Assembly (NCBI RefSeq): GCF_009827395.1
Contig: NZ_WTYX01000001.1
Coordinates: 336,001-400,000 of the forward strand
DNA: 64,000 bases
Direction: 5' to 3'
From: Pontixanthobacter aquaemixtae
GTDB lineage: Bacteria; Pseudomonadota; Alphaproteobacteria; Sphingomonadales; Sphingomonadaceae
Both the position numbers and the translations under genes were made by a program. Positions 1 to 64,000 of the stretch are shown one piece after another (position 1 is the stretch's first letter; each line of letters begins with the position of its first letter). The notes beneath the pieces were generated by a model, which did not search any database, was not told the origin of the DNA, and saw only the letters and a program-made list of their open reading frames with translations.

Positions 1-1
1 C

Positions 2-322
2 GTTGCAGGGCGATGGGTGGGCAAGCTTCGCCGTGCTTCCGCGCAATTCCGCAGCGGCTTCGATTCGCTGGTTCGCGAGGCGGAGCTGGAGGAAATGGAG
101 AAAAAGTGGAAAGAGCAAAACGCCAAGATCATGGCGGAAACGCCCGAGGGTGAAATGGGCCCGTTACCGTCAGCTGATTACGGGCAGGCTCCGGCAGGCG
201 ACGGACAGCCTGATGATTTGCTTGCCGATGTGCAGGGGGCTTCTGCAGCAGACAAGGCCACTGATGAGCCCACACAGACGGATGAGCCGACACTCCCGCT
301 AGAAAAGCCGGGGAAGCCCTGA
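2..322 (+). CDS. tatB: Sec-independent (Tat) translocase subunit TatB, C-terminal part
   Basis: The gene is cut by the left edge of the window; the reading frame is open from base 2 to the TGA at 320-322. The first visible residues (VAGRWVGKLRRAS) look like the end of the TatB amphipathic helix. They are followed by a charged helix (EAELEEMEKKWKEQ) and a long acidic, low-complexity tail, which is normal for TatB. TatB works with TatC in the inner membrane to recognise twin-arginine signal peptides of folded proteins. The tatC start lies 3 nt after this stop, so the two are co-transcribed. The N-terminal membrane segment is outside the window, so TatA versus TatB rests on the long tail and the adjacency to tatC. 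Confidence 0.85.
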   Translation, partial: VAGRWVGKLRRASAQFRSGFDSLVREAELEEMEKKWKEQNAKIMAETPEGEMGPLPSADYGQAPAGDGQPDDLLADVQGASAADKATDEPTQTDEPTLPLEKPGKP

Positions 323-325
323 ACC

Positions 326-1117
326 ATGGCGCTGGGCATATCCGATATCGATGAAACGCAGGCCCCGCTGCTCGATCATCTGGTGGAGTTGCGCGCGCGC
401 CTGGTCCGCTGCGTGTTGGCTCTGGTGGCGGCGTTCGGAATTTGCCTTTATTTCGCCGACCCGATTCTGGGCTTTCTGATCCAGCCGCTCAAAAGCGCCT
501 TCCCCGATGGGGAGGGGCAGCTGATCTTCACCAAATTGTACGAAGTGTTCTTCGTGCAGCTCAAGGTCGCCTTGTTCGCCGGGTTCTGCATCAGCTTCCC
601 CTATATTGCCAACCAGCTTTGGGCGTTTGTTGCCCCGGGGCTCTACGCCAAAGAGAAGCGCGCATTTCTGCCGTTTTTGCTGCTGACACCGCTGCTATTT
701 ATCGCGGGGGCCAGTCTGGCCTATTATGTCGTCATGCCGACTGCATTCCGTTGGTTCATCGGCTTTGAAGGAACAGTAGGCGGTCTGGAAATAGAAGCTC
801 TGCCCGCTGCCAATGAATATCTCGGCCTGGTGATGCAGTTCATTCTGGCTTTCGGAATATGCTTCCTGCTGCCGGTGCTGCTTCTGCTGCTGCATCGTGC
901 GGGAATAGTGACGCGAACACAGCTTGCCAGCGCCCGCCGCTATATCATCGTAGGTGTGGTGGCGCTGGCTGCGATCGTTACGCCGCCGGACCCGGGATCG
1001 CAGCTGATTCTGGCTATCCCGCTCTTGTTGCTGTTTGAAGGATCATTGCTGATCATGCGGCTGACCGAACGCAAGGCCGCCAAGGACGCTACCGAGAAGC
1101 CGGTTGAAGAGGCTTAA
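326..1117 (+). CDS. tatC: Sec-independent protein translocase TatC
   Basis: This 263-residue polytopic membrane protein is of normal TatC length, with about six hydrophobic segments. It is the core receptor of the twin-arginine pathway and binds the RR signal peptide. The N-terminal cytoplasmic motif HLVELRARL (about residues 18-26) carries the conserved Glu21. A second conserved acidic site lies in the first cytoplasmic loop (GLYAKEKR, Glu110). The ATG follows the tatB stop by 3 nt. The C-terminal tail is short and charged. Identity is secure from motif, length and context. Confidence 0.96.
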   Translation: MALGISDIDETQAPLLDHLVELRARLVRCVLALVAAFGICLYFADPILGFLIQPLKSAFPDGEGQLIFTKLYEVFFVQLKVALFAGFCISFPYIANQLWAFVAPGLYAKEKRAFLPFLLLTPLLFIAGASLAYYVVMPTAFRWFIGFEGTVGGLEIEALPAANEYLGLVMQFILAFGICFLLPVLLLLLHRAGIVTRTQLASARRYIIVGVVALAAIVTPPDPGSQLILAIPLLLLFEGSLLIMRLTERKAAKDATEKPVEEA

Positions 1118-1167
1118 CAGGCCGGCGAATCGGCCTGGCGACAGCCAAACCACATTTGCAACACGCA

Positions 1168-1198
1168 CAAAAAAGGCGAGGCCCGCAGGCCTCGCCTT
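1168..1198 (-). terminator. Intrinsic terminator of the small exported-protein gene
   Basis: There is a perfect 11-bp stem (1173-1183 with 1188-1198) and a 4-nt loop. Read on the minus strand it is followed by a run of six T (from the A-run at 1169-1174, which overlaps the foot of the stem). It lies 25 nt past the stop of the minus-strand gene at 1223-1450. It also sits between that gene and the convergent tatC, so it may work in both directions, although the plus side lacks a good T-tract. Confidence 0.85.
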
Positions 1199-1222
1199 GA
1201 ATGTTTTCAACTCAGACCGTTG

Positions 1223-1450
1223 TTACGGGCTGGTTGGTGCGTCGTCTTCGTTACCACCGGCGATGATGATGCCAGCGATAATTGCCGCAGCAGCAAGAAT
1301 AGCGAGGATGATGCCAGCGCCGCCCGAATCTTCACCGAGATTGCTTTCTTCAGCAGTCGGTGCAGCAGCACGGTCAGCGTTCTGTGCGAGAGCTGGCGAT
1401 GCTGCCAGCGAAACTGCTGCAGTAGCAGCCAGTAGATTACGGAACTTCAT
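1223..1450 (-). CDS. Small exported single-pass membrane protein of unknown function
   Basis: The product has 75 residues. An N-terminal signal peptide (KFRNLLAATAAVSLAASPALA, cleavage after about residue 22) is followed by a short polar stretch. Then come a Gly/Ala/Ile-rich hydrophobic segment (about residues 44-66) and an acidic tail (GGNEDDAPTSP). The ATG has a good Shine-Dalgarno sequence (AGGAGA, about 8 nt upstream), and the gene has its own strong terminator, so it is very probably expressed. No family is recognised. If the signal peptide is removed, the mature product would be a roughly 53-residue membrane-anchored or membrane-active peptide. Confidence 0.75.
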   Translation of the reverse strand: MKFRNLLAATAAVSLAASPALAQNADRAAAPTAEESNLGEDSGGAGIILAILAAAAIIAGIIIAGGNEDDAPTSP

Positions 1451-1772
1451 TTCAAACGTCTCCTCAGAGCTCTAGTTTTGTTCAAACTCTCCGCTTCACT
1501 AGGGCAGTCAGCGTACCGAGGCAAGCCCAAAGTTCGTAACGGTTTGTCAAATATGTTACCGGATTGTAACACTTATCCTAGTTAATCGTCACCACAAATG
1601 TGGTCGGCGCGATGCTTCTATTCCCAAAAACTCAGGTGCCGAAGCGAACCTCGTCACCATCTCGGGCTGCTTTGCGTAGATATCGTTACGGTAGGGTTAA
1701 CGTCCCCATAAATTTGGGTTTTTAGGATAAGCCGTGGGATTCTGCGGATATTCCGAGTGATATTCGGGCGGA
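1451..1772. other. Non-coding gap between the small exported protein gene and the amidohydrolase gene
   Basis: This 322-nt gap has no convincing gene. It holds the ribosome binding site of the small gene at its left edge. A perfect TTGACA on the minus strand at 1550-1545 could be a -35 element for that gene, but no good -10 element follows at the usual distance. The short CCCA/TGGG hairpin with a T-run near 1709-1724 is too weak to call a terminator. Confidence 0.4.
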
Positions 1773-3428
1773 TCAATCGGCCGCGAAGACCTCTTTCCCG
1801 CCGACCCAGGTCGACAGCACCTTCGTTTCGCGGATGGATTCGGGGGAAGCGAGCATCGGGTCGCGGTCGATCAGGACAAAATCGGCGCGTTCACCTGCCA
1901 CCAGCCTTCCGAATCGCCCTTCGGCGAATCCGGCAAATGCGCCCGAGGATGTGAATCCGGCCAATGCCTGCTCGCGGCTGACGGCTTCTTGCGGGCGCCA
2001 TCCACCAAATGGTTGACCGTCCGGACCTGTACGAGAGATTGCCGCGGCAATCCCGGCAAAAGGATCGGGCGATTCGACCGGCGCGTCTGAACCAAACGCC
2101 AATGGAGCCCCGGTCGATTGAATTGTGCGCCACGCATAGGCGCCTTCCAGCCGAGGTGGGTCTAGCCGTGCCTCTGCCATTGTCCGGTCGGACGTCTGGT
2201 GAACCGGCTGCATCGAAGCAATGATCCCGTGATCGGCAAATTTCGCGAGATCGGCTGGGTCAACCACTTGCGCATGTTCGATACGCCAGCGGCGATCACC
2301 GTCATATGTTCCGGACAATTCGCTGACCGCGCTCAAAACTTCAGCATTTGCCGCATCGCCGATTGCGTGGATCGCCAGCTGGAATTTGTCGAGCGCGGCG
2401 CGGCTCATCAAATTGCGCAGCTGAGCGCCGGTTTTGAGCGGCAGTCCGGTGTTGCCGGCTTCATCAGCATAGGGTGCTTTGAGCCACGCCCCACGAGAGC
2501 CCAAAGCTCCGTCGAGATAGAGCTTCACCCCGTTGATCCGCAGCTTGTCGTCATAGAGCCACTGGCTGGGGCCAGGGCCGCCGATCAGTTCCATTGCCTC
2601 AACGCCCGAAGCGTACGACATGATCCGAAGCTGCAGCCAGCCACCATCGCCAGCGCGGCGGAAGGATTGCCAGTCTTCGATGCTGGTGCCCATATCGGCA
2701 ACCGCGGTCACCCCCATCGAAAGCAGGATTTCCTGCGCTTTGGACAAGGCCAGATCGCGATCTTCGGGCCGCGGGGCGGGAACTACGCGCTGTACAAGCT
2801 CGCTCGCATTATCGACAAATATTCCGGAAGGTTGACGGCTTCCGCCGACGCGTTCGATCCGCCCACCGGCGGGCGCTTGAGACGAAGCGCTAACACCGGC
2901 GATTTCCATCGCCCGGCTATTCGCCCAGCCAGCATGGCCATCTACTCTTTCCAGCCAAACGGGACGGTCCGAGACAACAGCATCCAATTCCGCAGCGGTA
3001 GGGAAACGGCCAAGGCCCCATTTTTCCTGATTCCATCCGCGTCCGATAATCCAGCGACTGGCTGGATTGGCGGCGGCGTATTCAGCGATCTTGGCTTGCG
3101 CTTCTTCGAGCGATCCGGTGTCCGACAAATCCAGCGTCAACGCGCCGAAGCCAATACCCATTACGTGCAAATGCGAATCGATCAGCCCGGGAATGACATA
3201 TTGCCCTTTTCCGTCGTAACGAAAATCGGTGACGGGCAACTTGTCGCCGTGATCCAGCACTTGCTTGATCCTGCCGTCATCGTCGATCCACAGCGCGACG
3301 AACCGCTGCAACTTGCCATCTTCGCCGATGGTAATGCCCTGAATATTGTCGACGATTATGTCAGCCGAAGCAGGGCTTGCAAATAGCGCTGCAGCGGCGG
3401 CGAATGCCGTGAAAATGCGTTTGATCAT
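1773..3428 (-). CDS. Exported amidohydrolase, YtcJ-like (Amidohydro_3)
   Basis: The 551-residue product has a clear signal peptide (cleavage after about residue 22, PASA), so it acts in the periplasm or outside the cell. It is a metal-dependent amidohydrolase. Visible features are the strand-1 metal motif HLH (His86 and His88 in GLIDSHLHVMG), the family signature KLYLDGALGSRGAWL, the later ligands in AIHAIGDAAN and RIEHAQVV, and the final Asp in AFGSDAPVESPDPF. Members of this group hydrolyse amides or formamides, but the substrate cannot be told from sequence. It lies 19 nt downstream of the next minus-strand gene (3448-4338) and is probably in the same transcript. Confidence 0.87.
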   Translation of the reverse strand: MIKRIFTAFAAAAALFASPASADIIVDNIQGITIGEDGKLQRFVALWIDDDGRIKQVLDHGDKLPVTDFRYDGKGQYVIPGLIDSHLHVMGIGFGALTLDLSDTGSLEEAQAKIAEYAAANPASRWIIGRGWNQEKWGLGRFPTAAELDAVVSDRPVWLERVDGHAGWANSRAMEIAGVSASSQAPAGGRIERVGGSRQPSGIFVDNASELVQRVVPAPRPEDRDLALSKAQEILLSMGVTAVADMGTSIEDWQSFRRAGDGGWLQLRIMSYASGVEAMELIGGPGPSQWLYDDKLRINGVKLYLDGALGSRGAWLKAPYADEAGNTGLPLKTGAQLRNLMSRAALDKFQLAIHAIGDAANAEVLSAVSELSGTYDGDRRWRIEHAQVVDPADLAKFADHGIIASMQPVHQTSDRTMAEARLDPPRLEGAYAWRTIQSTGAPLAFGSDAPVESPDPFAGIAAAISRTGPDGQPFGGWRPQEAVSREQALAGFTSSGAFAGFAEGRFGRLVAGERADFVLIDRDPMLASPESIRETKVLSTWVGGKEVFAAD

Positions 3429-3447
3429 TTATTCTGTTCCGTCGATT

Positions 3448-4338
3448 CTAGCGTGGCAATCTGCGTATCAGCGAACTGGTATCCTGTCGCCCGCCATCCA
3501 TTTCCTGAATGTCTTTATAGAAGCTATCGACCAATCGCGACACCGGGCTGTCGAGGCCCAGCCGGTCCGCTTCTTCCAGCGCATAGGCCAGATCCTTGCG
3601 CATCCAATCGACCGCAAAGCCGAAGTCAAATTCATTCCGGACCATCGTGTGCCAGCGATTTTCCATTTGCCAACTTTGTGCAGCGCCGCCCGAGATCGCT
3701 TCAAAAACCTTGTCGGCGTCAATGCCCGATGCCTGCGTCAGGCGGATCGCTTCGCTTAGCCCGCCTAGGACACCGGCAATGCACATCTGGTTGGCCATCT
3801 TGGCAGTCTGCCCGGCACCGGCGCCGCCAACATGAACGATCCGCTTGCCATAGGCCCGTATGACCGGATCGGCGCGGGTGAATGCTTCTGCCGTCCCGCC
3901 GCACATGATCGCCAGCGCGCCATTTTCAGCGCCCGCTTGCCCGCCGGAGACCGGCGCATCGATCGCCAAGACTCCGTGCTTCTGGCTGGCTTCGTCGATT
4001 GTGCGCGCCATTTTGGCGGAGACTGTTGTGTGGTCGATCAGCAGCGTCCCTTCTGCCATCGATTGCAGCGCGCCGTCGCTGCCCGTCAGCACTTCGGCGA
4101 CATCATCGTCGTTTCCAACGCATGAAATGACCACATCGACACCCGATGCAGCTTGCGCCGGAGAGCTTGCTATGTCGGTGCTCAGCCCGGCGGCGGCTTG
4201 CTTGGCCTGCCATGCCTCTGCGCGCGCTGCCGTGCGGTTGAATGCGATGACGCGGTGGCCTGCGCTGGCAAGATGGCCGGCCATTGGCCCGCCCATCACA
4301 CCCAGCCCGATAAATCCGATTGTCAGTTTTTCATCCAT
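3448..4338 (-). CDS. NAD(P)-dependent beta-hydroxyacid dehydrogenase (3-hydroxyisobutyrate dehydrogenase family)
   Basis: The product has 296 residues, typical of the family. The Rossmann motif GFIGLGVMGGPMAGHL is at the N terminus, the substrate motif DAPVSGGQAGAENG is mid-protein, and the catalytic Lys lies in GAGQTAKMANQ. These enzymes oxidise beta-hydroxyacids such as 3-hydroxyisobutyrate (valine breakdown) or reduce tartronate semialdehyde or glyoxylate. Specificity is not visible. The ATG at 4338 is preferred over an in-frame GTG two codons upstream. The gene diverges from ilvA, with about 100 nt of shared promoter space. Confidence 0.87.
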   Translation of the reverse strand: MDEKLTIGFIGLGVMGGPMAGHLASAGHRVIAFNRTAARAEAWQAKQAAAGLSTDIASSPAQAASGVDVVISCVGNDDDVAEVLTGSDGALQSMAEGTLLIDHTTVSAKMARTIDEASQKHGVLAIDAPVSGGQAGAENGALAIMCGGTAEAFTRADPVIRAYGKRIVHVGGAGAGQTAKMANQMCIAGVLGGLSEAIRLTQASGIDADKVFEAISGGAAQSWQMENRWHTMVRNEFDFGFAVDWMRKDLAYALEEADRLGLDSPVSRLVDSFYKDIQEMDGGRQDTSSLIRRLPR

Positions 4339-4437
4339 GGCCACGGATTACGGCGTTTGCCGTGCAAAGCAAATGCATAGCGGACACAAACCAAACCAGT
4401 GTTCCCCACAGCCGCGTTTTCGCCTAACCCGCGATGC

Positions 4438-5712
4438 ATGACCGACAAAGCTTCCGATCTTCTGACGCTCGACCATGTGCGGGCAGCGGCTGACCGCATC
4501 AAGGGCGCGGTTGTCCGCACGCCGACGATGCATTCGCGAACTTTGTCGGATATTACCGGCGCCGAAGTCTGGCTGAAGTTTGAAAACCTGCAATTCACTG
4601 CGGCCTATAAGGAACGCGGGGCGCTCAATGCCTTGTTGCAATTGCCCGAAGAACAGCGGTCACGCGGTGTCATTGCTGCGTCGGCCGGAAACCACTCGCA
4701 AGGACTTTCGTATCATGGTCGGCGGCTTGGAGTGCCGGTGACAATCGTCATGCCGTGCCCCACGCCAACGGTCAAAGTCATGCAAACCGAAGCCGTTGGC
4801 GGAAACGTGGTTTTGCATGGAGAGACCTTCGACGATGCCTATGCCCATGCACGCAAGCTGGAGACCGAACGCGGGCTGACATTTGTTCATCCGTTTGACG
4901 AACCGAATGTTGCGGCGGGGCAGGGGACAGTCGGGCTCGAAATGCTCGAAGATGTGCCCGATCTTGATATGATCGTCGTGCCTGTAGGCGGCGGGGGATT
5001 GGTGTCCGGTGTTTCAGTCGCGGCCAAAGGGCTGAAATCCGACATCAAGGTGATCGGTGTGCAGACGGCAGAATTCCCCGCGTTTTACGAGCTGTTCACC
5101 GGCAAGCAGATTTCCGGGCGAGGGCTGACATTGGCTGAAGGCATCGCGGTCAAAGAACCGGGCTTTTTCACCCGCGATATCGGCAAGCAATTCATCGACG
5201 AAATGCGCGTCGTCAAGGAATCGGCCATCGAAGAGGCCATCTCGCTGCTTCTCGATATAGAGAAAACCGTGGTAGAAGGGGCCGGTGCTGTCGGGCTCGC
5301 GACTTTGCTTCCGCCCGCCAATGGCGTGCCCCGCAAAGAATTTGAAGGCAAGAAAATCGGCGTCATTCTGACCGGCGGAAATATTGAACAACGCTTTCTC
5401 GCCAATGTAATCCTGCGCAACCTTGTGCGATCCGGGCGGATTAGTCGGGTCAGCATGATCCTTGATGATCGCGCGGGCGCGCTGCAGCAAGCGACCGGGA
5501 TATTTGCCGAGCACAATGCCAATATCATCGAGGTTACGCACCAGCGGATTTTCGGCAATTTGTCGGCCAAGAACATTCAAACCGACATCGAGTTTGAAGT
5601 GCGGGACAAGGCTGCGCGCGACCGGCTGCTTCAGGCATTGGGCGAAGCAGGCTACCGCTTTGACCTGATCAAACTGCAAGGCAAAACTGCGAGCAAGTTC
5701 AGCAGCAATTGA
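4438..5712 (+). CDS. ilvA: Threonine ammonia-lyase with C-terminal ACT domain
   Basis: This 424-residue PLP enzyme deaminates threonine to 2-oxobutanoate, the entry to isoleucine synthesis or threonine breakdown. The PLP lysine is Lys58 in AAYKERGALN. The glycine loop that holds the PLP phosphate is GGGGLVSG. A single ACT-type regulatory domain occupies about residues 330-424 (start SMILDDRAGALQQATGIF). That layout, shorter than the two-domain IlvA of E. coli, is common in alphaproteobacteria. The ATG at 4438 fits the family start; an upstream in-frame ATG at 4399 would add 13 unlikely residues. Biosynthetic versus catabolic role is not settled. Confidence 0.9.
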   Translation: MTDKASDLLTLDHVRAAADRIKGAVVRTPTMHSRTLSDITGAEVWLKFENLQFTAAYKERGALNALLQLPEEQRSRGVIAASAGNHSQGLSYHGRRLGVPVTIVMPCPTPTVKVMQTEAVGGNVVLHGETFDDAYAHARKLETERGLTFVHPFDEPNVAAGQGTVGLEMLEDVPDLDMIVVPVGGGGLVSGVSVAAKGLKSDIKVIGVQTAEFPAFYELFTGKQISGRGLTLAEGIAVKEPGFFTRDIGKQFIDEMRVVKESAIEEAISLLLDIEKTVVEGAGAVGLATLLPPANGVPRKEFEGKKIGVILTGGNIEQRFLANVILRNLVRSGRISRVSMILDDRAGALQQATGIFAEHNANIIEVTHQRIFGNLSAKNIQTDIEFEVRDKAARDRLLQALGEAGYRFDLIKLQGKTASKFSSN

Positions 5713-5926
5713 TCTGCAGCACGATTTTCTGTTCTGTCCGTTAGCTTTGTCCCGGCGAGTTGGCACAATCCGGCACAGCTTTTTTCCGGCCCGAGAAATT
5801 GTGCAAAATAATCAATCGTTAACCGAGTTATTTGGTTAAGGACCTTTTACCGACCGTCCTGCGCATGCATAAAGAGAGGCCTAGATTATCCGACCGATTC
5901 TAATGCTTGAGGACAGATAAACCGTC

Positions 5927-6787
5927 GTGACGGCCCCCGTTCGCTTTCCCCGTTTCTTTGTGACAACGCCTGCGCCTTGCCCGTATTTGCCGGGAAAGAG
6001 CGAGCGCAAAGTGTTCACCGAGCTCAAAGGCGACAATGCCGATCAACTGAACGAAGCGCTGGGGCGGATCGGATTCAGGCGCAGCCAGACGGTGGCCTAT
6101 CGGCCAAGCTGTGCCGATTGCAATGCGTGCGTTTCGGTTCGCGTAGTGGCAGACGAGTTCACGCCCAGTTCAACACAGCGCCGCAATTTGCGCCGCAACG
6201 GAGATCTGGTCGCAACCGAATGCCGTCCATGGGCGACCGAGGAACAATTCGAACTTTTGCAGCGTTATCTGGGCGTGCGCCATCCGGGCGGCGGCATGGC
6301 CTCGATGGATGAAACTGACTACGCAGATATGGTTGAGCATACCCCGGTATCCAGCTATGTCATTGAATATAGGGAACCCTCTGACGGTGAAGAGCCCGGC
6401 CGATTGGTCGGAGCTTGCCTCACTGACAGGCAGGGTGACGGGTTGTCGATGATTTACAGCTTCTACGACCCTGAACATGAGTCGCGATCTGGTCTTGGTA
6501 ATTATATCATTCTTGAACACATTCGCCGGGCGGCGGAACAAGGCTTGGCCTACGCCTATCTCGGCTATTGGGTCGAAGGATCAGACCGGATGCGGTACAA
6601 GGTGCGTTACCGGCCGCTCGAACGGCTTACCCGCGAAGGGTGGCGGCGCCTCAGCCGTGAAGAGCAGGACGCGCTTATCTCTGACACAGCGAGCAAGCAG
6701 CGCGCTGAACGAAGCGCCGGTGGCACCGCCTCGAAAGATGGAGACCGGGCGCAGTACTCCGCGCAAAGCGACAGCGCAGCCGGTTAA
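5927..6787 (+). CDS. bpt: Aspartate/glutamate leucyltransferase (bacterial N-end rule)
   Basis: The 286-residue product is related to eukaryotic ATE1. It transfers Leu from Leu-tRNA to N-terminal Asp or Glu and so marks proteins for ClpS-ClpAP. The N-terminal domain carries the conserved Cys-rich segment ([17 protein letters not shown], then [15 protein letters not shown]). The C-terminal GNAT-like domain includes [12 protein letters not shown] and [17 protein letters not shown]. The start is GTG at 5927, with GAGGA about 12 nt upstream. The 3' end (6738-6787) overlaps the proposed tamA start region by 50 nt. Confidence 0.93.
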
Positions 6788-8939
6788 CAAGCCTCGCTTG
6801 GACCAGGCCCAAGCGATTGGGCAATGGTTGGCCTATGCTGCTGCGGGATCCCTGATGTTGGCGGCGCAGCCTGTTTTCGCGCAAGACCCGACAGGGATGA
6901 GCCTCGACGATCTTATTCCCGAAGAAGCAGTCGAAAACCCCGAGGAGTGGGCAAGCGACCCCGAAGCAGAGATTTCGCCAGAGACTGATGAGACGCCGCT
7001 TCAACCCGATACGCCGATGACCGAAATGCCGTCTTTGACGGTTGAATGGCCAGACGATCTTGACTTGCCGCCGCTAGAGCGGCTGGAGCCCGATGTTGAT
7101 GTCCGCTTCGCTGACACAGATTTGCCTCCGCTTCCCGAACTTCCCGATGCGACGCTGGTCAAAGTCGGCAGCGACCTGGTGTTGGCATTTCCAAATGACA
7201 CGCAGAACTTCTCTGTTCGAGAGGAGTTTATTGGCCGGTTCCGCTCGCTTTCGACCGTCGCGGATTTGTCCAACGGAGAGGAGAATATCGCCCAGCTTGC
7301 GGCGCGCGCGCGAGCCGATCAGGAACTGCTCGACGAAATGCTGCGCGTCTATGGCTATTACGATGCGCAAGTGATCCGCACCGTTGGCGGACTGAGGCCG
7401 GGGCAGGACACCGCCGATACCGATCCGGTGGTCCGTTTCGACATTATCCCCGGGCCCCGTTACCGTTTTGGTGCGATTGATCTGGGCAATCTCGACGCGG
7501 CACCGGACTATCCGATGCTGCGCAGCGTTTTCGAGATTGAAACCGGCGATCCGGTGTCGAGCGACAAGATCGTCGAAGAACAGCTCGATCTCGACATGGC
7601 GCTTGGCGAAAACGGTTATCCCTTTGCCGAAATCGGTGAGGCCGATCTGCTGATCGACCACAGCGAAACGCGCGGCGATCTGACGCTGCCGGTCGAACCG
7701 AAGGGCAAATACCGCTTTGGCGAGGTGGTGAGTTCGGATCCCGATTTTCTCTCGGGCAGACATCTGGCCTCGATTGCGCGTTTCGAAGCGGGGGACATCT
7801 TCCAGCGCAGTCTAGAGCTTGACTTGCGGCGGGCAATCACCGCCACCGGGCTGGTTTCTTCGGTTTCGGTTACACCGCGTGAAGTCCAGCCGCCCTCCGG
7901 GGCCGAACCGGGCGTGGTGGCGCTCGATGTGGCGATGACCAAAGCGCCGCTGCGGACCATCGCCGGGGCCGTCGGCTATGGTTCCGAAGAAGGCTTCCGG
8001 ATCGCGGCAAGCTGGGAACACCGCAATTTCTTCCCGCCCGAAGGTTCGCTGAAATTTCGCGGGATCGCCGGTACGCGCGAACAATTGGCAGGTATTACAT
8101 TCCGCAAGAACAATTTTGGCGGGCGCGACAAGATCCTGACGCTCGATGCCTATGCCAGCACGATCGACAGCGATGCGTTCGATGCGCGCACAGCCGCCTT
8201 TGTCGCGACATATGAGCGGACATCCAATCTGCTTTTCCAAAAGCCACTTAGCTGGAGCGCGGGTTTTGAGGCGATTGCAACCAGCGAGCGCCCGGCCGCA
8301 GTGAACGGTGTAGTCCAGCCGCGCCAGACATTCTTCGTCGGCGCTTTGCCAGTCAGCGCCTTGCTCGATTCGACCGATGACCTTCTCAACCCCAAGGAAG
8401 GGTTCCGCATCGGAGGGCGGCTCTCGCCCGAAATTTCGCGCAGCAACGGGACCGAGAGTTTCTATCTGCGCGGCCAGTTTGACGCGAGTTACTATCAATC
8501 CGTAACCGACAAAGTGGTTGTGGCCGGGCGCACGCGCTTTGCCAGCATCCCCGGTACCGATCTCGCCAATATCGCACCGTCGCGCCGTCTCTATGCAGGC
8601 GGAGGCAGTTCGGTGCGTGGATATGGTTTCCAGGAAATCGGCCCGCGCGACGTTTTGGGGGAGCCAAGCGGCGGGCGTTCGCTGGTCGAATTCTCGCTCG
8701 AGGCGAGAGTGCAGACCGGCTTTATGGACGGTGCGGTGTCGGTAGTACCCTTTGTCGACGCGGGATCGGTCGGGCGCGGGACAACACCCGATTTTGACGA
8801 GATCAAATTCGGCGCGGGACTTGGCATTCGCTACGATACCGGCTTCGGCCCAATCCGCGTCGATGTTGGAGTGCCGCTCAATCCGGGGCCCAATGACAAT
8901 CCGGTGGCGGTATATGTTTCGCTTGGGCAAGCTTTCTGA
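6738..8939 (+). CDS. tamA: Outer membrane Omp85-family assembly factor TamA
   Basis: The product has about 733 residues. A signal-like segment ([20 protein letters not shown]) precedes a Pro/Asp/Glu-rich linker. POTRA-like repeats follow over about residues 150-400. The rest is a beta-barrel with the Omp85 loop-6 signature VRGYGF (in [12 protein letters not shown]) and a terminal aromatic residue (VSLGQAF). With TamB it forms the translocation and assembly module linking inner and outer membranes. The next gene is tamB, overlapping by one base (TGATG). The start is uncertain. ATG 6738 lies inside the bpt coding region; TTG 6798 is an alternative that keeps the whole signal peptide. Confidence 0.88.
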
Positions 8940-11900
8940 TGAGCGAGCGGGACGCAGCGGCCGCAATCGACGAACCATCCGTCGAGCCCACGCGCAAACG
9001 GCGAAGGCTGCTCAAAGTGCTGGCCGGCTCGGTGGTTGGACTGTTCGTCTTGCTGGCCCTGGCAGTAGCATTCATCAACAGCCCGTTCGGCAAAAGGTGG
9101 ATCGCCGACGAAATTGCCAAAGTCGCCCCGGCCTCAGGCCTGCGCTTTGAAGTTGGCCGGATAGAGGGTGACATTTTTGGCGCAGCGACATTGCACGATG
9201 TCACGGTTTCCGATCCCAAAGGCGAATTTCTGACCATTCCAGAAGTCGAACTCGATTGGCGCCCGCTCAGCTGGCTCACCAGCGGGTTGGATGTCCGAAC
9301 ACTCGTTGCGCGGCGGGGAAATTTGCTGCGTACACCCGAATTGCTGCCCGGCGATCCGGATGCGCCGATATTGCCTGACTTCGATATCAGGGTCGATCAT
9401 CTCGAGATCGACAGCCTGACCGTCGCGCGCGGGATTGTCGGAGACAGCTCTCCGGTCATCGATTTGGTCGCCAAAGCCGATATCCGCGATGGTTTGGTGT
9501 TCCTGGAAACCGAAGGTGATTTGGGAGAACAAGACAAACTTTACGCTCTGATCCATGCCGAACCCGATGGTGACCGATTTGATCTGAAGCTGGACTATGA
9601 TGCGCCCCAAGGCGGTGTGCTGGCCGGATTGATTGGCGCGGAATCTGGCTACTCTGCAAAAATAGTCGGCGACGGCACATGGAGCGCGTGGGACGGAGCT
9701 TTTCTCGCAAAGCGCGATGAAGAACGAGTCGCCGCATTCAAGATCAGCAACCAGCAGGGCCGTTACAAAATTCTGGGTCAGGCCTATCCCGGGGGTCTGT
9801 TCGCCGGGCTTACCGCCGATGCTTTGGGAGATACCGTTTCGCTGAGCGTGACCGGCACTTTGGAAGAAAGCGTCGCGGCAGGTTCGCTTGCCTTTCGCAC
9901 TGCATCGCTGCGCGGCAAGGGTGCGGGCAGCATCGATCTGGCGAATAACAGCGTTGCTGATTTTGAACTTAGTTCGCAGCTGACCAAACCGGCCTTGTTC
10001 GGCCAGAACATCCGGCTCGATGGCGCAGAACTGACTGCGACCGTCGATGGCGCGTTTCGCGATTTGACAATCGATCACTTGCTCACGCTCGATGCCTTCC
10101 AGACCGGCGAGACACGGATATCCAACGTTACCCAGCGAGGCGAAGCGACATATGATGGCACGCGCTGGACCTTGCCGCTCAATGCCACGCTGGCACGGAT
10201 CGAAACCGGCAATGTGCTGGCCGATCCGCGTCTGGTTGATGGCACTGTCTCGGGAACGCTTGTCTATAGCGGTTCGCGGCTGCTGTCGGACGATCTGGCG
10301 ATCGACTTCCCCGATGCGAATGCGCGACTGGCGCTTGCGGGTGACACAAGCCGCGGTGCCTATGCATTGCTCGGCCCGATTTCCCTGCGCGGACTTCCGC
10401 TGGAAAATATCGGCGCGGTCAGTGGTTCTGCGAAGATCGATTTCCGCATTGGCAACAATTACCCTTGGACGTTGAAAGCGGACTTTGACGGGCGGATCCC
10501 GCAGGTGACCAATGCCACTCTCGCCAATCTTGCCGGGCCCAATATCAAGCTCAGCGGCGGTGTTTCTCTCGGTTCGGTTGCGCCGCTTGATTTCAGGAAT
10601 GTACAGCTGAGCGCGCAGAAACTGTCGCTCTCGCTCAACGGCAAGGTGCGCGGCAGCACGACCAGCGTTGCCGGCCGGGGCAGGCATGTCGATTACGGCG
10701 CGTTCACGGTAGAAGCCGCGATGGCCGACGCGGGCCCCACCGCTGTGCTGGTCTTTGCAAGCCCGCTCCCCGCTGCAGGTCTCAAAGATGTTCGTGTTGC
10801 GATTGCCCCCACCAAAGACGGCTTTGCGATCGACACCGAAGGACAATCGATGCTCGGCGCGTTCAATGGCCAGCTCGGCCTGATTTCGCCCGCGAATGGC
10901 CCGACCGAGATTGCCATCCAGGAACTGAACATCTGGAAGACTTCGGTCGCTGGCAGCCTGACGTTGGGCGATGGCGGCGTTGACGGCGGGCTGATCTTGT
11001 CCGGCGGCGGGCTTGACGGACGGATCGGCCTTGCCTCGCGCGGGGGCGGGCAGGGGTTCTCATTCGATATTACTGCACGCAATGCCAGCTTCGCCGGCGC
11101 AACACCGATTTCGATTGCCAAAGCCGATCTGGAAGGGCGCGGCTATCTGAAGGATGGCAATTCCAATGTGGAAGCCAGCATGACCGCGCAGGGCCTCAGC
11201 TACGGGACGCTGTTCATCGGCAGAGTTGCGGCAAAGGCAGAGCTTGAGAATGGCACCGGTACGGCCATCGCCTCTCTCGCCGGGCGTCGCGGAAGCCAGT
11301 TCAATATGCAGCTCAATGCCGGATTTACCCCTGATCGCATTGCCATTGCCGGACGCGGAGACTTTGCGGGCAAACGGGTGACCATGCCGCGGCGCGCGGT
11401 GCTGACGAGACAGGGCGATGGCGGCTGGCAGCTTGCCCCGACGCAGGTTTCCTATGGCGACGGGGCAATGGTTGCCTCGGGTGAGTTTGGCGGCGGATCG
11501 GTTGCGATGGATCTCGCTCTTGACGATATGCCGCTGTCGCTGGTTGATCTGGCGGTTGCGGATATCGGATTGGGCGGCACGGTTTCGGGCAAGGTCGATT
11601 TCCGTTCCTCCGGTTCGGGCGCGCCAACCGGCAATGCCCGGGTGGTGGTCGACGATCTGACCCGTTCCGGGCTGGTACTCTCTTCGAAGCCGATAGATCT
11701 GGCGCTGGTCTCGCGTTTGACCGCTGACCGGCTTGATCTGCGCGCGGTGGTCAAGGAAGACGGCACTCGGCGCGGACGTGTGCAGGGGCGGATCACCGGC
11801 CTCGGCCGGTCGGGCGATCTGACCAGCCGGTTGCGACGCGGATCGCTGTTTGCGGAACTGCGCTATAACGGACCGGCAGCTGCGATATGGCGTCTTGCCG

Positions 11901-13129
11901 CGATCGAAGCGTTCGATTTGACCGGACCGATGGGCGTTGCTGCCAATGTCACCGGCACTTTGGCCAATCCGCAAGTTCGCGGGTCGCTGACAAGCGACAA
12001 TCTGCGCGTGCAAAGCGCGCTGTCGGGTACCGATGTGCAGAATGTGTCGGTGCGCGGAAGCTTTGCCGGATCAAGGCTGCGGCTTACGCGTTTTGCGGGC
12101 ACGACAGCAAATGGCGGTACGGTTTCGGGCAGCGGCACGGTCAATCTGGAAAACCTTGGCGAGCGCGGGCCTGCGCTGGATATCCGCGTGGCGGCAAAGA
12201 ACGCGCGGCTGCTCAATGCCAACGGGATCGATGCGACGGTGACCGGCCCGCTCAGGCTGATCTCCAACGGCATCGGCGGGACCATCGCCGGACGGGTGCA
12301 GATCAACCGTGCGGCCTGGTCGCTTGGCACGGCGGCGGATGATGCCAGCCTGCCGCGTATTCGCACGCGCGAGATCAACATACCTGCCGATATCGCCCCG
12401 CGCCGCGCGGGCTACCGGCCATGGCGCTATATGATCAATGCCAAGGCCGACAGCCGCGTCGATGTCGACGGGATGGGGCTCGACAGCGAATGGCGCGCCG
12501 ACATCCAGCTGCGCGGCACCACCGATGATCCGCGTATCGGCGGCAATGCGCGGGTGGTGCGCGGCTATTACAGTTTTGCCGGCACGCGATTTGAACTGAC
12601 ACGCGGCCGGATCGATTTCGATGCCAACGTCCCGATCGATCCGCGGCTTGATATTATCGCCGAGACAGATCGCGACGGCTTGAACGTCGAAGTCGCGGTG
12701 CAGGGCAATGCGCTGCAGCCCGAAATCACTTTCAGCTCAACCCCACCGCTGCCCGAAGAAGAGATCCTCTCGCGCCTGCTGTTTGGCGGATCAATTACCC
12801 AGCTCTCCGCCACAGATGCACTGCAATTGGGCACAGCGCTGGCCAGCCTGCGGGGCGGGGCGGGGCTCGATCCGATCAATGCGCTGCGCACCGCAATCGG
12901 CCTCGACCGGCTGCGGATTGTCAGCGCCGATCCCGCACTGGGCCGCCAGACCGGCGTCGCTTTGGGCAAGAATATCGGGCGGCGTTTCTACGTTGAAATC
13001 GTCACCGACGGACGCGGCTATAGCGCGACCGAAGCCGAATTCCGCATCACCGGTTGGCTGTCCTTGCTCGGAAGCGTGTCGACCATCGGGCGGGAAAGCG
13101 CATCGCTGGAAATCAGCCGCGATTATTGA
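8939..13129 (+). CDS. tamB: Translocation and assembly module protein TamB (DUF490/AsmA-like)
   Basis: The 1396-residue product has one N-terminal membrane anchor (about residues 24-46). A very long beta-rich, low-complexity body follows, then the TamB C-terminal domain (about residues 1050-1396, including SFAGTRFELTRGRIDFDAN and the end region RRFYVEIVTDGRG). TamB spans the periplasm as a lipid-conducting beta-taco and works with TamA in outer membrane protein and phospholipid transport. Start and stop are clear: its ATG overlaps the tamA stop, and its 3' end overlaps by 7 nt the end of the convergent gene at 13123-13500. Confidence 0.93.
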   Translation: MSERDAAAAIDEPSVEPTRKRRRLLKVLAGSVVGLFVLLALAVAFINSPFGKRWIADEIAKVAPASGLRFEVGRIEGDIFGAATLHDVTVSDPKGEFLTIPEVELDWRPLSWLTSGLDVRTLVARRGNLLRTPELLPGDPDAPILPDFDIRVDHLEIDSLTVARGIVGDSSPVIDLVAKADIRDGLVFLETEGDLGEQDKLYALIHAEPDGDRFDLKLDYDAPQGGVLAGLIGAESGYSAKIVGDGTWSAWDGAFLAKRDEERVAAFKISNQQGRYKILGQAYPGGLFAGLTADALGDTVSLSVTGTLEESVAAGSLAFRTASLRGKGAGSIDLANNSVADFELSSQLTKPALFGQNIRLDGAELTATVDGAFRDLTIDHLLTLDAFQTGETRISNVTQRGEATYDGTRWTLPLNATLARIETGNVLADPRLVDGTVSGTLVYSGSRLLSDDLAIDFPDANARLALAGDTSRGAYALLGPISLRGLPLENIGAVSGSAKIDFRIGNNYPWTLKADFDGRIPQVTNATLANLAGPNIKLSGGVSLGSVAPLDFRNVQLSAQKLSLSLNGKVRGSTTSVAGRGRHVDYGAFTVEAAMADAGPTAVLVFASPLPAAGLKDVRVAIAPTKDGFAIDTEGQSMLGAFNGQLGLISPANGPTEIAIQELNIWKTSVAGSLTLGDGGVDGGLILSGGGLDGRIGLASRGGGQGFSFDITARNASFAGATPISIAKADLEGRGYLKDGNSNVEASMTAQGLSYGTLFIGRVAAKAELENGTGTAIASLAGRRGSQFNMQLNAGFTPDRIAIAGRGDFAGKRVTMPRRAVLTRQGDGGWQLAPTQVSYGDGAMVASGEFGGGSVAMDLALDDMPLSLVDLAVADIGLGGTVSGKVDFRSSGSGAPTGNARVVVDDLTRSGLVLSSKPIDLALVSRLTADRLDLRAVVKEDGTRRGRVQGRITGLGRSGDLTSRLRRGSLFAELRYNGPAAAIWRLAAIEAFDLTGPMGVAANVTGTLANPQVRGSLTSDNLRVQSALSGTDVQNVSVRGSFAGSRLRLTRFAGTTANGGTVSGSGTVNLENLGERGPALDIRVAAKNARLLNANGIDATVTGPLRLISNGIGGTIAGRVQINRAAWSLGTAADDASLPRIRTREINIPADIAPRRAGYRPWRYMINAKADSRVDVDGMGLDSEWRADIQLRGTTDDPRIGGNARVVRGYYSFAGTRFELTRGRIDFDANVPIDPRLDIIAETDRDGLNVEVAVQGNALQPEITFSSTPPLPEEEILSRLLFGGSITQLSATDALQLGTALASLRGGAGLDPINALRTAIGLDRLRIVSADPALGRQTGVALGKNIGRRFYVEIVTDGRGYSATEAEFRITGWLSLLGSVSTIGRESASLEISRDY

Positions 13130-13500
13130 TGCGCTTCCAGGGCTTTCAGCCGCTGGTCATGCTCCTGATCTTTCAGCCGCGATTGTTCTGAATACATATC
13201 CTGCCCGTCCATCCACCCGCCGCGCTTGGTCAGCTCGGTCTGCATGGTTTGCGATGCCGCCACAAGCAAAGTGACATTCTCCGTAAGCCGGTCAATCTTG
13301 TCGCTATTGGCGTTGGCGGTGCTGCTGGCCTGGGTGATCTGCGCCATGATCAGCGCGAACCCGCCAATCAGGACGATGCTGAATGTCGCAACGCCCAGCT
13401 TGATCCATAAATCGGCCTGCGTTTTGGCACTGATCGCTGTGGCTTCCGGCTTCAAAGCCTCGAGAATGGCCTTGGCATCGGGGGAAAGCGGCCTGTTCAT
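13123..13500 (-). CDS. Small holin-like membrane protein next to endolysin
   Basis: The product has 125 residues. One strong membrane helix (LGVATFSIVLIGGFALIMA, about residues 33-52) is followed by a helical, coiled-coil-prone region with heptad-like spacing. The C terminus is charged and very polar (DQEHDQRLKALEAHQ). No named family is recognised. Its start codon overlaps the stop of the endolysin gene by 4 nt (ATGA), so the two are translationally coupled, as in phage lysis cassettes. The holin or spanin-like role is inferred from that pairing. Its 3' end overlaps the 3' end of tamB. Confidence 0.6.
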   Translation of the reverse strand: MNRPLSPDAKAILEALKPEATAISAKTQADLWIKLGVATFSIVLIGGFALIMAQITQASSTANANSDKIDRLTENVTLLVAASQTMQTELTKRGGWMDGQDMYSEQSRLKDQEHDQRLKALEAHQ

Positions 13501-14147
13501 GCAGCCGCTCCGTACAGCGCGGCTTCGGCCGTGCGGCGCCGAGTCAGACCCTTGAGCACCCGGCCTCCTGCGCGGTTCCAGCGGGCAAATTCGCGCAAGG
13601 CACCGGCGTAGTCACCCTGCTTGTGGCATTTGCTCAGCGTGGCGCGGCCAATGGCGCCGGTGTTATAGTGGAAGCTGACCAACGCATCGAACTGGTTTTG
13701 CGTGGTTGCGCAGCCGTCCAGCGCGCGCGCAACATCATCGGCATAACGCACAAGATCGCTTTCCAGCCGGGCATCGCACTGGGCGCGGGTCCAAACGGTG
13801 CCGGGGCCGATCCGCCCCATGCCATCCAATCCGCGGCCGGTCGCGCCCCAGCCGATGGTCCATGGATCGCCGCCGGTCCCGGGGTCGGGATAGGCTTCCA
13901 CCAATCCATCGGTGCGCAGCCGGGCACAGCCTTCGAACTGTTTGATCAGGGCAATACCTGCACTGCCGATGGCGGTAGGGCAGAGACATGGACCACTTGG
14001 ACCACTGTCCTGACCAGAATTTTCTTCGCTGCCGAGCGCCTGGTCGAGCGCGCCATCCAGCGCGTCAACTTCATGCTGTTTGAATCCGCGTCCAAGCATT
14101 TTGCGGACGGTATCGAAAATAGGGGTGCGTTTGGTCGGGGAAGTCAT
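13497..14147 (-). CDS. GH24 endolysin (T4-type lysozyme)
   Basis: The 216-residue product has a roughly 55-residue N-terminal extension and then a glycoside hydrolase family 24 lysozyme domain that cleaves peptidoglycan. The catalytic triad is visible as Glu72 (IKQFEGC), Asp88 (EAYPDPGTG) and Thr97 (DPWTIGWGATG). The helix SFHYNTGAIGRATL and the end ARWNRAGGRVLKGLTRRR are typical. There is no signal peptide or signal-anchor, so export would need a holin, which fits the coupled membrane protein downstream. The ATG at 14147 is chosen because the longer GTG start adds nothing family-like. No phage structural genes are nearby. Confidence 0.87.
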   Translation of the reverse strand: MTSPTKRTPIFDTVRKMLGRGFKQHEVDALDGALDQALGSEENSGQDSGPSGPCLCPTAIGSAGIALIKQFEGCARLRTDGLVEAYPDPGTGGDPWTIGWGATGRGLDGMGRIGPGTVWTRAQCDARLESDLVRYADDVARALDGCATTQNQFDALVSFHYNTGAIGRATLSKCHKQGDYAGALREFARWNRAGGRVLKGLTRRRTAEAALYGAAA

Positions 14148-14367
14148 ATCGGGGCCTCGCTTTAGGGGGGAATCGAGACCGGACAATTAGGCACGAAGAC
14201 GCCGAGTAGGAAAATGGTTTTTGCAATCCCCCCGCGGCGCGGCGGCGTGTGGAGCGGGTCCTGAAAACGCGGATGTGTAGAGGGCTGCGTAGCTTGTCCC
14301 TTCGCGACACGTAAATTGGGAATGTGGGCTGGTTGCCTTGCTGGCTGGCTCGCTTTTGTACGCTCAG

Positions 14368-15357
14368 TCAGTTGGAGCGGTTGTGACGTCCCAAGTAAAT
14401 TCCCTCGATGGCCTCTGGGAAAAAGCCATCCTCTCCGGCGATTCCAGTCTGCCGCCAAAAAATTTGCTGGGCGAATGTTGTTCGGTAAGTCTTCTTGAAC
14501 GCGTCTTGATAAGACAAGTAGCCCCACACGTAGAGTGCATTCTCGATTCCAGCCTTAATCTTGGGAATGGCATCGTCGTGAACACGATCATCAATGCTCG
14601 CATACATGTCGCCAGTTTGCCCGGGGCCAATAGTGTTACTACCTCCACGACCACTTTCCGGCAGCCAGAACTTAAAATCCTGGGGCAGCAGGGCGGGCAA
14701 AATGGACGCCACGATCCGAAAGCGGACATTCTTGGCAGCAGAATTCCCAGTATTTCGAATAATGGGGCAGACAGAGAAGTTGTGTCGGCTGTCTTGATAC
14801 GTGGCGCGTCCGATCAGGACCGAAAGGATGGGCCTCATTTGCATTCGCCCAATCACCATCTGCTGGTCAGCAACTCTTTTGCTGGCCTCAACGCTTTCTT
14901 TGATGTGAGTGGCGTTGTTTTCCATGGACTCCGCAACCCGCGTCATGGCCTCTGCGCTTTGCGAGCCGTATTTCAACGCCTCGGTTGTTTCCGCAGATTG
15001 CGAGATAGAGCGGCGGGTCGCGGCGGCCCTGTCTTTTTGAGCGAGCCTCAGAGATTTGTTAGTTTGACGCAACGCATAGATGACGAGCAATACACTGAAA
15101 AACGAGAGTATGGTACTGGCCCAATCAGCGCCCACGCCCCACCATGCAGCGTCCATGGATTCTTCAGTCCTCGGTGCGACCTCAGTGTGGGACTGAAGAC
15201 CTAGGTCGCCACGCTCATTACTTTGGTTGGCGCTTTCGGTTTGTCCTTGGATACTGGAGGGATTGTTCGAAACAGGCGCCGGTGCTTCCTCTGGTTGAGT
15301 TTCGGGTTGTTGACCTTCGTTGGTTTCGCGCTTCCGAGCGCCCCGATTTAGATTCAT
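14368..15357 (-). CDS. Orphan single-pass membrane protein with coiled coil, unknown function
   Basis: The product has 329 residues. A Gln/Glu/Asn/Pro-rich N-terminal tail (1-68) is followed by one membrane segment (about 79-97, ASTILSFFSVLLVIYAL). A helical coiled-coil stretch (about 100-165) rich in Ala, Ser, Glu and Met comes next, then a globular beta-rich C-terminal domain. No family is recognised. ATG 15357 is supported by GAGGG 5 nt upstream. Codon use and base composition are visibly less GC-rich than in tamB or glnA, which suggests acquisition by transfer. It lies beside the lysozyme pair and may belong to the same accessory insertion. Confidence 0.6.
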   Translation of the reverse strand: MNLNRGARKRETNEGQQPETQPEEAPAPVSNNPSSIQGQTESANQSNERGDLGLQSHTEVAPRTEESMDAAWWGVGADWASTILSFFSVLLVIYALRQTNKSLRLAQKDRAAATRRSISQSAETTEALKYGSQSAEAMTRVAESMENNATHIKESVEASKRVADQQMVIGRMQMRPILSVLIGRATYQDSRHNFSVCPIIRNTGNSAAKNVRFRIVASILPALLPQDFKFWLPESGRGGSNTIGPGQTGDMYASIDDRVHDDAIPKIKAGIENALYVWGYLSYQDAFKKTYRTTFAQQIFWRQTGIAGEDGFFPEAIEGIYLGRHNRSN

Positions 15358-15663
15358 TTTGCCCTCGTTTGTATTGAGGGTCTTTATGAGCGATACTAGC
15401 CAGATGAACAATAATCAGAGTAAATTCGACAAAATCCTAGGCTCCGTGGCCAGCGGTGATCCGCCGACTAGCGCGCGAAAGTAGTCATCAACTCATAAAG
15501 CATCACTAGCGGTCAGTTGTAACGATGGTGATGAAACTCGAATTCTCACAGGTTATCCGAAGGCTTTTTACACCTAACTGAATCAAGACCCCGCTTGTTC
15601 TGCGTCTGAGGGTGTCGCAAAACCTTCCATTGGTCAGTCAATGCTCAGATCAATTTCCCTAAA
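15358..15663. other. Gap between orphan membrane protein gene and glnA terminator
   Basis: This AT-richer stretch must contain the promoter of the minus-strand gene at 14368-15357. Apart from a 32-codon plus-strand frame (15386-15484, see the rejected list) no coding or RNA signal was found. Confidence 0.35.
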
Positions 15664-15699
15664 GAAAAAAATGGCGCCCGGATCGCTCCGGACGCCATT
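15664..15699 (-). terminator. Intrinsic terminator of glnA
   Basis: On the minus strand a 12-bp GC-rich stem (one G.U pair) with a short loop is followed directly by a T-rich tract (seven T, then C and three T). It starts 26 nt beyond the glnA stop codon at 15725. Confidence 0.88.
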
Positions 15700-15724
15700 C
15701 TTTGTTCGTATGTCCAATATGTAA

Positions 15725-17134
15725 TTACGAGCTGTAATACATATCGAATTCGACCGGGCTGGGGGTTGTTTCGAAGCGCATGACTTCTTCCCATTTGAGT
15801 TCTGCATAAGCGTCGATCTGGTCTTTGGAGAACACATCGCCTTTGAGCAGGAATTCGTGATCGGCTTCGAGAGCTTCCAGTGCTTCGCGAAGCGAACCGC
15901 ATACGGTCGGCACGTCGGCCAATTCGGCTGGCGGCAGATCGTACAGGTTCTTGTCCATCGCGTCGCCGGGGTGGATCTTGTTCTCGATCCCGTCGAGGCC
16001 AGCCATCAGCAGTGCAGAGAATGCGAGATAGGGGTTGGCCAGCGCATCGGGGAAGCGGAATTCAACCCGCTTTGCTTTGTCGCCTGCACCGTAAGGAATA
16101 CGACACGACGCCGAACGGTTGCGCGCCGAATAAGCGAGCAGAACCGGCGCCTCGAAGCCAGGTACCAGACGTTTGTAGCTGTTGGTGGTGGCGTTGGTGA
16201 AAGCATTACATGCCTTGGCGTGCTTGATCACACCGCCAATGAAGTGGAGGCAGGATTCGGACAGGCCGCCATATTCATTGCCGGCAAATGTCGGCTTGCC
16301 GTCTTTCCAGATCGACATGTGCGTGTGCATGCCGCTGCCGTTATCTTCCTTGATCGGCTTGGGCATGAAAGTCGCGGTTTTGCCATAGGCATGGGCGACT
16401 TGATGCACGACATATTTGTACACCTGCACGCGGTCAGCAGTTTCGGTGAGGCTGCCGAAGGTAATGCCCAGCTCGTGCTGCGCGGCGGCGACTTCGTGGT
16501 GATGCTTGTCCATGGGCAGGCCCATTTCCATCATCGTCGAAACCATCTCGGCGCGAATGTCCATTGCGCTGTCGACAGGTGCCACAGGGAAGTAACCGCC
16601 CTTGGCGCGCGGACGGTGGCCCATATTACCCGCGTCATAATCGCGTGCGGTGTTGGTCGGCAGTTCGATGTCGTCGATCGTGTAACCTGACCCCGCATAG
16701 CCGTCTTCGAAACGTACATCGTCAAACATGAAGAATTCAGGTTCCGGTCCGACATAGACAGTGTCGCCGATGCCGGTCGATTTCAGGTAAGCTTCTGCGC
16801 GTTTTGCGGTTGAACGCGGATCGCGCGAGTAGAGCTGGCCGTCCGAAGGTTCGACAATGTCGCAGAACAAGGTCAGCATCGGGGTGGCCGAGAACGGATC
16901 AATTACGGTCGCATCCAGATCAGGCTTCAGGATCATGTCCGACTCGTTGATCGCTTTCCAGCCTTCGATCGAAGAACCGTCGAACATCAGTCCGTCTTCC
17001 AAAGCGTCCTCATCCATCGCGCTGGCGCACATCGAAAGGTGCTGCCATTTGCCTTTGGGATCGGTGAAGCGCAGATCGACCCACTCGATCTCGTTGTCCT
17101 TGATCTGTTTTACGATGTCTTTTGCTTTGGCCAT
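15725..17134 (-). CDS. glnA: Type I glutamine synthetase
   Basis: The 469-residue enzyme is a dodecameric GS-I type that makes glutamine from glutamate, ammonia and ATP. Visible motifs are [10 protein letters not shown], the metal/ATP site [37 protein letters not shown], and the adenylylation site Tyr398 in KNLYDLPP. It is therefore probably controlled by GlnE adenylylation. ATG 17134 has a good Shine-Dalgarno sequence (AAGAGGAA); the longer frame upstream is not conserved-looking. It lies 51 nt downstream of glnB in the same direction, the classic glnBA operon, and is closed by a strong terminator. Confidence 0.97.
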
Positions 17135-17185
17135 TGTCGTTCCTCTTGTGGTTGCCCGCACTTTGTCGGGAAGGGTTGGTTGGAT

Positions 17186-17578
<393 letters not shown>

Positions 17579-17588
17579 TCATTTTCTA

Positions 17589-17605
17589 TCCAAGAACTGT
17601 GCCAA
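17589..17605 (-). promoter_or_regulatory. Candidate sigma-54 promoter of glnBA
   Basis: Read on the minus strand, TTGGCAC, a 5-nt spacer (AGTTC) and TTGGA match the -24/-12 consensus TGGCAC-N5-TTGCW, except for the final GC of the -12 element. It lies about 65 nt before the glnB start, a sensible distance. NtrC-driven sigma-54 control of glnBA is established in many proteobacteria; here it is inferred from the match alone. Confidence 0.35.
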
Positions 17606-17754
17606 TTTTCGCAGGCGCGCGGAATCTTGGCACGGTGCATGCAGGACTCGCGTAGTTGAGCCGTTTTGAGCGATCCGCACGGCAAGGTCCGCCTCGGCGG
17701 AGGGTTTCGTTTACCCAAATTCCGACCAAATTTTAGGCAGCGCGTGCTTAAAAA

Positions 17755-18687
17755 TTAGGCAGAGAGGTTGAGCCCGGCTTCTTCAGGCAATCCGCACATC
17801 AGATTGAGCGACTGCACCGCCGCGCCGCTCGCGCCTTTGCCGAGATTGTCGAGCCGCGCGATCAGGCGGGCATTCCACCCGCCTTCATTGCCAAAGACCG
17901 ACAATGTCATACCATCAAAAGGCGGATCGCCATCGCGCAGCAACAGCTCGCCGGGCGGTGCGGCTTCGCTCACGTTCACAATGTTCGAACCAGAATAAAA
18001 CTCACGAAGCGCGTCGCGCAGCTGGTCGGCTGCCGGATTATTGCGCATCGCACCGAGATGGAGCGGCACGTCGACCAGCATCCCGCGATAGGCAGGGACG
18101 ACCGAGGGCGCGAACAGCACGCCATGTTTCAGGCGTGCGTGGCGCTGCATTTCCGGCTGGTGCTTATGCGCCAGATCAAGGCCATATGTGCGGAAAGCGA
18201 GGTCAGGTTCAGCCTCATACCGTTCGATCAACGCCTTTCCGCCGCCCGAAAATCCGCTCACCGCATTGACCGTGAAAGGCCAATCATCGGGAAGCAGCCC
18301 TTGGCGGACCAACGGCGCGACGAGGCCGAGAAACCCGGTGGGATAACACCCCGGATTGCTGACGCGTTTTGCACCGGCCACCACTTCGCGCCCGACCAAT
18401 TCGGGGAAGCCGTAAGTCCACCCTTCGGCAACGCGATGCGCGGTGGAGGCATCGATCACCTTGGTGCGGTCATTATCGATCAGCGCGACCGATTCACGCG
18501 CGGCGTCATCGGGCAGGCACAAGATTGTGACGTCGCAATCATTGATTGCCTCGCGCCGGGCACCTGCATCCTTGCGCAGATCATCGGGCAGGGTGACGAG
18601 CGTAAACTCGCTCCGCGCGGCCAGCCGGTCGCGGATTTCCAGCCCGGTGGTCCCGGCTGCACCATCGATGAAAACGGAAATCGTCAT
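17755..18687 (-). CDS. argC: N-acetyl-gamma-glutamyl-phosphate reductase
   Basis: The 310-residue product is the short (type 2) ArgC class. It reduces N-acetylglutamyl phosphate to the semialdehyde in arginine synthesis, using NADPH. The NADP motif is at the N terminus (FIDGAAGTTGLEIRDRL), and the catalytic Cys is in SNPGCYPTGFLGLV. ATG 18687 overlaps the stop of the SH3-protein gene by 4 nt, so the two are coupled. The longer open frame upstream lies inside that gene and is rejected. Confidence 0.92.
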   Translation of the reverse strand: MTISVFIDGAAGTTGLEIRDRLAARSEFTLVTLPDDLRKDAGARREAINDCDVTILCLPDDAARESVALIDNDRTKVIDASTAHRVAEGWTYGFPELVGREVVAGAKRVSNPGCYPTGFLGLVAPLVRQGLLPDDWPFTVNAVSGFSGGGKALIERYEAEPDLAFRTYGLDLAHKHQPEMQRHARLKHGVLFAPSVVPAYRGMLVDVPLHLGAMRNNPAADQLRDALREFYSGSNIVNVSEAAPPGELLLRDGDPPFDGMTLSVFGNEGGWNARLIARLDNLGKGASGAAVQSLNLMCGLPEEAGLNLSA

Positions 18688-19034
18688 GCCGCGTCGGGCG
18701 TAACCGCGTCCCTTGGCACATAGCCGCTGGGCCCCTTGGCGCTGACGCAGCCCCAATACCAGTCGCCAACATGGTCGAGCACTTCGAAAGTCGATCCCGA
18801 TGCCAGCGTTGCCAGCGTATCTGATCCGGCATTGGCATCCAGCTTTAATTCGACCGGATCATCGCCCACCGTATAGAATTGCGGGATGACGTAATGCGGG
18901 ACCAGATGGCTTTCGGCGAGCGCGATATGCGCCAGATCGCCGCGCAATGGCAAAGTACCCGGCGCAGGGCGGGTCATTGGCCCTTTCAGGCCAAGTTTGC
19001 CCTTGGGCAATTCGTACTGCACTGTGTCGCTCAC
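18684..19034 (-). CDS. SH3 domain-containing protein
   Basis: The 116-residue product has a bacterial SH3-like segment over about residues 66-112. Its conserved pattern includes GSTFEVLDHVGDWYWGCV and SGYVPRDAV. There is no signal peptide, which is unusual for bacterial SH3 proteins that bind the wall, and a similar N-terminal stretch (residues 20-60) suggests a second, diverged SH3 unit. Its binding partner is unknown. It is coupled to argC by a 4-nt overlap, but no functional link is evident. Confidence 0.72.
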   Translation of the reverse strand: MSDTVQYELPKGKLGLKGPMTRPAPGTLPLRGDLAHIALAESHLVPHYVIPQFYTVGDDPVELKLDANAGSDTLATLASGSTFEVLDHVGDWYWGCVSAKGPSGYVPRDAVTPDAA

Positions 19035-19130
19035 CTTGACTGTCTGCCCCTATTGCACCGCGTCTTCAAGCGGGTTGGCGCGCTTATAGTCGTGAAAATG
19101 TCATGGGCAAGTTTCTGCGGTTGTGAACGC

Positions 19131-20516
19131 TCAACCGGAGTAGCGTTCGCAGAGCATATGGAATGCTGCGCGCAGCCCGTATGCCGCACCGCCTTTGGGG
19201 CGGCCGGGTTTGGCGAATGGGCGCCAGGCGAATGTATCGAAATGCGCCCAGTCGATGCCGTCGCCCACAAACCTGTCGAGGAACAGGCCAGCGACGCTGG
19301 CTCCGGCATAGGCATTGCCATGCGCGTTGTTCATATCGGCAATGTCTGAATTGAGCCATTCGGCATAGGCTGCCGGAAGCGGCAAGCGCCAGGGTTCATC
19401 ATCATGCGCGCGGCCGGCGGCGATCAGCTGCTCTGCGGTGCTATCCCGCCGCGTCATCAGCGCGGGAAGATCGGGGCCAAGCGCCACGCGCGCCGCCCCG
19501 GTTAGCGTGGCAAAGTCGATAATCAGTTCGGGATCATCCTCGCTCGCGCGCGTCAGCGCATCGCCCAGAATCAAGCGTCCTTCGGCATCGGTATTGCCAA
19601 TCTCGACTGTCAGGCCTTTGCGCGTTTGCAGAACGTCACCCGGGCGGAAGGCATTTCCCGAAATGGCATTTTCCACCGTGGGTACCAACAGATGCAGGCG
19701 AACATTGAGGCCCGCCCCCATAATCAAACCTGCCAAGGCAATCGCATGTGCCGCGCCGCCCATATCTTTCTTCATCAACTTCATACCGGCGGCCGATTTC
19801 ACGTCGAGACCGCCCGAATCAAAGCTCACGCCTTTGCCAACGATGGCAACGCGCGGGTGCTTTTCATCACCCCATTCCAGCTGGATCAGACGCGGGGCGT
19901 GCTGGCGCGATGCCGCGCGGCCCACCGCATGGATCATCGGATAATCGTTTTCCAGCGCATCACCCTTGGTGACCTTGATATCTGCGCCGAATTGCTTGGC
20001 GATACGCTCGGCCTCTGCCTCGATCGCGGCTGGGCCCATATCTTCGGCGGGCGTATTGACCATATCGCAGACCAGATTGACCGCCTCTGCCTCTGCAATT
20101 GCCGCGTCAATATGTTTGGCCTGCTTGCTCAGCAGGATACGCGGGCCTTGGGCGTCATCGTCTTTCCGGTAGCGATCAAACACATGTTGCGCTGTGACCC
20201 AGCCGTGCATGGCCGCTTTCGGATCACCTGATGCCAGCCGGTACATACCCTCGGGCAAGACTTCGGCCAGTTTGGCTAGGCAATAGCTTGAAAGCTCTTC
20301 CGGATCGGCAACGCCGCCAACCGCAAACCAGTTCTCGCCATCGGGAACAATTGCGACCTGAAACGCGCTGCCATCAAATTTCTGTGCTTTGAGCGCGTTG
20401 CGCTGACCTGCGTTCAAATCCTTCGCAAAAGCATCGAATCCGCTTTTGTCGGTCAGGTGGATGGCAACCGCGTCTTGCCCGCGGTCCGGCTCGATCAAAT
20501 CAACTTTCTGGCTCAT
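19131..20516 (-). CDS. M17 leucyl aminopeptidase family protein
   Basis: The 461-residue product has the cytosol aminopeptidase layout: a variable N-terminal domain (1-150) and a catalytic C-terminal domain. The di-metal and active-site motifs are present as VGKGVSFDSGGLDVKSA and the family signature NTDAEGRLILGDAL. It would release N-terminal residues from peptides in the cytoplasm. It is divergent from map, a second peptide-processing gene, with a short promoter gap of about 70 nt. Confidence 0.92.
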   Translation of the reverse strand: MSQKVDLIEPDRGQDAVAIHLTDKSGFDAFAKDLNAGQRNALKAQKFDGSAFQVAIVPDGENWFAVGGVADPEELSSYCLAKLAEVLPEGMYRLASGDPKAAMHGWVTAQHVFDRYRKDDDAQGPRILLSKQAKHIDAAIAEAEAVNLVCDMVNTPAEDMGPAAIEAEAERIAKQFGADIKVTKGDALENDYPMIHAVGRAASRQHAPRLIQLEWGDEKHPRVAIVGKGVSFDSGGLDVKSAAGMKLMKKDMGGAAHAIALAGLIMGAGLNVRLHLLVPTVENAISGNAFRPGDVLQTRKGLTVEIGNTDAEGRLILGDALTRASEDDPELIIDFATLTGAARVALGPDLPALMTRRDSTAEQLIAAGRAHDDEPWRLPLPAAYAEWLNSDIADMNNAHGNAYAGASVAGLFLDRFVGDGIDWAHFDTFAWRPFAKPGRPKGGAAYGLRAAFHMLCERYSG

Positions 20517-20588
20517 AGGCCCTATCTAGCGATTGCGCCGCGCGTTCCAAGCTCGCAATTTCATCGCGCGGTCGCTATGTGGACTTGC

Positions 20589-21416
20589 ATGAACGAATAT
20601 CAGCATATCGAAGGCACAGAGACCGTCATTCGCGACGGCACAATCAAGCTGCACGGACCGGCGGGTTTTGAAGGGATGCGCAAGGCTGGGAAGCTTGCAG
20701 CAACTATTCTCGATGAAATTGCCCCGATGGTACAGCCGGGTGTGACCACTGCGGCGATTGACGACAAGATCCGCCAATTGATGCTCGACGGCGGATCGGT
20801 CCCGGCGACTCTCGGCTATCGCGGCTACACGCATAGCTGCTGTATCTCGATCAACCATGTGATCTGCCACGGTATTCCCAGCGAGAAGAAGTTGAAGGAT
20901 GGCGATATCGTCAATATCGATGTCACCCCTCTGCTCGACGGCTGGCATGGCGACACCAGCCGCATGTATTTTGTCGGCGATGTCCCGCTCAAAGCGCGCA
21001 AACTGGTCGATGTGACTTATGAATGCCTGATGCTGGGCATCGAGCAAGCGCAGCCGGGCAACCGGCTAGGCGATATTGGCGCGGCGATTTTGGAACATGC
21101 GCAAAAGCACCGCTACGGAGTGGTCCGCGAATTTTGCGGGCACGGGCTGGGGCGGCTGTTCCACGATGCGCCTGAGGTTGTGCATGCGGCGAAGGCTGGC
21201 ACAGGGCCAGAACTGAAGCCCGGCATGTTCTTCACCATCGAACCGATGATCAATATCGGCAAACCATGGGGCAAAATGCTCAGCGACGGCTGGACCGCCG
21301 TGACGCGCGACAAGTCACTCAGCGCGCAGTTCGAGCATTCGCTGGCGATTACCGAGACCGGCAACGAGATTTTCACGACGAGCCCGAAAGGGTTGCATCA
21401 GCCGCCTTATTCGTAG
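20589..21416 (+). CDS. map: Methionine aminopeptidase, type I
   Basis: The 275-residue enzyme removes the initiator Met from nascent proteins. The metal ligands are visible in VNIDVTPLLDGWHGDTSRM (two Asp), FCGHGLGRLFHDAP (His), FFTIEPMI (Glu) and FEHSLAITETG (Glu). The catalytic His is in NHVICHGIPS. ATG 20589 is preferred; an ATG at 20577 would add four residues. A palindromic repeat follows the stop. Confidence 0.94.
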   Translation: MNEYQHIEGTETVIRDGTIKLHGPAGFEGMRKAGKLAATILDEIAPMVQPGVTTAAIDDKIRQLMLDGGSVPATLGYRGYTHSCCISINHVICHGIPSEKKLKDGDIVNIDVTPLLDGWHGDTSRMYFVGDVPLKARKLVDVTYECLMLGIEQAQPGNRLGDIGAAILEHAQKHRYGVVREFCGHGLGRLFHDAPEVVHAAKAGTGPELKPGMFFTIEPMINIGKPWGKMLSDGWTAVTRDKSLSAQFEHSLAITETGNEIFTTSPKGLHQPPYS

Positions 21417-21419
21417 GCT

Positions 21420-21503
21420 GTCATTGCGAGGCGACGCAGTCGCCGCGGCAATCCAGAGTTAGCGCGATCCACACTGGATTGCCGCGCTTCGCTCGCAAAG
21501 ACG
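21420..21503. repeat. REP-like palindrome between map and ccmB
   Basis: An imperfect inverted repeat: the left arm (from 21420) begins GTCATTGCGAGG and ends CGGCAATCCAG at about 21456; the right arm (21475-21503) reads CTGGATTGCCGCG to CGCAAAGAC. It fills nearly all of the 95-nt gap between the convergent map and ccmB stops and may fold as an mRNA-end hairpin. The arm sequence differs from the other two palindromes in the window, so it is a separate family. Confidence 0.7.
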
Positions 21504-21511
21504 TGCGTTCT

Positions 21512-22177
21512 TCACCCCTCCCGCGCTGCCCTGATCGCCGCACCGCCGGCAAAGGGAGCAATCGCCACCAGCAGCAGACTAAACGCCCCCGCATAGGCGA
21601 TGCCGTTCATATCGCCGCGGGCGAGACTGCCGGCTCCGAAAATCAGGATCGGGATGGCGAGCGGGATCAGCATGAGGCCGGACAAAGCTGCGCCGCCTCG
21701 CAGGCTCGCCGTTAGCGCTGCGATCATCACGCCAATGGCGGCGAGCCCCGGTGTTCCGGCGAGCAGGCCGATCATCACCAGCCGGACCGTTTCACTTCCC
21801 AAGCCGAGCAGCGCTGCAGCGGGCAAAGTCGCGAGCAGCAGCAGCGGGGCGAAGCTGAGCCAATGGGCGAGTATCCGGATCGCAACAACCGCCTCCTCCG
21901 ACACGCCGCGCAGCGCCAATTGGTCGAACACGCCCAGCTCCAAATCGGGCGCGATCAGGCGGTCGAGGGGCAGGATCGCAGCGAGCAAGGCCGCTATCCA
22001 AATCACCCCGCCGCCGGTACGCGCGAGCAAGGGGGCATCGGGGCCAACGGCGAACGGATAGAGGATCGCCACCGCGAGGAAAAACAGCAGCGGCAACATC
22101 GTGCCGCCACGCGCCCCCGACCCTTTGCCACCGGGCAGCAGCATCTGCAAATCGCGAAGGAGCAGCCTGCCGATCAT
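21512..22177 (-). CDS. ccmB: Heme exporter membrane subunit CcmB
   Basis: The 221-residue product has about six hydrophobic segments and the CcmB-typical start MIGRLLLRDLQMLL, plus the motif APDLELGVFDQLAL in the first cytosolic loop. With CcmA it forms the ABC part of the system that releases holo-CcmE during cytochrome c maturation. ATG 22177 overlaps the ccmA stop by 4 nt. Only ccmAB is here; ccmC-H must lie elsewhere. Confidence 0.92.
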   Translation of the reverse strand: MIGRLLLRDLQMLLPGGKGSGARGGTMLPLLFFLAVAILYPFAVGPDAPLLARTGGGVIWIAALLAAILPLDRLIAPDLELGVFDQLALRGVSEEAVVAIRILAHWLSFAPLLLLATLPAAALLGLGSETVRLVMIGLLAGTPGLAAIGVMIAALTASLRGGAALSGLMLIPLAIPILIFGAGSLARGDMNGIAYAGAFSLLLVAIAPFAGGAAIRAAREG

Positions 22178-22758
22178 GCGGCATAGTCCCGCAAAGCCAG
22201 CACCTTTGCATCGGGCAAGTCGATCGGCTGGTGCGAGGCAACCACGCAAATCCCTCCGCCGCCGCAATGGAGTGCAATCAATGCCTCAACCTTGGCGATA
22301 CCATCTCCGTCGAGACCGTTGAGCGGTTCGTCGAGCAGCCAGATATTTGCACCCTGATTGAGCATACGAACAAAGGCTGCGCGCTTGCGCTGGCCGGTTG
22401 ACAAATAGCGGAACGGGACGTCGAGCAGTTCGCCCAATCCCATCACATCACAATTCTGCTGGACGTTGTTGCAGCCGTCCAATCCGCCCCAGAATTGCAG
22501 CGCTTTTTGCAGCGGCAATTGCGGGTCGAGCGCGGGACGCTCGTCAATCATGGCCAGCGTTCCCTTTGCGCTGACCGCGCCATCAAATGGCCGCAACAAG
22601 CCCGCCAAAATCCGCATCAGGCTTGTCTTGCCGATCCCGTTGGTGCCGGTCACCTGCAGTGCATCGCCGCTTTGCAGTTCCAACTCCACCCCGCGAAACA
22701 GCACGCTGTCGCCTCTGCGGCATGCGAGATCGGTGGTGGAGATGCTGCAGTCTTGCAT
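22174..22758 (-). CDS. ccmA: Heme exporter ATPase CcmA
   Basis: The 194-residue ABC ATPase is short, as usual for CcmA. Walker A is GTNGIGKTS, the signature motif is YLSTGQRKRAAF, Walker B is IWLLDEPLNGLD, and the switch His is in VVASHQPI. It powers CcmB in cytochrome c biogenesis. It is the first gene of the ccmAB pair and diverges from the pterin dehydratase gene. Confidence 0.93.
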   Translation of the reverse strand: MQDCSISTTDLACRRGDSVLFRGVELELQSGDALQVTGTNGIGKTSLMRILAGLLRPFDGAVSAKGTLAMIDERPALDPQLPLQKALQFWGGLDGCNNVQQNCDVMGLGELLDVPFRYLSTGQRKRAAFVRMLNQGANIWLLDEPLNGLDGDGIAKVEALIALHCGGGGICVVASHQPIDLPDAKVLALRDYAA

Positions 22759-22821
22759 AGGCCCGCGCGATAGGGGAAAGGTTCTTTACGGACAAGCCAA
22801 CCCAACCGGATGGAGAATGCC

Positions 22822-23124
22822 ATGAGTGTCGCCCAACTAACCGAAGCCGAAGCGCAAGCCGCGCTTGCCGATCTTCCCGAATGGGCGCCTGCGCGCGATG
22901 GCACCGCAATCGAGCGGCATCTCAAATTCGACGATTTCGTCGAGGCCTTCGGCTTTATGACCAGCATTGCGATCCTCGCCGAGAAACACGATCATCATCC
23001 TGAATGGTTCAACGTTTACAATCGCGTAGAAATCACCCTGACCACGCATGATGTGCCGGGCGATGGCAATGGATTGTCGCAGCGCGATGTCGATCTTGCC
23101 AAAGCGATTGACGGGCTGGTTTGA
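22822..23124 (+). CDS. phhB: 4a-hydroxytetrahydrobiopterin dehydratase
   Basis: The roughly 100-residue product has the family signature [16 protein letters not shown] followed by LTTHD, which supplies the catalytic His residues. It recycles pterin-4a-carbinolamine formed by aromatic amino acid hydroxylases; related proteins also aid molybdopterin enzymes. ATG 22822 has GGAG six nt upstream; ATG 22810 is an alternative. No hydroxylase gene is in the window. Confidence 0.92.
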
Positions 23125-23126
23125 CG

Positions 23127-24284
23127 ATGCGGATTTTGGCAATTCTTCTCGCGGCTCTGACCGGCGCAACGCAAGTTTCGGCTCAGGAAACGATTGGTGG
23201 TATGGAAGGCGTGTGGCGCGGGACTGTCGGCGAACAGCCGATCCATGCGTGTTTTAACGACGACACCGGCGTCTATTATTACGATCGCCATCTCCGCCCG
23301 ATATTCCTGCGGCCCGACGGAGCCCGCTTTGCCGAACGGATCGGTTGGGACAAAGAGACGTCGGCGCGATGGAGCATCACCTATTCCGGAGCTGACCGGG
23401 TAGAAGGCGAGTGGAGCGATGGCGAGCGCCAGTTGCCGATCCGCTTGCGCGCGGTCCCGTGGACAGTGGCGGACAGGCATGCCAGCGCGTGCGAATCGCA
23501 AGCCTTTATGGGGCCGCGTTTGGCTGGCGGGCAGATAGAGACAGAGCCTGCCACTCTGGGAAAGGCCGGTTACACGAAGCTCACATTTGTGCCGCCCGCG
23601 CATTTCAGCGCTGACGATCTTTCGATCCAGACAATCGCACTGGATGGAACCCGCTATGGCGACATTTCGATCAACTATGCGCTCGCTTTTCACTTGCCGC
23701 GCGGCACTATCGGCGATGCCTATGCAGAGTGCTTTGCGCGGCCGATGGCGTTTCGCGGTGTCGATGGATATTTTCACAAATTCGTCGAACCCGAGTTGAT
23801 CACGCCCCGCTGGCTCGGGGTGATTGAAAGCAATTCGGTCGAATGTGGCGGCGCGCATCCGTCGCATTGGCAATCACGGCGCGTGTTTGACCGAAATTCG
23901 GGCAAAGAGATCGAAGTAACCTCGTGGCTAAGCGACCAAGCGATGGATCGAGAGATTCTTGCCGAAGACACTCCCGATGCGGACGTGCATACGACTCTAA
24001 ACCAGCGCTTCGTGGATGTGCTGCTGCGCCATTGGCAGCCCATCACTGATTCAGCTTCCGAAGACGAGCGCGAACATCGCGACAGCTGCATGCAAGCTGC
24101 GGGTGAACAATCTTACTGGAATGTCGGGCTGGCGGCGCAAAGCGAAGGGCTGGCGTTCATTCCCTCGCTTCCGCATGTCATCGCGGTATGCGCGGAAACC
24201 GTCGTGGTTCCGTGGGGTGAACTGGCGCCCTTCCTAACAATGGAAGGCCGCGCCGCCATGCTTTCGTTACAAGCAAACGACTGA
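23127..24284 (+). CDS. Exported cysteine-rich protein of unknown function
   Basis: The 385-residue product has a signal peptide (RILAILLAALTGATQVSA, cleavage after about residue 19). No family is recognised. The mature part contains several Cys residues in separated contexts (HACFND, ASACES, YAECFARP, VECGGA, DSCMQ, AVCAE), suggesting disulfide bonds in the periplasm. It begins GGMEGVWRGTVGEQPIHACF, which resembles the start of exported lipocalin-like or enzyme-inhibitor folds, but this is only an impression. It starts 2 nt after the phhB stop, so it is probably co-transcribed. Confidence 0.6.
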   Translation: MRILAILLAALTGATQVSAQETIGGMEGVWRGTVGEQPIHACFNDDTGVYYYDRHLRPIFLRPDGARFAERIGWDKETSARWSITYSGADRVEGEWSDGERQLPIRLRAVPWTVADRHASACESQAFMGPRLAGGQIETEPATLGKAGYTKLTFVPPAHFSADDLSIQTIALDGTRYGDISINYALAFHLPRGTIGDAYAECFARPMAFRGVDGYFHKFVEPELITPRWLGVIESNSVECGGAHPSHWQSRRVFDRNSGKEIEVTSWLSDQAMDREILAEDTPDADVHTTLNQRFVDVLLRHWQPITDSASEDEREHRDSCMQAAGEQSYWNVGLAAQSEGLAFIPSLPHVIAVCAETVVVPWGELAPFLTMEGRAAMLSLQAND

Positions 24285-24291
24285 AACACGC

Positions 24292-25095
24292 CTAGTCGCC
24301 CAGCAGCTGCATTTGCCCGCGCATCCGTTTGCGGACCCGGCCGGGCATCCAGCGGGCTGCAAAGGCGATACTTCTGGCGGTCTTGCCAACCGGCCAGTGC
24401 ATCTTGTCTTCGTGCACCGCGCGCCATGCCGCGTCGGACACTTCCTCGACCGGAGTAATCTCCAGCCCTGCCTGTTTGACGCGCGCGCGAACATGCTCGT
24501 TGGTTTTGGCATTGGGCACCATGTCGAGAAGCGGAGTTTCGATGAAGCTGGGCATCAGCGAGCGGACTTTGATCCCGTCGGGCGCCCATTCACCGTCAAG
24601 CGATTCCGTAATTCCGCGAACCCCGAACTTGGTTGCGCAATAAACCGACCCGCCAGCGCTGCCGTAAATTCCGGCTGCGCTCGCCGTGTTGAGCAGGCAT
24701 GAATCGGGCGCGGTTTTCTTGAGATGCGGATGCGCCGCCTGCGCGCCGAACAGCACGCCTTTCAGATTGATATCGAGGCAGCGGGTGATTTCGTCTTCGC
24801 TGTTCTCGATAATCGATCCGCCAACCGGAATGCCTGCGTTGTTGGCGAGTACGTCCATTCTCCCGCTGACCGCGACAAAGGCGTCCAGCGCTTCGTCCCA
24901 CGCAGCCCGATCGCGCACATCGAACACATGGCAAAAAGCATTGTCCTCACCGATCAGCGCGGCGGTTTCTTTCATCCCGCTTTCGCTGATATCGCCAAGG
25001 CCGACGAACCAGCCCTCCTGCGCGAATTTTTGCGCGATGGCCCGGCCAATTCCCGATCCGCCGCCGGTAATGAAAATTGCTTTGCGCTCGCTCAC
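24292..25095 (-). CDS. Short-chain dehydrogenase/reductase
   Basis: The 267-residue classical SDR has the cofactor motif TGGGSGIGRAIA (residues 10-21), the structural motif LANNAG, and catalytic residues Ser (NTASAAGIYG) and Tyr/Lys (VYCATKFGV). An Asp after strand 2 (GLGDIS) suggests NAD preference. The substrate is unknown. The C-terminal region (FAARWMPGRVRKRMRGQ) is basic and may contact membranes, as in some lipid-acting SDRs. A 32-bp inverted repeat lies upstream. Confidence 0.85.
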   Translation of the reverse strand: MSERKAIFITGGGSGIGRAIAQKFAQEGWFVGLGDISESGMKETAALIGEDNAFCHVFDVRDRAAWDEALDAFVAVSGRMDVLANNAGIPVGGSIIENSEDEITRCLDINLKGVLFGAQAAHPHLKKTAPDSCLLNTASAAGIYGSAGGSVYCATKFGVRGITESLDGEWAPDGIKVRSLMPSFIETPLLDMVPNAKTNEHVRARVKQAGLEITPVEEVSDAAWRAVHEDKMHWPVGKTARSIAFAARWMPGRVRKRMRGQMQLLGD

Positions 25096-25156
25096 CCGAT
25101 CTCTCCCTGAGGTTTTGAGGTGAGGTAGCGGTTACTTACACGCTTGTCAGCACCAC

Positions 25157-25246
25157 AATGTACGTCATCCCAGCGAAGGCTGGGATCGCTATCGGCGGGT
25201 GCTTGATTTGAGACCGATCCCAGCCTTCGCTGGGATGACGTACATT
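25157..25246. repeat. Perfect 32-bp inverted repeat
   Basis: The arms 25157-25188 and 25215-25246 are exact reverse complements over 32 nt, with a 26-nt loop. The core is ATCCCAGC-gaag-GCTGGGAT type. The right arm touches the stop codon of the S9 peptidase gene (25245). It belongs to the same family as the element inside cobA (62755-62832). It probably forms a stable hairpin at the 3' end of the peptidase transcript. Confidence 0.9.
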
Positions 25247-27182
25247 AGGAAGCCATCGCCTCCTTCAATCCCTTCACATGCTCCGCGCCTTCGACCAGAT
25301 CGGCGGTCGAACCTTTTACGGTGTCGCCAATCGGTTCTGATCGTCCGCCAAGCCATTCGGCGAGGAAATTCTCGGTCACCGCGTTGAAAGCGATATTGTT
25401 GGCAGGATTGGCAAAACCGTGCCCTTCATCGGGGAACAGAACATATGTCACCGGAATGCCCGCGTCTTTCATCGCGCCGACAATCTGGTCGCTCTCCGCC
25501 TGGTTGACGCGCGGATCGTTCGCGCCTTGGCCGATCAGCAATGGGCGCACGATGTTACCCGCTGAATTGAGCGGGCTGCGCTCTTTGAGCATCGCCAACC
25601 CTTCGGGCGTGGCAGGATTGCCCATCCGTTCATGGAACTGCGCAATCATCGGTTCCCAATAGGGCGGTATCGTGGCCAGCAATGTCTCGAGATTGGATGG
25701 CCCGACAATGTCGACGCCGCAGGCAAAGACTTCGGGCGTGAATGTCAAACCGGCCAATGTCGCATAGCCGCCATAAGAACCGCCCATTATCGCGATCTTG
25801 TCTTCCTGTGCGATGCCCTCTTCGACTGCCCAGCGGACCGCATCAATCAAATCGTCATGCATCTTCTTGCCCCATTCGAGGTCGGCGGCGGAGATGAAAT
25901 CCTTGCCGAAGCCGGTGGAGCCGCGGAAATTGACGCTAAGCACCGCATAGCCGCGATTGGCGAGCCATTGGTGGTGCGAGTTGAACCCGTATTCATCGCG
26001 CGCCCAAGGGCCGCCATGAACCAGCAGAACCATCGGAACAGGGCCTTCTGCATCGCCCGGGACGGTCAGGTAAGAGGGCAGGGTGAGGCCATCACGCGCT
26101 TTCAATTCCAGCGTCTGCATCGGTTGTAATGGTGCACCGACAAGTTCCGGTCTACCCGTGTAGAATTCGGCCAGAGTCTCCGCATTCCGGTCATAGATGA
26201 AGGTTTGCGCTGGCGCGGTTAGAGGATCATTCCAGACGATCCAGGTCTGGTCATCTTCGGTCCGGCTGGAAACGCCGAAATCGCCCTCCAATTGCTTGCC
26301 GAGCCAGTCGAGCGAGGCACCGATGTCAGGATCGGTCGCGGTCCATTCGGCGGTCAGATAGGTGAAGGAATATGCCTGCACTTCGCCGGTTTTGGGGTGC
26401 CCCATAACGCCGCCGATATCGGCTTTTTCGTTCTGCGCGATCAAGGTGCGTTCGCCGGTCTGGGCATCCTGCGCGAAAAGCGCGGCGGTGTTACGTCCGC
26501 GGCTATCAATCCAGTACATGATCGAACCGTCGGTAGTCAAGCCCGCGGGCTGGGTGGTGAGCGAGTCCGCAAGATCGGTGCTGTCGCTAGGTTCTTCGGC
26601 GATCGCACCATCGACAATCGGGAAAAAGTCCATTCCGCCTGCCGCATTGGGGGCAACCGCAAGCCGCAGGTCCAGGTTATCATCCGCCATGAACCCGGCA
26701 TAGGCATCGTTCTGCTGGACCAGAGCCAGGTCCCCTGAATTGAGGTCGAGTAGATAGGCATCGTGAAACCGCGCATCGCGGTTGTTGAGGCCAATCAAAA
26801 TCCTGTCACGAATGGTTTCCGACGTGCCGATAATATCGACGCGGGTATTCTCGAAATCGGTCAGCGTGCGCTCTTTACCGGTGGCGATATCGACGCCGTA
26901 GAGCAGGAAGTTCTCGTCGCCACCTTTGTCCTGGATATAAAGCAGGCTCTTTGAATCCGGTGCCCAGAAATATTGCTGGATCGGCCGCTCACTCGCCGTT
27001 GTCATCGCCTTGCCGGAAGCCGGCTCTTCCACAGGTGCCATCCACACATTGAGCACGCCTTCGAGTGGAGCAAGCCAGCTTAACCATTTGCCATCGGGGC
27101 TGATTTGCCCGCCCGCTTTGGTTGGATTGCCAAACAGATGGTCGCGCGCGATCAGGGGGATGGGCGTGGTGGATGCTGGCAT
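25245..27182 (-). CDS. S9 family (prolyl oligopeptidase) peptidase
   Basis: The 645-residue product has an N-terminal beta-propeller (about 1-390) and a C-terminal alpha/beta-hydrolase domain. The catalytic Ser is in MGGSYGGYATLAG, the Asp in GANDPRVNQAES and the His in PDEGHGFANP. It cleaves short peptides, often after Pro or other residues. There is no signal peptide with the ATG at 27182; a TTG start 11 codons upstream does not create one. Its promoter region faces the peptide array starting at 27369. Lasso-peptide isopeptidases belong to the same superfamily but are exported, so any link to the array is speculative. Confidence 0.9.
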   Translation of the reverse strand: MPASTTPIPLIARDHLFGNPTKAGGQISPDGKWLSWLAPLEGVLNVWMAPVEEPASGKAMTTASERPIQQYFWAPDSKSLLYIQDKGGDENFLLYGVDIATGKERTLTDFENTRVDIIGTSETIRDRILIGLNNRDARFHDAYLLDLNSGDLALVQQNDAYAGFMADDNLDLRLAVAPNAAGGMDFFPIVDGAIAEEPSDSTDLADSLTTQPAGLTTDGSIMYWIDSRGRNTAALFAQDAQTGERTLIAQNEKADIGGVMGHPKTGEVQAYSFTYLTAEWTATDPDIGASLDWLGKQLEGDFGVSSRTEDDQTWIVWNDPLTAPAQTFIYDRNAETLAEFYTGRPELVGAPLQPMQTLELKARDGLTLPSYLTVPGDAEGPVPMVLLVHGGPWARDEYGFNSHHQWLANRGYAVLSVNFRGSTGFGKDFISAADLEWGKKMHDDLIDAVRWAVEEGIAQEDKIAIMGGSYGGYATLAGLTFTPEVFACGVDIVGPSNLETLLATIPPYWEPMIAQFHERMGNPATPEGLAMLKERSPLNSAGNIVRPLLIGQGANDPRVNQAESDQIVGAMKDAGIPVTYVLFPDEGHGFANPANNIAFNAVTENFLAEWLGGRSEPIGDTVKGSTADLVEGAEHVKGLKEAMAS

Positions 27183-27368
27183 GCGGCTATTTTCTCCGGG
27201 ATGTTTGTTCCGCAATTATGCGGCACTTTTCAAGTTCCCTGCAAGATAAGGTCGCACCCTTCCAAATTGAACAGCGGCAAGCAAAGAATTGTCTTTGCAC
27301 TTGTAATTGCAATTTCAGCCAAGTTGAGACATGGTAAGTGTAGTTGGCTAACGAAGAGGGAAAGATTC

Positions 27369-27509
27369 GTGACGATCAAAGAGAAAAAGCCGATTGTTTC
27401 AAGACGTTGGAGTAAGCCGGAAGTTACTGCAGTAACTCCGGTTCAGGAAACGCGCGGCGGATTCATCAAGAAACCGACGGTCGAGAACGTAGTTTATTAT
27501 CCGTCCTAA
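27369..27509 (+). CDS. RiPP-precursor-like peptide, array copy 1
   Basis: The 46-residue peptide starts with GTG, preceded by GAAGAGGG. The leader is polar and basic (TIKEKKPIVSRR) and contains WSKPEV, a W-x-x-P-x-V version of the aromatic-x-x-P-x-L recognition motif of lasso-peptide leaders. It then reads TAVTPVQETRG. The proposed core is GFIKKPTVENVVYYPS: Gly1, Glu9, and a tail with two Tyr. Gly1-Glu9 spacing would fit a nine-residue macrolactam ring. If the core starts at the second Gly, W, P and V fall at -17, -14 and -12, with Thr at -3. If it starts at the first Gly, Thr is at -2 but Glu at 10. Cleavage after GG is a further option. The gene is real (conserved RBS, four paralogues); the peptide class is inferred. 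Confidence 0.78.
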   Translation: MTIKEKKPIVSRRWSKPEVTAVTPVQETRGGFIKKPTVENVVYYPS

Positions 27510-27524
27510 GCAGACGGCCTCCGG

Positions 27525-27602
27525 CTAAAGCGCCGGATCGTCTTGCCAATACCTTGCGAGATCGCGGCCACATTGTGGGCGCGCGAGCAATTGTTTCGCC
27601 CC
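27525..27602 (-). pseudogene. Decayed copy of the DNA glycosylase 3' end (spacer 1)
   Basis: Read on the minus strand this spacer encodes a tail ending GRDLARYWQDDPAL and a stop. The intact glycosylase ends [16 protein letters not shown] and a stop. The phase, the stop position and the last codons (GAC-rAT-CCG-GC) agree, and each lies just past the 3' end of a peptide gene. It is therefore read as a duplicated 3' fragment of the 28391-29008 gene. Confidence 0.6.
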
Positions 27603-27650
27603 TGCTGTGGGGGGTGGTGTTATCTGTAGATCATCGAAGAGGGAAAATTC

Positions 27651-27791
27651 GTGACGATCAATGAGAAAAAGCCGGTTGTTCCAAAGCGTTGGAGCAAGCC
27701 TGAAGTTACTACGGTAACCCCGGTTCAGGACACGCGCGGTGGTCCCTTGACCGTCAATCCCATTGAGGCTGCATTTTATACGCCATCGTGA
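27651..27791 (+). CDS. RiPP-precursor-like peptide, array copy 2
   Basis: The 46-residue peptide starts with GTG. Its leader is almost identical to that of copy 1 (WSKPEVT kept, TVTPVQDTRG) but the C-terminal part is quite different: GPLTVNPIEAAFYTPS. The conserved leader with a variable C terminus is the hallmark of precursor peptides. Glu is again the ninth residue from the second Gly, and the tail again ends in aromatic residues plus PS. The RBS is GAAGAGGG. Confidence 0.78.
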   Translation: MTINEKKPVVPKRWSKPEVTTVTPVQDTRGGPLTVNPIEAAFYTPS

Positions 27792-27807
27792 GCTTCGAGA
27801 ACTGAGC

Positions 27808-27882
27808 CTAGAGCGCCGGATCGTCTTGCCAATACCTTGCAGGGCCGCGACCACATCGTGGGGGCGAGAGCAATAGTTTCGC
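27808..27882 (-). pseudogene. Decayed copy of the DNA glycosylase 3' end (spacer 2)
   Basis: The minus-strand reading ends RCGRGPARYWQDDPAL and TAG, matching spacer 1 closely and the intact glycosylase tail more distantly ([10 protein letters not shown] ... DNPAL). It lies 16 nt after the stop of copy 2, convergent with it, exactly as the intact glycosylase gene lies 12 nt after copy 4. Confidence 0.6.
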
Positions 27883-27933
27883 CCTTGCTGTGGGAATGGG
27901 TGTTATCTGTAGACCATCGAAGAGGGAAAATTC

Positions 27934-28074
27934 GTGTCTATCAAAGAGAAAAAGTTGATCGAATCGAAGCGTTGGACAAAGCTAAAAGTTACTGCGACAA
28001 CGCCGGTGAAGGCAGCCTGTGGCGGGTTCATTTATAGTCCATCGGTAGAGAATGCGGTTTACTATACGTCTTGA
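27934..28074 (+). CDS. RiPP-precursor-like peptide, array copy 3 (leader diverged)
   Basis: The 46-residue peptide starts with GTG and has the same RBS. The leader has lost key residues: WSKPEV is WTKLKV, and TRGG is ACGG (Thr and Arg lost, GG kept). The proposed core GFIYSPSVENAVYYTS is close to that of copy 1 and keeps Glu9 and the Tyr-Tyr tail. The frame is open, so it may still be made, but processing that depends on the P or the T would be impaired. It may be a decaying copy or one with changed specificity. Confidence 0.68.
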   Translation: MSIKEKKLIESKRWTKLKVTATTPVKAACGGFIYSPSVENAVYYTS

Positions 28075-28088
28075 GCTGTATTCTTCCG

Positions 28089-28122
28089 GCAAGAGCACCG
28101 GATTAACACAGAATCGCGAGCG
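28089..28122 (-). pseudogene. Short remnant of the DNA glycosylase 3' end (spacer 3)
   Basis: The plus-strand stretch from GCAAGAGCACCGGATTAAC to AATCGCGAGCG matches in order the block at the intact gene end (CAAAGCCGGATTG ... GATCGCGAGCG, 28395-28433). It is more decayed than spacers 1 and 2, with a deletion in the middle. The position after a peptide gene stop is the same. Confidence 0.45.
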
Positions 28123-28204
28123 AATGGTGCGTGTGCGAACGCTTACGCTCGACATTGTTTTCGATCAAAAGAGCTTGAAATTTCAATTGAAGAGGGACAA
28201 TTTT

Positions 28205-28378
28205 ATGCCAGATAAAGATTTTGAGGCAGTGAGTTTGACGCGCAATTCCGTCGCACCTGCCCCTAAGAAGGTTTGGGCGAAGCCAATTGTAGAGCGCACT
28301 GCGGCGGTCAGCCGCACCAGAGGTGGTATTGTCAAGGGTACACCGAAAGAAGCAGGATTTGTTTACGCCATGTCGTGA
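28205..28378 (+). CDS. RiPP-precursor-like peptide, array copy 4 (longer, divergent)
   Basis: The 57-residue peptide starts with ATG after GAAGAGGG. Its N-terminal 20 residues are unlike copies 1-3, but the recognition block is kept (VWAKPIV, then SRTRG). The proposed core is GIVKGTPKEAGFVYAMS: Gly1, Glu9, aromatic residues in the tail, final Ser. It adjoins the intact DNA glycosylase gene, 12 nt away and convergent, so it may represent the ancestral unit of the array. Conservation of W-x-K-P-x-V, TRGG and Glu9 in a copy this diverged argues for selection on these positions. Confidence 0.74.
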   Translation: MPDKDFEAVSLTRNSVAPAPKKVWAKPIVERTAAVSRTRGGIVKGTPKEAGFVYAMS

Positions 28379-28390
28379 TCGGGAACGGCC

Positions 28391-29008
28391 TTACAAAGCC
28401 GGATTGTCATAACAATGCCAACTAAAGATCGCGAGCGCGCCGCGATGCGGGCTGTAAGGCGCGGCAAGTACGCGCGCGTGTTTTTCTGATGGCCTCTCGG
28501 GCAATTCCATAATCTTGTGCATGGCCGCTTGTACGGCCAGATCGCCTGCGGGGAAGATGTCTGCGCGTCCTTCTGCGAAGAGCAGGTAAATCTCGGCAGA
28601 CCAGCGCCCGATGCCTTTGATTTTGGTCAGCTCGGCAATCGCCTCCTCATCATCGGCGGGAAGATTATCAAGCTGTAACTCCTCGCTGACAACCAGCTCG
28701 CACAAAGAGCGGGCATAGCCTTGCTTTTGGCGCGACAGGCCGCAAGCACGCAGGGCATCGAAATCCCGCGACAGCAATTCATCGGGGGCGATGTCCTCTC
28801 CCAATTCAATTTCCAGCTTGTTCCAAACAGAAGATGCCGCGGCGACGCTGACCTGTTGCCCGACAATGGTGCGCAGCAGCGTGCGATAGCCGGTCGGGCG
28901 AATGCGCGGCTCGGGATATCCGCAGGCTTTCAGCGCTTCACCAAAGGCAGGATCGACGGAGGCTGCGTGGTCCACCCCTTGCTTGATCTGATCCTTCGTT
29001 AAGCCCAT
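28391..29008 (-). CDS. alkA: DNA-3-methyladenine glycosylase II (AlkA/HhH-GPD family)
   Basis: The 205-residue product removes alkylated bases from DNA. The helix-hairpin-helix is [16 protein letters not shown] (about 127-142), and the catalytic Asp is Asp156 in FPAGDLAVQ. The N-terminal helical motif [14 protein letters not shown] is typical. It is the short form without the extra N-terminal domain of E. coli AlkA. Its last roughly 25 codons appear as decayed duplicates in the peptide-array spacers. Confidence 0.9.
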
Positions 29009-29102
29009 CTTGCTGTCCTATCGCTTGCAAAACGCGGCCCCGTCTTTTAGCAGCCGCGCAAATTGGCCATTTCCGGCCAGAACTTTTCGGAGCCTGCTCA
29101 TC

Positions 29103-29420
29103 ATGCCCAAGTTAGTCGTCGTCAACCGTGATGGTGAAGAATCGTCGATTGAAGTCGGAGACGGCCTGACCATTATGGAAGCAATTCGCGACAATGGCTT
29201 TGATGAATTGCTGGCTCTGTGCGGTGGTTGCTGTTCCTGCGCAACCTGCCACGTTCATGTTGACGCTGCATTCGCTGACAAGCTTCCCGCTATGTCAGAG
29301 GATGAAGACGATCTTCTCGAAAGCTCTGATCACCGTGCGGACAATTCGCGTCTGAGCTGCCAATTGCCGTTTACGGCGGAGCTCGACGGCCTGAAAGTCA
29401 CGATCGCTCCTGAAGATTGA
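29103..29420 (+). CDS. [2Fe-2S] ferredoxin, adrenodoxin type
   Basis: The product has 105 residues. The cluster ligands fit C-x5-C-x2-C-x36-C: Cys40, Cys46, Cys49 and Cys86 ([17 protein letters not shown] and RLSCQLPF). Such ferredoxins shuttle electrons to cytochrome P450s, Rieske oxygenases or Fe-S assembly. No redox partner is adjacent, so the role is open. ATG 29103 gives the standard N terminus ([12 protein letters not shown]). Confidence 0.9.
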
Positions 29421-29497
29421 GGCTCCGCAACAAAAAACACTTTCTTTGAAAGTGCAATTGCGTTGAATGCTGGCGCTGCGCGACCTAGTTCACGCAT

Positions 29498-30508
29498 ATG
29501 ATTACCAATATACCGCGCAAAGACGCGATTGAATTGATCGGCAATACGCCGCTGGTTTTGCTGCAAAGCGCGAGCGAAGCTGCGGGCTGCGAGATTTATG
29601 GCAAATGCGAATTCGCCAATCCCGGCGCGTCGGTTAAGGACCGCGCTGCGCTGGGCATAATCCGCGACGCGGAGGCGAGCGGCGAGCTCAAGCCCGGCGG
29701 TACGATTGTCGAAGGCACAGCTGGCAATACCGGGATCGGGATTGCGTTGGTCGCCAATGCCCTGGGCTACAAAACCATCATCGTGATGCCCGACAACCAG
29801 TCGCAGGAAAAAATGGATACGCTGCGCGCGCTGGGGGCGCAGCTGGTTTTGGTCCCGCCAACCAAATATTCCGACTGCAACCATTTCGTGCACACATCGC
29901 GCCGCTTGGCAGAGGAAACCGAGGGAGCGATCTGGGCTAACCAGTTTGACAACACCGCCAACCGCAAAGTCCATATAGAAACCACCGCGGCCGAAATCTG
30001 GGACCAGATGGAAGGCCGGATCGACGGGTTCACTTGCGCTGCCGGCACAGGCGGGACGATTGCAGGCGTTGGCCTTGGCCTCAAAGAGCGTGACGAGAAT
30101 GTGCAGATCGCGCTGACCGATCCGCATGGTGCGGCGCTGTACAGCTATTTCGCAGAGGGTGAGCTCAAATCCGAAGGGACTTCGGTCGCCGAAGGGATCG
30201 GGCAGGGCCGGATCACCGGCAATCTGGAAGGCGCACCGATCGATACGCAATTCCGTATTTCGGATGAAGAGGGTCTCGAATGGGTCGCGCGGTTGCTGCG
30301 CGAAGAGGGGATCTGCCTGGGCCTGTCTTCCGGCATCAATGTGGCGGGTGCGGTTGCTTTGGGTAAGCAGCTGGTTGCGGACGGGCGCGAAGACCCGCGC
30401 GTTGTAACCGTGCTGTGCGACACTGGTTTTCGTTACCTTTCATCGCTTTACAACGCGAAATGGCTGGAATCGAAAGGCTTGCCGGTATTCGATTGGCTCA
30501 AGAGTTAA
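29498..30508 (+). CDS. cysK: Cysteine synthase (O-acetylserine sulfhydrylase)
   Basis: The 336-residue PLP enzyme makes cysteine from O-acetylserine and sulfide. The PLP Lys is Lys47 (PGASVKDRAALGII), the phosphate loop is GTAGNTGIGIA, and the re-face glycine loop is CAAGTGGTIAGVG. Cystathionine-beta-synthase-like activity is possible in this fold, but length and motifs fit CysK. It complements the sulfate reduction operon at 59.6-63.6 kb, although the two are 30 kb apart. Confidence 0.88.
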   Translation: MITNIPRKDAIELIGNTPLVLLQSASEAAGCEIYGKCEFANPGASVKDRAALGIIRDAEASGELKPGGTIVEGTAGNTGIGIALVANALGYKTIIVMPDNQSQEKMDTLRALGAQLVLVPPTKYSDCNHFVHTSRRLAEETEGAIWANQFDNTANRKVHIETTAAEIWDQMEGRIDGFTCAAGTGGTIAGVGLGLKERDENVQIALTDPHGAALYSYFAEGELKSEGTSVAEGIGQGRITGNLEGAPIDTQFRISDEEGLEWVARLLREEGICLGLSSGINVAGAVALGKQLVADGREDPRVVTVLCDTGFRYLSSLYNAKWLESKGLPVFDWLKS

Positions 30509-30554
30509 GCGAATTCTTCTTTGACTAAGCCGCACTGTCGGCTAGATTCCACCG

Positions 30555-30899
30555 ATGGCCAATCGCTTTCTCTCGCGTATTTTGCACGGACCAACCGAAG
30601 CCCCCGACGTGCCGCTGGGCGGTACGCGCGCCGAGGCTGTTCAGCGCCTGCAAGTCGGGATTTCCGGCGTGGTGCTGATGATTATGCTGGTCTATCTGGC
30701 GGACGTCATTCGCGACCGGGCGGATGAAACCGAAGCTGCTGTGGCTCCCGAAGCGGTTGCCACTGTCGCGCCGGAGCCGACCGAAACGCCGAAAAGCGAT
30801 CCCTTGGCCGAAGCCGGGGTGGTGCCCGAACTGCCCGCTGAACCGACACCGTCGCCAACGCCAACGGCCAGCGTCCTTCGCAATCAGAACGAGCAATAA
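30555..30899 (+). CDS. Small single-pass membrane protein, unknown function
   Basis: The 114-residue product has a soluble N terminus with RILHGPTEAPDVPLGG, then a membrane helix (about 34-50, VGISGVVLMIMLVYLAD). The tail is Pro/Glu/Ala-rich and extracytoplasmic (VAPEPTETPKSDP ... PTPSPTPTASV). No family is recognised. It is 3 nt upstream of the next gene, with which it forms a two-gene unit just before the dcw cluster. Confidence 0.55.
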   Translation: MANRFLSRILHGPTEAPDVPLGGTRAEAVQRLQVGISGVVLMIMLVYLADVIRDRADETEAAVAPEAVATVAPEPTETPKSDPLAEAGVVPELPAEPTPSPTPTASVLRNQNEQ

Positions 30900-30902
30900 T
30901 TT

Positions 30903-31685
30903 GTGAAGGCGACGCGGATCGCTTTTTTTGCCGTTTGTGTGTCGCTGCTGATCGGCGCCGCGATCTGGGCATTTGCGGGTGAGCGGGCCGCACAGCCACA
31001 AACGCAATCGCAGCAGCCCAAATCTCGCGCCGGATTGATGACCTCGCTCCCGATCTACTGGAATGAAGCGGCCGGTTTGGAAGTTATGCTTTCGGATCAA
31101 ACGGAGGTGCATTGGGTAAAGGCGCGGCTCGAAGACAGCTATGAGTTGGTACCACTGGATGCATTGGCCGGCGCCGATACAACCGAGCCAAACGGGGCGT
31201 TTGCCGAACTGGATCAATTGATCCTGGCGCAACCCTACGCCTTGCCGCCGGCTGATTTGGTGGCTTTGGACGAATGGGTGCGAGGCGGCGGGAAAGTGCT
31301 GATTTTCGCCGATCCCATGCTAACCGAACACTCCGATTTTGGCCTCGGCGACAGACGCCGGCCGCAGGATATTGCAATGCTAGGCCCCATTCTGGCGCGA
31401 TGGGGATTGGAGCTTGTCTATGAAGACACGCAATCGGATGGGCCGGACACTGTTTCGCTCGGCTCGATCGATATACCCGTGCACAAATCGGGCAGATTGG
31501 AACTGGTGGAGAATGGCGGCTCTGATTGCGCCCAGTCGGCAAGCGGCGTGATCGCGCAATGCTCCATCGGACAAGGGCAGGCTGTGATAATTGCCGATGC
31601 GGCTTTGCTGGAACGCGATGCCGGCAGCCCCGCCAATGAAAAGGCGCTCAATTACATTGTCGCGAGAGCATTTGGCGGCAAGTGA
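30903..31685 (+). CDS. Membrane-anchored protein with GldG/DUF4350-like fold
   Basis: The 260-residue product starts with GTG. An N-terminal membrane anchor (about 5-25) is followed by a periplasmic domain. The segment LDEWVRGGGKVLIFADPML resembles the core of the GldG/ABC-auxiliary and DUF4350 families (strand-GGK-strand-DP), a fold that acts as an accessory to ABC-2 exporters. No ABC ATPase or permease is adjacent, so the function is unknown. It follows the small membrane protein by 3 nt and precedes the mraZ operator region. Confidence 0.55.
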   Translation: MKATRIAFFAVCVSLLIGAAIWAFAGERAAQPQTQSQQPKSRAGLMTSLPIYWNEAAGLEVMLSDQTEVHWVKARLEDSYELVPLDALAGADTTEPNGAFAELDQLILAQPYALPPADLVALDEWVRGGGKVLIFADPMLTEHSDFGLGDRRRPQDIAMLGPILARWGLELVYEDTQSDGPDTVSLGSIDIPVHKSGRLELVENGGSDCAQSASGVIAQCSIGQGQAVIIADAALLERDAGSPANEKALNYIVARAFGGK

Positions 31686-31694
31686 CTCAGATAT

Positions 31695-31751
31695 GGGGAA
31701 ATTCGGGGAATAGGCCGTCAATTCGGAGTCGTTTGTGGGGAAATCACGGGA
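31695..31751 (+). promoter_or_regulatory. Upstream MraZ-type boxes (two pairs)
   Basis: GGGGA at 31695-31699 and 31705-31709, and GGGGA at 31737-31741 with CGGGA at 31747-31751. Each pair has a 10-bp repeat period with a 5-nt spacer, as in the TGGGN-N5-TGGGN arrays bound by MraZ in E. coli. They lie about 280-330 nt before mraZ and may be an auxiliary operator. Confidence 0.45.
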
Positions 31752-31848
31752 AACCGCGCATTTTCAGGCATATTTCGGGCGAAAAGCCGCCACTATGGCA
31801 GAAATGTTAAGGATAATTATCACGTAATACCAATCATTTATCAATCAA

Positions 31849-31883
31849 TCCCCACGAAACCCTTAATTTCCCCTTCCATCCCC
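31849..31883 (-). promoter_or_regulatory. MraZ operator: four 10-bp-phased boxes
   Basis: TCCCC, ACCCT, TCCCC and TCCCC begin at 31849, 31859, 31869 and 31879, exactly 10 bp apart with 5-nt spacers. On the minus strand they read GGGGA/AGGGT. Repeats of this type and phase upstream of mraZ are the known binding sites of MraZ, which represses the dcw operon in E. coli. They lie about 145 nt before the mraZ start. Confidence 0.68.
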
Positions 31884-32025
31884 GTATTTCACGGGTTATC
31901 ACCGCTTTCCATCAGACAGTTTGTCTCGTGCTGCGCACCCAATTCCGGATGCGAGCCGCCCCTGCTTGCGCGCGGGCGGAAGCGGGCGAGGCTTGTCTGC
32001 GAAACGGGTGAGGATTGGGGATTTC

Positions 32026-32526
32026 GTGGCGGGAGTGCGGCACAGTTACAGCGGGCAAGCCTTGACCCTTCTGGGGGACAAGGACCGCTTTGTCATACCC
32101 TCCGACTTCCGCAAAATCGTAAAAGCTTCCAGCGATGACAAGCGTATCCTGTGCCTTGCCAAACATGATCGCTGGGATTGCCTGGTCGGGTTCGGCCTGT
32201 CCCGTCAGGAAGAGCTTGAAGCGCAACTGGACCGCGAAGAAGACGCCGCCCTGCGCCTTGGCCGCGATTATGACCGCGAACTGCGTTCCAATCTGCTGTT
32301 CGGATTCGAGCGGATTCCCTTTGACGATAGCGGCCGGTTCAACATGCCGGACTATCTCCGCAGCGACGGCCAGATTGAAGATATGCTGTTCTTCCGCGGT
32401 GCTGGCCAATCCTTCACGGTGTGGAACCCTGCCGTTCTGGATCAGCAAGGCAGCGACTGGAATCCGGTAAAATCCAGCTGCGCCGGTCTGGTCAAGGAAG
32501 TCGAAGCCAAGGGGAAGCGAAAATGA
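32026..32526 (+). CDS. mraZ: Transcriptional regulator / division protein MraZ
   Basis: The 166-residue product has two AbrB-like swapped-hairpin repeats. The first begins [22 protein letters not shown] and carries the D-K-x-R type signature. The second contains [16 protein letters not shown]. MraZ binds DNA upstream of its own operon. The start is uncertain: GTG 32026 fits the family length, and the frame is open farther upstream to 31921 with unlikely sequence. It overlaps rsmH by 4 nt and opens the dcw cluster. Confidence 0.87.
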
Positions 32527-33500
32527 CCCCGGCAACTTCGACAGAACCCTTCGTACCGCCGCATATTCCGGTTCTGCTTGATGAAGTGGTTGCCGCGCTT
32601 GCCCCACAGCAAGGTGATGTCATCATCGACGCGACATTTGGCGCAGGCGGATATACCCGCGCGCTTCTGGATGCAGGCGCGACGGTGCACGCATTCGACC
32701 GCGATCCCGATGCGATCGCGAGCGGTGCAAAATGGCCCGAGACCAAGGAAGAACCGCCACGTCTGGTTCTGCATCCGCGCCGATTTTCGGAAATGGTCGC
32801 TGCAATGGCAGAGGCCGGGGTGAGCCGTGTTGACGGCGTCACCATGGATATCGGTGTATCATCGATGCAGCTGGATCAGGCCGATCGCGGCTTTGCCTTT
32901 TCATCCGACGGGCCGCTCGACATGCGAATGTCGCAGGATGGCGAAAGCGCGGCAGACTTTCTCAACACTGCCGAAGAAAGCACGATTGCCGATGTGCTCT
33001 ACCAATATGGGGAGGAACGCCAATCGCGCCGTGTTGCGCGGGCCATCGTCGCGGCGCGGCCGCTTTCGACCACCGGCGACTTGGCGCGGGTCGTGCGCAA
33101 AGCGCTGGGCTATCGCGCGGACGCGCAGTCAAAGCGCGCGCCCAAAGATCCTGCCACGCGCAGCTTTCAGGCGGTGCGCATCCATGTGAATGCCGAACTG
33201 GAGGAACTGCGCGAAGGGCTGACCGCGGCAGAGCACCTGCTGGGCGATGGTGGCCGTCTGGCTGTGGTGAGCTTTCACAGCCTCGAGGACCGGATCGTAA
33301 AGCGTTACCTCAAAGACGCATCATCGACTGGTGGCGGATCGCGCTATTTGCCAGAAGTAGAGCGGGCCCCCGCGATCTACACGAAGATTTCCAAGGCCAT
33401 CAAAGCGTCGGATAACGAAGTGAACGATAATCCGCGCGCCCGTTCGGCGGTGCTGCGCCACGCCATTCGCACCGATGCGAAAGCGAGGGTAGCCGCATGA
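32523..33500 (+). CDS. rsmH: 16S rRNA (cytosine1402-N4)-methyltransferase
   Basis: The 325-residue SAM enzyme (also called MraW) methylates C1402 of 16S rRNA in the ribosomal P site. The SAM motif is [17 protein letters not shown], and conserved MraW motifs are [16 protein letters not shown] and [14 protein letters not shown]. The ATG lies inside the mraZ stop (ATGA), and its own stop overlaps the ftsL start in the same way. Confidence 0.96.
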
Positions 33501-34033
33501 TCCGGACCGGTAGCCGTCTCCGTCAAATCGGATGGGCCGTAGCGCTCAGCCTGTGCGTGACCGGATTTGTCGCGCTGACATTCCGTGTCAATGCGGTCAA
33601 AAGCGAGGTCCGCTTGGCAGAGCGCGAGATTGTCGCTTTGGAGCGCGAAAAAGAGATTCTCGAGATCGAGTTCCAAACCCGCGCAAGCCAGCAGCAACTG
33701 GCAAATTGGAATCGCGTGGAATTTGGATATCAGGCCCCCGAAGCCAGCCAATATCTCGAAAACGAACGCCAACTTGCCAGCCTGGGCATGCCGCGCAGCG
33801 CCGATGCACCCGATCCGATCCGCGTTGCGCTTGCGCCGGTGGAAGGCGAAGAAGGCGGATTTCCGGACTTTGTTTCGCCGATAACCGGCGAACCGGCGCA
33901 AGCCAAAGAGATCGAGCAATCGGGCGAAACCGAGAAGCCAGAAAGCAATCCGATGTCGGCGCCGCGTTCGCTGTCCGATCGTCTCGCCCGCGATAACCCG
34001 ATTGGCCGGCAAATTGGCAGGGCCAAGGAATGA
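33497..34033 (+). CDS. ftsL: Cell division protein FtsL-like
   Basis: The 178-residue product is assigned mainly by position and layout. It has a short cytoplasmic tail, one membrane helix (about 12-30) and a heptad-rich coiled coil (about 35-70, [20 protein letters not shown]). The extended Pro/Glu-rich C terminus (about 100-178) is longer than in E. coli FtsL (121 aa) but is common in alphaproteobacteria. FtsL with FtsB and FtsQ activates the FtsWI septal synthase. It overlaps both neighbours by 4 nt. Confidence 0.82.
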
Positions 34034-35742
34034 GTCTGGCCGCCGTCAAAACCGCATTTTCGGGCGGAGGAGTCAATCTGACCACGCTGCGGCAGCATTC
34101 GCTCAATGTTGCGCGCTTGCGGGTGCTGTGGGTGGCAATCATTTTTGGCTGCGTCGCGACAGCAGCTGTCGCTCGGATCAGCTATCTGGGGGTTAGCGAC
34201 AACGTTACCCGCACTGCCTCGCTCGAAGATGCTTTACTGCCCCCGCGCGGCGAATTGACCGATCGCAACGATGTGCCCTTGGCGCGCGCATTTCCCGCCT
34301 ATGCGCTGTGGTACAATCCCAAAGCCATGGGTGATCCGAAGGACCCACTCGTGCGAAGCGCGCGTGAAGTAGCGACCGATCTGGAGGCGATTTTCCCCGG
34401 GCTCGACGTTGAAGCGACAGCCGAGAAATTGGCGTCGGGCAAGCCCGGCTACCTCCAGCGCCGCGTTTTGCCAGAACAGGCCAACAAGGTTATGGCGCTT
34501 GGCGAGCTTTCGCTTGAGCTACCGCGCGAAACCGACCGTCACTATCCGCAAGGATCGATGGGCGCGCATGTTCTGGGCTATGTCGATGCCGAGGGGCGCG
34601 GCCAGGTCGGGATGGAGCAGGTTCTCGATGACCGGCTAATGGATCCCGCAATGCGCGGAACGCCGGTGGCTTTGTCGATTGATCTGCGTGCGCAAGGCGC
34701 GCTTGAGGACGAGCTTCGTCGCGGGATGCTGGCCACCAACGCAAAGGGCGCGGCGGGCATTGTCCTCGATGTGGACACGGGCGAAGTGATGGCGCTGGCC
34801 TCTCTGCCTGAATTCGACCCCAACAAGATCACGGCAGATGGCGCGAACCACATGTTCAACCGCGTCACCAATCAGGTGTATGAACTTGGCTCGACGTTCA
34901 AGCCGCTGACTGTTGCAGCGGCGATTGATGCGGGTGTCGTGCGCGATTTCGGGCGGCGGTATGACGCGTCTGACGTCAAAGTCGGCGGCGCCACGATCAA
35001 GGACGGGCACTTTATTGGCAATCATCTGAATGTTGCCGAGACCCTGATTCATTCGTCGAACACTGTTAGTGCCCGCATCGCGGACGAGTTGGGCGAACCG
35101 AAATTGCGCCAGTCGCTTGTCGATTTGGGGCTGAGCGAGCGTCCGGAAATCGAACTTCCGGCACGCGGCCATCCGATTTGGCATGAAAAATGGGGCCGGC
35201 TGCGGACCATGAATGTCGGCTTCGGCCACGGTATTGCAGTGACACCGCTCCATCTGGCCAGCGCATATGCGGCGATGGTCAATGGCGGAACCTGGCGTCC
35301 GGCCACCATGTACCGTTTGGCACCGGGCACTGCACCCAAAGGGCGCCGCGTTTTCAAAGCATCCACTTCGTCACGCATGCGCCAATTGCTGCGCATGATC
35401 GCCGTTTATGGCACGGGTAAGAATGCCGATGCCGAGGGTTTCCGCGTTGGCGGTAAAACGGGCAGCGCAGAGAAACCGGGGCGGGGCGGCTATCGCGAGA
35501 CAACGCTGGTTTCGACTTTTGCAGCCGCCTTCCCGATGGATAAACCGCGCTATGTCGTGGTCGCTATGCTTGACGAACCCAAGGGAACCACAGCGAGCTC
35601 TTTCCAGCGCACCGCCGCTTGGAATGCGGCCCCTATCGTGGGCAAGCTGGTTCCGCGGATCGGGCCGATCCTTGGCGTGCGGCCCGATACCTCGCGCGAT
35701 ATCGATCTCAGCGATCTGCAACCCTTGATTGGGGCGAACTGA
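34030..35742 (+). CDS. ftsI: Septal peptidoglycan transpeptidase FtsI (PBP3)
   Basis: The 570-residue class B penicillin-binding protein has an N-terminal membrane anchor (about 32-50), a pedestal domain and a transpeptidase domain. Active-site motifs are Ser288-x-x-Lys291 (ELGSTFKPLT), Ser-Ser-Asn at about 342-344 (IHSSNTVSARI) and Lys476-Thr-Gly (GGKTGSAEKPG). It crosslinks septal wall as partner of FtsW. Start and stop overlap ftsL and murE. Confidence 0.95.
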   Translation: MSLAAVKTAFSGGGVNLTTLRQHSLNVARLRVLWVAIIFGCVATAAVARISYLGVSDNVTRTASLEDALLPPRGELTDRNDVPLARAFPAYALWYNPKAMGDPKDPLVRSAREVATDLEAIFPGLDVEATAEKLASGKPGYLQRRVLPEQANKVMALGELSLELPRETDRHYPQGSMGAHVLGYVDAEGRGQVGMEQVLDDRLMDPAMRGTPVALSIDLRAQGALEDELRRGMLATNAKGAAGIVLDVDTGEVMALASLPEFDPNKITADGANHMFNRVTNQVYELGSTFKPLTVAAAIDAGVVRDFGRRYDASDVKVGGATIKDGHFIGNHLNVAETLIHSSNTVSARIADELGEPKLRQSLVDLGLSERPEIELPARGHPIWHEKWGRLRTMNVGFGHGIAVTPLHLASAYAAMVNGGTWRPATMYRLAPGTAPKGRRVFKASTSSRMRQLLRMIAVYGTGKNADAEGFRVGGKTGSAEKPGRGGYRETTLVSTFAAAFPMDKPRYVVVAMLDEPKGTTASSFQRTAAWNAAPIVGKLVPRIGPILGVRPDTSRDIDLSDLQPLIGAN

Positions 35743-37217
35743 TGGATCTCGCTGCGCTCGCATCGGCCGCAGGGGTGGACGTGACGGGCGGCAAATCCGT
35801 CTCCGTCTCCGGCTTTGCTATCGACAATCGCAAAGTTGCACCGGGAACGGTTTTTGGTGCTTTCCAAGGCGCGACGGTGAACGGGGAGGATTTCATCCCG
35901 GCTGCAATATCCGCAGGCGCGGTAGCGATTGTGGCGCGGCCCGAAGCATCGGTCGATGGCGCAATCCACATCGCTTCGGCCGAGCCGCGCAAGACTTTCG
36001 CGCATCTTGCGGCACAGTTTTTCAAACCCGTGCCAGAAACGATTGTTGCGGTCACCGGGACAAACGGAAAGACTTCGACGGTCGAGATGACGCGCCAGAT
36101 ATGGCGCATGATGGGTGAACGTGCCGCTTCCATCGGTACGCTCGGCGTGACCACCCCTGATGAAAGCGTGTCCACCGGCCTTACCACGCCGGATATCGTC
36201 ACTTTCCATTCGAATATGAGCGGATTGGCGCGCGAAGGGGTGACGCATGTAGCCTATGAAGCATCGAGCCACGGCCTTTCTCAATATCGCAATGAAGGCC
36301 TGTCGGTTGTCGCTGCGGGCTTCACCAATTTCAGCCGCGATCACCTCGATTATCACAAGGATATGGAAGAGTATTTCGCGGCCAAGATGCGGCTGTTTGA
36401 TGAAGTCGTAAATGATGACGCCACGGTTGTGGTCTGGACCGGAAATAGCGAGTGGACGGCCCGGGCACTGGAACATGCGCAGAAACGGAACCTGCGCGTG
36501 TTCACGGTGGGTGAGCAAGGCGAAACAATTCGTCTTCTCACCCATACGCCAACGCAATTGGGACAAACGCTGGAAATCGAACATCAAGGGGCAAGGCGGC
36601 AAATCAATTTGCCGCTGATCGGCGCGTATCAATCTGCCAATGCACTTGTCGCAGCGGGTCTTGCGCTGGCGACGGGCGGTGAAGCGAATATGGTGTTCGA
36701 TGCGGTTGCCCGGCTCCAGCCCGTGCGCGGCCGGTTGGAACGCGCGGTGATCACACCTGCTGGTGCACCGGTCTATATCGACTATGCGCATACGCCCGAT
36801 GCGCTTGAATCCGCCATCGAAGCGCTGCGGCCGCATGTCAACGGCCGGTTGATCACGGTGTTCGGTGCGGGCGGCGACCGCGACCAAGGAAAACGCGCGG
36901 AAATGGGACGCGTTGCTTCGGAAAAATCCGACCTGGCGATTGTTACGGACGACAATCCGCGCGGCGAAGATGCCGCTGCAATCCGCCGCGAAGTGATCGG
37001 TGACAGCTGCGGAATGCAGGAAATTGGCGACCGGCGCGAGGCAATTGGCGCAGCGATTGCCGAGGCAGGACGCGATGACATCGTGCTCGTCGCGGGCAAG
37101 GGACACGAACAGGGCCAGATTATCGGTGCAGGAGAAACCATGCGCGTATTGCCGTTTGATGATGTGACAGTGGCGCGTGAATGCGCCGCGCCACAAGGGC
37201 TGGGAGCTTTGGCATGA
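35742..37217 (+). CDS. murE: UDP-MurNAc-tripeptide synthetase MurE (meso-DAP adding)
   Basis: The 491-residue product adds the third residue of the peptidoglycan stem. The ATP loop is VTGTNGKTST (104-113). Lys215 (AAKMRLF) fits the carbamylated metal-site Lys. The motif Asp404-Asn-Pro-Arg (TDDNPRGED) is the known marker for meso-diaminopimelate as substrate rather than lysine. The ATG shares one base with the ftsI stop. Confidence 0.95.
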   Translation: MDLAALASAAGVDVTGGKSVSVSGFAIDNRKVAPGTVFGAFQGATVNGEDFIPAAISAGAVAIVARPEASVDGAIHIASAEPRKTFAHLAAQFFKPVPETIVAVTGTNGKTSTVEMTRQIWRMMGERAASIGTLGVTTPDESVSTGLTTPDIVTFHSNMSGLAREGVTHVAYEASSHGLSQYRNEGLSVVAAGFTNFSRDHLDYHKDMEEYFAAKMRLFDEVVNDDATVVVWTGNSEWTARALEHAQKRNLRVFTVGEQGETIRLLTHTPTQLGQTLEIEHQGARRQINLPLIGAYQSANALVAAGLALATGGEANMVFDAVARLQPVRGRLERAVITPAGAPVYIDYAHTPDALESAIEALRPHVNGRLITVFGAGGDRDQGKRAEMGRVASEKSDLAIVTDDNPRGEDAAAIRREVIGDSCGMQEIGDRREAIGAAIAEAGRDDIVLVAGKGHEQGQIIGAGETMRVLPFDDVTVARECAAPQGLGALA

Positions 37218-38668
37218 ATGCGATCAAAGCCTTGCGCAGCTGGCCCGCCGACCGGCGCGATAGTTTGCGTCTTGCCCTTTGGACGGCCGCTGAAATCGCC
37301 GAGGCAACCGGCGGCACCGCAAGCGGGGATTTCCAGGTTGCAGGCGTTGAAATTGACTCGCGCGATGTTCGCTCTGGCGACCTGTTTTTTGCGCTCAAGG
37401 GCGAAACGATGGACGGTCATGTGTTCCTCGATAAAGCCTTTGCCAATGGCGCAACGGCAGCGGTCGTCGATCGCCCGATCGACCAACCGCACATCCTTGT
37501 GCCCGATACCAACGCTGCGCTGGAAGCCTTGGCAACGGCATCGCGGAAACGGTCGGCCGCGCTGCGGATCGGCGTGACAGGCTCGGTAGGCAAGACCGGC
37601 GTCAAGGAAGCGATCTTTGCCGCGCTAGACCGGGCCAGCCGCGGGGCAACGCATCGCTCGGTTCGCAGCTACAACAACCATGTGGGTGTCCCGCTCAGCC
37701 TCGCCAGAATGCCCGTCAGGTGTCATTATGGTGTGTTCGAAATGGGCATGAACCACGCCGGGGAAATCTCCGGCCTGGCCGCGCAAGTCAAACCCGACGT
37801 CGCGGTCATCACCACGATCGCGCCCGCGCATATCGAAAACCTTGGCAGTATCGAAGCGATTGCTGATGCCAAGGCCGAAATCTTTGAAGGCGTAACCAAG
37901 GGCGGAACGGCTGTAATCCCCGCAGATAGTCCGCAATTCGAGCAGCTGCGAGACGCTGCAATTGCGAAGGGATTGGTAGTCAGATCATTCGGCAAAAGCG
38001 CGCATGCCGATGTGCGATTGCTCGATGCGATACCGGCTGCCAATGGCGGCTCGCTCGTCACAGCCGATATGGGTGAAACGCGGCTGTGTTTTTCGGTCGC
38101 CGAACCGGGCGAACATTGGATCAGCAACGCTTTGTGCGTGATGGCGGCGGTACAGGCGGCCGGAGGCGATCTTGGGTCTGCGGGACTTGCCTTGGCCGAA
38201 ATGGGCGGTTTGAAGGGGCGCGGTGCGCGCCACCAGATCGCAGCGATCAGCGGGAAGGCGCTGATGATTGATGAAAGTTACAACGCCAATCCCGCGTCGA
38301 TGCGCGCGACTTTGCGTCAACTTGGGCAGACACCGGCCACGCGCCGCGTTGCCGTGCTGGGATCGATGAAGGAACTGGGTGACTTCGCCCCGCGCTTCCA
38401 CGCGCAATTGGCCGAGCCACTGGCCAAGGCCAATGTCGATTTTGCCGTGCTGGTCGGCGCGGAAATGGAGGCACTGGTCCGGGACTTGGGGAAAGGTGCA
38501 GGCGGGGCGCTTGCCGCGGGACTCAGCTTTGCCCATTGCGACGGCCCTGCAGAGGCGATTTCGGCGCTGGAAGAGTTTGGCATTACCGCCGGTGATGCGA
38601 TCCTCGTCAAAGGGTCGAATTCGGTCGGCCTTGGCAGGTTGGTCGCACATTTCACGGCCAGAAACTGA
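37214..38668 (+). CDS. murF: UDP-MurNAc-pentapeptide synthetase MurF
   Basis: The 484-residue product adds D-Ala-D-Ala to complete the stem. The ATP loop is GVTGSVGKTGVKEAI (P-loop 122-129). The pattern IDESYNANPASMRATL in the C-terminal domain is diagnostic for MurF. The N-terminal UDP-binding domain contains the family motif VEIDSRDVRSGDLFFAL. It has a 4-nt overlap with murE and a 21-nt gap to mraY, one of the few gaps in the cluster. Confidence 0.95.
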   Translation: MNAIKALRSWPADRRDSLRLALWTAAEIAEATGGTASGDFQVAGVEIDSRDVRSGDLFFALKGETMDGHVFLDKAFANGATAAVVDRPIDQPHILVPDTNAALEALATASRKRSAALRIGVTGSVGKTGVKEAIFAALDRASRGATHRSVRSYNNHVGVPLSLARMPVRCHYGVFEMGMNHAGEISGLAAQVKPDVAVITTIAPAHIENLGSIEAIADAKAEIFEGVTKGGTAVIPADSPQFEQLRDAAIAKGLVVRSFGKSAHADVRLLDAIPAANGGSLVTADMGETRLCFSVAEPGEHWISNALCVMAAVQAAGGDLGSAGLALAEMGGLKGRGARHQIAAISGKALMIDESYNANPASMRATLRQLGQTPATRRVAVLGSMKELGDFAPRFHAQLAEPLAKANVDFAVLVGAEMEALVRDLGKGAGGALAAGLSFAHCDGPAEAISALEEFGITAGDAILVKGSNSVGLGRLVAHFTARN

Positions 38669-38689
38669 TTTGAGGACGGGACCGCCTTC

Positions 38690-39760
38690 ATGCTCTATCT
38701 GATCGCCGAATGGCTGAATTTCGAGGGGATATTTAACCTCATCCGCTACCAGACCTTCCGGTCCGGGGCGACCTTGATGACCGCGCTGGTCATCGGATTG
38801 ATAATCGGTCCCCGCTTCATCAACATGCTTCGGGTCCGTCAGGGCAAGGGTCAACCGATCCGCGCAGACGGCCCGCAGTCGCATCAGGCCAAGGTCGGAA
38901 CCCCGACGATGGGCGGTTTGATGATCCTCATCGCGCTGGTGCTCTCGATGCTATTGTGGATGGACCTGCGCAATCCGTTTGTCTGGGCCTGCCTTGGCGT
39001 GACAATCGGTTTCGGATTTATCGGCTTCCTCGACGATTATGACAAAGTCACAAAGGCCAGCCACAAAGGGGTGTCGGGCAAGGTCAGGTTGCTGTTCGAA
39101 TTTATCGTGGCGGGGGTCGCCTCGTGGATTATCGTCAGCCAGATCAACACCAATCTCTACATCCCGTTCACCACCGGCCTGTCTATACCGCTTGGCCCGT
39201 TTTACTATGTCTTCGCGGCCACGGTGATTGTCGGTTTTGGAAATGCGGTCAATCTGACCGACGGGCTGGATGGGCTGGCCACAATGCCGGTGATCATTAC
39301 GGCGGGTACGCTCGCCATTATCGCCTATCTGGTTGGGCGCGCTGACTTCTCCGAATATCTCGGTATCCCGCATGTCGCCGGCGCCGGCGAATTGGCGATC
39401 CTGTGCGCGGCGATCATGGGAGGCGGTTTGGCCTTCCTATGGTTTAATGCGCCCCCTGCGGCGGTGTTTATGGGCGATACAGGCAGTCTCGCCCTTGGCG
39501 GAGCTCTGGGTGCCATTGCGGTTGCAAGCCATCATGAGATCGTACTGCTGATTATCGGCGGGTTGTTCGTTGCCGAAACCGCATCGGTGATCATCCAGGT
39601 GTTCTGGTTCAAACGGACGGGCAAGCGGATATTCCGCATGGCGCCGATCCATCACCATTTCGAACAAAAGGGATGGGCGGAATCGACCGTAGTAATCCGC
39701 TTCTGGATCATCTCGATTGTCCTTGCTCTTATCGGATTGGCTACGCTCAAGATCAGATGA
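38690..39760 (+). CDS. mraY: Phospho-MurNAc-pentapeptide transferase MraY
   Basis: The 356-residue, roughly ten-helix membrane enzyme makes lipid I. Conserved cytosolic-loop motifs are [23 protein letters not shown] (catalytic Asp pair), [13 protein letters not shown] and [17 protein letters not shown] (the HHH site). The product is the first lipid-linked intermediate, which MurG then extends. Confidence 0.96.
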
Positions 39761-41091
39761 TCACTTCGCCCGTCTTTAACGGCAAACGCTATGCCATTCT
39801 CGGTCTCGCCCGATCGGGCCTCGCTGCAGCGGAAGCGCTGCTGGCTAGCGGGGCGCAGATCACTGCGTGGGATCGGCAGGATGTCGCGCGTGAGAAGCTG
39901 GAAGGGCGGGCCGAGATTGCCGATCCGCTGGAAATTGACCTGACCGGTTTTGACGGTGTGGTGGTCTCGCCCGGTGTTCCGATTAATTCTCACCCAATTG
40001 CCGCACATGCGGCCAAATTCGGCGTGCCGATTATCGGTGATATCGAACTGTTTGCGCTCGCGAGAGCAAACCTGCCGCCGCACCGGGTTGTCGGAATTAC
40101 CGGCACCAATGGCAAATCCACCACGACAGCGCTGGTCGCGCATCTTCTTGCCGAGGCAGGCATTCCCACGCGTGTGGGCGGCAATATCGGTGTGCCCGTC
40201 TTGGGCGAGGAGCCATTGGGCGAGGGCGGTGTCTATGTGCTGGAGCTGTCCAGTTACCAGATCGACCTGACGCGTTCGCTTGCATGCGAAGCCGCGGCGC
40301 TTCTCAATATTACTCCCGATCATCTCGATCGATACGCCGATTTTGACAGTTATGCGCGTTCCAAAGCCCGCTTGTTCGCTTTGCAGGGTGAAGGCCAGTT
40401 TGCCGTATTCGGATGCGGAGATGCCCCGACCAACGCTGTCAAGGCAGCCGAAGCAGCGCGCCGCGCGGATGGCCGCGTTGTCTGTGTGGACAAGCCGCCT
40501 CTGGCGCGGCTGCAAGACCGCGCACCGGCATTGCAGGGTCCGCACAATCTGGAAAATATTGCCGCTGCGATTGCGATCGTCGAAGAGCTGGGCGTCACCG
40601 CTGCGCAATGGCAAAAAGCGCTGGAGACATTCCGCGGATTGCCGCATCGTATGGAAGTTATCCGCGAGCATGACGGCGTGCTGTTCATCAATGACAGCAA
40701 AGCCACCAATCAGGCTTCGGCCGCACCGGCCCTTGCTGCATTTCCCCCTGCGCCACATGCGCGTATCCACTGGATCGTTGGTGGCCTGCCCAAAGAAGAC
40801 GGGTTGGGGGAGTGCGCTGATCATCTCGGCAATGTGGCGGCCGCCTATACCATCGGCGAGGCCGGACCGCGCTTTGCGGAACTGCTCGATGGTGTGGTCC
40901 CCGTGCGCAATTGTGAATTGCTGTGCGATGCAGTCAAGCGCGCGGTGGCGGCTGCCAAAAGCGGCGACATCATCCTGCTCTCGCCCGCCTGCGCCAGTTT
41001 TGACCAATTCCGCGACTATGAAGTTCGCGGCGAACACTTCCGCAAGATTGTCGGCATGCTGACCAAGGAAAAGGGCGCGGCACAGACATGA
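39757..41091 (+). CDS. murD: UDP-MurNAc-Ala D-glutamate ligase MurD
   Basis: The 444-residue product adds D-Glu to UDP-MurNAc-L-Ala. It has the ATP loop [10 protein letters not shown] (about 113-122), the mid-domain motif [15 protein letters not shown], and the C-terminal motif [13 protein letters not shown]. The N-terminal domain begins [20 protein letters not shown]. It overlaps mraY and ftsW by 4 nt each. Confidence 0.95.
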
Positions 41092-42314
41092 ACACAGCCC
41101 AGCCCTATATACCCCGTATCGGCGAACGCATGGCATCGGCGGACAGGTTCCGCGGCTCCAAACGCGCCGAACTCAAGATATGGTGGCGCGAAATTGACCG
41201 CGTACTGCTGTTTCTGATCCTGCTGCTGATGGCATTCGGAACTGCGGCGGTTGCAGCCGCGTCGCCTGCCAGCGCCCGACGCCTGTCGACGGCCACGGTT
41301 ACGCTGCCCGACCTTTACTTCTATTGGTCGCATCTCAAATGGCAATTTCTCGGGCTCCTTACACTGCTCGGAGCGTCTCTCCTGTCGCGCGACAATGCGC
41401 GGCGGCTGGGCGTTTTGGTCGCCGCGGGTGCGCTGTTCCTGTTGGTGCTGGTGCCGGTGGTTGGATATGAAGTGAACGGCGCGAAGCGCTGGCTCAATCT
41501 GGGCATGCGCTTCCAGCCATCAGAGTTTCTCAAGCCCGGCTTCGCAATCGTGCTCGCTTGGATTTTGTCCTGGCGGCTGCGCGATCCCACATTGCCGGTG
41601 CTCGCAATTGTCAGCGGCCTGATGGGCTTCGTCGGCGTGTTTCTGATGTTGCAGCCCAATCTTGGCGCGACGCTGTTGTTTGGCGGCGTGTGGTTCGTCC
41701 TGGTGCTGCTATCGGGCGTTTCTATCCAGCGCATCGGCGCGCTGATCGGTCTGGGTGTTGCCGGATTTGTGACCATGTATTTCACATATGAAAATGGCCG
41801 TAACCGGATCGATGCCTTTCTCGGCGGCGGCACGGCGTTTGACCAGGTCGATCTGGCGCAGCGGACATTGCTAGCGGGCGGTTGGACCGGCAGCGGATTG
41901 TGGCTTGGCGTGCGCAAGCTCAACCTGCCCGAAGCGCATACCGACTATATCTTCTCCGTAATCGGCGAAGAATTCGGCTTGCTGGTCTGCGCGCTGATTG
42001 TGCTGATTTATCTGGCGATCATCGCCCGCGTTCTGGTGCGGTTGGCCGATGAAGAAAATCTGTTCACGCTGCTGGCGGGTGCAGGCCTGGCGACGCAAAT
42101 TGGCGGTCAGGCGTTCATTAATATCCTGGTCAATCTGCAGCTGTTCCCGTCCAAAGGGATGACCTTGCCGCTGGTGTCCTATGGCGGTTCCTCAACCATT
42201 GCGGTTTGCCTCGCTGCCGGACTATTATTGGCAATAACCCGCAGAAACCCGTTCTTGACGCGCGAGACGCCGGGACTGCGTACCATTTTGCCTGAAAGAG
42301 GATCCCGCAAATGA
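41088..42314 (+). CDS. ftsW: SEDS glycosyltransferase FtsW
   Basis: The 408-residue product has about ten membrane helices and belongs to the SEDS family. It polymerises lipid II at the septum with FtsI. Typical motifs are GAKRWLNLGMRFQPSEFLKPG, LQPNLGATLLF, AHTDYIFSVIGEEFGL and GMTLPLVSYGGSS (each quoted in part). The roughly 40-residue cytoplasmic N terminus is charged. RodA is excluded by the dcw context. Confidence 0.94.
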   Translation: MNTAQPYIPRIGERMASADRFRGSKRAELKIWWREIDRVLLFLILLLMAFGTAAVAAASPASARRLSTATVTLPDLYFYWSHLKWQFLGLLTLLGASLLSRDNARRLGVLVAAGALFLLVLVPVVGYEVNGAKRWLNLGMRFQPSEFLKPGFAIVLAWILSWRLRDPTLPVLAIVSGLMGFVGVFLMLQPNLGATLLFGGVWFVLVLLSGVSIQRIGALIGLGVAGFVTMYFTYENGRNRIDAFLGGGTAFDQVDLAQRTLLAGGWTGSGLWLGVRKLNLPEAHTDYIFSVIGEEFGLLVCALIVLIYLAIIARVLVRLADEENLFTLLAGAGLATQIGGQAFINILVNLQLFPSKGMTLPLVSYGGSSTIAVCLAAGLLLAITRRNPFLTRETPGLRTILPERGSRK

Positions 42315-43489
42315 GCGGTGCGAACAAACATTTTGTCCTGGCGGCTGGCGGCACGGGCGGGCATCTGATCCCCGCCTTTGTGCTGGCGACCGAGCTGGAC
42401 CGGCGCGGGCATCACGTCGCCCTGATCACCGATGAACGCGGTGCCAATATTCCCGGCAAGCCCGATTGCCTTCCGGCGCATATTTTACCGGCCGGGCGGT
42501 TCGGCAAGAATCCGCTGAACTGGGTCAAGGGTGTCCGGGCTGTGTTGCAGGGCCGCAAGATGGCGCTACGCCTTTTCGAGAGTTTCGAACCCAGCGCGGT
42601 GATCGGCTTTGGCGGATATCCAGCTTTGCCAGCACTGCTGGCTTCAACCTCGGCAGAAATTCCCAGTCTGGTGCACGAACAGAACGCGGTATTGGGGCGG
42701 GTCAACCGCCTGCTCGCCGGACGTGTGCAGGCAATCGCGACGGCCTATCCCGAAATCAATCGATTGAAAGCGAAACATTTGGACAAGGTGCATCTGGTGG
42801 GCAATCCGGTGCGGGACGGGGTTCTTGGCCTTCGCGACGAGCCCTTTCCCGCGTTCACCGAAGACGGTTTGCTGCGTGTTCTGGTGACCGGCGGGAGCCA
42901 AGGGGCACGAATTTTGTCGGAAGTTGTCCCCGATGGTTTGGCGATGCTGCAACCGGCCTTGCGATCCCGCTTGCAAGTTACCCAGCAATGCCGCCCCGAA
43001 GATCTTGATGCGGTGCGCGAACGGTATCGCAATCACGATATACCTGCAGAACTGGGCACATATTTTGAAGATATGGCGGCGCGGCTTGCTGACGCGCATC
43101 TGTTCATCGGACGGGCCGGTGCTTCGACGGTTGCTGAGCTGACTGCTGTTGGCCGCCCGGCAGTTCTCGTCCCGCTGCCGATTGCGACCGATGATCACCA
43201 AACGGCCAATACGCGCGAAATGACCAAGACCGGCGGCGCGCGGGCAATCAAGCAGACACATTTCACGGCCAAAGAATTGGCCAAGCAAATTCAAGCCATG
43301 GCCCAGCGCCCTGAAACGCTTGCCACAGCGGCGCATGCTGCATGGAACTGCGGCCGGCCGAATGCGGTCAAAGATCTGGCTGATCTGGTCGAAAGCGCAG
43401 GCGGCGCCGATTTGATGGATGTCATCCGTTCCAGCGAAACGGACAAGGGCGCCAAGATGGTTGCTGCAACCGCAGGGATCGGCGCATGA
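42311..43489 (+). CDS. murG: Lipid II synthase MurG
   Basis: The 392-residue GT-B glycosyltransferase adds GlcNAc to lipid I. Family motifs are [14 protein letters not shown] (residues about 10-23), [28 protein letters not shown] and [19 protein letters not shown] in the UDP-sugar domain. The C-terminal extension past the core (about 355-392) is longer than in E. coli MurG (355 aa). It has 4-nt overlaps on both sides. Confidence 0.95.
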
Positions 43490-44889
43490 AGGGCGTAGGC
43501 ACCGATATCGGGACCATCCATTTCGTCGGTATCGGCGGGATCGGCATGTCCGGCATTGCAGAAGTGATGCACAATCTGGGCTACACGGTGCAGGGCAGCG
43601 ATATGGCCGAAGGGCCGAGCGTGGTACGGCTGCGCGACAAAGGCATCCAGATCTTCATCGGCCATCAGAAAGAACATGTCGAAGGCGTTGCAGTCGTCGT
43701 AACCTCGACCGCGGTACGCCGGACCAATCCCGAAGTTGCGCATGCGCTCGAAAACCGCATTCCCGTGGTGCGCCGCGCAGAAATGCTGGCCGAACTGATG
43801 CGGCTTAAAAGCACCGTCGCGGTGGCAGGCACGCACGGCAAGACAACCACGACCAGCATGATCGCTGCTTTGCTCGATGCTGGAAAAGTCGATCCGACCG
43901 TCATCAATGGCGGCATTATCGAACAATATGGTTCCAATGCCCGCATGGGTGACAGCGACTGGATGGTGGTCGAGGCCGACGAAAGCGACGGCAGCTTCCT
44001 GCGCCTTGACGGAACCATCGCAGTTGTCACCAACATCGATCCGGAACATCTTGACCATTATGGCGATTTCGATGGCGTCAAAGACGCATTCGTAGAGTTC
44101 ATCCACAATGTCCCGTTTTACGGAGCGGCGATCCTGTGCATCGACCATCCCGAAGTGCAAGCGGTGGTGGGCAAAGTCCGTGACCGCCGTGTGGTCACTT
44201 ACGGTTTCTCGTTGCAGGCGGATATTTGCGGCGTGAACGTTCGCCCTGTCGATGGCGGGAATGTGTTTGACGTTGTGGTGCGCCAACGCGGAGAAGAAGA
44301 CCGCCGTATCGAAGGTGTCAGGCTGCCGATGCCCGGCCGCCACAATGTTCAGAACGCGCTTGCAGCGATTGCGGTTGCGATCGAAATGGGGTGCGAAGAT
44401 GCGGTCATCGTCGATGGCTTTGGCGAATTCACCGGTGTCCGCCGTCGCTTCACCAAGGTTGGCAGTATCGCGGGCGCGACGATAATCGACGATTATGCGC
44501 ACCATCCGGTGGAAATCCAGGCGGTGCTTGGCGCGGCGCGCGAAAGCGCAAAAGGGCGCGTGATCGCTGTGATGCAGCCGCACCGTTACACCCGCCTCAA
44601 CGATCTGATGGACGAATTCCAGAACTGCTTCAACGAAGCCGATCAGGTTTATGTGACGCCGGTCTATGAGGCAGGCGAAGATCCGATTGACGGTGTCAAT
44701 TCGGAGGCGCTGGTATCCGGCCTCAAATCGCGCGGACACCGGTCTGCGGCGGCAGTTTCCGATCAAGCCGATCTTGCCCAAACCTTGGCAGGTGAATTGG
44801 CTCAGGGCGATCTGGTGGTGTGCCTGGGCGCTGGCGATATTACCAAATGGGCAGCAGGTCTGGCCGATGCGATTGAGGCGGCATCATGA
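43486..44889 (+). CDS. murC: UDP-MurNAc L-alanine ligase MurC
   Basis: The 467-residue product starts the peptide stem by adding L-Ala. The N-terminal Rossmann motif is [14 protein letters not shown], the ATP loop is [13 protein letters not shown] (114-126), and the MurC mark is [14 protein letters not shown]. The active-site Glu/Asp patch [12 protein letters not shown] is present. It is coupled to murG and murB by 4-nt overlaps. Confidence 0.96.
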
Positions 44890-45818
44890 ATGCCGCGCTG
44901 AACCCAGAAATCGATGGCGCAGCGGTGCTGCCGGTCCCGTTGGAGGATGTTCGCGGCAAGCTGACTGCCAACGCACCTTTGGCGAAGCTGGTGTGGTTCA
45001 AGGCTGGCGGGAATGCCGATTGGCTGTTCGAACCCGCAGATATCGCCGATCTGCGCCTCTTTCTTGGAGAGCTTGCGGGGAAATTGCCGGTGATGGCGCT
45101 CGGGCTCGGGTCCAATATGATTGTCCGCGATGGCGGCGTTGCTGGTGTTGTGATCCGGTTGGGCAAGCCCTTCTCAAAAGCCGAGGTTCTTGAAGATCAT
45201 GTCGTATCCTGCGGCGGCGGGGCGAGCGGTATTCTGGTGTCGTCCACCGCACGCGATGCGGGCGTGGCCGGGCTTGAATTTCTGCGCGGCATTCCCGGTA
45301 CGGTCGGCGGTTTCGTGCGGATGAATGGCGGAGCCTATGGCCGCGAAGTTTCCGATATTCTGATCGATTGCGATGTGATCCTGCCAAATGGCGAACTGGT
45401 CACAATGCCGGCAGCTGATCTGCACTATAGCTATCGCCATTCGGCGCTTCCCGAAGGCGCGGTGGTCACCTCTGCACGGTTTCAGGGCACTGCGGGTGAT
45501 TCTGTTGAAATCGGTGCAGAAATGGACCGTATCGCCGAGGCGCGTGAAAATTCGCAGCCGCTGCGAACCAAGACCGGTGGGTCAACTTTCAAAAATCCGG
45601 AAGGTCAAAAAGCGTGGCAGTTGGTCGACGCCGCGGGATGTCGCGGCCTGATGATGGGCGGCGCGCAAGTCAGCGAAAAGCATACCAATTTCATGATCAA
45701 CACCGGTGACGCGACCAGCGCGGATATTGAAGGGCTGGGCGAAGAAGTCCGCCGCCGCGTCCTCGCGCATTCCGGCGTGGAACTGGAATGGGAAATTCAG
45801 CGGGTAGGCAGGACATGA
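44886..45818 (+). CDS. murB: UDP-N-acetylenolpyruvoylglucosamine reductase MurB
   Basis: The 310-residue FAD enzyme forms UDP-MurNAc. FAD-binding motifs are [18 protein letters not shown] and [21 protein letters not shown]. The catalytic Ser lies in [18 protein letters not shown], and a Glu near the C terminus ([11 protein letters not shown]) completes the site. The lack of long inserts fits the type II MurB of alphaproteobacteria. Confidence 0.95.
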
Positions 45819-46801
45819 GTAAACTTCCCAAACTTCATATCGCTGTCTTGATGGGGGGCTGGGCCAATGAACGGCCGGTCTCGCTCATGTCGGGCGAAGG
45901 CTGCGCAAACGCGCTTGAAGAACGCGGCCACAAAGTCACGCGGATCGATATGGACCGCAATGTCGCCGCGCGCATTGCCGAGGCAGCGCCCGATGTCGTG
46001 TTCAACGCCTTGCACGGCGTTCCCGGGGAGGATGGCACCGTGCAAGGGATGCTCGATCTAATGGGTATTCCCTATACACATTCGGGCCTCGCCACATCTG
46101 TCATCGCGATCGACAAGGAACTGACCAAGCAAGCGCTTGTCCCTGCCGGGATTCCTATGCCTGGCGGGCGGGTCGTGCAGAGCAAAGAGCTGTTTGAAGG
46201 CGATCCCTTGCCGCGCCCCTACGTGCTCAAGCCGGTCAATGAGGGCTCTTCGGTTGGCGTCGCCATTGTTACTGACGACAGCAATTACGGGAACCCGATC
46301 CAGCGCGATGCAGCCGGGCCTTGGCAGCAATTTGAAAGTCTGCTTGCCGAACCCTTCATTCGCGGGCGCGAATTGACGACCGCGGTGATCGATAGTGCTG
46401 AAGGGCCGCGCGCGCTGACCGTTACCGAGCTTGTGCCCAAATCGGGTTTCTACGATTTCGATGCCAAATACACCGATGGCATGACCGATCATATCTGTCC
46501 GGCGGACATTCCTGACAACATCGCGGCATTGTGCCTCGATTACGCTGTGGGCGCGCATAAGGTTCTGGGCTGCAAGGGCACCAGCCGCACCGATTTCCGC
46601 TGGGACGACGAGCTGGGCGAACAAGGCCTGTTCATACTCGAAACCAACACGCAGCCGGGTATGACGCCGCTCAGCCTCGTTCCCGAGCAGGCGAAATATT
46701 GCGGCATGGATTACGGCGATCTGGTCGAAGCCATTGTATCAGAAGCGCTTCGGGTGGCCGAGGCATCCAAAACCGAAGGACACGCCGATGGCGACAGTTA
46801 A
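45815..46801 (+). CDS. ddl: D-alanine--D-alanine ligase
   Basis: The 328-residue ATP-grasp enzyme supplies D-Ala-D-Ala to MurF. Visible features are the N-terminal motif AVLMGGWANERPVSLMSG, the Ddl signature NALHGVPGEDG, the grasp segment VLKPVNEGSSVGV, and the C-terminal metal/active site LGCKGTSRTDFRWD ... LETNTQPGMTPLSL. It overlaps murB by 4 nt and ftsQ by 14 nt. Confidence 0.95.
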   Translation: MSKLPKLHIAVLMGGWANERPVSLMSGEGCANALEERGHKVTRIDMDRNVAARIAEAAPDVVFNALHGVPGEDGTVQGMLDLMGIPYTHSGLATSVIAIDKELTKQALVPAGIPMPGGRVVQSKELFEGDPLPRPYVLKPVNEGSSVGVAIVTDDSNYGNPIQRDAAGPWQQFESLLAEPFIRGRELTTAVIDSAEGPRALTVTELVPKSGFYDFDAKYTDGMTDHICPADIPDNIAALCLDYAVGAHKVLGCKGTSRTDFRWDDELGEQGLFILETNTQPGMTPLSLVPEQAKYCGMDYGDLVEAIVSEALRVAEASKTEGHADGDS

Positions 46802-47693
46802 GCGCAATGCAAAGGGTGTGCGCCGCTCTGCAGCGGCGAAAGGTCGCGCCAACACCGCGCGTAAGGCGAAAGCACGCACCAGCTCGGCAATGGACTCGGT
46901 AATGGCAATACTGCCGTTTACCGAAGAACAATTGCAGCGCGTGTTTCTTGCGATCATTCTGGGCGGCGGCGTTGCGCTCGCATGGTTTGTTGCCAGTCTG
47001 GCTGGTGTTCCCGCGATGGCGCAGCAACAGATTGCCGGCCTCGCGACCAGCGCGGGTTTCGAAGTGCGCCATGTCAGCATCACCGGCGTGGACCGGATGA
47101 ACGAACTCAAAGTCTACAATCAGGTGCTTGGCGAGCAGGACCGCCCGATGCCACTCGTCGATATCGAAGCAATCCGTGCAGATTTGTTGGCGCTTAGCTG
47201 GGTCGAAGATGCGCGTGTCTCGCGCCAATTGCCTGACCGGCTGGTGATCGACATTGTCGAGCGCACACCTCATGCGGTGCTGGCCAAAGCGGACCGGTTG
47301 GTTCTGATCGATCCCACAGGCGAAGAGCTTGAGCCAATCTCGCAAGCCAATGCGAAGGGAATGCTGGTCATTACCGGCCCCGGCGCGCGCAAGCAGGTTG
47401 CCCAGCTGACTGAATTGCTAGACGCAGCCCCGGCTTTGAAACCGCAGGTTGCAAAAGCCGAATGGATCGGCAACCGGCGCTGGAACCTGACTTTCTCGAC
47501 CGATCAGGTTCTCGCACTTCCGCAGGGCAAAGGGCAGGCATCTTCGGCTCTGGTGGCTTTTGCGCGTCTCGACGGGAAAAGCCGCCTCTTGGGCGGAAAA
47601 GTCGCGACTTTCGACATGCGCGCGCCGGAGCGGATTTACATGCGTATTCCGGGCCGTTCCGAAAAATCGCTCGATGTCGGGGGAGGCAGCTAA
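46788..47693 (+). CDS. ftsQ: Cell division protein FtsQ
   Basis: The 301-residue product has a long basic, Ala/Lys/Arg-rich cytoplasmic tail (1-40) and one membrane helix (about 60-80). A POTRA domain follows (FEVRHVSITGVDRMNELKVY), then the FtsQ beta domain. It bridges early and late division proteins through FtsL and FtsB. The 14-nt overlap with ddl is the largest within the cluster. The start at 46788 fits the family; upstream codons lie inside ddl. Confidence 0.9.
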   Translation: MATVKRNAKGVRRSAAAKGRANTARKAKARTSSAMDSVMAILPFTEEQLQRVFLAIILGGGVALAWFVASLAGVPAMAQQQIAGLATSAGFEVRHVSITGVDRMNELKVYNQVLGEQDRPMPLVDIEAIRADLLALSWVEDARVSRQLPDRLVIDIVERTPHAVLAKADRLVLIDPTGEELEPISQANAKGMLVITGPGARKQVAQLTELLDAAPALKPQVAKAEWIGNRRWNLTFSTDQVLALPQGKGQASSALVAFARLDGKSRLLGGKVATFDMRAPERIYMRIPGRSEKSLDVGGGS

Positions 47694-48973
47694 TGGCGCT
47701 TCCCCGCATCAGCAAAATCTACGGCGCGGTAAATGTCGGGTCATTCCGCATTTCTGCGATGATCATGGGTGTATCCGAAACCGGCGAGATGGTTGTTCTG
47801 GGCTCGGGTCACCGCGCGAGCCAGGGGATCAAGCGCGGTTACATCACCGATATGGCGGCGGCGACCTATGCCATCCGCGATGCGGTTGAACGCGCAGAGA
47901 AGAACGCGGGGACGCGCGTCTCCAGCGTGTGGATCGGTTGCGCCGGTGCAGGTTTGGCCAGCCAGATTGCCAAGGTAGAAATCGATATTGGCGGCCGCCG
48001 GATCGAAGAAGAGGACATTGAGCAATTGCTGGTCACAGCGCGCGACAGCGTAGAGCCCGATGGGCGGATGGTGCTGCATGCGCAACCGGCGCACTACACG
48101 CTCGACGGTGCGCATGGGGTGGCCAATCCCAAGGGGCTGCATGCAGAGCGTCTGGGCGTGGACATCCATGTGATGCTGGCCGACGGGGCACCTGTCCGCA
48201 ATCTGATCGAGGCGGTCCAGAACGCGCATCTCGAGGTTGAAAGCGTTGTCGCCGCGCCGATTGCGGCGGGCCATGCCTGTCTCAATCCCGAGGAACGCGA
48301 GCTGGGAACGGCGCTCATTGAAATTGGTGGAGAAGTGACCAACGTGTCGGTCTATGCAGCCGGCATGCTGCTAGGCCTCAAGGCAATACCGCTTGGCTCT
48401 GCCGATATTACCGACGCCATCGCCTCCGCATTCGGAATTCGCCGGTTTCAGGCTGAGCGATTGAAATGTGTTGCCGGCTCGGCCATTGCCAGCCCGACGG
48501 ACCACCGCGAAATGATCCCTCTTGGCGGCCCCAATGACGAGCCGACCGAACATACTGCTCGGGGTGCTGACGACAAAAACCGTATCCCCCGCGCAGAACT
48601 TGTGTCGGTGGTTACCGAGCAACTGTCGCGCATGACTGACGAAATCGGCAAGGCTCTTAAGGAAATGGGTTTTGCCGGTGCGCGCGGCAATCAAGTCGTC
48701 CTGACCGGCGGCGGAGCAGAATTGGCGGGGATCGCGGAATTTACGCAGAGCGCGCTTGGCCGCCCTGTTAGAATTGGCAAAGCGCCCTCGTTGCGCGGAT
48801 TGCCGGAAGCGCATGCAACCCCCGGCTTCGCAACATTGTCGGGCCTATGCCTCTATGCCGCGGACGATCCGGTGGACATCCGTTCGATCGATCCGGCCTA
48901 TCAAGAAACGATCAAGCCAGGCGGTTCGGCAATGGTGAACCGCATTTTCCGCGCGCTTAAAGAGTATTTTTGA
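47693..48973 (+). CDS. ftsA: Cell division actin-like protein FtsA
   Basis: The 426-residue actin-fold ATPase tethers FtsZ to the membrane. The phosphate and adenosine regions are visible (GAVNVGSFRISAMI near the start, TALIEIGGEVTNVSVY mid-protein, VVLTGGGAELAGI later). The C-terminal amphipathic membrane-targeting helix is VNRIFRALKEYF. The ATG shares one base with the ftsQ stop (TAATG). Confidence 0.95.
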   Translation: MALPRISKIYGAVNVGSFRISAMIMGVSETGEMVVLGSGHRASQGIKRGYITDMAAATYAIRDAVERAEKNAGTRVSSVWIGCAGAGLASQIAKVEIDIGGRRIEEEDIEQLLVTARDSVEPDGRMVLHAQPAHYTLDGAHGVANPKGLHAERLGVDIHVMLADGAPVRNLIEAVQNAHLEVESVVAAPIAAGHACLNPEERELGTALIEIGGEVTNVSVYAAGMLLGLKAIPLGSADITDAIASAFGIRRFQAERLKCVAGSAIASPTDHREMIPLGGPNDEPTEHTARGADDKNRIPRAELVSVVTEQLSRMTDEIGKALKEMGFAGARGNQVVLTGGGAELAGIAEFTQSALGRPVRIGKAPSLRGLPEAHATPGFATLSGLCLYAADDPVDIRSIDPAYQETIKPGGSAMVNRIFRALKEYF

Positions 48974-49009
48974 GTGGGCATCGCCTTGTTAACCACTGTG
49001 GATAAGCGG

Positions 49010-49033
49010 GATTCTCCGATTCACCGCCGAATC
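49010..49033. promoter_or_regulatory. Cluster of three GANTC methylation sites upstream of ftsZ
   Basis: GATTC at 49010, GATTC at 49018 and GAATC at 49029 lie within 24 bp and 63-86 nt before the ftsZ ATG. GANTC is the target of the cell-cycle methylase CcrM, and such sites near promoters recruit GcrA in Caulobacter, where ftsZ is a known target. Here control is inferred from the site cluster and the family. Confidence 0.5.
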
Positions 49034-49095
49034 GCTTTGTGCCAAGCCAATCACAGTCTTTCAAATTTGCGCACATTCCCTTGGAGGGACATCAA

Positions 49096-50790
49096 ATGAG
49101 CATCAATATTGGTCCGGCAGCATCCGACGAGCTTCGCCCGAAAATCACCGTCATCGGTGTAGGCGGGGCTGGCGGCAACGCGATTGCCAACATGATCGCC
49201 GCGGAAATTGAAGGCGTTGATTTTATCGTCGCAAATACCGACGCGCAAGCGCTGAACAATGCAGCGACAGACTCGCGCATCCAGCTTGGCCCCGACATTA
49301 CCGGCGGGCTTGGCGCAGGTGCACGGCCAGAGGTTGGCAAGGCAGCAGCCGAAGAAACCGTCCAGGAAATCGAAGATGCGCTCGAAGGCGTGAATATGTG
49401 CTTCATCGCTGCCGGTATGGGTGGCGGCACCGGCACCGGCGCTGCGGCTGTGATTGCCGAAGCTGCGCGGCGTAAAGGCGTTCTGACCGTCGGCGTGGTG
49501 ACCAAGCCGTTCCTGTTTGAAGGCACGCGGCGCATGCGTGCGGCTGAATCCGGGATCGAAGAGCTGCAGAAGCATGTCGATACGCTGATCGTCATTCCCA
49601 ACCAGAACCTGTTCCTGGTAGCGAAAGCCGACACCACTTTCAAACAGGCGTTCGAGCTGGCCGATGAAGTTCTCCAGCAAGGTGTGCGTTCGATCACTGA
49701 TCTGATGGTCATGCCCGGCCTGATCAATCTCGACTTCGCCGATGTGAAGTCGGTGATGGAGGAAATGGGCAAGGCAATGATGGGCACTGGCGAGGGTGAA
49801 GGCGAGAACCGTGCGCTCGAAGCCGCAGAGCGTGCGATTGCCAATCCATTGCTCGATGGCGTTTCGATGCAAGGTGCCAAAGGCGTTATCATTTCGATCA
49901 TCGGCGGCGAGGATATGAAACTTCTCGAAGTCGACGAAGCGGCAAACCATATCCGCGAATTGGTCGACGAAGATGCGAACATCATTTGGGGTTCCGCATT
50001 CAATCCCGATCTGGACGGCAAGATCCGCGTATCGGTCGTCGCAACGGGTATCGAAGCGGGTGCGGGTGCGGTTGACAGCACGGGCGAAACGCATTCGCTT
50101 TCGCTCGGCGCATCGCGCGCGCCCAAGCGTCCAGTGCTCGATCTGCCGGAAGAGGATGAAGCGGACGAAGAACAGTTTGATGCGCCAGCACCGGCATCGC
50201 TGACTGAACTTTCGTTGGATGATGAACTTGAAGACGAAGATTCCGAGGAGGGCGATGTCGATGGTATCGTCGATCCGCTCGCCGGACTTCGTCAGAATAT
50301 CCCTGAACCCTACGAAGCGGACGAAGAAGAGAACGCTCCGGTTGAAAGCGAAGGTGCACTTTCCGGTGGTGCTTCGCTCGATGCGGCAGACGAGGCAGGC
50401 TCGGGCGGTGAGGACGACTGGGATGATGTGCCGGAAGCGACAGCGGAGGCTGCTTCGGAAGAGCCTCAATCCGACGAAGCTCCTCTCGATCTAACCGCCG
50501 AGGCGGACGGGGAAGAAAACGCGGCTGCTCAGGACGATCTGCTCAGCAATGCAGACAAGCTCGCCGATGACGATGAACCGCTTCAGGTACATACTGGAGG
50601 GAAACGTCGCGGTTTGGTCTCCGGCAATGATGGCGGCGGCGCGGGCAGCACTCTGTTCGAACGGATGGCCAATCTGTCCAGAGGTTCGAGCGGATCCGAT
50701 TCTGACGACGAAGAAGACGAAGATGATGAGGGCGACGATGGCGGCGCGCTCAACATTCCACGTTTTCTGGGGCGTCAGAACAACCAGTAG
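49096..50790 (+). CDS. ftsZ: Cell division tubulin-like GTPase FtsZ
   Basis: The 564-residue product has a GTPase body (about 1-330) with the tubulin signature [11 protein letters not shown] (residues 107-117) and the N-terminal loop [15 protein letters not shown] long acidic linker (about 340-545, many Asp/Glu) follows, then the C-terminal FtsA-binding peptide [10 protein letters not shown]. Total length is far above that of E. coli FtsZ (383) because of the linker, as in other alphaproteobacteria. GGAGGG lies upstream of ATG 49096. A 122-nt gap after ftsA leaves room for its own promoter. Confidence 0.97.
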
Positions 50791-50905
50791 CATCCACTGA
50801 CATGCAGCCTTCAGGTTGTTCCGCCTTGGTTCAGCCCTTGCGTGACAAGGCACAGCCGATGTGCGGATATTTGAAACAGAAGGCAGGGTCGCTTTGCCAC
50901 TCGTG

Positions 50906-52771
50906 ATGCAGTCCCACCAACACCGGCATTTTGCAAAGCCGCATCGCAGAGGCGCGCTCACCGCCGGTCGCGCGGCTGCGGCTGTCCTTATTGCGGTTTC
51001 GTTCAGTGCGCCCGTTTCTGCGCAGCAATCTGGCGATCCCGTGTCACGCGCAGTGGTCCAGCCGCTTCCGCCGGAAGGAACCAGCCAACTTAACGAAGCG
51101 CTGCGCAGGCTTGCCCGCGACTCGCGTGATGTCGATGCCCTGATCGATGCGGGAAATGCATCGCTGACGATTGACGATGTTGAGGCCGCGATCGGGTTCT
51201 TCGGGCGGGCGCAGGAACTGTCGCCGGGAAATCCCCGAGTGAAAATCGGACTGGCTGGGGCCTATGTCCGGCGCCAGCGTCCGATTGATGCGCTGCGACT
51301 GTTCGACGAAGCGCAGGCTGCGGGCGCATCGACTGACTCGCTCGCGGCTGACCGGGCGATGGCCTATGATCTTGTCGGCGATAATGAAGCTGCGGCGAGC
51401 TATTACCGCGAAGCTCTGGCGCGGCGCGAAAATCCCGATACTCGCCGCCAACTTGCGCTCAGCCATGCGATTGCGGGCAATCGCGAGGCGTTTGAGGCGG
51501 TGCTGTATCCGCTGATCGAGAAAGAGGATTTCGCAGCCTATCGAACGCGCGCCTTCGGTCTTGCGATCCTGGGGGATGAGGACGAGGCAATTGCCATTAC
51601 CGAAGCGGTGATGCCGCGCGATCTGTCCGCACGGATCGCGCCCTATCTGCGCTATATGCCGCGGCTGACCAAAGCGCAGCAGGCCGCTGCGGCCAATTTT
51701 GGTGTGTTTCCACGCGCTGCCCAGATCGGGCGCGATACGCCGCAAATTGCCCAATATGCAGGCAGAACGGGCAGCCGAAGCCCCGATGCCCGTCTTGCAC
51801 CCCAGGGCGAACCATTGGGGCGGCGCACCGCTGACAACAGCAGTCCGCGCCGCCGCCCCGATCGTGGGAGCAGTTCGGTCGATGCTGAGCCGGCCATTAC
51901 CGAAGCTGAAGCCGCGCGGTTGGCCAAAGCGGATCGGGCGGCGGCGTCTGACCCAATGGCCCGATCGCGCGCGCCAACGCGCGTGCGAGTCAGGCGGGAC
52001 ACCGAATCCGAGGAACCACAAGCTGCCATTCCGGTGCCTGCAACTCCACCCGCAACCGCGCCGACGAATCTGACGGAGAATGCTGCGCCGGCCAGAGCCG
52101 CTCGCGGCGAATTGGCGCCAACTGCTGCACAACCCGTTCCCACGGTTTCCCAGCCGGTTGTTCAACCCGCCGCGCCGGTGGTTATCGCTGCTATCGAGCC
52201 TGCTCAAAGTGGGAGAAGCGATCAGACAGATGCGGGCGCAACGACCGCCTCTCCGGCAGCGGCGAATTTCGATCTTGCGAATGTGGAGCGCAGCCCTGCA
52301 CGTCCGGCAACTGACACTGCGGCTAGCCAGACGGCTGGTTCCGACGATTCCGATCCGGCACCGGCAAGCGTTGCCGATGCATTTGCGGATTTCTCGTTCG
52401 AGCCAAGTGCGGCTGAAGTTCCTGTGGGCGGGGTTGATATCACGACAATCAAGCCGCGCAGAGAGGTCGAAAGAGCGGCAACGGCGCAGCCGGAGAAACC
52501 GCAACATCCGCGTCGCTTCTGGGTGCAAATCGCAACCGGACAAGACCGTGACAGGCTAAAATTTGACTGGCGCAGGCTTAGCCGTAACGCCGATGGCGCG
52601 CTTGATGCATTCTCACCCCATGCGGCAACTTGGGGGCAGTCAAACCGCTTGCTCGCCGGCCCCTATGATAGCCAAAGCGCCGCACGTAACGCTGTGAATT
52701 CGCTCAAGAACTCTGGTGTGGATAGCTTCACCTTCACAAGCGCCGAAGGCGAAGTGGTCGATAAGCTCTGA
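50906..52771 (+). CDS. Exported TPR and SPOR domain protein
   Basis: The 621-residue product has a signal peptide (about 1-39, AAAAVLIAVSFSAPVSA). TPR-like helical repeats follow (about 50-260, DDVEAAIGFFGRAQELSPGNP and similar). A long Ala/Pro/Arg-rich linker leads to a C-terminal SPOR domain (about 545-621, FWVQIATGQDRDRL ... YDSQSAARNAVNSLK). SPOR domains bind denuded glycan at the division septum, which fits its place right after ftsZ. The start is uncertain: ATG 50906 versus GTG 50861. Confidence 0.8.
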   Translation: MQSHQHRHFAKPHRRGALTAGRAAAAVLIAVSFSAPVSAQQSGDPVSRAVVQPLPPEGTSQLNEALRRLARDSRDVDALIDAGNASLTIDDVEAAIGFFGRAQELSPGNPRVKIGLAGAYVRRQRPIDALRLFDEAQAAGASTDSLAADRAMAYDLVGDNEAAASYYREALARRENPDTRRQLALSHAIAGNREAFEAVLYPLIEKEDFAAYRTRAFGLAILGDEDEAIAITEAVMPRDLSARIAPYLRYMPRLTKAQQAAAANFGVFPRAAQIGRDTPQIAQYAGRTGSRSPDARLAPQGEPLGRRTADNSSPRRRPDRGSSSVDAEPAITEAEAARLAKADRAAASDPMARSRAPTRVRVRRDTESEEPQAAIPVPATPPATAPTNLTENAAPARAARGELAPTAAQPVPTVSQPVVQPAAPVVIAAIEPAQSGRSDQTDAGATTASPAAANFDLANVERSPARPATDTAASQTAGSDDSDPAPASVADAFADFSFEPSAAEVPVGGVDITTIKPRREVERAATAQPEKPQHPRRFWVQIATGQDRDRLKFDWRRLSRNADGALDAFSPHAATWGQSNRLLAGPYDSQSAARNAVNSLKNSGVDSFTFTSAEGEVVDKL

Positions 52772-52921
52772 CCGCTGCGAGGGCGCCGATTTTGCGCCCA
52801 AGCCCGTTTTACACAAGCTTTGAACAAGCAAGATGACTTCTCCCCAGCGCTGCGATTGCGCTTCATTGCAACTCGCCCGCTGCCGCTTCATTCCGATGGG
52901 TATGATCAATGGCATCCCCCT

Positions 52922-53428
52922 ATGCGCCTGACCACGCCCAGCTTCTCCGCAAATGATGACGCAGCACCGGTAGATATGCTGGCGGCCTTGTTCGAAGCGC
53001 GCGGCTGGCCGTTTACGACGCAATCCGGCGACGAGATTGTCGGCGAGATCCAAGGCAGCTGGGCAAAATACCAATTGCGCGCTGTGTGGCGCAAGGAAGA
53101 CAATGTGCTGCAGGTCCTGTGCCTGCCCGATGTTCGCGTTCCGGCAGAAAAACGCGCCGCTGCGGTGGAATTGCTGGCGATGGTCAATGAACAGATTTGG
53201 CTCGGCCATTTCGATGTTTGGTCAAAAGGCGGTGTGCTGGTTTACCGCAACGGGGCGATGCTTGGCGGTGACGGGCTTCTTGGGCTGGATCAGGCACAGG
53301 CACTGGTCGAAACCGCAATCGAGGAATGCGACCGCTTCTACCCGGCATTTCAGTTCGTTCTGTGGGGTGACAAGTCGGCCAGCGATGCTCTTGATAGCGC
53401 GCTTGTGGACGCGCTTGGCGAAGCTTAG
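52922..53428 (+). CDS. YbjN domain-containing protein
   Basis: The 168-residue product matches the YbjN/PF10722 style, with alternating strands and helices: MLAALFEARGWPFTT near the start, LPDVRVPAEKRAAAVELLAMVNE, FDVWSKGGVLVYRN, and YPAFQFVLWG at the end. The fold resembles type III secretion chaperones; the cellular role is not defined. ATG 52922 is chosen over a TTG at 52820 with non-conserved-looking extension. It lies 29 nt before proC, probably co-transcribed. Confidence 0.8.
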   Translation: MRLTTPSFSANDDAAPVDMLAALFEARGWPFTTQSGDEIVGEIQGSWAKYQLRAVWRKEDNVLQVLCLPDVRVPAEKRAAAVELLAMVNEQIWLGHFDVWSKGGVLVYRNGAMLGGDGLLGLDQAQALVETAIEECDRFYPAFQFVLWGDKSASDALDSALVDALGEA

Positions 53429-53457
53429 ATTGATGCCTCGGCATTAAAGGCGCGGCT

Positions 53458-54258
53458 ATGACATTTGCAAAAATCCTGATTGTTGGCTTCGGCACCATGA
53501 CCGGGGCGATGGTCGATGGCTGGCTGGCGGCAGGCTATGCCCCTTCGCGTTTTGAAATCTATCACCCGCGCAAAAGTGAAGTTGCGCATGGATTGGCAGT
53601 CCACAATGACTGGCCAGAGGCGCATTTCGACGCGGTTTTGCTGGGCGTAAAACCGCATATGGTTGACGATGTGGCCGCCGGTCTTGAACCGCTTTTGGGC
53701 CCTGACACGATATTGCTATCGGTGCTCGCCGGTGTGGAATTGTCGAGTTACATCTCGCGGTTTCCGCGCACGGGCGGGATCGTGCGCTTCATGCCAAATC
53801 TTGCTGCCGCGCTGGGGAAATCGCCAAATGCGCTGATCGCCAATGGCTTGTCCGCCAGCGCTAAGGAGGCGGTTACGCAATTGGCCAGCGATCTCGGCAC
53901 CGCGGAATGGGTTGAAGATGAGAGCCAGTTTGACCTGGTGACGGCGCTGGCCGGATCGGGCCCGGGATTTGTTTACCGGTTTACCGACGCTCTGGCAGCA
54001 GGTGCAGCCGCTCTCGGTCTGCCCGAAGATCAGGCACAGCGTTTGGCGGTTGCGATGGTCGATGGGGCAGGGGCGCTTGCCGCTGCGTCGGAGTTCTCGC
54101 CCGGAGAACTGGCGCAGCGTGTGGCGAGCCCCGGCGGTATGACCCAGAAAGGTCTGGATATTCTCGACGATCAGGGCGCGCTCAACCAATTGATGACCGA
54201 ATGCTTGCGCGCTGCGCGCGATCGCGGCGCTGAAATGGCTGCCGAAGCGCGCGAATAA
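53458..54258 (+). CDS. proC: Pyrroline-5-carboxylate reductase
   Basis: The 266-residue product completes proline synthesis by reducing P5C with NAD(P)H. The Rossmann motif is ILIVGFGTMTGAMVDGWLAAG, with LLGVKPHMVDDV following. The C-terminal P5CR signature is SPGGMTQKGLDILDD, and GSGPGFVYRFTDAL is the active-site helix. It pairs metabolically with proB at 57.5 kb. Confidence 0.94.
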   Translation: MTFAKILIVGFGTMTGAMVDGWLAAGYAPSRFEIYHPRKSEVAHGLAVHNDWPEAHFDAVLLGVKPHMVDDVAAGLEPLLGPDTILLSVLAGVELSSYISRFPRTGGIVRFMPNLAAALGKSPNALIANGLSASAKEAVTQLASDLGTAEWVEDESQFDLVTALAGSGPGFVYRFTDALAAGAAALGLPEDQAQRLAVAMVDGAGALAAASEFSPGELAQRVASPGGMTQKGLDILDDQGALNQLMTECLRAARDRGAEMAAEARE

Positions 54259-54284
54259 CCGCAAAAAGTGGTTAATTATCAATG

Positions 54285-54303
54285 CCGGAATTTCTCCGGT
54301 TTT
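54285..54303 (+). terminator. Weak hairpin terminator after proC
   Basis: A short CCGGA/TCCGG stem (54285-54289 with 54295-54299) is followed by a T-rich tract. The five-pair stem is weak, so termination may be partial. Confidence 0.35.
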
Positions 54304-54387
54304 CCTTGAAAAACGCGCGGCAAAGCCCCATTATTGGAAAAGAGAGCCGGACCTATTGCGGTCCCGGAACTAAGGAGTTTGAATCAA

Positions 54388-55134
54388 ATGGCTGATTGGA
54401 ACCAGAACCAGCACGAAAGGCAGGGCTTTGGCACTGCACCTGACGCGCGGGGGGACGTCACCGATAACACTGTTATGGATCAAGGGCTGCGCAAGCACAT
54501 GCTCTCGATCTACAATTACATGGCATCGGGTGTGTTGCTGACTGGCATCGTTGCCTTGGCTTCGGTTGCATCGGGAATTACCGGCGCATTGGTCGGATCG
54601 GGCATTTGGTTCGTAATCGCGCTGTCGCCAATCGCCTTTGTATTGCTGATGAGCTTTGGCGCGAACAAGTTCAGCGCTGGCGCTTTGCAGGTTATGTTCT
54701 GGTCTTACGCCGCTGTAATGGGCGTGGCCCTGTCGACGATTTTCCTGATCTATAGCCCAGGCTCGATTGCGGTGACGTTCTTTGCGACGGCGGGTGCATT
54801 CGCAGGGCTTAGCTTGTGGGGATACACCACCAAGAAAGACCTGTCCGGCATGGGCAGCTTCCTGATTATGGGTGTTGTCGGCCTGATCATCGCATCGCTG
54901 CTCAACGCGTTTCTGATCGGTTCGCCCGGTCTGGAACTGGCAATTGCCGCGCTGGGTGTGCTGATTTTTGCCGGTCTTACCGCCTACGACACGCAGCGCC
55001 TGAAAGCGGAATATTTCCACTTCCGCGGCACCGAATGGGCGAAGAAGTCGATCATTCTTGGGGCGCTCAGCCTGTATCTCGACTTCATCAATATGTTCAT
55101 GTTCTTGCTGCGCTTCCTCGGAAGCCGCGAATAA
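54388..55134 (+). CDS. Bax inhibitor-1/YccA family membrane protein
   Basis: The 248-residue product has seven hydrophobic segments and belongs to the BI-1 family of pH-sensitive calcium-leak or FtsH-linked proteins. Typical elements are KHMLSIYNYMASGVLLTGIV (TM1), GLTAYDTQRLKAEYF and LYLDFINMFMFLLRFLG at the end. ATG 54388 has AAGGAG about 10 nt upstream; the longer frame to 54334 is not needed. Confidence 0.92.
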   Translation: MADWNQNQHERQGFGTAPDARGDVTDNTVMDQGLRKHMLSIYNYMASGVLLTGIVALASVASGITGALVGSGIWFVIALSPIAFVLLMSFGANKFSAGALQVMFWSYAAVMGVALSTIFLIYSPGSIAVTFFATAGAFAGLSLWGYTTKKDLSGMGSFLIMGVVGLIIASLLNAFLIGSPGLELAIAALGVLIFAGLTAYDTQRLKAEYFHFRGTEWAKKSIILGALSLYLDFINMFMFLLRFLGSRE

Positions 55135-55165
55135 CGAACCACCGCATATTTGACTCAACTGAACC

Positions 55166-55202
55166 TGCCCGGAGTGCAAAGCGCATTCCGGGCATTTTCT
55201 TT
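55166..55202 (+). terminator. Intrinsic terminator after the Bax-inhibitor-like gene
   Basis: A 12-bp stem (55166-55177 with 55083-type partner 55183-55194, one G.U pair) has a 5-nt loop and a T-rich tail at 55195-55202. It begins 31 nt after the stop. Confidence 0.87.
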
Positions 55203-55290
55203 GCGCGGCTTGCGCATTAGGGTGGCGCTTCATGCCAGCGTAATGCAGGGTGTGGGAATGCTTTGGATCGGCTTTGGAGGGCCCCACTGA

Positions 55291-56373
55291 ATGTTCGTAG
55301 CGAACAAAACGAAAATTCGCCTTGTTGCAGTAACTATGGGGCTCGCGATGCTGGCCGGGTGTGTAACACCGCCGCCACCGCCTCCACCGCCGCCACCGCC
55401 TCCGCCACCGCCGGTTGAAATCATTCCGCCGCGCCCCACACCTCCGGGCGGTGCAGCGGATAATATGTACATCCCGCCACGCGGGCTCGACGGGATTCGC
55501 AGGACTGTGAATTACGGGATTTCGACGTCGCAATCGATCTGGAACCTGCGATCGGCAATCAATGTCGCAACGCTGAATTGCACCGAACCGCAATATGCAG
55601 GATTGCTGCCAGCCTATTCCTCGTTTCTGGAACGCAACCGCACCGCGCTGAGCCGCACGAACAACGCCATCCAAAGCGAATACCGCGCGAATTATGGGTC
55701 GTCCTATCGCGATGCATTTGATGGCTATATGACGCAGGTTTATAATTACTTCGCGCTCCCCCCGGCCAAGACCGCTTTTTGCGATACAGCGCTGCAGGTG
55801 GCCACCGATGCTATGGTTGCCGATCCGGCAAATCTGGAATTCTTCGCGCTCAACAATCTCCCGCGCCTGGAACAGGTGTTTGACGGCTTCTACACCAGTC
55901 TGGAGCAATACCGCGTAGACGTGGCTGCGTGGGATGCACGCTATAACCCGAACCGCGCGGTCGTTTCTGGGTTTGCTCCGTCCACTACTATAACCACCGT
56001 GCAGCCAGTTGGACCAACCACTGCTCCGGTAACCGGACCGGCAGTTGGATCGGTGACGGGACCGGTTACGGGGCCAGTGGCTGGCCCTTCGATTGAGCCG
56101 AGTAGTTCGATTTTCGATGTCGAGGTTGCGCCCTCGGAAAGTGCAGCTGAGCCTGTGATTATCGCACCGCCCGCAACAACCAGCAGCGATCCGATACCCG
56201 GCTTTGCGGTCGATCCGACAACAGGAACTGCACCCGCACCCGCGCCGGTCATTACGCCTGCCCCGGCGCAACCTGCCGTCCGCTTTGTAAGCGAGCCTGT
56301 CGTGCAGGGCACAGACGAAGGCTCCGGCGATTCTGCTGACGAAAGCGGCGGGGTTGGCAACGGCGACCAATAG
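55291..56373 (+). CDS. Lipoprotein with 15-residue polyproline tract
   Basis: The 360-residue product has a lipoprotein signal peptide with lipobox LAGC (Cys24). Fifteen consecutive Pro codons (55371-55415) follow directly, then a helical globular domain (about 55-225) with Cys in NCTEP and FCDTAL. The C-terminal half is low complexity, with V-T-G-P repeats and Ala/Pro segments. It is likely an outer-membrane or periplasmic lipoprotein whose Pro-rich stalk spaces the domain from the membrane. Making it should need EF-P. No family is recognised for the globular part. GGAGGG lies upstream of the ATG. Confidence 0.72.
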   Translation: MFVANKTKIRLVAVTMGLAMLAGCVTPPPPPPPPPPPPPPPVEIIPPRPTPPGGAADNMYIPPRGLDGIRRTVNYGISTSQSIWNLRSAINVATLNCTEPQYAGLLPAYSSFLERNRTALSRTNNAIQSEYRANYGSSYRDAFDGYMTQVYNYFALPPAKTAFCDTALQVATDAMVADPANLEFFALNNLPRLEQVFDGFYTSLEQYRVDVAAWDARYNPNRAVVSGFAPSTTITTVQPVGPTTAPVTGPAVGSVTGPVTGPVAGPSIEPSSSIFDVEVAPSESAAEPVIIAPPATTSSDPIPGFAVDPTTGTAPAPAPVITPAPAQPAVRFVSEPVVQGTDEGSGDSADESGGVGNGDQ

Positions 56374-57480
<1,107 letters not shown>

Positions 57481-57534
57481 TTTCTTCGCGGCGCGATGCT
57501 TCAAAAAAGCCGCGCTGCCCGCTAATCCCTTCCA

Positions 57535-58668
57535 ATGGCGATTGAGCATATCCATCACCTGACAGAGGCAGACCATTGCCAGACGCTGGTCCTGAAAATC
57601 GGATCGGCGCTGTTGGTCGATGGCGATGGCCATCCGCGCAAGGATTGGCTCGATGCGCTGGTTCGTGAAATTGCCGGTTTGCGGGCGGGCGGTCAGAAAG
57701 TGATTGTTGTCAGTTCTGGGGCGATCGCGCTGGGTGCGGCGCGGCTCGACTTACCAAAAGGAGGGCGCGCCAGTCTGGCCGATGCGCAGGCGGCGGCATC
57801 TGTGGGGCAGATTGCATTGGCAGGGCTTTGGTCGGGCCTGCTGGAAGAACATGGCGTGCAAGCGGCGCAAATGCTGGTGACGCTGGACGATCTGGAAGAC
57901 CGCCGCCGCTATCTCAATGCCTCATCCACGTTGTCACGCCTACTGGATGCGGGCGTGGTGCCCGTCGTGAACGAGAATGACAGCGTTGCGACCGAGGAAA
58001 TCCGCTTTGGTGACAATGACCGGTTGGCCGCCCGGGTAGGGCAGGCGGCTGGCGTGGACGCGGTGCTGCTGTTGTCTGATGTCGATGGATTATACGATGG
58101 CGATCCGAAGGATTCTGGCGCAAAGCTGATTGAGCGGGTCGAAGGCGTAACGCCGGAGATTATCGCAATGGCGAGCGACAATTCGTCTTCCGGAATGGGG
58201 TCCGGCGGGATGCTGGCCAAATTGCAGGCCGCGCGGATTGCAGAGCGTGCCGGAATTACGCTGGCGATCCTCAACGGCACCGGCAATGCACCAATCGCGC
58301 GTGCTGTCAAAGAAGGTCGCGGAACGCTGTTCATGCCCCGGCGAAGCGACACTGCGCGCAAGGCGTGGCTTGGCGGCCGGATCGCGCCCGAAGGCGTGTT
58401 GACGGTCGATGCCGGATGCGCAGAGGCGCTGGGCAATGGCGCAAGCCTGCTCGCACCTGGACTGATCGAGGTTGAAGGCGCATTTGATCGCGGCGCGTTG
58501 GTGAGCATTCACGGCCCCAAGGGCGAGCGCATGGGGCAGGGGCTGGTCGAATATTCGGCCGATGAATGCCGCGCGATACTGGGCCTGCGCGAAGGCGATC
58601 AGGCGGCGAAACTAGGCTACACCCCGCGTGCCGCAGTCGTGCATCGCGATCATATGGTGCAGCTATGA
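57535..58668 (+). CDS. proB: Glutamate 5-kinase with PUA domain
   Basis: The 377-residue product phosphorylates glutamate in the first step of proline synthesis. The kinase domain (about 15-265) contains VLKIGSALLVDGDG, VSSGAIALGAARL, VVNENDSVATEEIRFGDND and GSGGMLAKLQAARIA. A PUA domain forms the C-terminal third (about 285-377). It overlaps the following gene by 4 nt. Confidence 0.95.
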   Translation: MAIEHIHHLTEADHCQTLVLKIGSALLVDGDGHPRKDWLDALVREIAGLRAGGQKVIVVSSGAIALGAARLDLPKGGRASLADAQAAASVGQIALAGLWSGLLEEHGVQAAQMLVTLDDLEDRRRYLNASSTLSRLLDAGVVPVVNENDSVATEEIRFGDNDRLAARVGQAAGVDAVLLLSDVDGLYDGDPKDSGAKLIERVEGVTPEIIAMASDNSSSGMGSGGMLAKLQAARIAERAGITLAILNGTGNAPIARAVKEGRGTLFMPRRSDTARKAWLGGRIAPEGVLTVDAGCAEALGNGASLLAPGLIEVEGAFDRGALVSIHGPKGERMGQGLVEYSADECRAILGLREGDQAAKLGYTPRAAVVHRDHMVQL

Positions 58669-59573
58669 CCATCGCGATCACCGGGGGAACAGGCTTTGTT
58701 GGGCAAGCGGTGCTCGATGCGGCCAAGCAGCAAGGCGTCAAGGTCAGAGCCTTGGCGCGCAAAGTACCCGATGACCGGCCTGAAGTGGAGTGGGTGCAGG
58801 GTGATTTGGCCAATCAGGCTGCGCTCGAGCAATTGGCCGCGGGCGCCGGGGCGATGATCCATATTGCAGGCCTGACCAACACACCCGATCCGGGGGAATT
58901 CGAAGAAGCCAATGTCGCGGGCACGCAGGCAGTGATTGACGCGTGCAAGGCGGGACAAGTGAAGCGGTTGATCTTCGTGTCCTCGCTTTCGGCGCGCAAG
59001 CCGGAATTGTCGCGCTATGGTGCGTCAAAACTAGCGGCTGAAAAGCTCGTCGAGGCGAGCGGAGCCGACTGGACCATCGTAAGGCCGCCCGCCGTTTATG
59101 GCCCGCGCGACAATGACATGTTCGAACTGTTCAACAGCGCGCGGTTTGGCGTGGTTCCGTTGCCGCCGGGCGGTGCAACCTCGTTGATTCACGTCGATGA
59201 TCTGGCCGAATTGTTGCTGGCATTGGTGCCATCGTCACCCAAGATCCGGCGCAAGTTGTTTGAGCCCCATGATGGCCGCGTCGGCGGCTGGTCACACAAG
59301 GAAATGGGCAAGGCGATTGGTGAGGCCATGGGACGGCGTGTGTTTGCGCCGCATTTGCCCAAATTCGTGCTGTCCAGCGCGGCAAAAGCAGACCGGTTGC
59401 TTCGCCGCGACAAGGCAAAGCTCACCGCCGACCGAGTCGGCTATATGTGCCATCCCAACTGGGTTGCGCGTACGGACCGCGCCGTGCCTAAGGATCTGTG
59501 GAAGCCGAAAATTCCCTCTCGCGAGGGGTTGAACGAAACTGCCCAATGGTACCGCGCGCAGGGTTGGTTCTAG
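58665..59573 (+). CDS. NAD(P)-dependent epimerase/dehydratase-like protein
   Basis: The 302-residue extended-SDR protein has the cofactor motif ITGGTGFVGQAVLDAA (residues 4-19) and the active-site pair Tyr/Lys in RYGASKLAAEKLV. It resembles the complex I NDUFA9-like and UDP-sugar epimerase-like groups; the substrate is unknown. It is coupled to proB by an ATGA overlap. Its stop overlaps the stop of the convergent cysH by 4 nt. Confidence 0.82.
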   Translation: MTIAITGGTGFVGQAVLDAAKQQGVKVRALARKVPDDRPEVEWVQGDLANQAALEQLAAGAGAMIHIAGLTNTPDPGEFEEANVAGTQAVIDACKAGQVKRLIFVSSLSARKPELSRYGASKLAAEKLVEASGADWTIVRPPAVYGPRDNDMFELFNSARFGVVPLPPGGATSLIHVDDLAELLLALVPSSPKIRRKLFEPHDGRVGGWSHKEMGKAIGEAMGRRVFAPHLPKFVLSSAAKADRLLRRDKAKLTADRVGYMCHPNWVARTDRAVPKDLWKPKIPSREGLNETAQWYRAQGWF

Positions 59574-60355
59574 AACGCCGGATCGTAACCGGGCGGCAAT
59601 TCGCCTTCATCGGTAAGCGGCGTGTGGATGCCGCATTCGGTTTTGTCCCAGCCTTTCCAGCGGCCCGATCGCGGGTCATCGCCGGGTGCAACCTTATGCG
59701 TGCAGGGGCTGCAACCAATCGATGGATAACCCTGCGCCACCAAGGGATGGCGCGGCAGATCATGCGCTTCGAAATAGGCTTCGATATCCTCTGCCGTCCA
59801 ATCGATCAGCGGGTTGATCTTGAGACGACCTGCAGAGTCTGACGTATCCACTTCAAAACGGGGCAGATTGGCTCTGCTGGCATTCTGGAAGGCTTTGCGC
59901 CCGGTTAGCGTGGCATCATAGTCTGCCAGTGCATTGGCGAGCGGAATAACCTTGCGGATTTCGCAGCATCCGTCGGGATCATAGGACCAGCGCAGGCCTG
60001 TTTCGTCCTTTGCAGCCAGCGTTTGCTGATCGGGCGTAAGATTGCGCAATCCGGTAAGGCCAAGCTTCGAAACAACCTCATCGCGATAAGTCAGGGTTTC
60101 GCGAAAATGCTTGCCCGTATCAAGAAACAGAACCGGAAGATCGGGCGCGACTTCGCTGATAAGGTGCAGCAAAACAGCGCTTTCCGCGCCGAAACTCGAC
60201 ACGGTGGCAAGCTCTCCGACTAATCCTTCTTCGATCAGTTCGCGCAGCATGTCCGTGGTATCGTGATCTTTGAAACGCGCGTTCAATCGTACCGCATCTT
60301 CTTGAGAGAAGCGCGGGCCTGTATCAATGCGATCGATGGCGCGCATATCATTCAT
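59570..60355 (-). CDS. cysH: Adenylyl-sulfate (APS/PAPS) reductase CysH
   Basis: The 261-residue product reduces activated sulfate to sulfite. The nucleotide loop is SSFGAESAVLLHL. The paired Cys motifs CCEIRK and CSPC bind a [4Fe-4S] cluster and mark the APS-using bacterial type. The catalytic Cys is in the C-terminal ECGIH. ATG 60355 overlaps the DUF934 gene by 8 nt; the longer upstream frame lies inside that gene. It is the last gene of the operon. Confidence 0.93.
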   Translation of the reverse strand: MNDMRAIDRIDTGPRFSQEDAVRLNARFKDHDTTDMLRELIEEGLVGELATVSSFGAESAVLLHLISEVAPDLPVLFLDTGKHFRETLTYRDEVVSKLGLTGLRNLTPDQQTLAAKDETGLRWSYDPDGCCEIRKVIPLANALADYDATLTGRKAFQNASRANLPRFEVDTSDSAGRLKINPLIDWTAEDIEAYFEAHDLPRHPLVAQGYPSIGCSPCTHKVAPGDDPRSGRWKGWDKTECGIHTPLTDEGELPPGYDPAF

Positions 60356-60824
60356 TGCGGCCAGCACCGTGACGTAAATCCCAAATGGGTGTGCGCCCGT
60401 CAGTGGTCGCTTGATAGACTTCGGGCCAGGTTTCGAGCGCGGCCTGGGCGTCGGCCTCATTCATCGGGGTGTCGGGCTGGAAAGCGTCAAACCCGCAGCG
60501 GCGCATATTGTTGAGCTGATCAACCAGCACATCGCCCACTGCGCGGATTTCGCCCGTATAACCCGCTTCGCGCAGGATGCGGGCTGCAGAATATCCGCGT
60601 CCATCGCCGAAGACGGGGAAGTTCACTTCCACCAAGGCAATCCGGTCCAGAAGCGGCAGCAATTCACGCGCGTCGTCGCCCGGTTCGATGCGGACGGCAG
60701 AGGAATTCGATTGCTCAAGGAAAGAATCGACCGTGACGCTGGCGTGATCAACCGTTTCATCATCGCGGAAACGGAATTGCACGCCGTCTGGGCTGGAGCC
60801 GAGATCGGTTTGGGGATCAGTCAT
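60348..60824 (-). CDS. DUF934 domain protein of sulfur assimilation
   Basis: The 158-residue product is of the DUF934 family, regularly found beside cysI/cysH. Its conserved core is LDRIALVEVNFPVFGDGRGYSAARILRE and DVLVDQLNNMRRCGFDAF. The biochemical role is unknown; a helper in sulfite or nitrite reduction is inferred from context. It overlaps the sulfite reductase gene and cysH by 8 nt each. Confidence 0.87.
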   Translation of the reverse strand: MTDPQTDLGSSPDGVQFRFRDDETVDHASVTVDSFLEQSNSSAVRIEPGDDARELLPLLDRIALVEVNFPVFGDGRGYSAARILREAGYTGEIRAVGDVLVDQLNNMRRCGFDAFQPDTPMNEADAQAALETWPEVYQATTDGRTPIWDLRHGAGRNE

Positions 60825-62445
60825 AAAGCGCCTCCTTGAACGGAGCCATACCGATGCGGTTATAGGTATCGAGGAAACGTTCCCCGTCCTCCCGCTGGGC
60901 CAGATAGACGTCGGTCACGGTGTCGACCGCATCGATTACCCCGGCCTCGTCAAAACCACGCCCGGTAATCTTGCCGAGGGAGGTATCCTCTGCCTCGCTT
61001 CCGCCGAGCGAGAGCTGGTAATTCTCGACGCCCTTCTTATCGACGCCCAGGATGCCGATATGGCCCGCATGGTGGTGACCGCAGGCGTTGATGCATCCGG
61101 AGATTTTGAGCTTGAGTTCGCCGAGCTTGTCCTGCTTGCCATTCGCCGCAAAGCGCTCGGATATCTTCTGCGCGAGCGGGATAGAGCGGGCATTGGCGAG
61201 GCTGCAATAATCGAGGCCGGGGCAGGCAATAATGTCACCGATCTGGTCGAGATTAGGCGTGCCCAGACCTGCCGCCTCGAGCTTGGTCCAAAGCGTGTGC
61301 AGATCCGCGATCTTCACATGTGGCAGGACGACATTCTGCGTATGCATCACACGGCATTCGTCGAAGCTGTAGAGCTTGGCGAGTTCCGCCATCAAATGCA
61401 TTTGCTCGGCGGTCGCATCACCCGGTATTCCGCCAACAGGCTTCAGGCTGATCACCGCGCTGACATAGGAATCATGCTTGTGCCGGTGCGTGTTGCGATC
61501 AACCCACAGCGCGAAATCGGGATCGCTGCGGTCTACCGTTTTTGGGCCGTCTTCGAATGCCGGATCGGCGAAGTAAGGCTTGATCCGCTCCAACTCGGCA
61601 ATTGGCGGCTCAATACCTTGCTCCAGCAGATGCGCGAATTCTTCTTCGACCTGGCGGGTGTATTCCTCTGCGCCCAATTCATGAACCAGGATCTTGATCC
61701 GCGCTTTGTATTTATTGTCGCGCCGGCCGTAGCGATTGTAGACGCGCAGGCAGGCTTCGGCATAGGTAATCAGCTGATCGAGTGGCACGAAGTCGCGGAT
61801 ATTCGGCGCGATCATCGGGGTACGCCCCATGCCGCCGCCGACATAGAAGCTCGCGCCAATTTCGCCGTCGCGTTCAACGATCTGGATACCGATATCGTGC
61901 AGACGCATCGCCGCACGGTCGGTGTCGCTGGCGATCACCGCAATCTTAAATTTGCGCGGCAGATACATGAATTCGGGATGGAAGCTCGACCACTGCCTTA
62001 GCAGCTCGGCATAAGGCCTTGGATCGACAACCTCATCCTGCGCAGCACCAGCGAAATGGTCCGAAGAGATGTTGCGGATGCAGTTTCCGCTGGTCTGGAT
62101 CGCATGCATTTCGACCTTGGCCAGATCGGCCAGAATATCGCCTGCATCTTCCAGCTTGATCCAATTGTACTGGATATTTTGCCGCGTGGTGAAGTGGCCA
62201 TAGCCGCGGTCATACTTGTCCGCGATATCAGCCAGCACGTGCATTTGCGTGCTATTGAGTGTCCCATAAGGAATGGCGACGCGCAGCATGTAGGCGTGGA
62301 GCTGCAGATAGAGCCCGTTCATCAAGCGCAGCGGCTTGAACTGGTCTTCGCTCAGTTTGCCTTCGAGACGGCGCTGAGCCTGATCGCGAAATTCGGCAAC
62401 GCGGGCATCGACCATAGCTTGGTCGTATTGGTCGTACTGGTACAT
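60817..62445 (-). CDS. cysI: Nitrite/sulfite reductase hemoprotein
   Basis: The 542-residue product reduces sulfite to sulfide with siroheme and [4Fe-4S]. The four cluster ligands fit C-x5-C (ACPGLDYCSLANARS) and C-x3-C (GCINACGHHHAGHIG). Two pseudo-symmetric halves are visible, with siroheme-binding Arg-rich stretches near FTTRQNIQYNWIKL and TQNVVLPHVKI. No CysJ flavoprotein is next to it, so ferredoxin or another donor is likely. Confidence 0.92.
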   Translation of the reverse strand: MYQYDQYDQAMVDARVAEFRDQAQRRLEGKLSEDQFKPLRLMNGLYLQLHAYMLRVAIPYGTLNSTQMHVLADIADKYDRGYGHFTTRQNIQYNWIKLEDAGDILADLAKVEMHAIQTSGNCIRNISSDHFAGAAQDEVVDPRPYAELLRQWSSFHPEFMYLPRKFKIAVIASDTDRAAMRLHDIGIQIVERDGEIGASFYVGGGMGRTPMIAPNIRDFVPLDQLITYAEACLRVYNRYGRRDNKYKARIKILVHELGAEEYTRQVEEEFAHLLEQGIEPPIAELERIKPYFADPAFEDGPKTVDRSDPDFALWVDRNTHRHKHDSYVSAVISLKPVGGIPGDATAEQMHLMAELAKLYSFDECRVMHTQNVVLPHVKIADLHTLWTKLEAAGLGTPNLDQIGDIIACPGLDYCSLANARSIPLAQKISERFAANGKQDKLGELKLKISGCINACGHHHAGHIGILGVDKKGVENYQLSLGGSEAEDTSLGKITGRGFDEAGVIDAVDTVTDVYLAQREDGERFLDTYNRIGMAPFKEALYD

Positions 62446-62446
62446 C

Positions 62447-62743
62447 TTAAATCACCCACTCGCCGATATCGGGATCGGCTGGTTTGAGAGTCAGATCGGG
62501 GCGGACGGTCGGGCCAAGCGCGCGCACGCGGTCCTTGATATGCGCGGGGCGCACACCGTTTTCGTCTTTGGTCGCCTCGATCGAATAGGGCACATTGACG
62601 CGGCGGGCTGCTTCCTCGCGCGCCATAATTGCACCCGCTTGATCGCCCACATCAACGGCGTTTTCGACATGGAGCGACCAGCTGACACCGTCCCACCAAA
62701 CAACCGCGCCGGTCTTCAAATCATTGCCTGTCAGAATAATCAT
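62447..62743 (-). CDS. DUF2849 domain protein
   Basis: The 98-residue product begins ILTGNDLKTGAVVWWDGVSWS, the DUF2849 signature; this family is tied to sulfite reductase operons. Function is unknown. Its ATG lies within the cobA stop (ATGA), and its stop is 2 nt before the sulfite reductase start, so it is coupled to both. Confidence 0.87.
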   Translation of the reverse strand: MIILTGNDLKTGAVVWWDGVSWSLHVENAVDVGDQAGAIMAREEAARRVNVPYSIEATKDENGVRPAHIKDRVRALGPTVRPDLTLKPADPDIGEWVI

Positions 62744-63552
62744 TCTTCTACTCCGTCAACCCAGCGGAAGCTGGGATCGCGAACGAGCTCGCGGACGATT
62801 TCGGACCGATCCCAGCCTGCGCTGGGATGACGCGACAGGCGCGCTGTTACTTCGCCAATCACGATTAAGGCGGGGCTGACCACCTGCTCACGCTCCACAA
62901 GATCGGGCAGAGCGGCAAGCGGCCCGCGCAGCACGCGCATTTCAGCACGAGCGGCGTTCTCTATGATTGCCACGGGCATATCGGGGGTCAGCCCGTCCTC
63001 GATCAGCTTTTCGGCGATCTGCGGTGCGGTTTTGACGCCCATATAGATTACCAACGTACGATTTGGTCCGGCGAGGCCAGCCCAGTTCTGGTCCTTCAGG
63101 CCTTTGCATTGGCCCGCAACGAAGCTGACAACGCTCGCGCTGTCGCGGTGCGTAAGCGCAATCTGCGCAGCGGCCGCCGCGCCATTGGCAGCGCTGATGC
63201 CGGGCACCACTTCGACCGGAACGCCCGCTGCCTGGCAATCTTCCATCTCTTCGCCGCCACGCCCGAAAATGAAAGGATCGCCGCCTTTCAGGCGCACCAC
63301 GTCGTTTCCGGCGCGCGCTTCGCGGATAAGAAGCGCGTTGATCTGGTCTTGCGGCAAAGTGTGCTTTGACCGCTTCTTGGCGACCGAAACCAGCTTCGCA
63401 TCGGGCCGTGCCATTGCAATGATTGCCGGATCGACCAGACCGTCATGCACGATCAAGGTGGCCGATTGCAGCAACCGCGCAGAGCGCAGCGTCAGCAGCT
63501 CCGGATCGCCGGGTCCCGCGCCGACGAGATACACTGTACCGATATTTTCCAT
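62740..63552 (-). CDS. cobA: Uroporphyrinogen-III C-methyltransferase (siroheme synthesis)
   Basis: The 270-residue product methylates uroporphyrinogen III to precorrin-2, supplying siroheme for the sulfite reductase of the same operon. SAM-binding motifs are VYLVGAGPGDPELLTLRSA, VVRLKGGDPFIFGRGGEE and EVVPGISAANGAAA. The C-terminal tail (about the last 28 residues) is encoded by a palindromic repeat (62755-62832) and is not expected in the family. ATG 63552 gives the normal N terminus; a start at 63582 would add ten residues. Confidence 0.92.
   Translation of the reverse strand: MENIGTVYLVGAGPGDPELLTLRSARLLQSATLIVHDGLVDPAIIAMARPDAKLVSVAKKRSKHTLPQDQINALLIREARAGNDVVRLKGGDPFIFGRGGEEMEDCQAAGVPVEVVPGISAANGAAAAAQIALTHRDSASVVSFVAGQCKGLKDQNWAGLAGPNRTLVIYMGVKTAPQIAEKLIEDGLTPDMPVAIIENAARAEMRVLRGPLAALPDLVEREQVVSPALIVIGEVTARLSRHPSAGWDRSEIVRELVRDPSFRWVDGVEE
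62755..62832. repeat. Palindromic repeat inside the 3' end of cobA
   Basis: The arms 62755-62779 and 62807-62832 form an imperfect inverted repeat with core CCCAGC-ggaa-GCTGGGATCG, the same family as the perfect element at 25157-25246. It is translated in frame as the CobA tail (RHPSAGWDRS ... RDPSFRWVDG). Confidence 0.85.
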
Positions 63553-63681
63553 GCGTCCGAAATGGACCCGGGGGCGATCCATCGCCAGCTAGAATGCTTG
63601 TCAGAGCAGGAAGGAAAGTTGTTGAAAGCGGATGTAACCAATGTGGAAGCGGAACTTTCGCGTGTCAGGCAGGCGGATAAA

Positions 63682-64000
63682 TCACAATTTCTTCGGTTTG
63701 TCCTCGACCCGTTGGGCAATCGCCGCAACCAGTTGCTCCATCTGTTCGCTGCTGCGAATGTTGAGATCGCGTTGCGGGAATGGAATTTCGATTTCGCTTT
63801 CCTGAAACAGATCCCAAAGCCGCTTTAGCACTTCTGATTTAATGTTGCCGATCCCGCCTTCAGGATCAGTAATCCAGACCTGGATCACAAAATCGACAGA
63901 GCTATCTCCGTAACCGTCCAGCCAGCAAGTCGGCGGGGGCGACTTGAGCACCCGGTCGCTGTCTTTGGCAGCTTGCAGCATCAGTTTTTCGGCCAGCTTG
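63682..64000 (-). CDS. MscS-family mechanosensitive channel, C-terminal part
   Basis: Only the last 105 codons or so are in the window; the gene runs off the right edge. The visible part contains KSPPPTCWLDGYGDSSVDFV and QVWITDPEGGIGNIKSEVL, the pattern of the MscS cytoplasmic C-terminal domain, followed by a charged tail ending RVEDKPKKL. MscS channels open on hypo-osmotic shock. The pore segment is not seen, so the subfamily is unknown. Confidence 0.75.
   Translation of the reverse strand, partial: KLAEKLMLQAAKDSDRVLKSPPPTCWLDGYGDSSVDFVIQVWITDPEGGIGNIKSEVLKRLWDLFQESEIEIPFPQRDLNIRSSEQMEQLVAAIAQRVEDKPKKL

Follow-up and report, generated by a model that had tools for sequence, protein, structure and literature searches.

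Genome mining usually finds lasso precursors beside their enzymes, and interbacterial antagonism or signalling is the ordinary expectation for such products. Among described systems, the closest to the one analysed here are the phosphorylated lasso peptides paeninodin, SyanA, pseudomycoidin and bsf, in which, as in the present case, B2/lasso-type genes are accompanied by an HprK-like kinase, with pseudomycoidin and bsf also sharing the nucleotidyltransferase found in our cluster (PMC10368454, PMC8498205, PMC9266682, PMC4289311). A kinase acting on the C-terminal Ser of the linear precursor is reported for paeninodin and for the Sphingobium yanoikuyae precursor, and the C-terminal Ser is described as phosphorylated in most of these four systems (PMC8498205, PMC9266682); here a terminal Ser is present in 28/28 peptides and its phosphorylation is predicted. 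The kinase target reported for bsf is Ser3 instead of the C-terminal Ser (PMC10368454). Several precursors sharing one enzyme set, as proposed for our system, are described for caulosegnins I-III, with rings of 8 and 9 residues, but their precursors are inside the cluster, whereas here 18/28 are remote and the range of spacings is wider (PMC13352647). In heterocycloanthracin, the precursor lies outside the local context of the cyclodehydratase in the majority of Bacillus cereus clusters (PMC4603692); although this is a thiazole/oxazole RiPP, non-lasso and made by other enzymes, it appears, by analogy from another RiPP class, to be the nearest organisational precedent that we found. Citrulassin is a lasso pathway with one part outside the cluster, as here, but what is encoded remotely there is PAD, an enzyme of tailoring, whereas here it is the substrate genes (PMC12971885). 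Among the papers listed by searches of the open-licence literature, none was found to describe lasso precursors lying far from their cluster.

We analysed a stretch of 64,000 nucleotides (the window) from Pontixanthobacter aquaemixtae that carries an array of four short genes. On the sequence evidence given below, we consider it likely that the four genes are satellite lasso precursors, and that precursor genes which are dispersed and diversifying are served in trans by one remote enzyme set. The observations behind this reading are the gene content, the conserved motifs, co-occurrence, the synteny of satellite sites and a congener with a cluster in which no precursor was detected. Compared with the phosphorylated lasso systems, the majority of the precursors are found outside the cluster, which contains in addition two sulfotransferases, an Asp/Arg-hydroxylase-like protein, a GT8 protein and an FG-GAP/permease-like protein, and about half of the peptides (13/27, beyond position 9 with Thr counted as -2) have a longer stretch between Thr and the acidic residue. 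The system is probably a lasso-type RiPP with dispersed precursor genes, and its products are probably phosphorylated.

The putative precursor array and its insertion site

Sequence inspection confirmed the four tandem short genes with a common ribosome-binding sequence reported in the initial annotation (Table 1), with GAAGAGGGA located 6-7 bases 5' of the start codon in all four ORFs. The leader block W-x-K-P-x-V...T-R-G-G was likewise found in copies 1, 2 and 4, and its diverged form in copy 3 reads W-T-K-L-K-V...A-C-G-G, with Leu for the Pro of W-x-K-P and A-C where T-R stands elsewhere, so that the leader Thr has been lost. Each of the four copies has Glu as the ninth residue from the second Gly (the tenth from the first) and ends in Ser, as annotated. 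With copy 1 as the query, copies 2 and 3 of the same genome were matched at E values of 2.3e-13 and 8.0e-13, and copy 4 was matched weakly (E 0.037) but reached 3.3e-18 with a profile of all eight precursors of the genome, copy 4 itself included; judged from these values, the similarity among the array copies is greater than expected by chance. No NCBIfam model matched any array peptide, and the sole Pfam line, for copy 3, was under its cut-off, leaving the array peptides without a Pfam model. A promoter and terminator scan, which is uninformative for this organism, returned 0 promoter-like sites and 5 terminator-like sites against 1.4 in shuffled sequences.

Table 1. Features of the precursor array and of the genes on either side, in positions of the window
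Feature	Positions	Strand	Length and start	Core	Remark
S9-family peptidase (PF00326)	25245-27179	-			flanks the array and marks the insertion site
Putative precursor peptide, copy 1	27369-27509	+	46 aa, GTG start	GGFIKKPTVENVVYYPS	
Spacer 3' of copy 1	27510-27650	+			82.3% identity (116/141 aligned bases) with the spacer 3' of copy 2
Putative precursor peptide, copy 2	27651-27791	+	46 aa, GTG start	GGPLTVNPIEAAFYTPS	
Spacer 3' of copy 2	27792-27933	+			second member of the duplicated spacer
Putative precursor peptide, copy 3	27934-28074	+	46 aa, GTG start	GGFIYSPSVENAVYYTS	
Putative precursor peptide, copy 4	28205-28378	+	57 aa, ATG start	GGIVKGTPKEAGFVYAMS	longer N terminus
HhH-GPD base-excision glycosylase (PF00730)	28391-29008	-			other border of the insertion site

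The S9 peptidase gene was present in 12/12 other genomes searched, including G037, a genome with no precursor match; in G202 a contig ends within it. Precursors occupy the site between the S9 and HhH genes in five genomes of two genera, with four in the genome carrying the window (G000), four in G201, two in G202 and one each in G199 and in G015, which belongs to the other genus. At the same site no precursor was detected in eight genomes (G120, G200, G179, G037, G104, G166, G376 and G044), and in these the gap between the aligned ends of the S9 and HhH genes measured 93-335 bases, versus 1215 in the window. The S9 peptidase was considered as a lasso isopeptidase of the AtxE2 type and rejected: it scored 66.4 bits against a cut-off of 400 with NF033523, and it is also found in G037.

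The remote enzyme cluster

We searched the genome carrying the window for PF13471, PqqD (PF05402), PF00733 and PF03412. The initial annotation had stated that no biosynthetic genes lie nearby, which holds for the window, where none of these lasso and C39 families matched and outside which all matches to PF13471, PqqD and PF00733 were located, but not for the genome as a whole. The genome-wide search for lasso B and C enzymes that it had proposed revealed one B2/B1/C-type cluster, approximately 1.35 Mb from the array on the same contig. PF13471 (lasso B2) had a single match in the genome (66.7 bits), as did PqqD/PF05402 (B1/RRE; 70.7 bits, cut-off 23.4), the two genes being 5 kb apart and the latter adjoining a precursor gene of the cluster, while PF00733 matched at seven places, all outside the window. 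The B2 domain is a Transglut_core3 domain that passes the NCBIfam equivalog-domain model lasso_biosyn_B2 (61.4 bits, cut-off 33), and one Cys and one His, presumably the catalytic residues, were invariant in 12 aligned B2 sequences. B1 scored 64 bits with the NCBIfam model lasso_PqqD_Bac, below the cut-off of 80, and the cyclase-like C protein, consisting of GATase and Asn_synthase (PF00733) domains, had lasso cyclase as its top NCBIfam model with 245 bits against a cut-off of 525. Because B1 and C are under the NCBIfam lasso-subfamily cut-offs, the cyclase function of C is predicted from its Asn-synthase and GATase domains and from its context.

The cluster (locus L009, at about 1.723 Mb) encodes B2, a nucleotidyltransferase (PF14907), a Sulfotransfer_3 protein, an Asp/Arg-hydroxylase-like protein, an HprK-like kinase, a Sulfotransfer_1 protein containing the stretch Y-P-K-S-G-N-T-W, B1 (PqqD), a precursor, C, a GT8 protein and an FG-GAP/UnbV protein that also matched a permease weakly. 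The match of the kinase to Hpr_kinase_C was weak (19.4 bits, cut-off 33.3), and its residues H111, K132, D149 and D150 were invariant in 11 homologues; in a mapping made in this analysis, these residues fit the reported catalytic His-Lys-Asp-Asp set (PMC9266682). The precursor of the cluster aligns with the array peptides along its full length and has W-x-K-P-x-V, Thr at W+14, an acidic residue and a Y-x-x-S end. The resemblance to lasso precursors noted in the initial annotation is thus well supported by a single B2/B1/C cluster whose own precursor has a like leader, acidic residue and Y-x-x-S end. No support was found for a new precursor class, since the array peptides and the precursor of the cluster are members of one family.

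C39-type cleavage at the GG pair, which the annotation had also allowed, would make these peptides double-glycine peptides of the bacteriocin type, with a C39 peptidase-transporter for their cleavage and export. The GG pair does end the leader in all four window copies, but PF03412 had 0 matches in the genome, although the same search, run as a control, found matches in 8/14 control genomes, and GG is kept in only 20/28 peptides of the family; C39 processing was rejected, and its probability is close to negligible.

The only matching enzymes found lie approximately 1.35 Mb away, and several scattered groups of precursors thus seem to share one enzyme set. Processing, threading and modification of the array peptides are what we infer from homology: the remote PqqD-like B1 would bind the leader at W-x-K-P-x-V, cleavage near T-R-G-G would fall to the B2 cysteine peptidase, and the lasso-cyclase-like C would link the freed N terminus with the side chain of Glu, closing a ring around the tail and its aromatic plug. 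Phosphorylation of the invariant C-terminal Ser would be carried out by the HprK-like kinase of the cluster, with the linear precursor as its probable substrate, and the nucleotidyltransferase, GT8 protein, sulfotransferases and hydroxylase-like protein may attach further groups. Copy 3, which lacks the leader Thr and Pro, may be processed poorly.

Dispersed precursors and enzyme clusters in related genomes

Besides the neighbouring array copies, the copy 1 query identified two places on the same contig, at 1.723 Mb and 1.353 Mb. The latter (locus L008) contains three precursors beside a gene that we take to be bamD-like, and no match to the lasso families PF13471, PF00733 and PqqD was found there. 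The genome has eight precursors, one in the cluster, four in the window and three beside the bamD-like gene, and the single enzyme set would serve all three places. The family comprises 28 precursors in 12 genomes, 10 in clusters and 18 remote from them, the remote ones being distributed as seven in G000, four in G201, three in G202, two in G044 and one each in G199 and G015; the G202 assembly is fragmentary and 77% complete, and remote status there was judged from neighbouring genes. The bamD site with precursors is common to G000 and G202, and the two remote precursors of G044 are at a place other than the window and bamD sites.

A profile of the eight precursors matched 7/199 family genomes and 7/8 genus genomes, and a profile of 27 rows matched 14/397 family genomes, 12 of them at E<=1e-10. 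A search with the cluster kinase matched 94/397 genomes at E<=1e-10 and 12 at E<=1e-50, and the 12/397 genomes with precursor matches at E<=1e-10 were identical to those with kinase homologues at E<=1e-50, with both thresholds set post hoc at gaps in the lists (between 4e-11 and 1.5e-5 in the precursor list and between 6e-52 and 1.5e-40 in the kinase list) and with 11 of the 12 genomes having contributed profile rows, G376 being a new find. Fisher's test of this co-occurrence gave 4e-23, a value that overstates its weight because the 12 genomes fall in only four genera and the events are not independent. PF13471 alone gave an overlap of 7/7 versus 86/199 (p 0.002). Weak precursor matches were found in two further genomes among the 397: G275 (1.5e-5), with no listed kinase match, and G011 (7.4e-4), with a weak kinase match (3.9e-26).

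The regions of 11 cluster-bearing relatives and of G037 were fetched for comparison. Genes for B2, B1, the kinase, the hydroxylase-like protein, Sulfotransfer_1 and C were present in 11/11 relatives, the G202 cluster contig stopping inside C and the G104 region inside the hydroxylase-like gene. Sulfotransfer_3 was present in 9/11 (not in G179, and beyond the region end in G104), GT8 in 10/11 (the G202 contig stops before its place), FG-GAP in 9/11 (not in G376 at the threshold used, the G202 region being cut) and the nucleotidyltransferase in 8/11, the stretches fetched from G179, G015 and G104 being without it. In 7/11 relatives (with 31% identity in G044), and also in G037, the fetched region contains an ABC transporter, and no transporter of the type seen in these eight was detected in the fetched cluster region of the window genome or in those of four relatives (G179, G015, G104 and G166). 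The G037 region contains B2, the nucleotidyltransferase and the ABC transporter, with no kinase, B1, C or sulfotransferase detected in it, and the G037 genome has no precursor match and weak kinase matches.

In the congener G201, the alignments of B2, B1, the kinase and C run without interruption, one stretch for each gene. No precursor was detected in this cluster, either by an HMM search without filters across the 19 kb fetched or by a motif scan of small ORFs (L096:900-11500), scans that a too-diverged precursor could escape. Genome-wide searches of G201 detected four precursors, all satellite copies about 1.2 Mb from the cluster. The picture in G202 is similar, with its cluster contig cut and its assembly 77% complete. 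The G201 and G202 clusters, if they make anything of this family, must act in trans.

These data bear on whether the array peptides could be served by another, unrecognised enzyme set, their likeness to the cluster precursor being historical. The distance of 1.35 Mb along the contig would suit such an arrangement, as would an enzyme search that covered the lasso and C39 families named above, but the precursors co-occur with the cluster kinase in 12/12 genomes, G037 lacks both a precursor match and a close kinase, and the G201 cluster has no detectable precursor, which together make a separate enzyme set highly improbable and favour service in trans by the remote cluster. With 18/28 precursors located elsewhere and none detected beside one cluster that looks complete, neighbourhood-based mining could call such a cluster empty and miss most of the products.

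Cleavage register, tail and divergence of the peptides

The leader motif W-x-x-P-x-V/I/L is present in 27/28 peptides, with window copy 3 (L for P) as the exception, and may be compared with the reference lasso leader motif YxxPxL (PMC10368454). The residue at W+14 is Thr in 27/28 peptides, and the acidic residue is Glu in 27/28 and Asp in the remaining one. The Gly-x7-Glu core called invariant in the initial annotation is so in the four array copies but not in the whole family, in which Glu is located 8, 9, 10 and 11 residues after T-x in 2, 12, 11 and 2 peptides, respectively. The tails after Glu are 6-8 residues long, and at the leader end GG (20/28) is replaced by AG in four peptides and by AA, GA, SG and SA in one each.

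Reported lasso rings have 7-9 residues (PMC8498205, PMC10368454). A cut after T-x, with Thr at -2, would place 14/27 rings within this range and 13/27 beyond position 9, whereas a cut after T-x-x, with Thr at -3, would place 25/27 within it. In the -3 register, 25 of the 28 cores would begin with Gly and 3 with Ala, and in the -2 register 21 would begin with Gly, 5 with Ala and 2 with Ser. No single register brings every peptide into the 7-9 range, and the predicted ring sizes would be 7-10 or 8-11 residues according to the register. The -3 register is the simpler reading for most peptides because of the 25/27 rings within 7-9 residues and the first residue being Gly or Ala, but 14 peptides would also fit the canonical -2 register; the Thr at -3 that the annotation described may be right, most rings then having a size within the known range. 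Among the papers listed by searches of the open-licence literature, none was found to describe a 10-residue lasso ring.

All peptides (28/28) have a Tyr after the acidic residue and a terminal Ser; the position three residues ahead of the Ser is Tyr in 27/28, and the G179 peptide has its Tyr two residues ahead. The conserved Tyr near the C terminus and the two sulfotransferases of the cluster suggest, as a guess drawn from their occurring together, Tyr sulfation of the products; published texts note sulfotransferases beside some lasso clusters and assign no role to them (PMC8498205, PMC4289311).

It is also conceivable, but unlikely, that the cluster is the maker and the array the substrate of a product that is no true lasso, being a cyclised but unthreaded macrolactam, or just a phosphorylated or sulfated linear peptide. 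The short tails, the variable acidic position, the B1 and C scores under the lasso-subfamily cut-offs and the many tailoring genes of the cluster would be in keeping with such a product, but B2 passes the cut-off of the NCBIfam lasso B2 equivalog-domain model, and both the acidic residue (Glu in 27/28, Asp in one) and the Tyr after it are kept throughout. Retaining the lasso-type reading, we can draw, as a bolder picture of low probability, one lasso machine fed by a dispersed, fast-changing library of precursors, with rings of unusual, variable size (up to 10-11 residues if the cut follows Thr-x, as in canonical leaders) and a tail bearing phosphate on Ser and sulfate on Tyr. The enzymes of this system, which seem to accept many cores encoded far from them, are a natural example of such tolerance, and through the system the choice of cut by B2, the ring sizes accepted by C and the role of sulfotransferases beside phosphorylated-lasso clusters are testable.

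Degeneration of the satellite copies was also considered, in which they would be decaying duplicates, the leftovers of past duplications, with processing lost. Copy 3, lacking the Thr and Pro of the leader motif, and the copy number at the S9-HhH site, which ranges from 0 to 4, could be taken as signs of decay. However, the array consists of four intact ORFs, each with a ribosome-binding sequence, the leader appears constrained between copies 1 and 2 (dN 0.10, dS 0.29, from few sites), the terminal Ser and Glu are retained in 28/28 and 27/28 peptides, respectively, and the satellite copies of G201 are the only precursors detected there, so that we regard decay as very unlikely and the copies as probable working substrates of the remote enzymes. 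Core dN/dS values were left out, dS being near or at saturation in the three copy pairs.

Copies 1 and 2 of the array, each with the spacer after it, are tandem duplicates of a unit of about 282 bases, and DNA identity between the two is 87.4% (76/87) for the leader and 82.3% for the following spacer, but 46.3% (25/54) for the core; the core has diverged far more than both the spacer (p = 1.6e-6) and the leader (p = 2.6e-7). The nearest sequence to leader 1 is leader 2, whereas the nearest to core 1 is core 3 (70.4%), and the array looks like a mosaic arising from duplication and exchange, as judged from few bases in one genome.

Genes adjoining the enzyme cluster

The protein with FG-GAP and UnbV_ASPIC domains encoded beside the lasso-type enzyme cluster of the window's genome (region L009) also gave an N-terminal match to the ArsP_1 permease family, which fell below the cut-off. 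A homologue adjoins the enzyme cluster in nine of the 11 relatives (L082, L083, L084, L087, L089, L091, L092, L094 and L096), and the bsf phosphorylated-lasso cluster of Bradymonas is likewise flanked by an FG-GAP protein in the published account (PMC10368454). This protein may be a functional component of the pathway. In five regions from relatives (L082, L092, L094, L096 and L099), an ABC transporter gene sits between the nucleotidyltransferase gene and the first sulfotransferase gene. No transporter of this type is present in L009, yet the window's genome is the richest in precursors found, with eight.

Coordinates of the features discussed
Feature	Location	Strand	Remarks
FG-GAP and UnbV_ASPIC protein, ~1070 aa	L009:9877-13095	minus	domain matches
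Apparent remnant cluster	L100 = G037:C11:46000-65000		B2 (leader peptidase), nucleotidyltransferase and ABC transporter present
Precursor-like peptide, G011	L112 = G011:C24, near 416.9 kb		weakly related
Two remote precursors, G044	L088:4460-5136		different genomic site
Precursor copy 3	window 27934-28074

Apparent cluster remnant

Region L100 appears to be a remnant of the enzyme cluster: no B1 (PqqD-like), C (cyclase-like) or close kinase gene was found in the fetched region, and no precursor match was found across the G037 genome.

Divergent precursors

The G011 peptide, which ends in Asn and has an Asp within its core, lies ~3.3 kb from a PF13471 gene and is probably an ordinary clustered lasso precursor. 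In the two G044 precursors, the spacing from T-x (the leader Thr and the next residue) to Glu is just 8 residues, and the adjoining ORFs resemble purQ and malate synthase. Copy 3 of the window array keeps a core close to that of copy 1, but the Thr of its leader and the Pro of the leader motif are both gone. This makes the copy a naturally occurring experiment on which residues of the leader are important.
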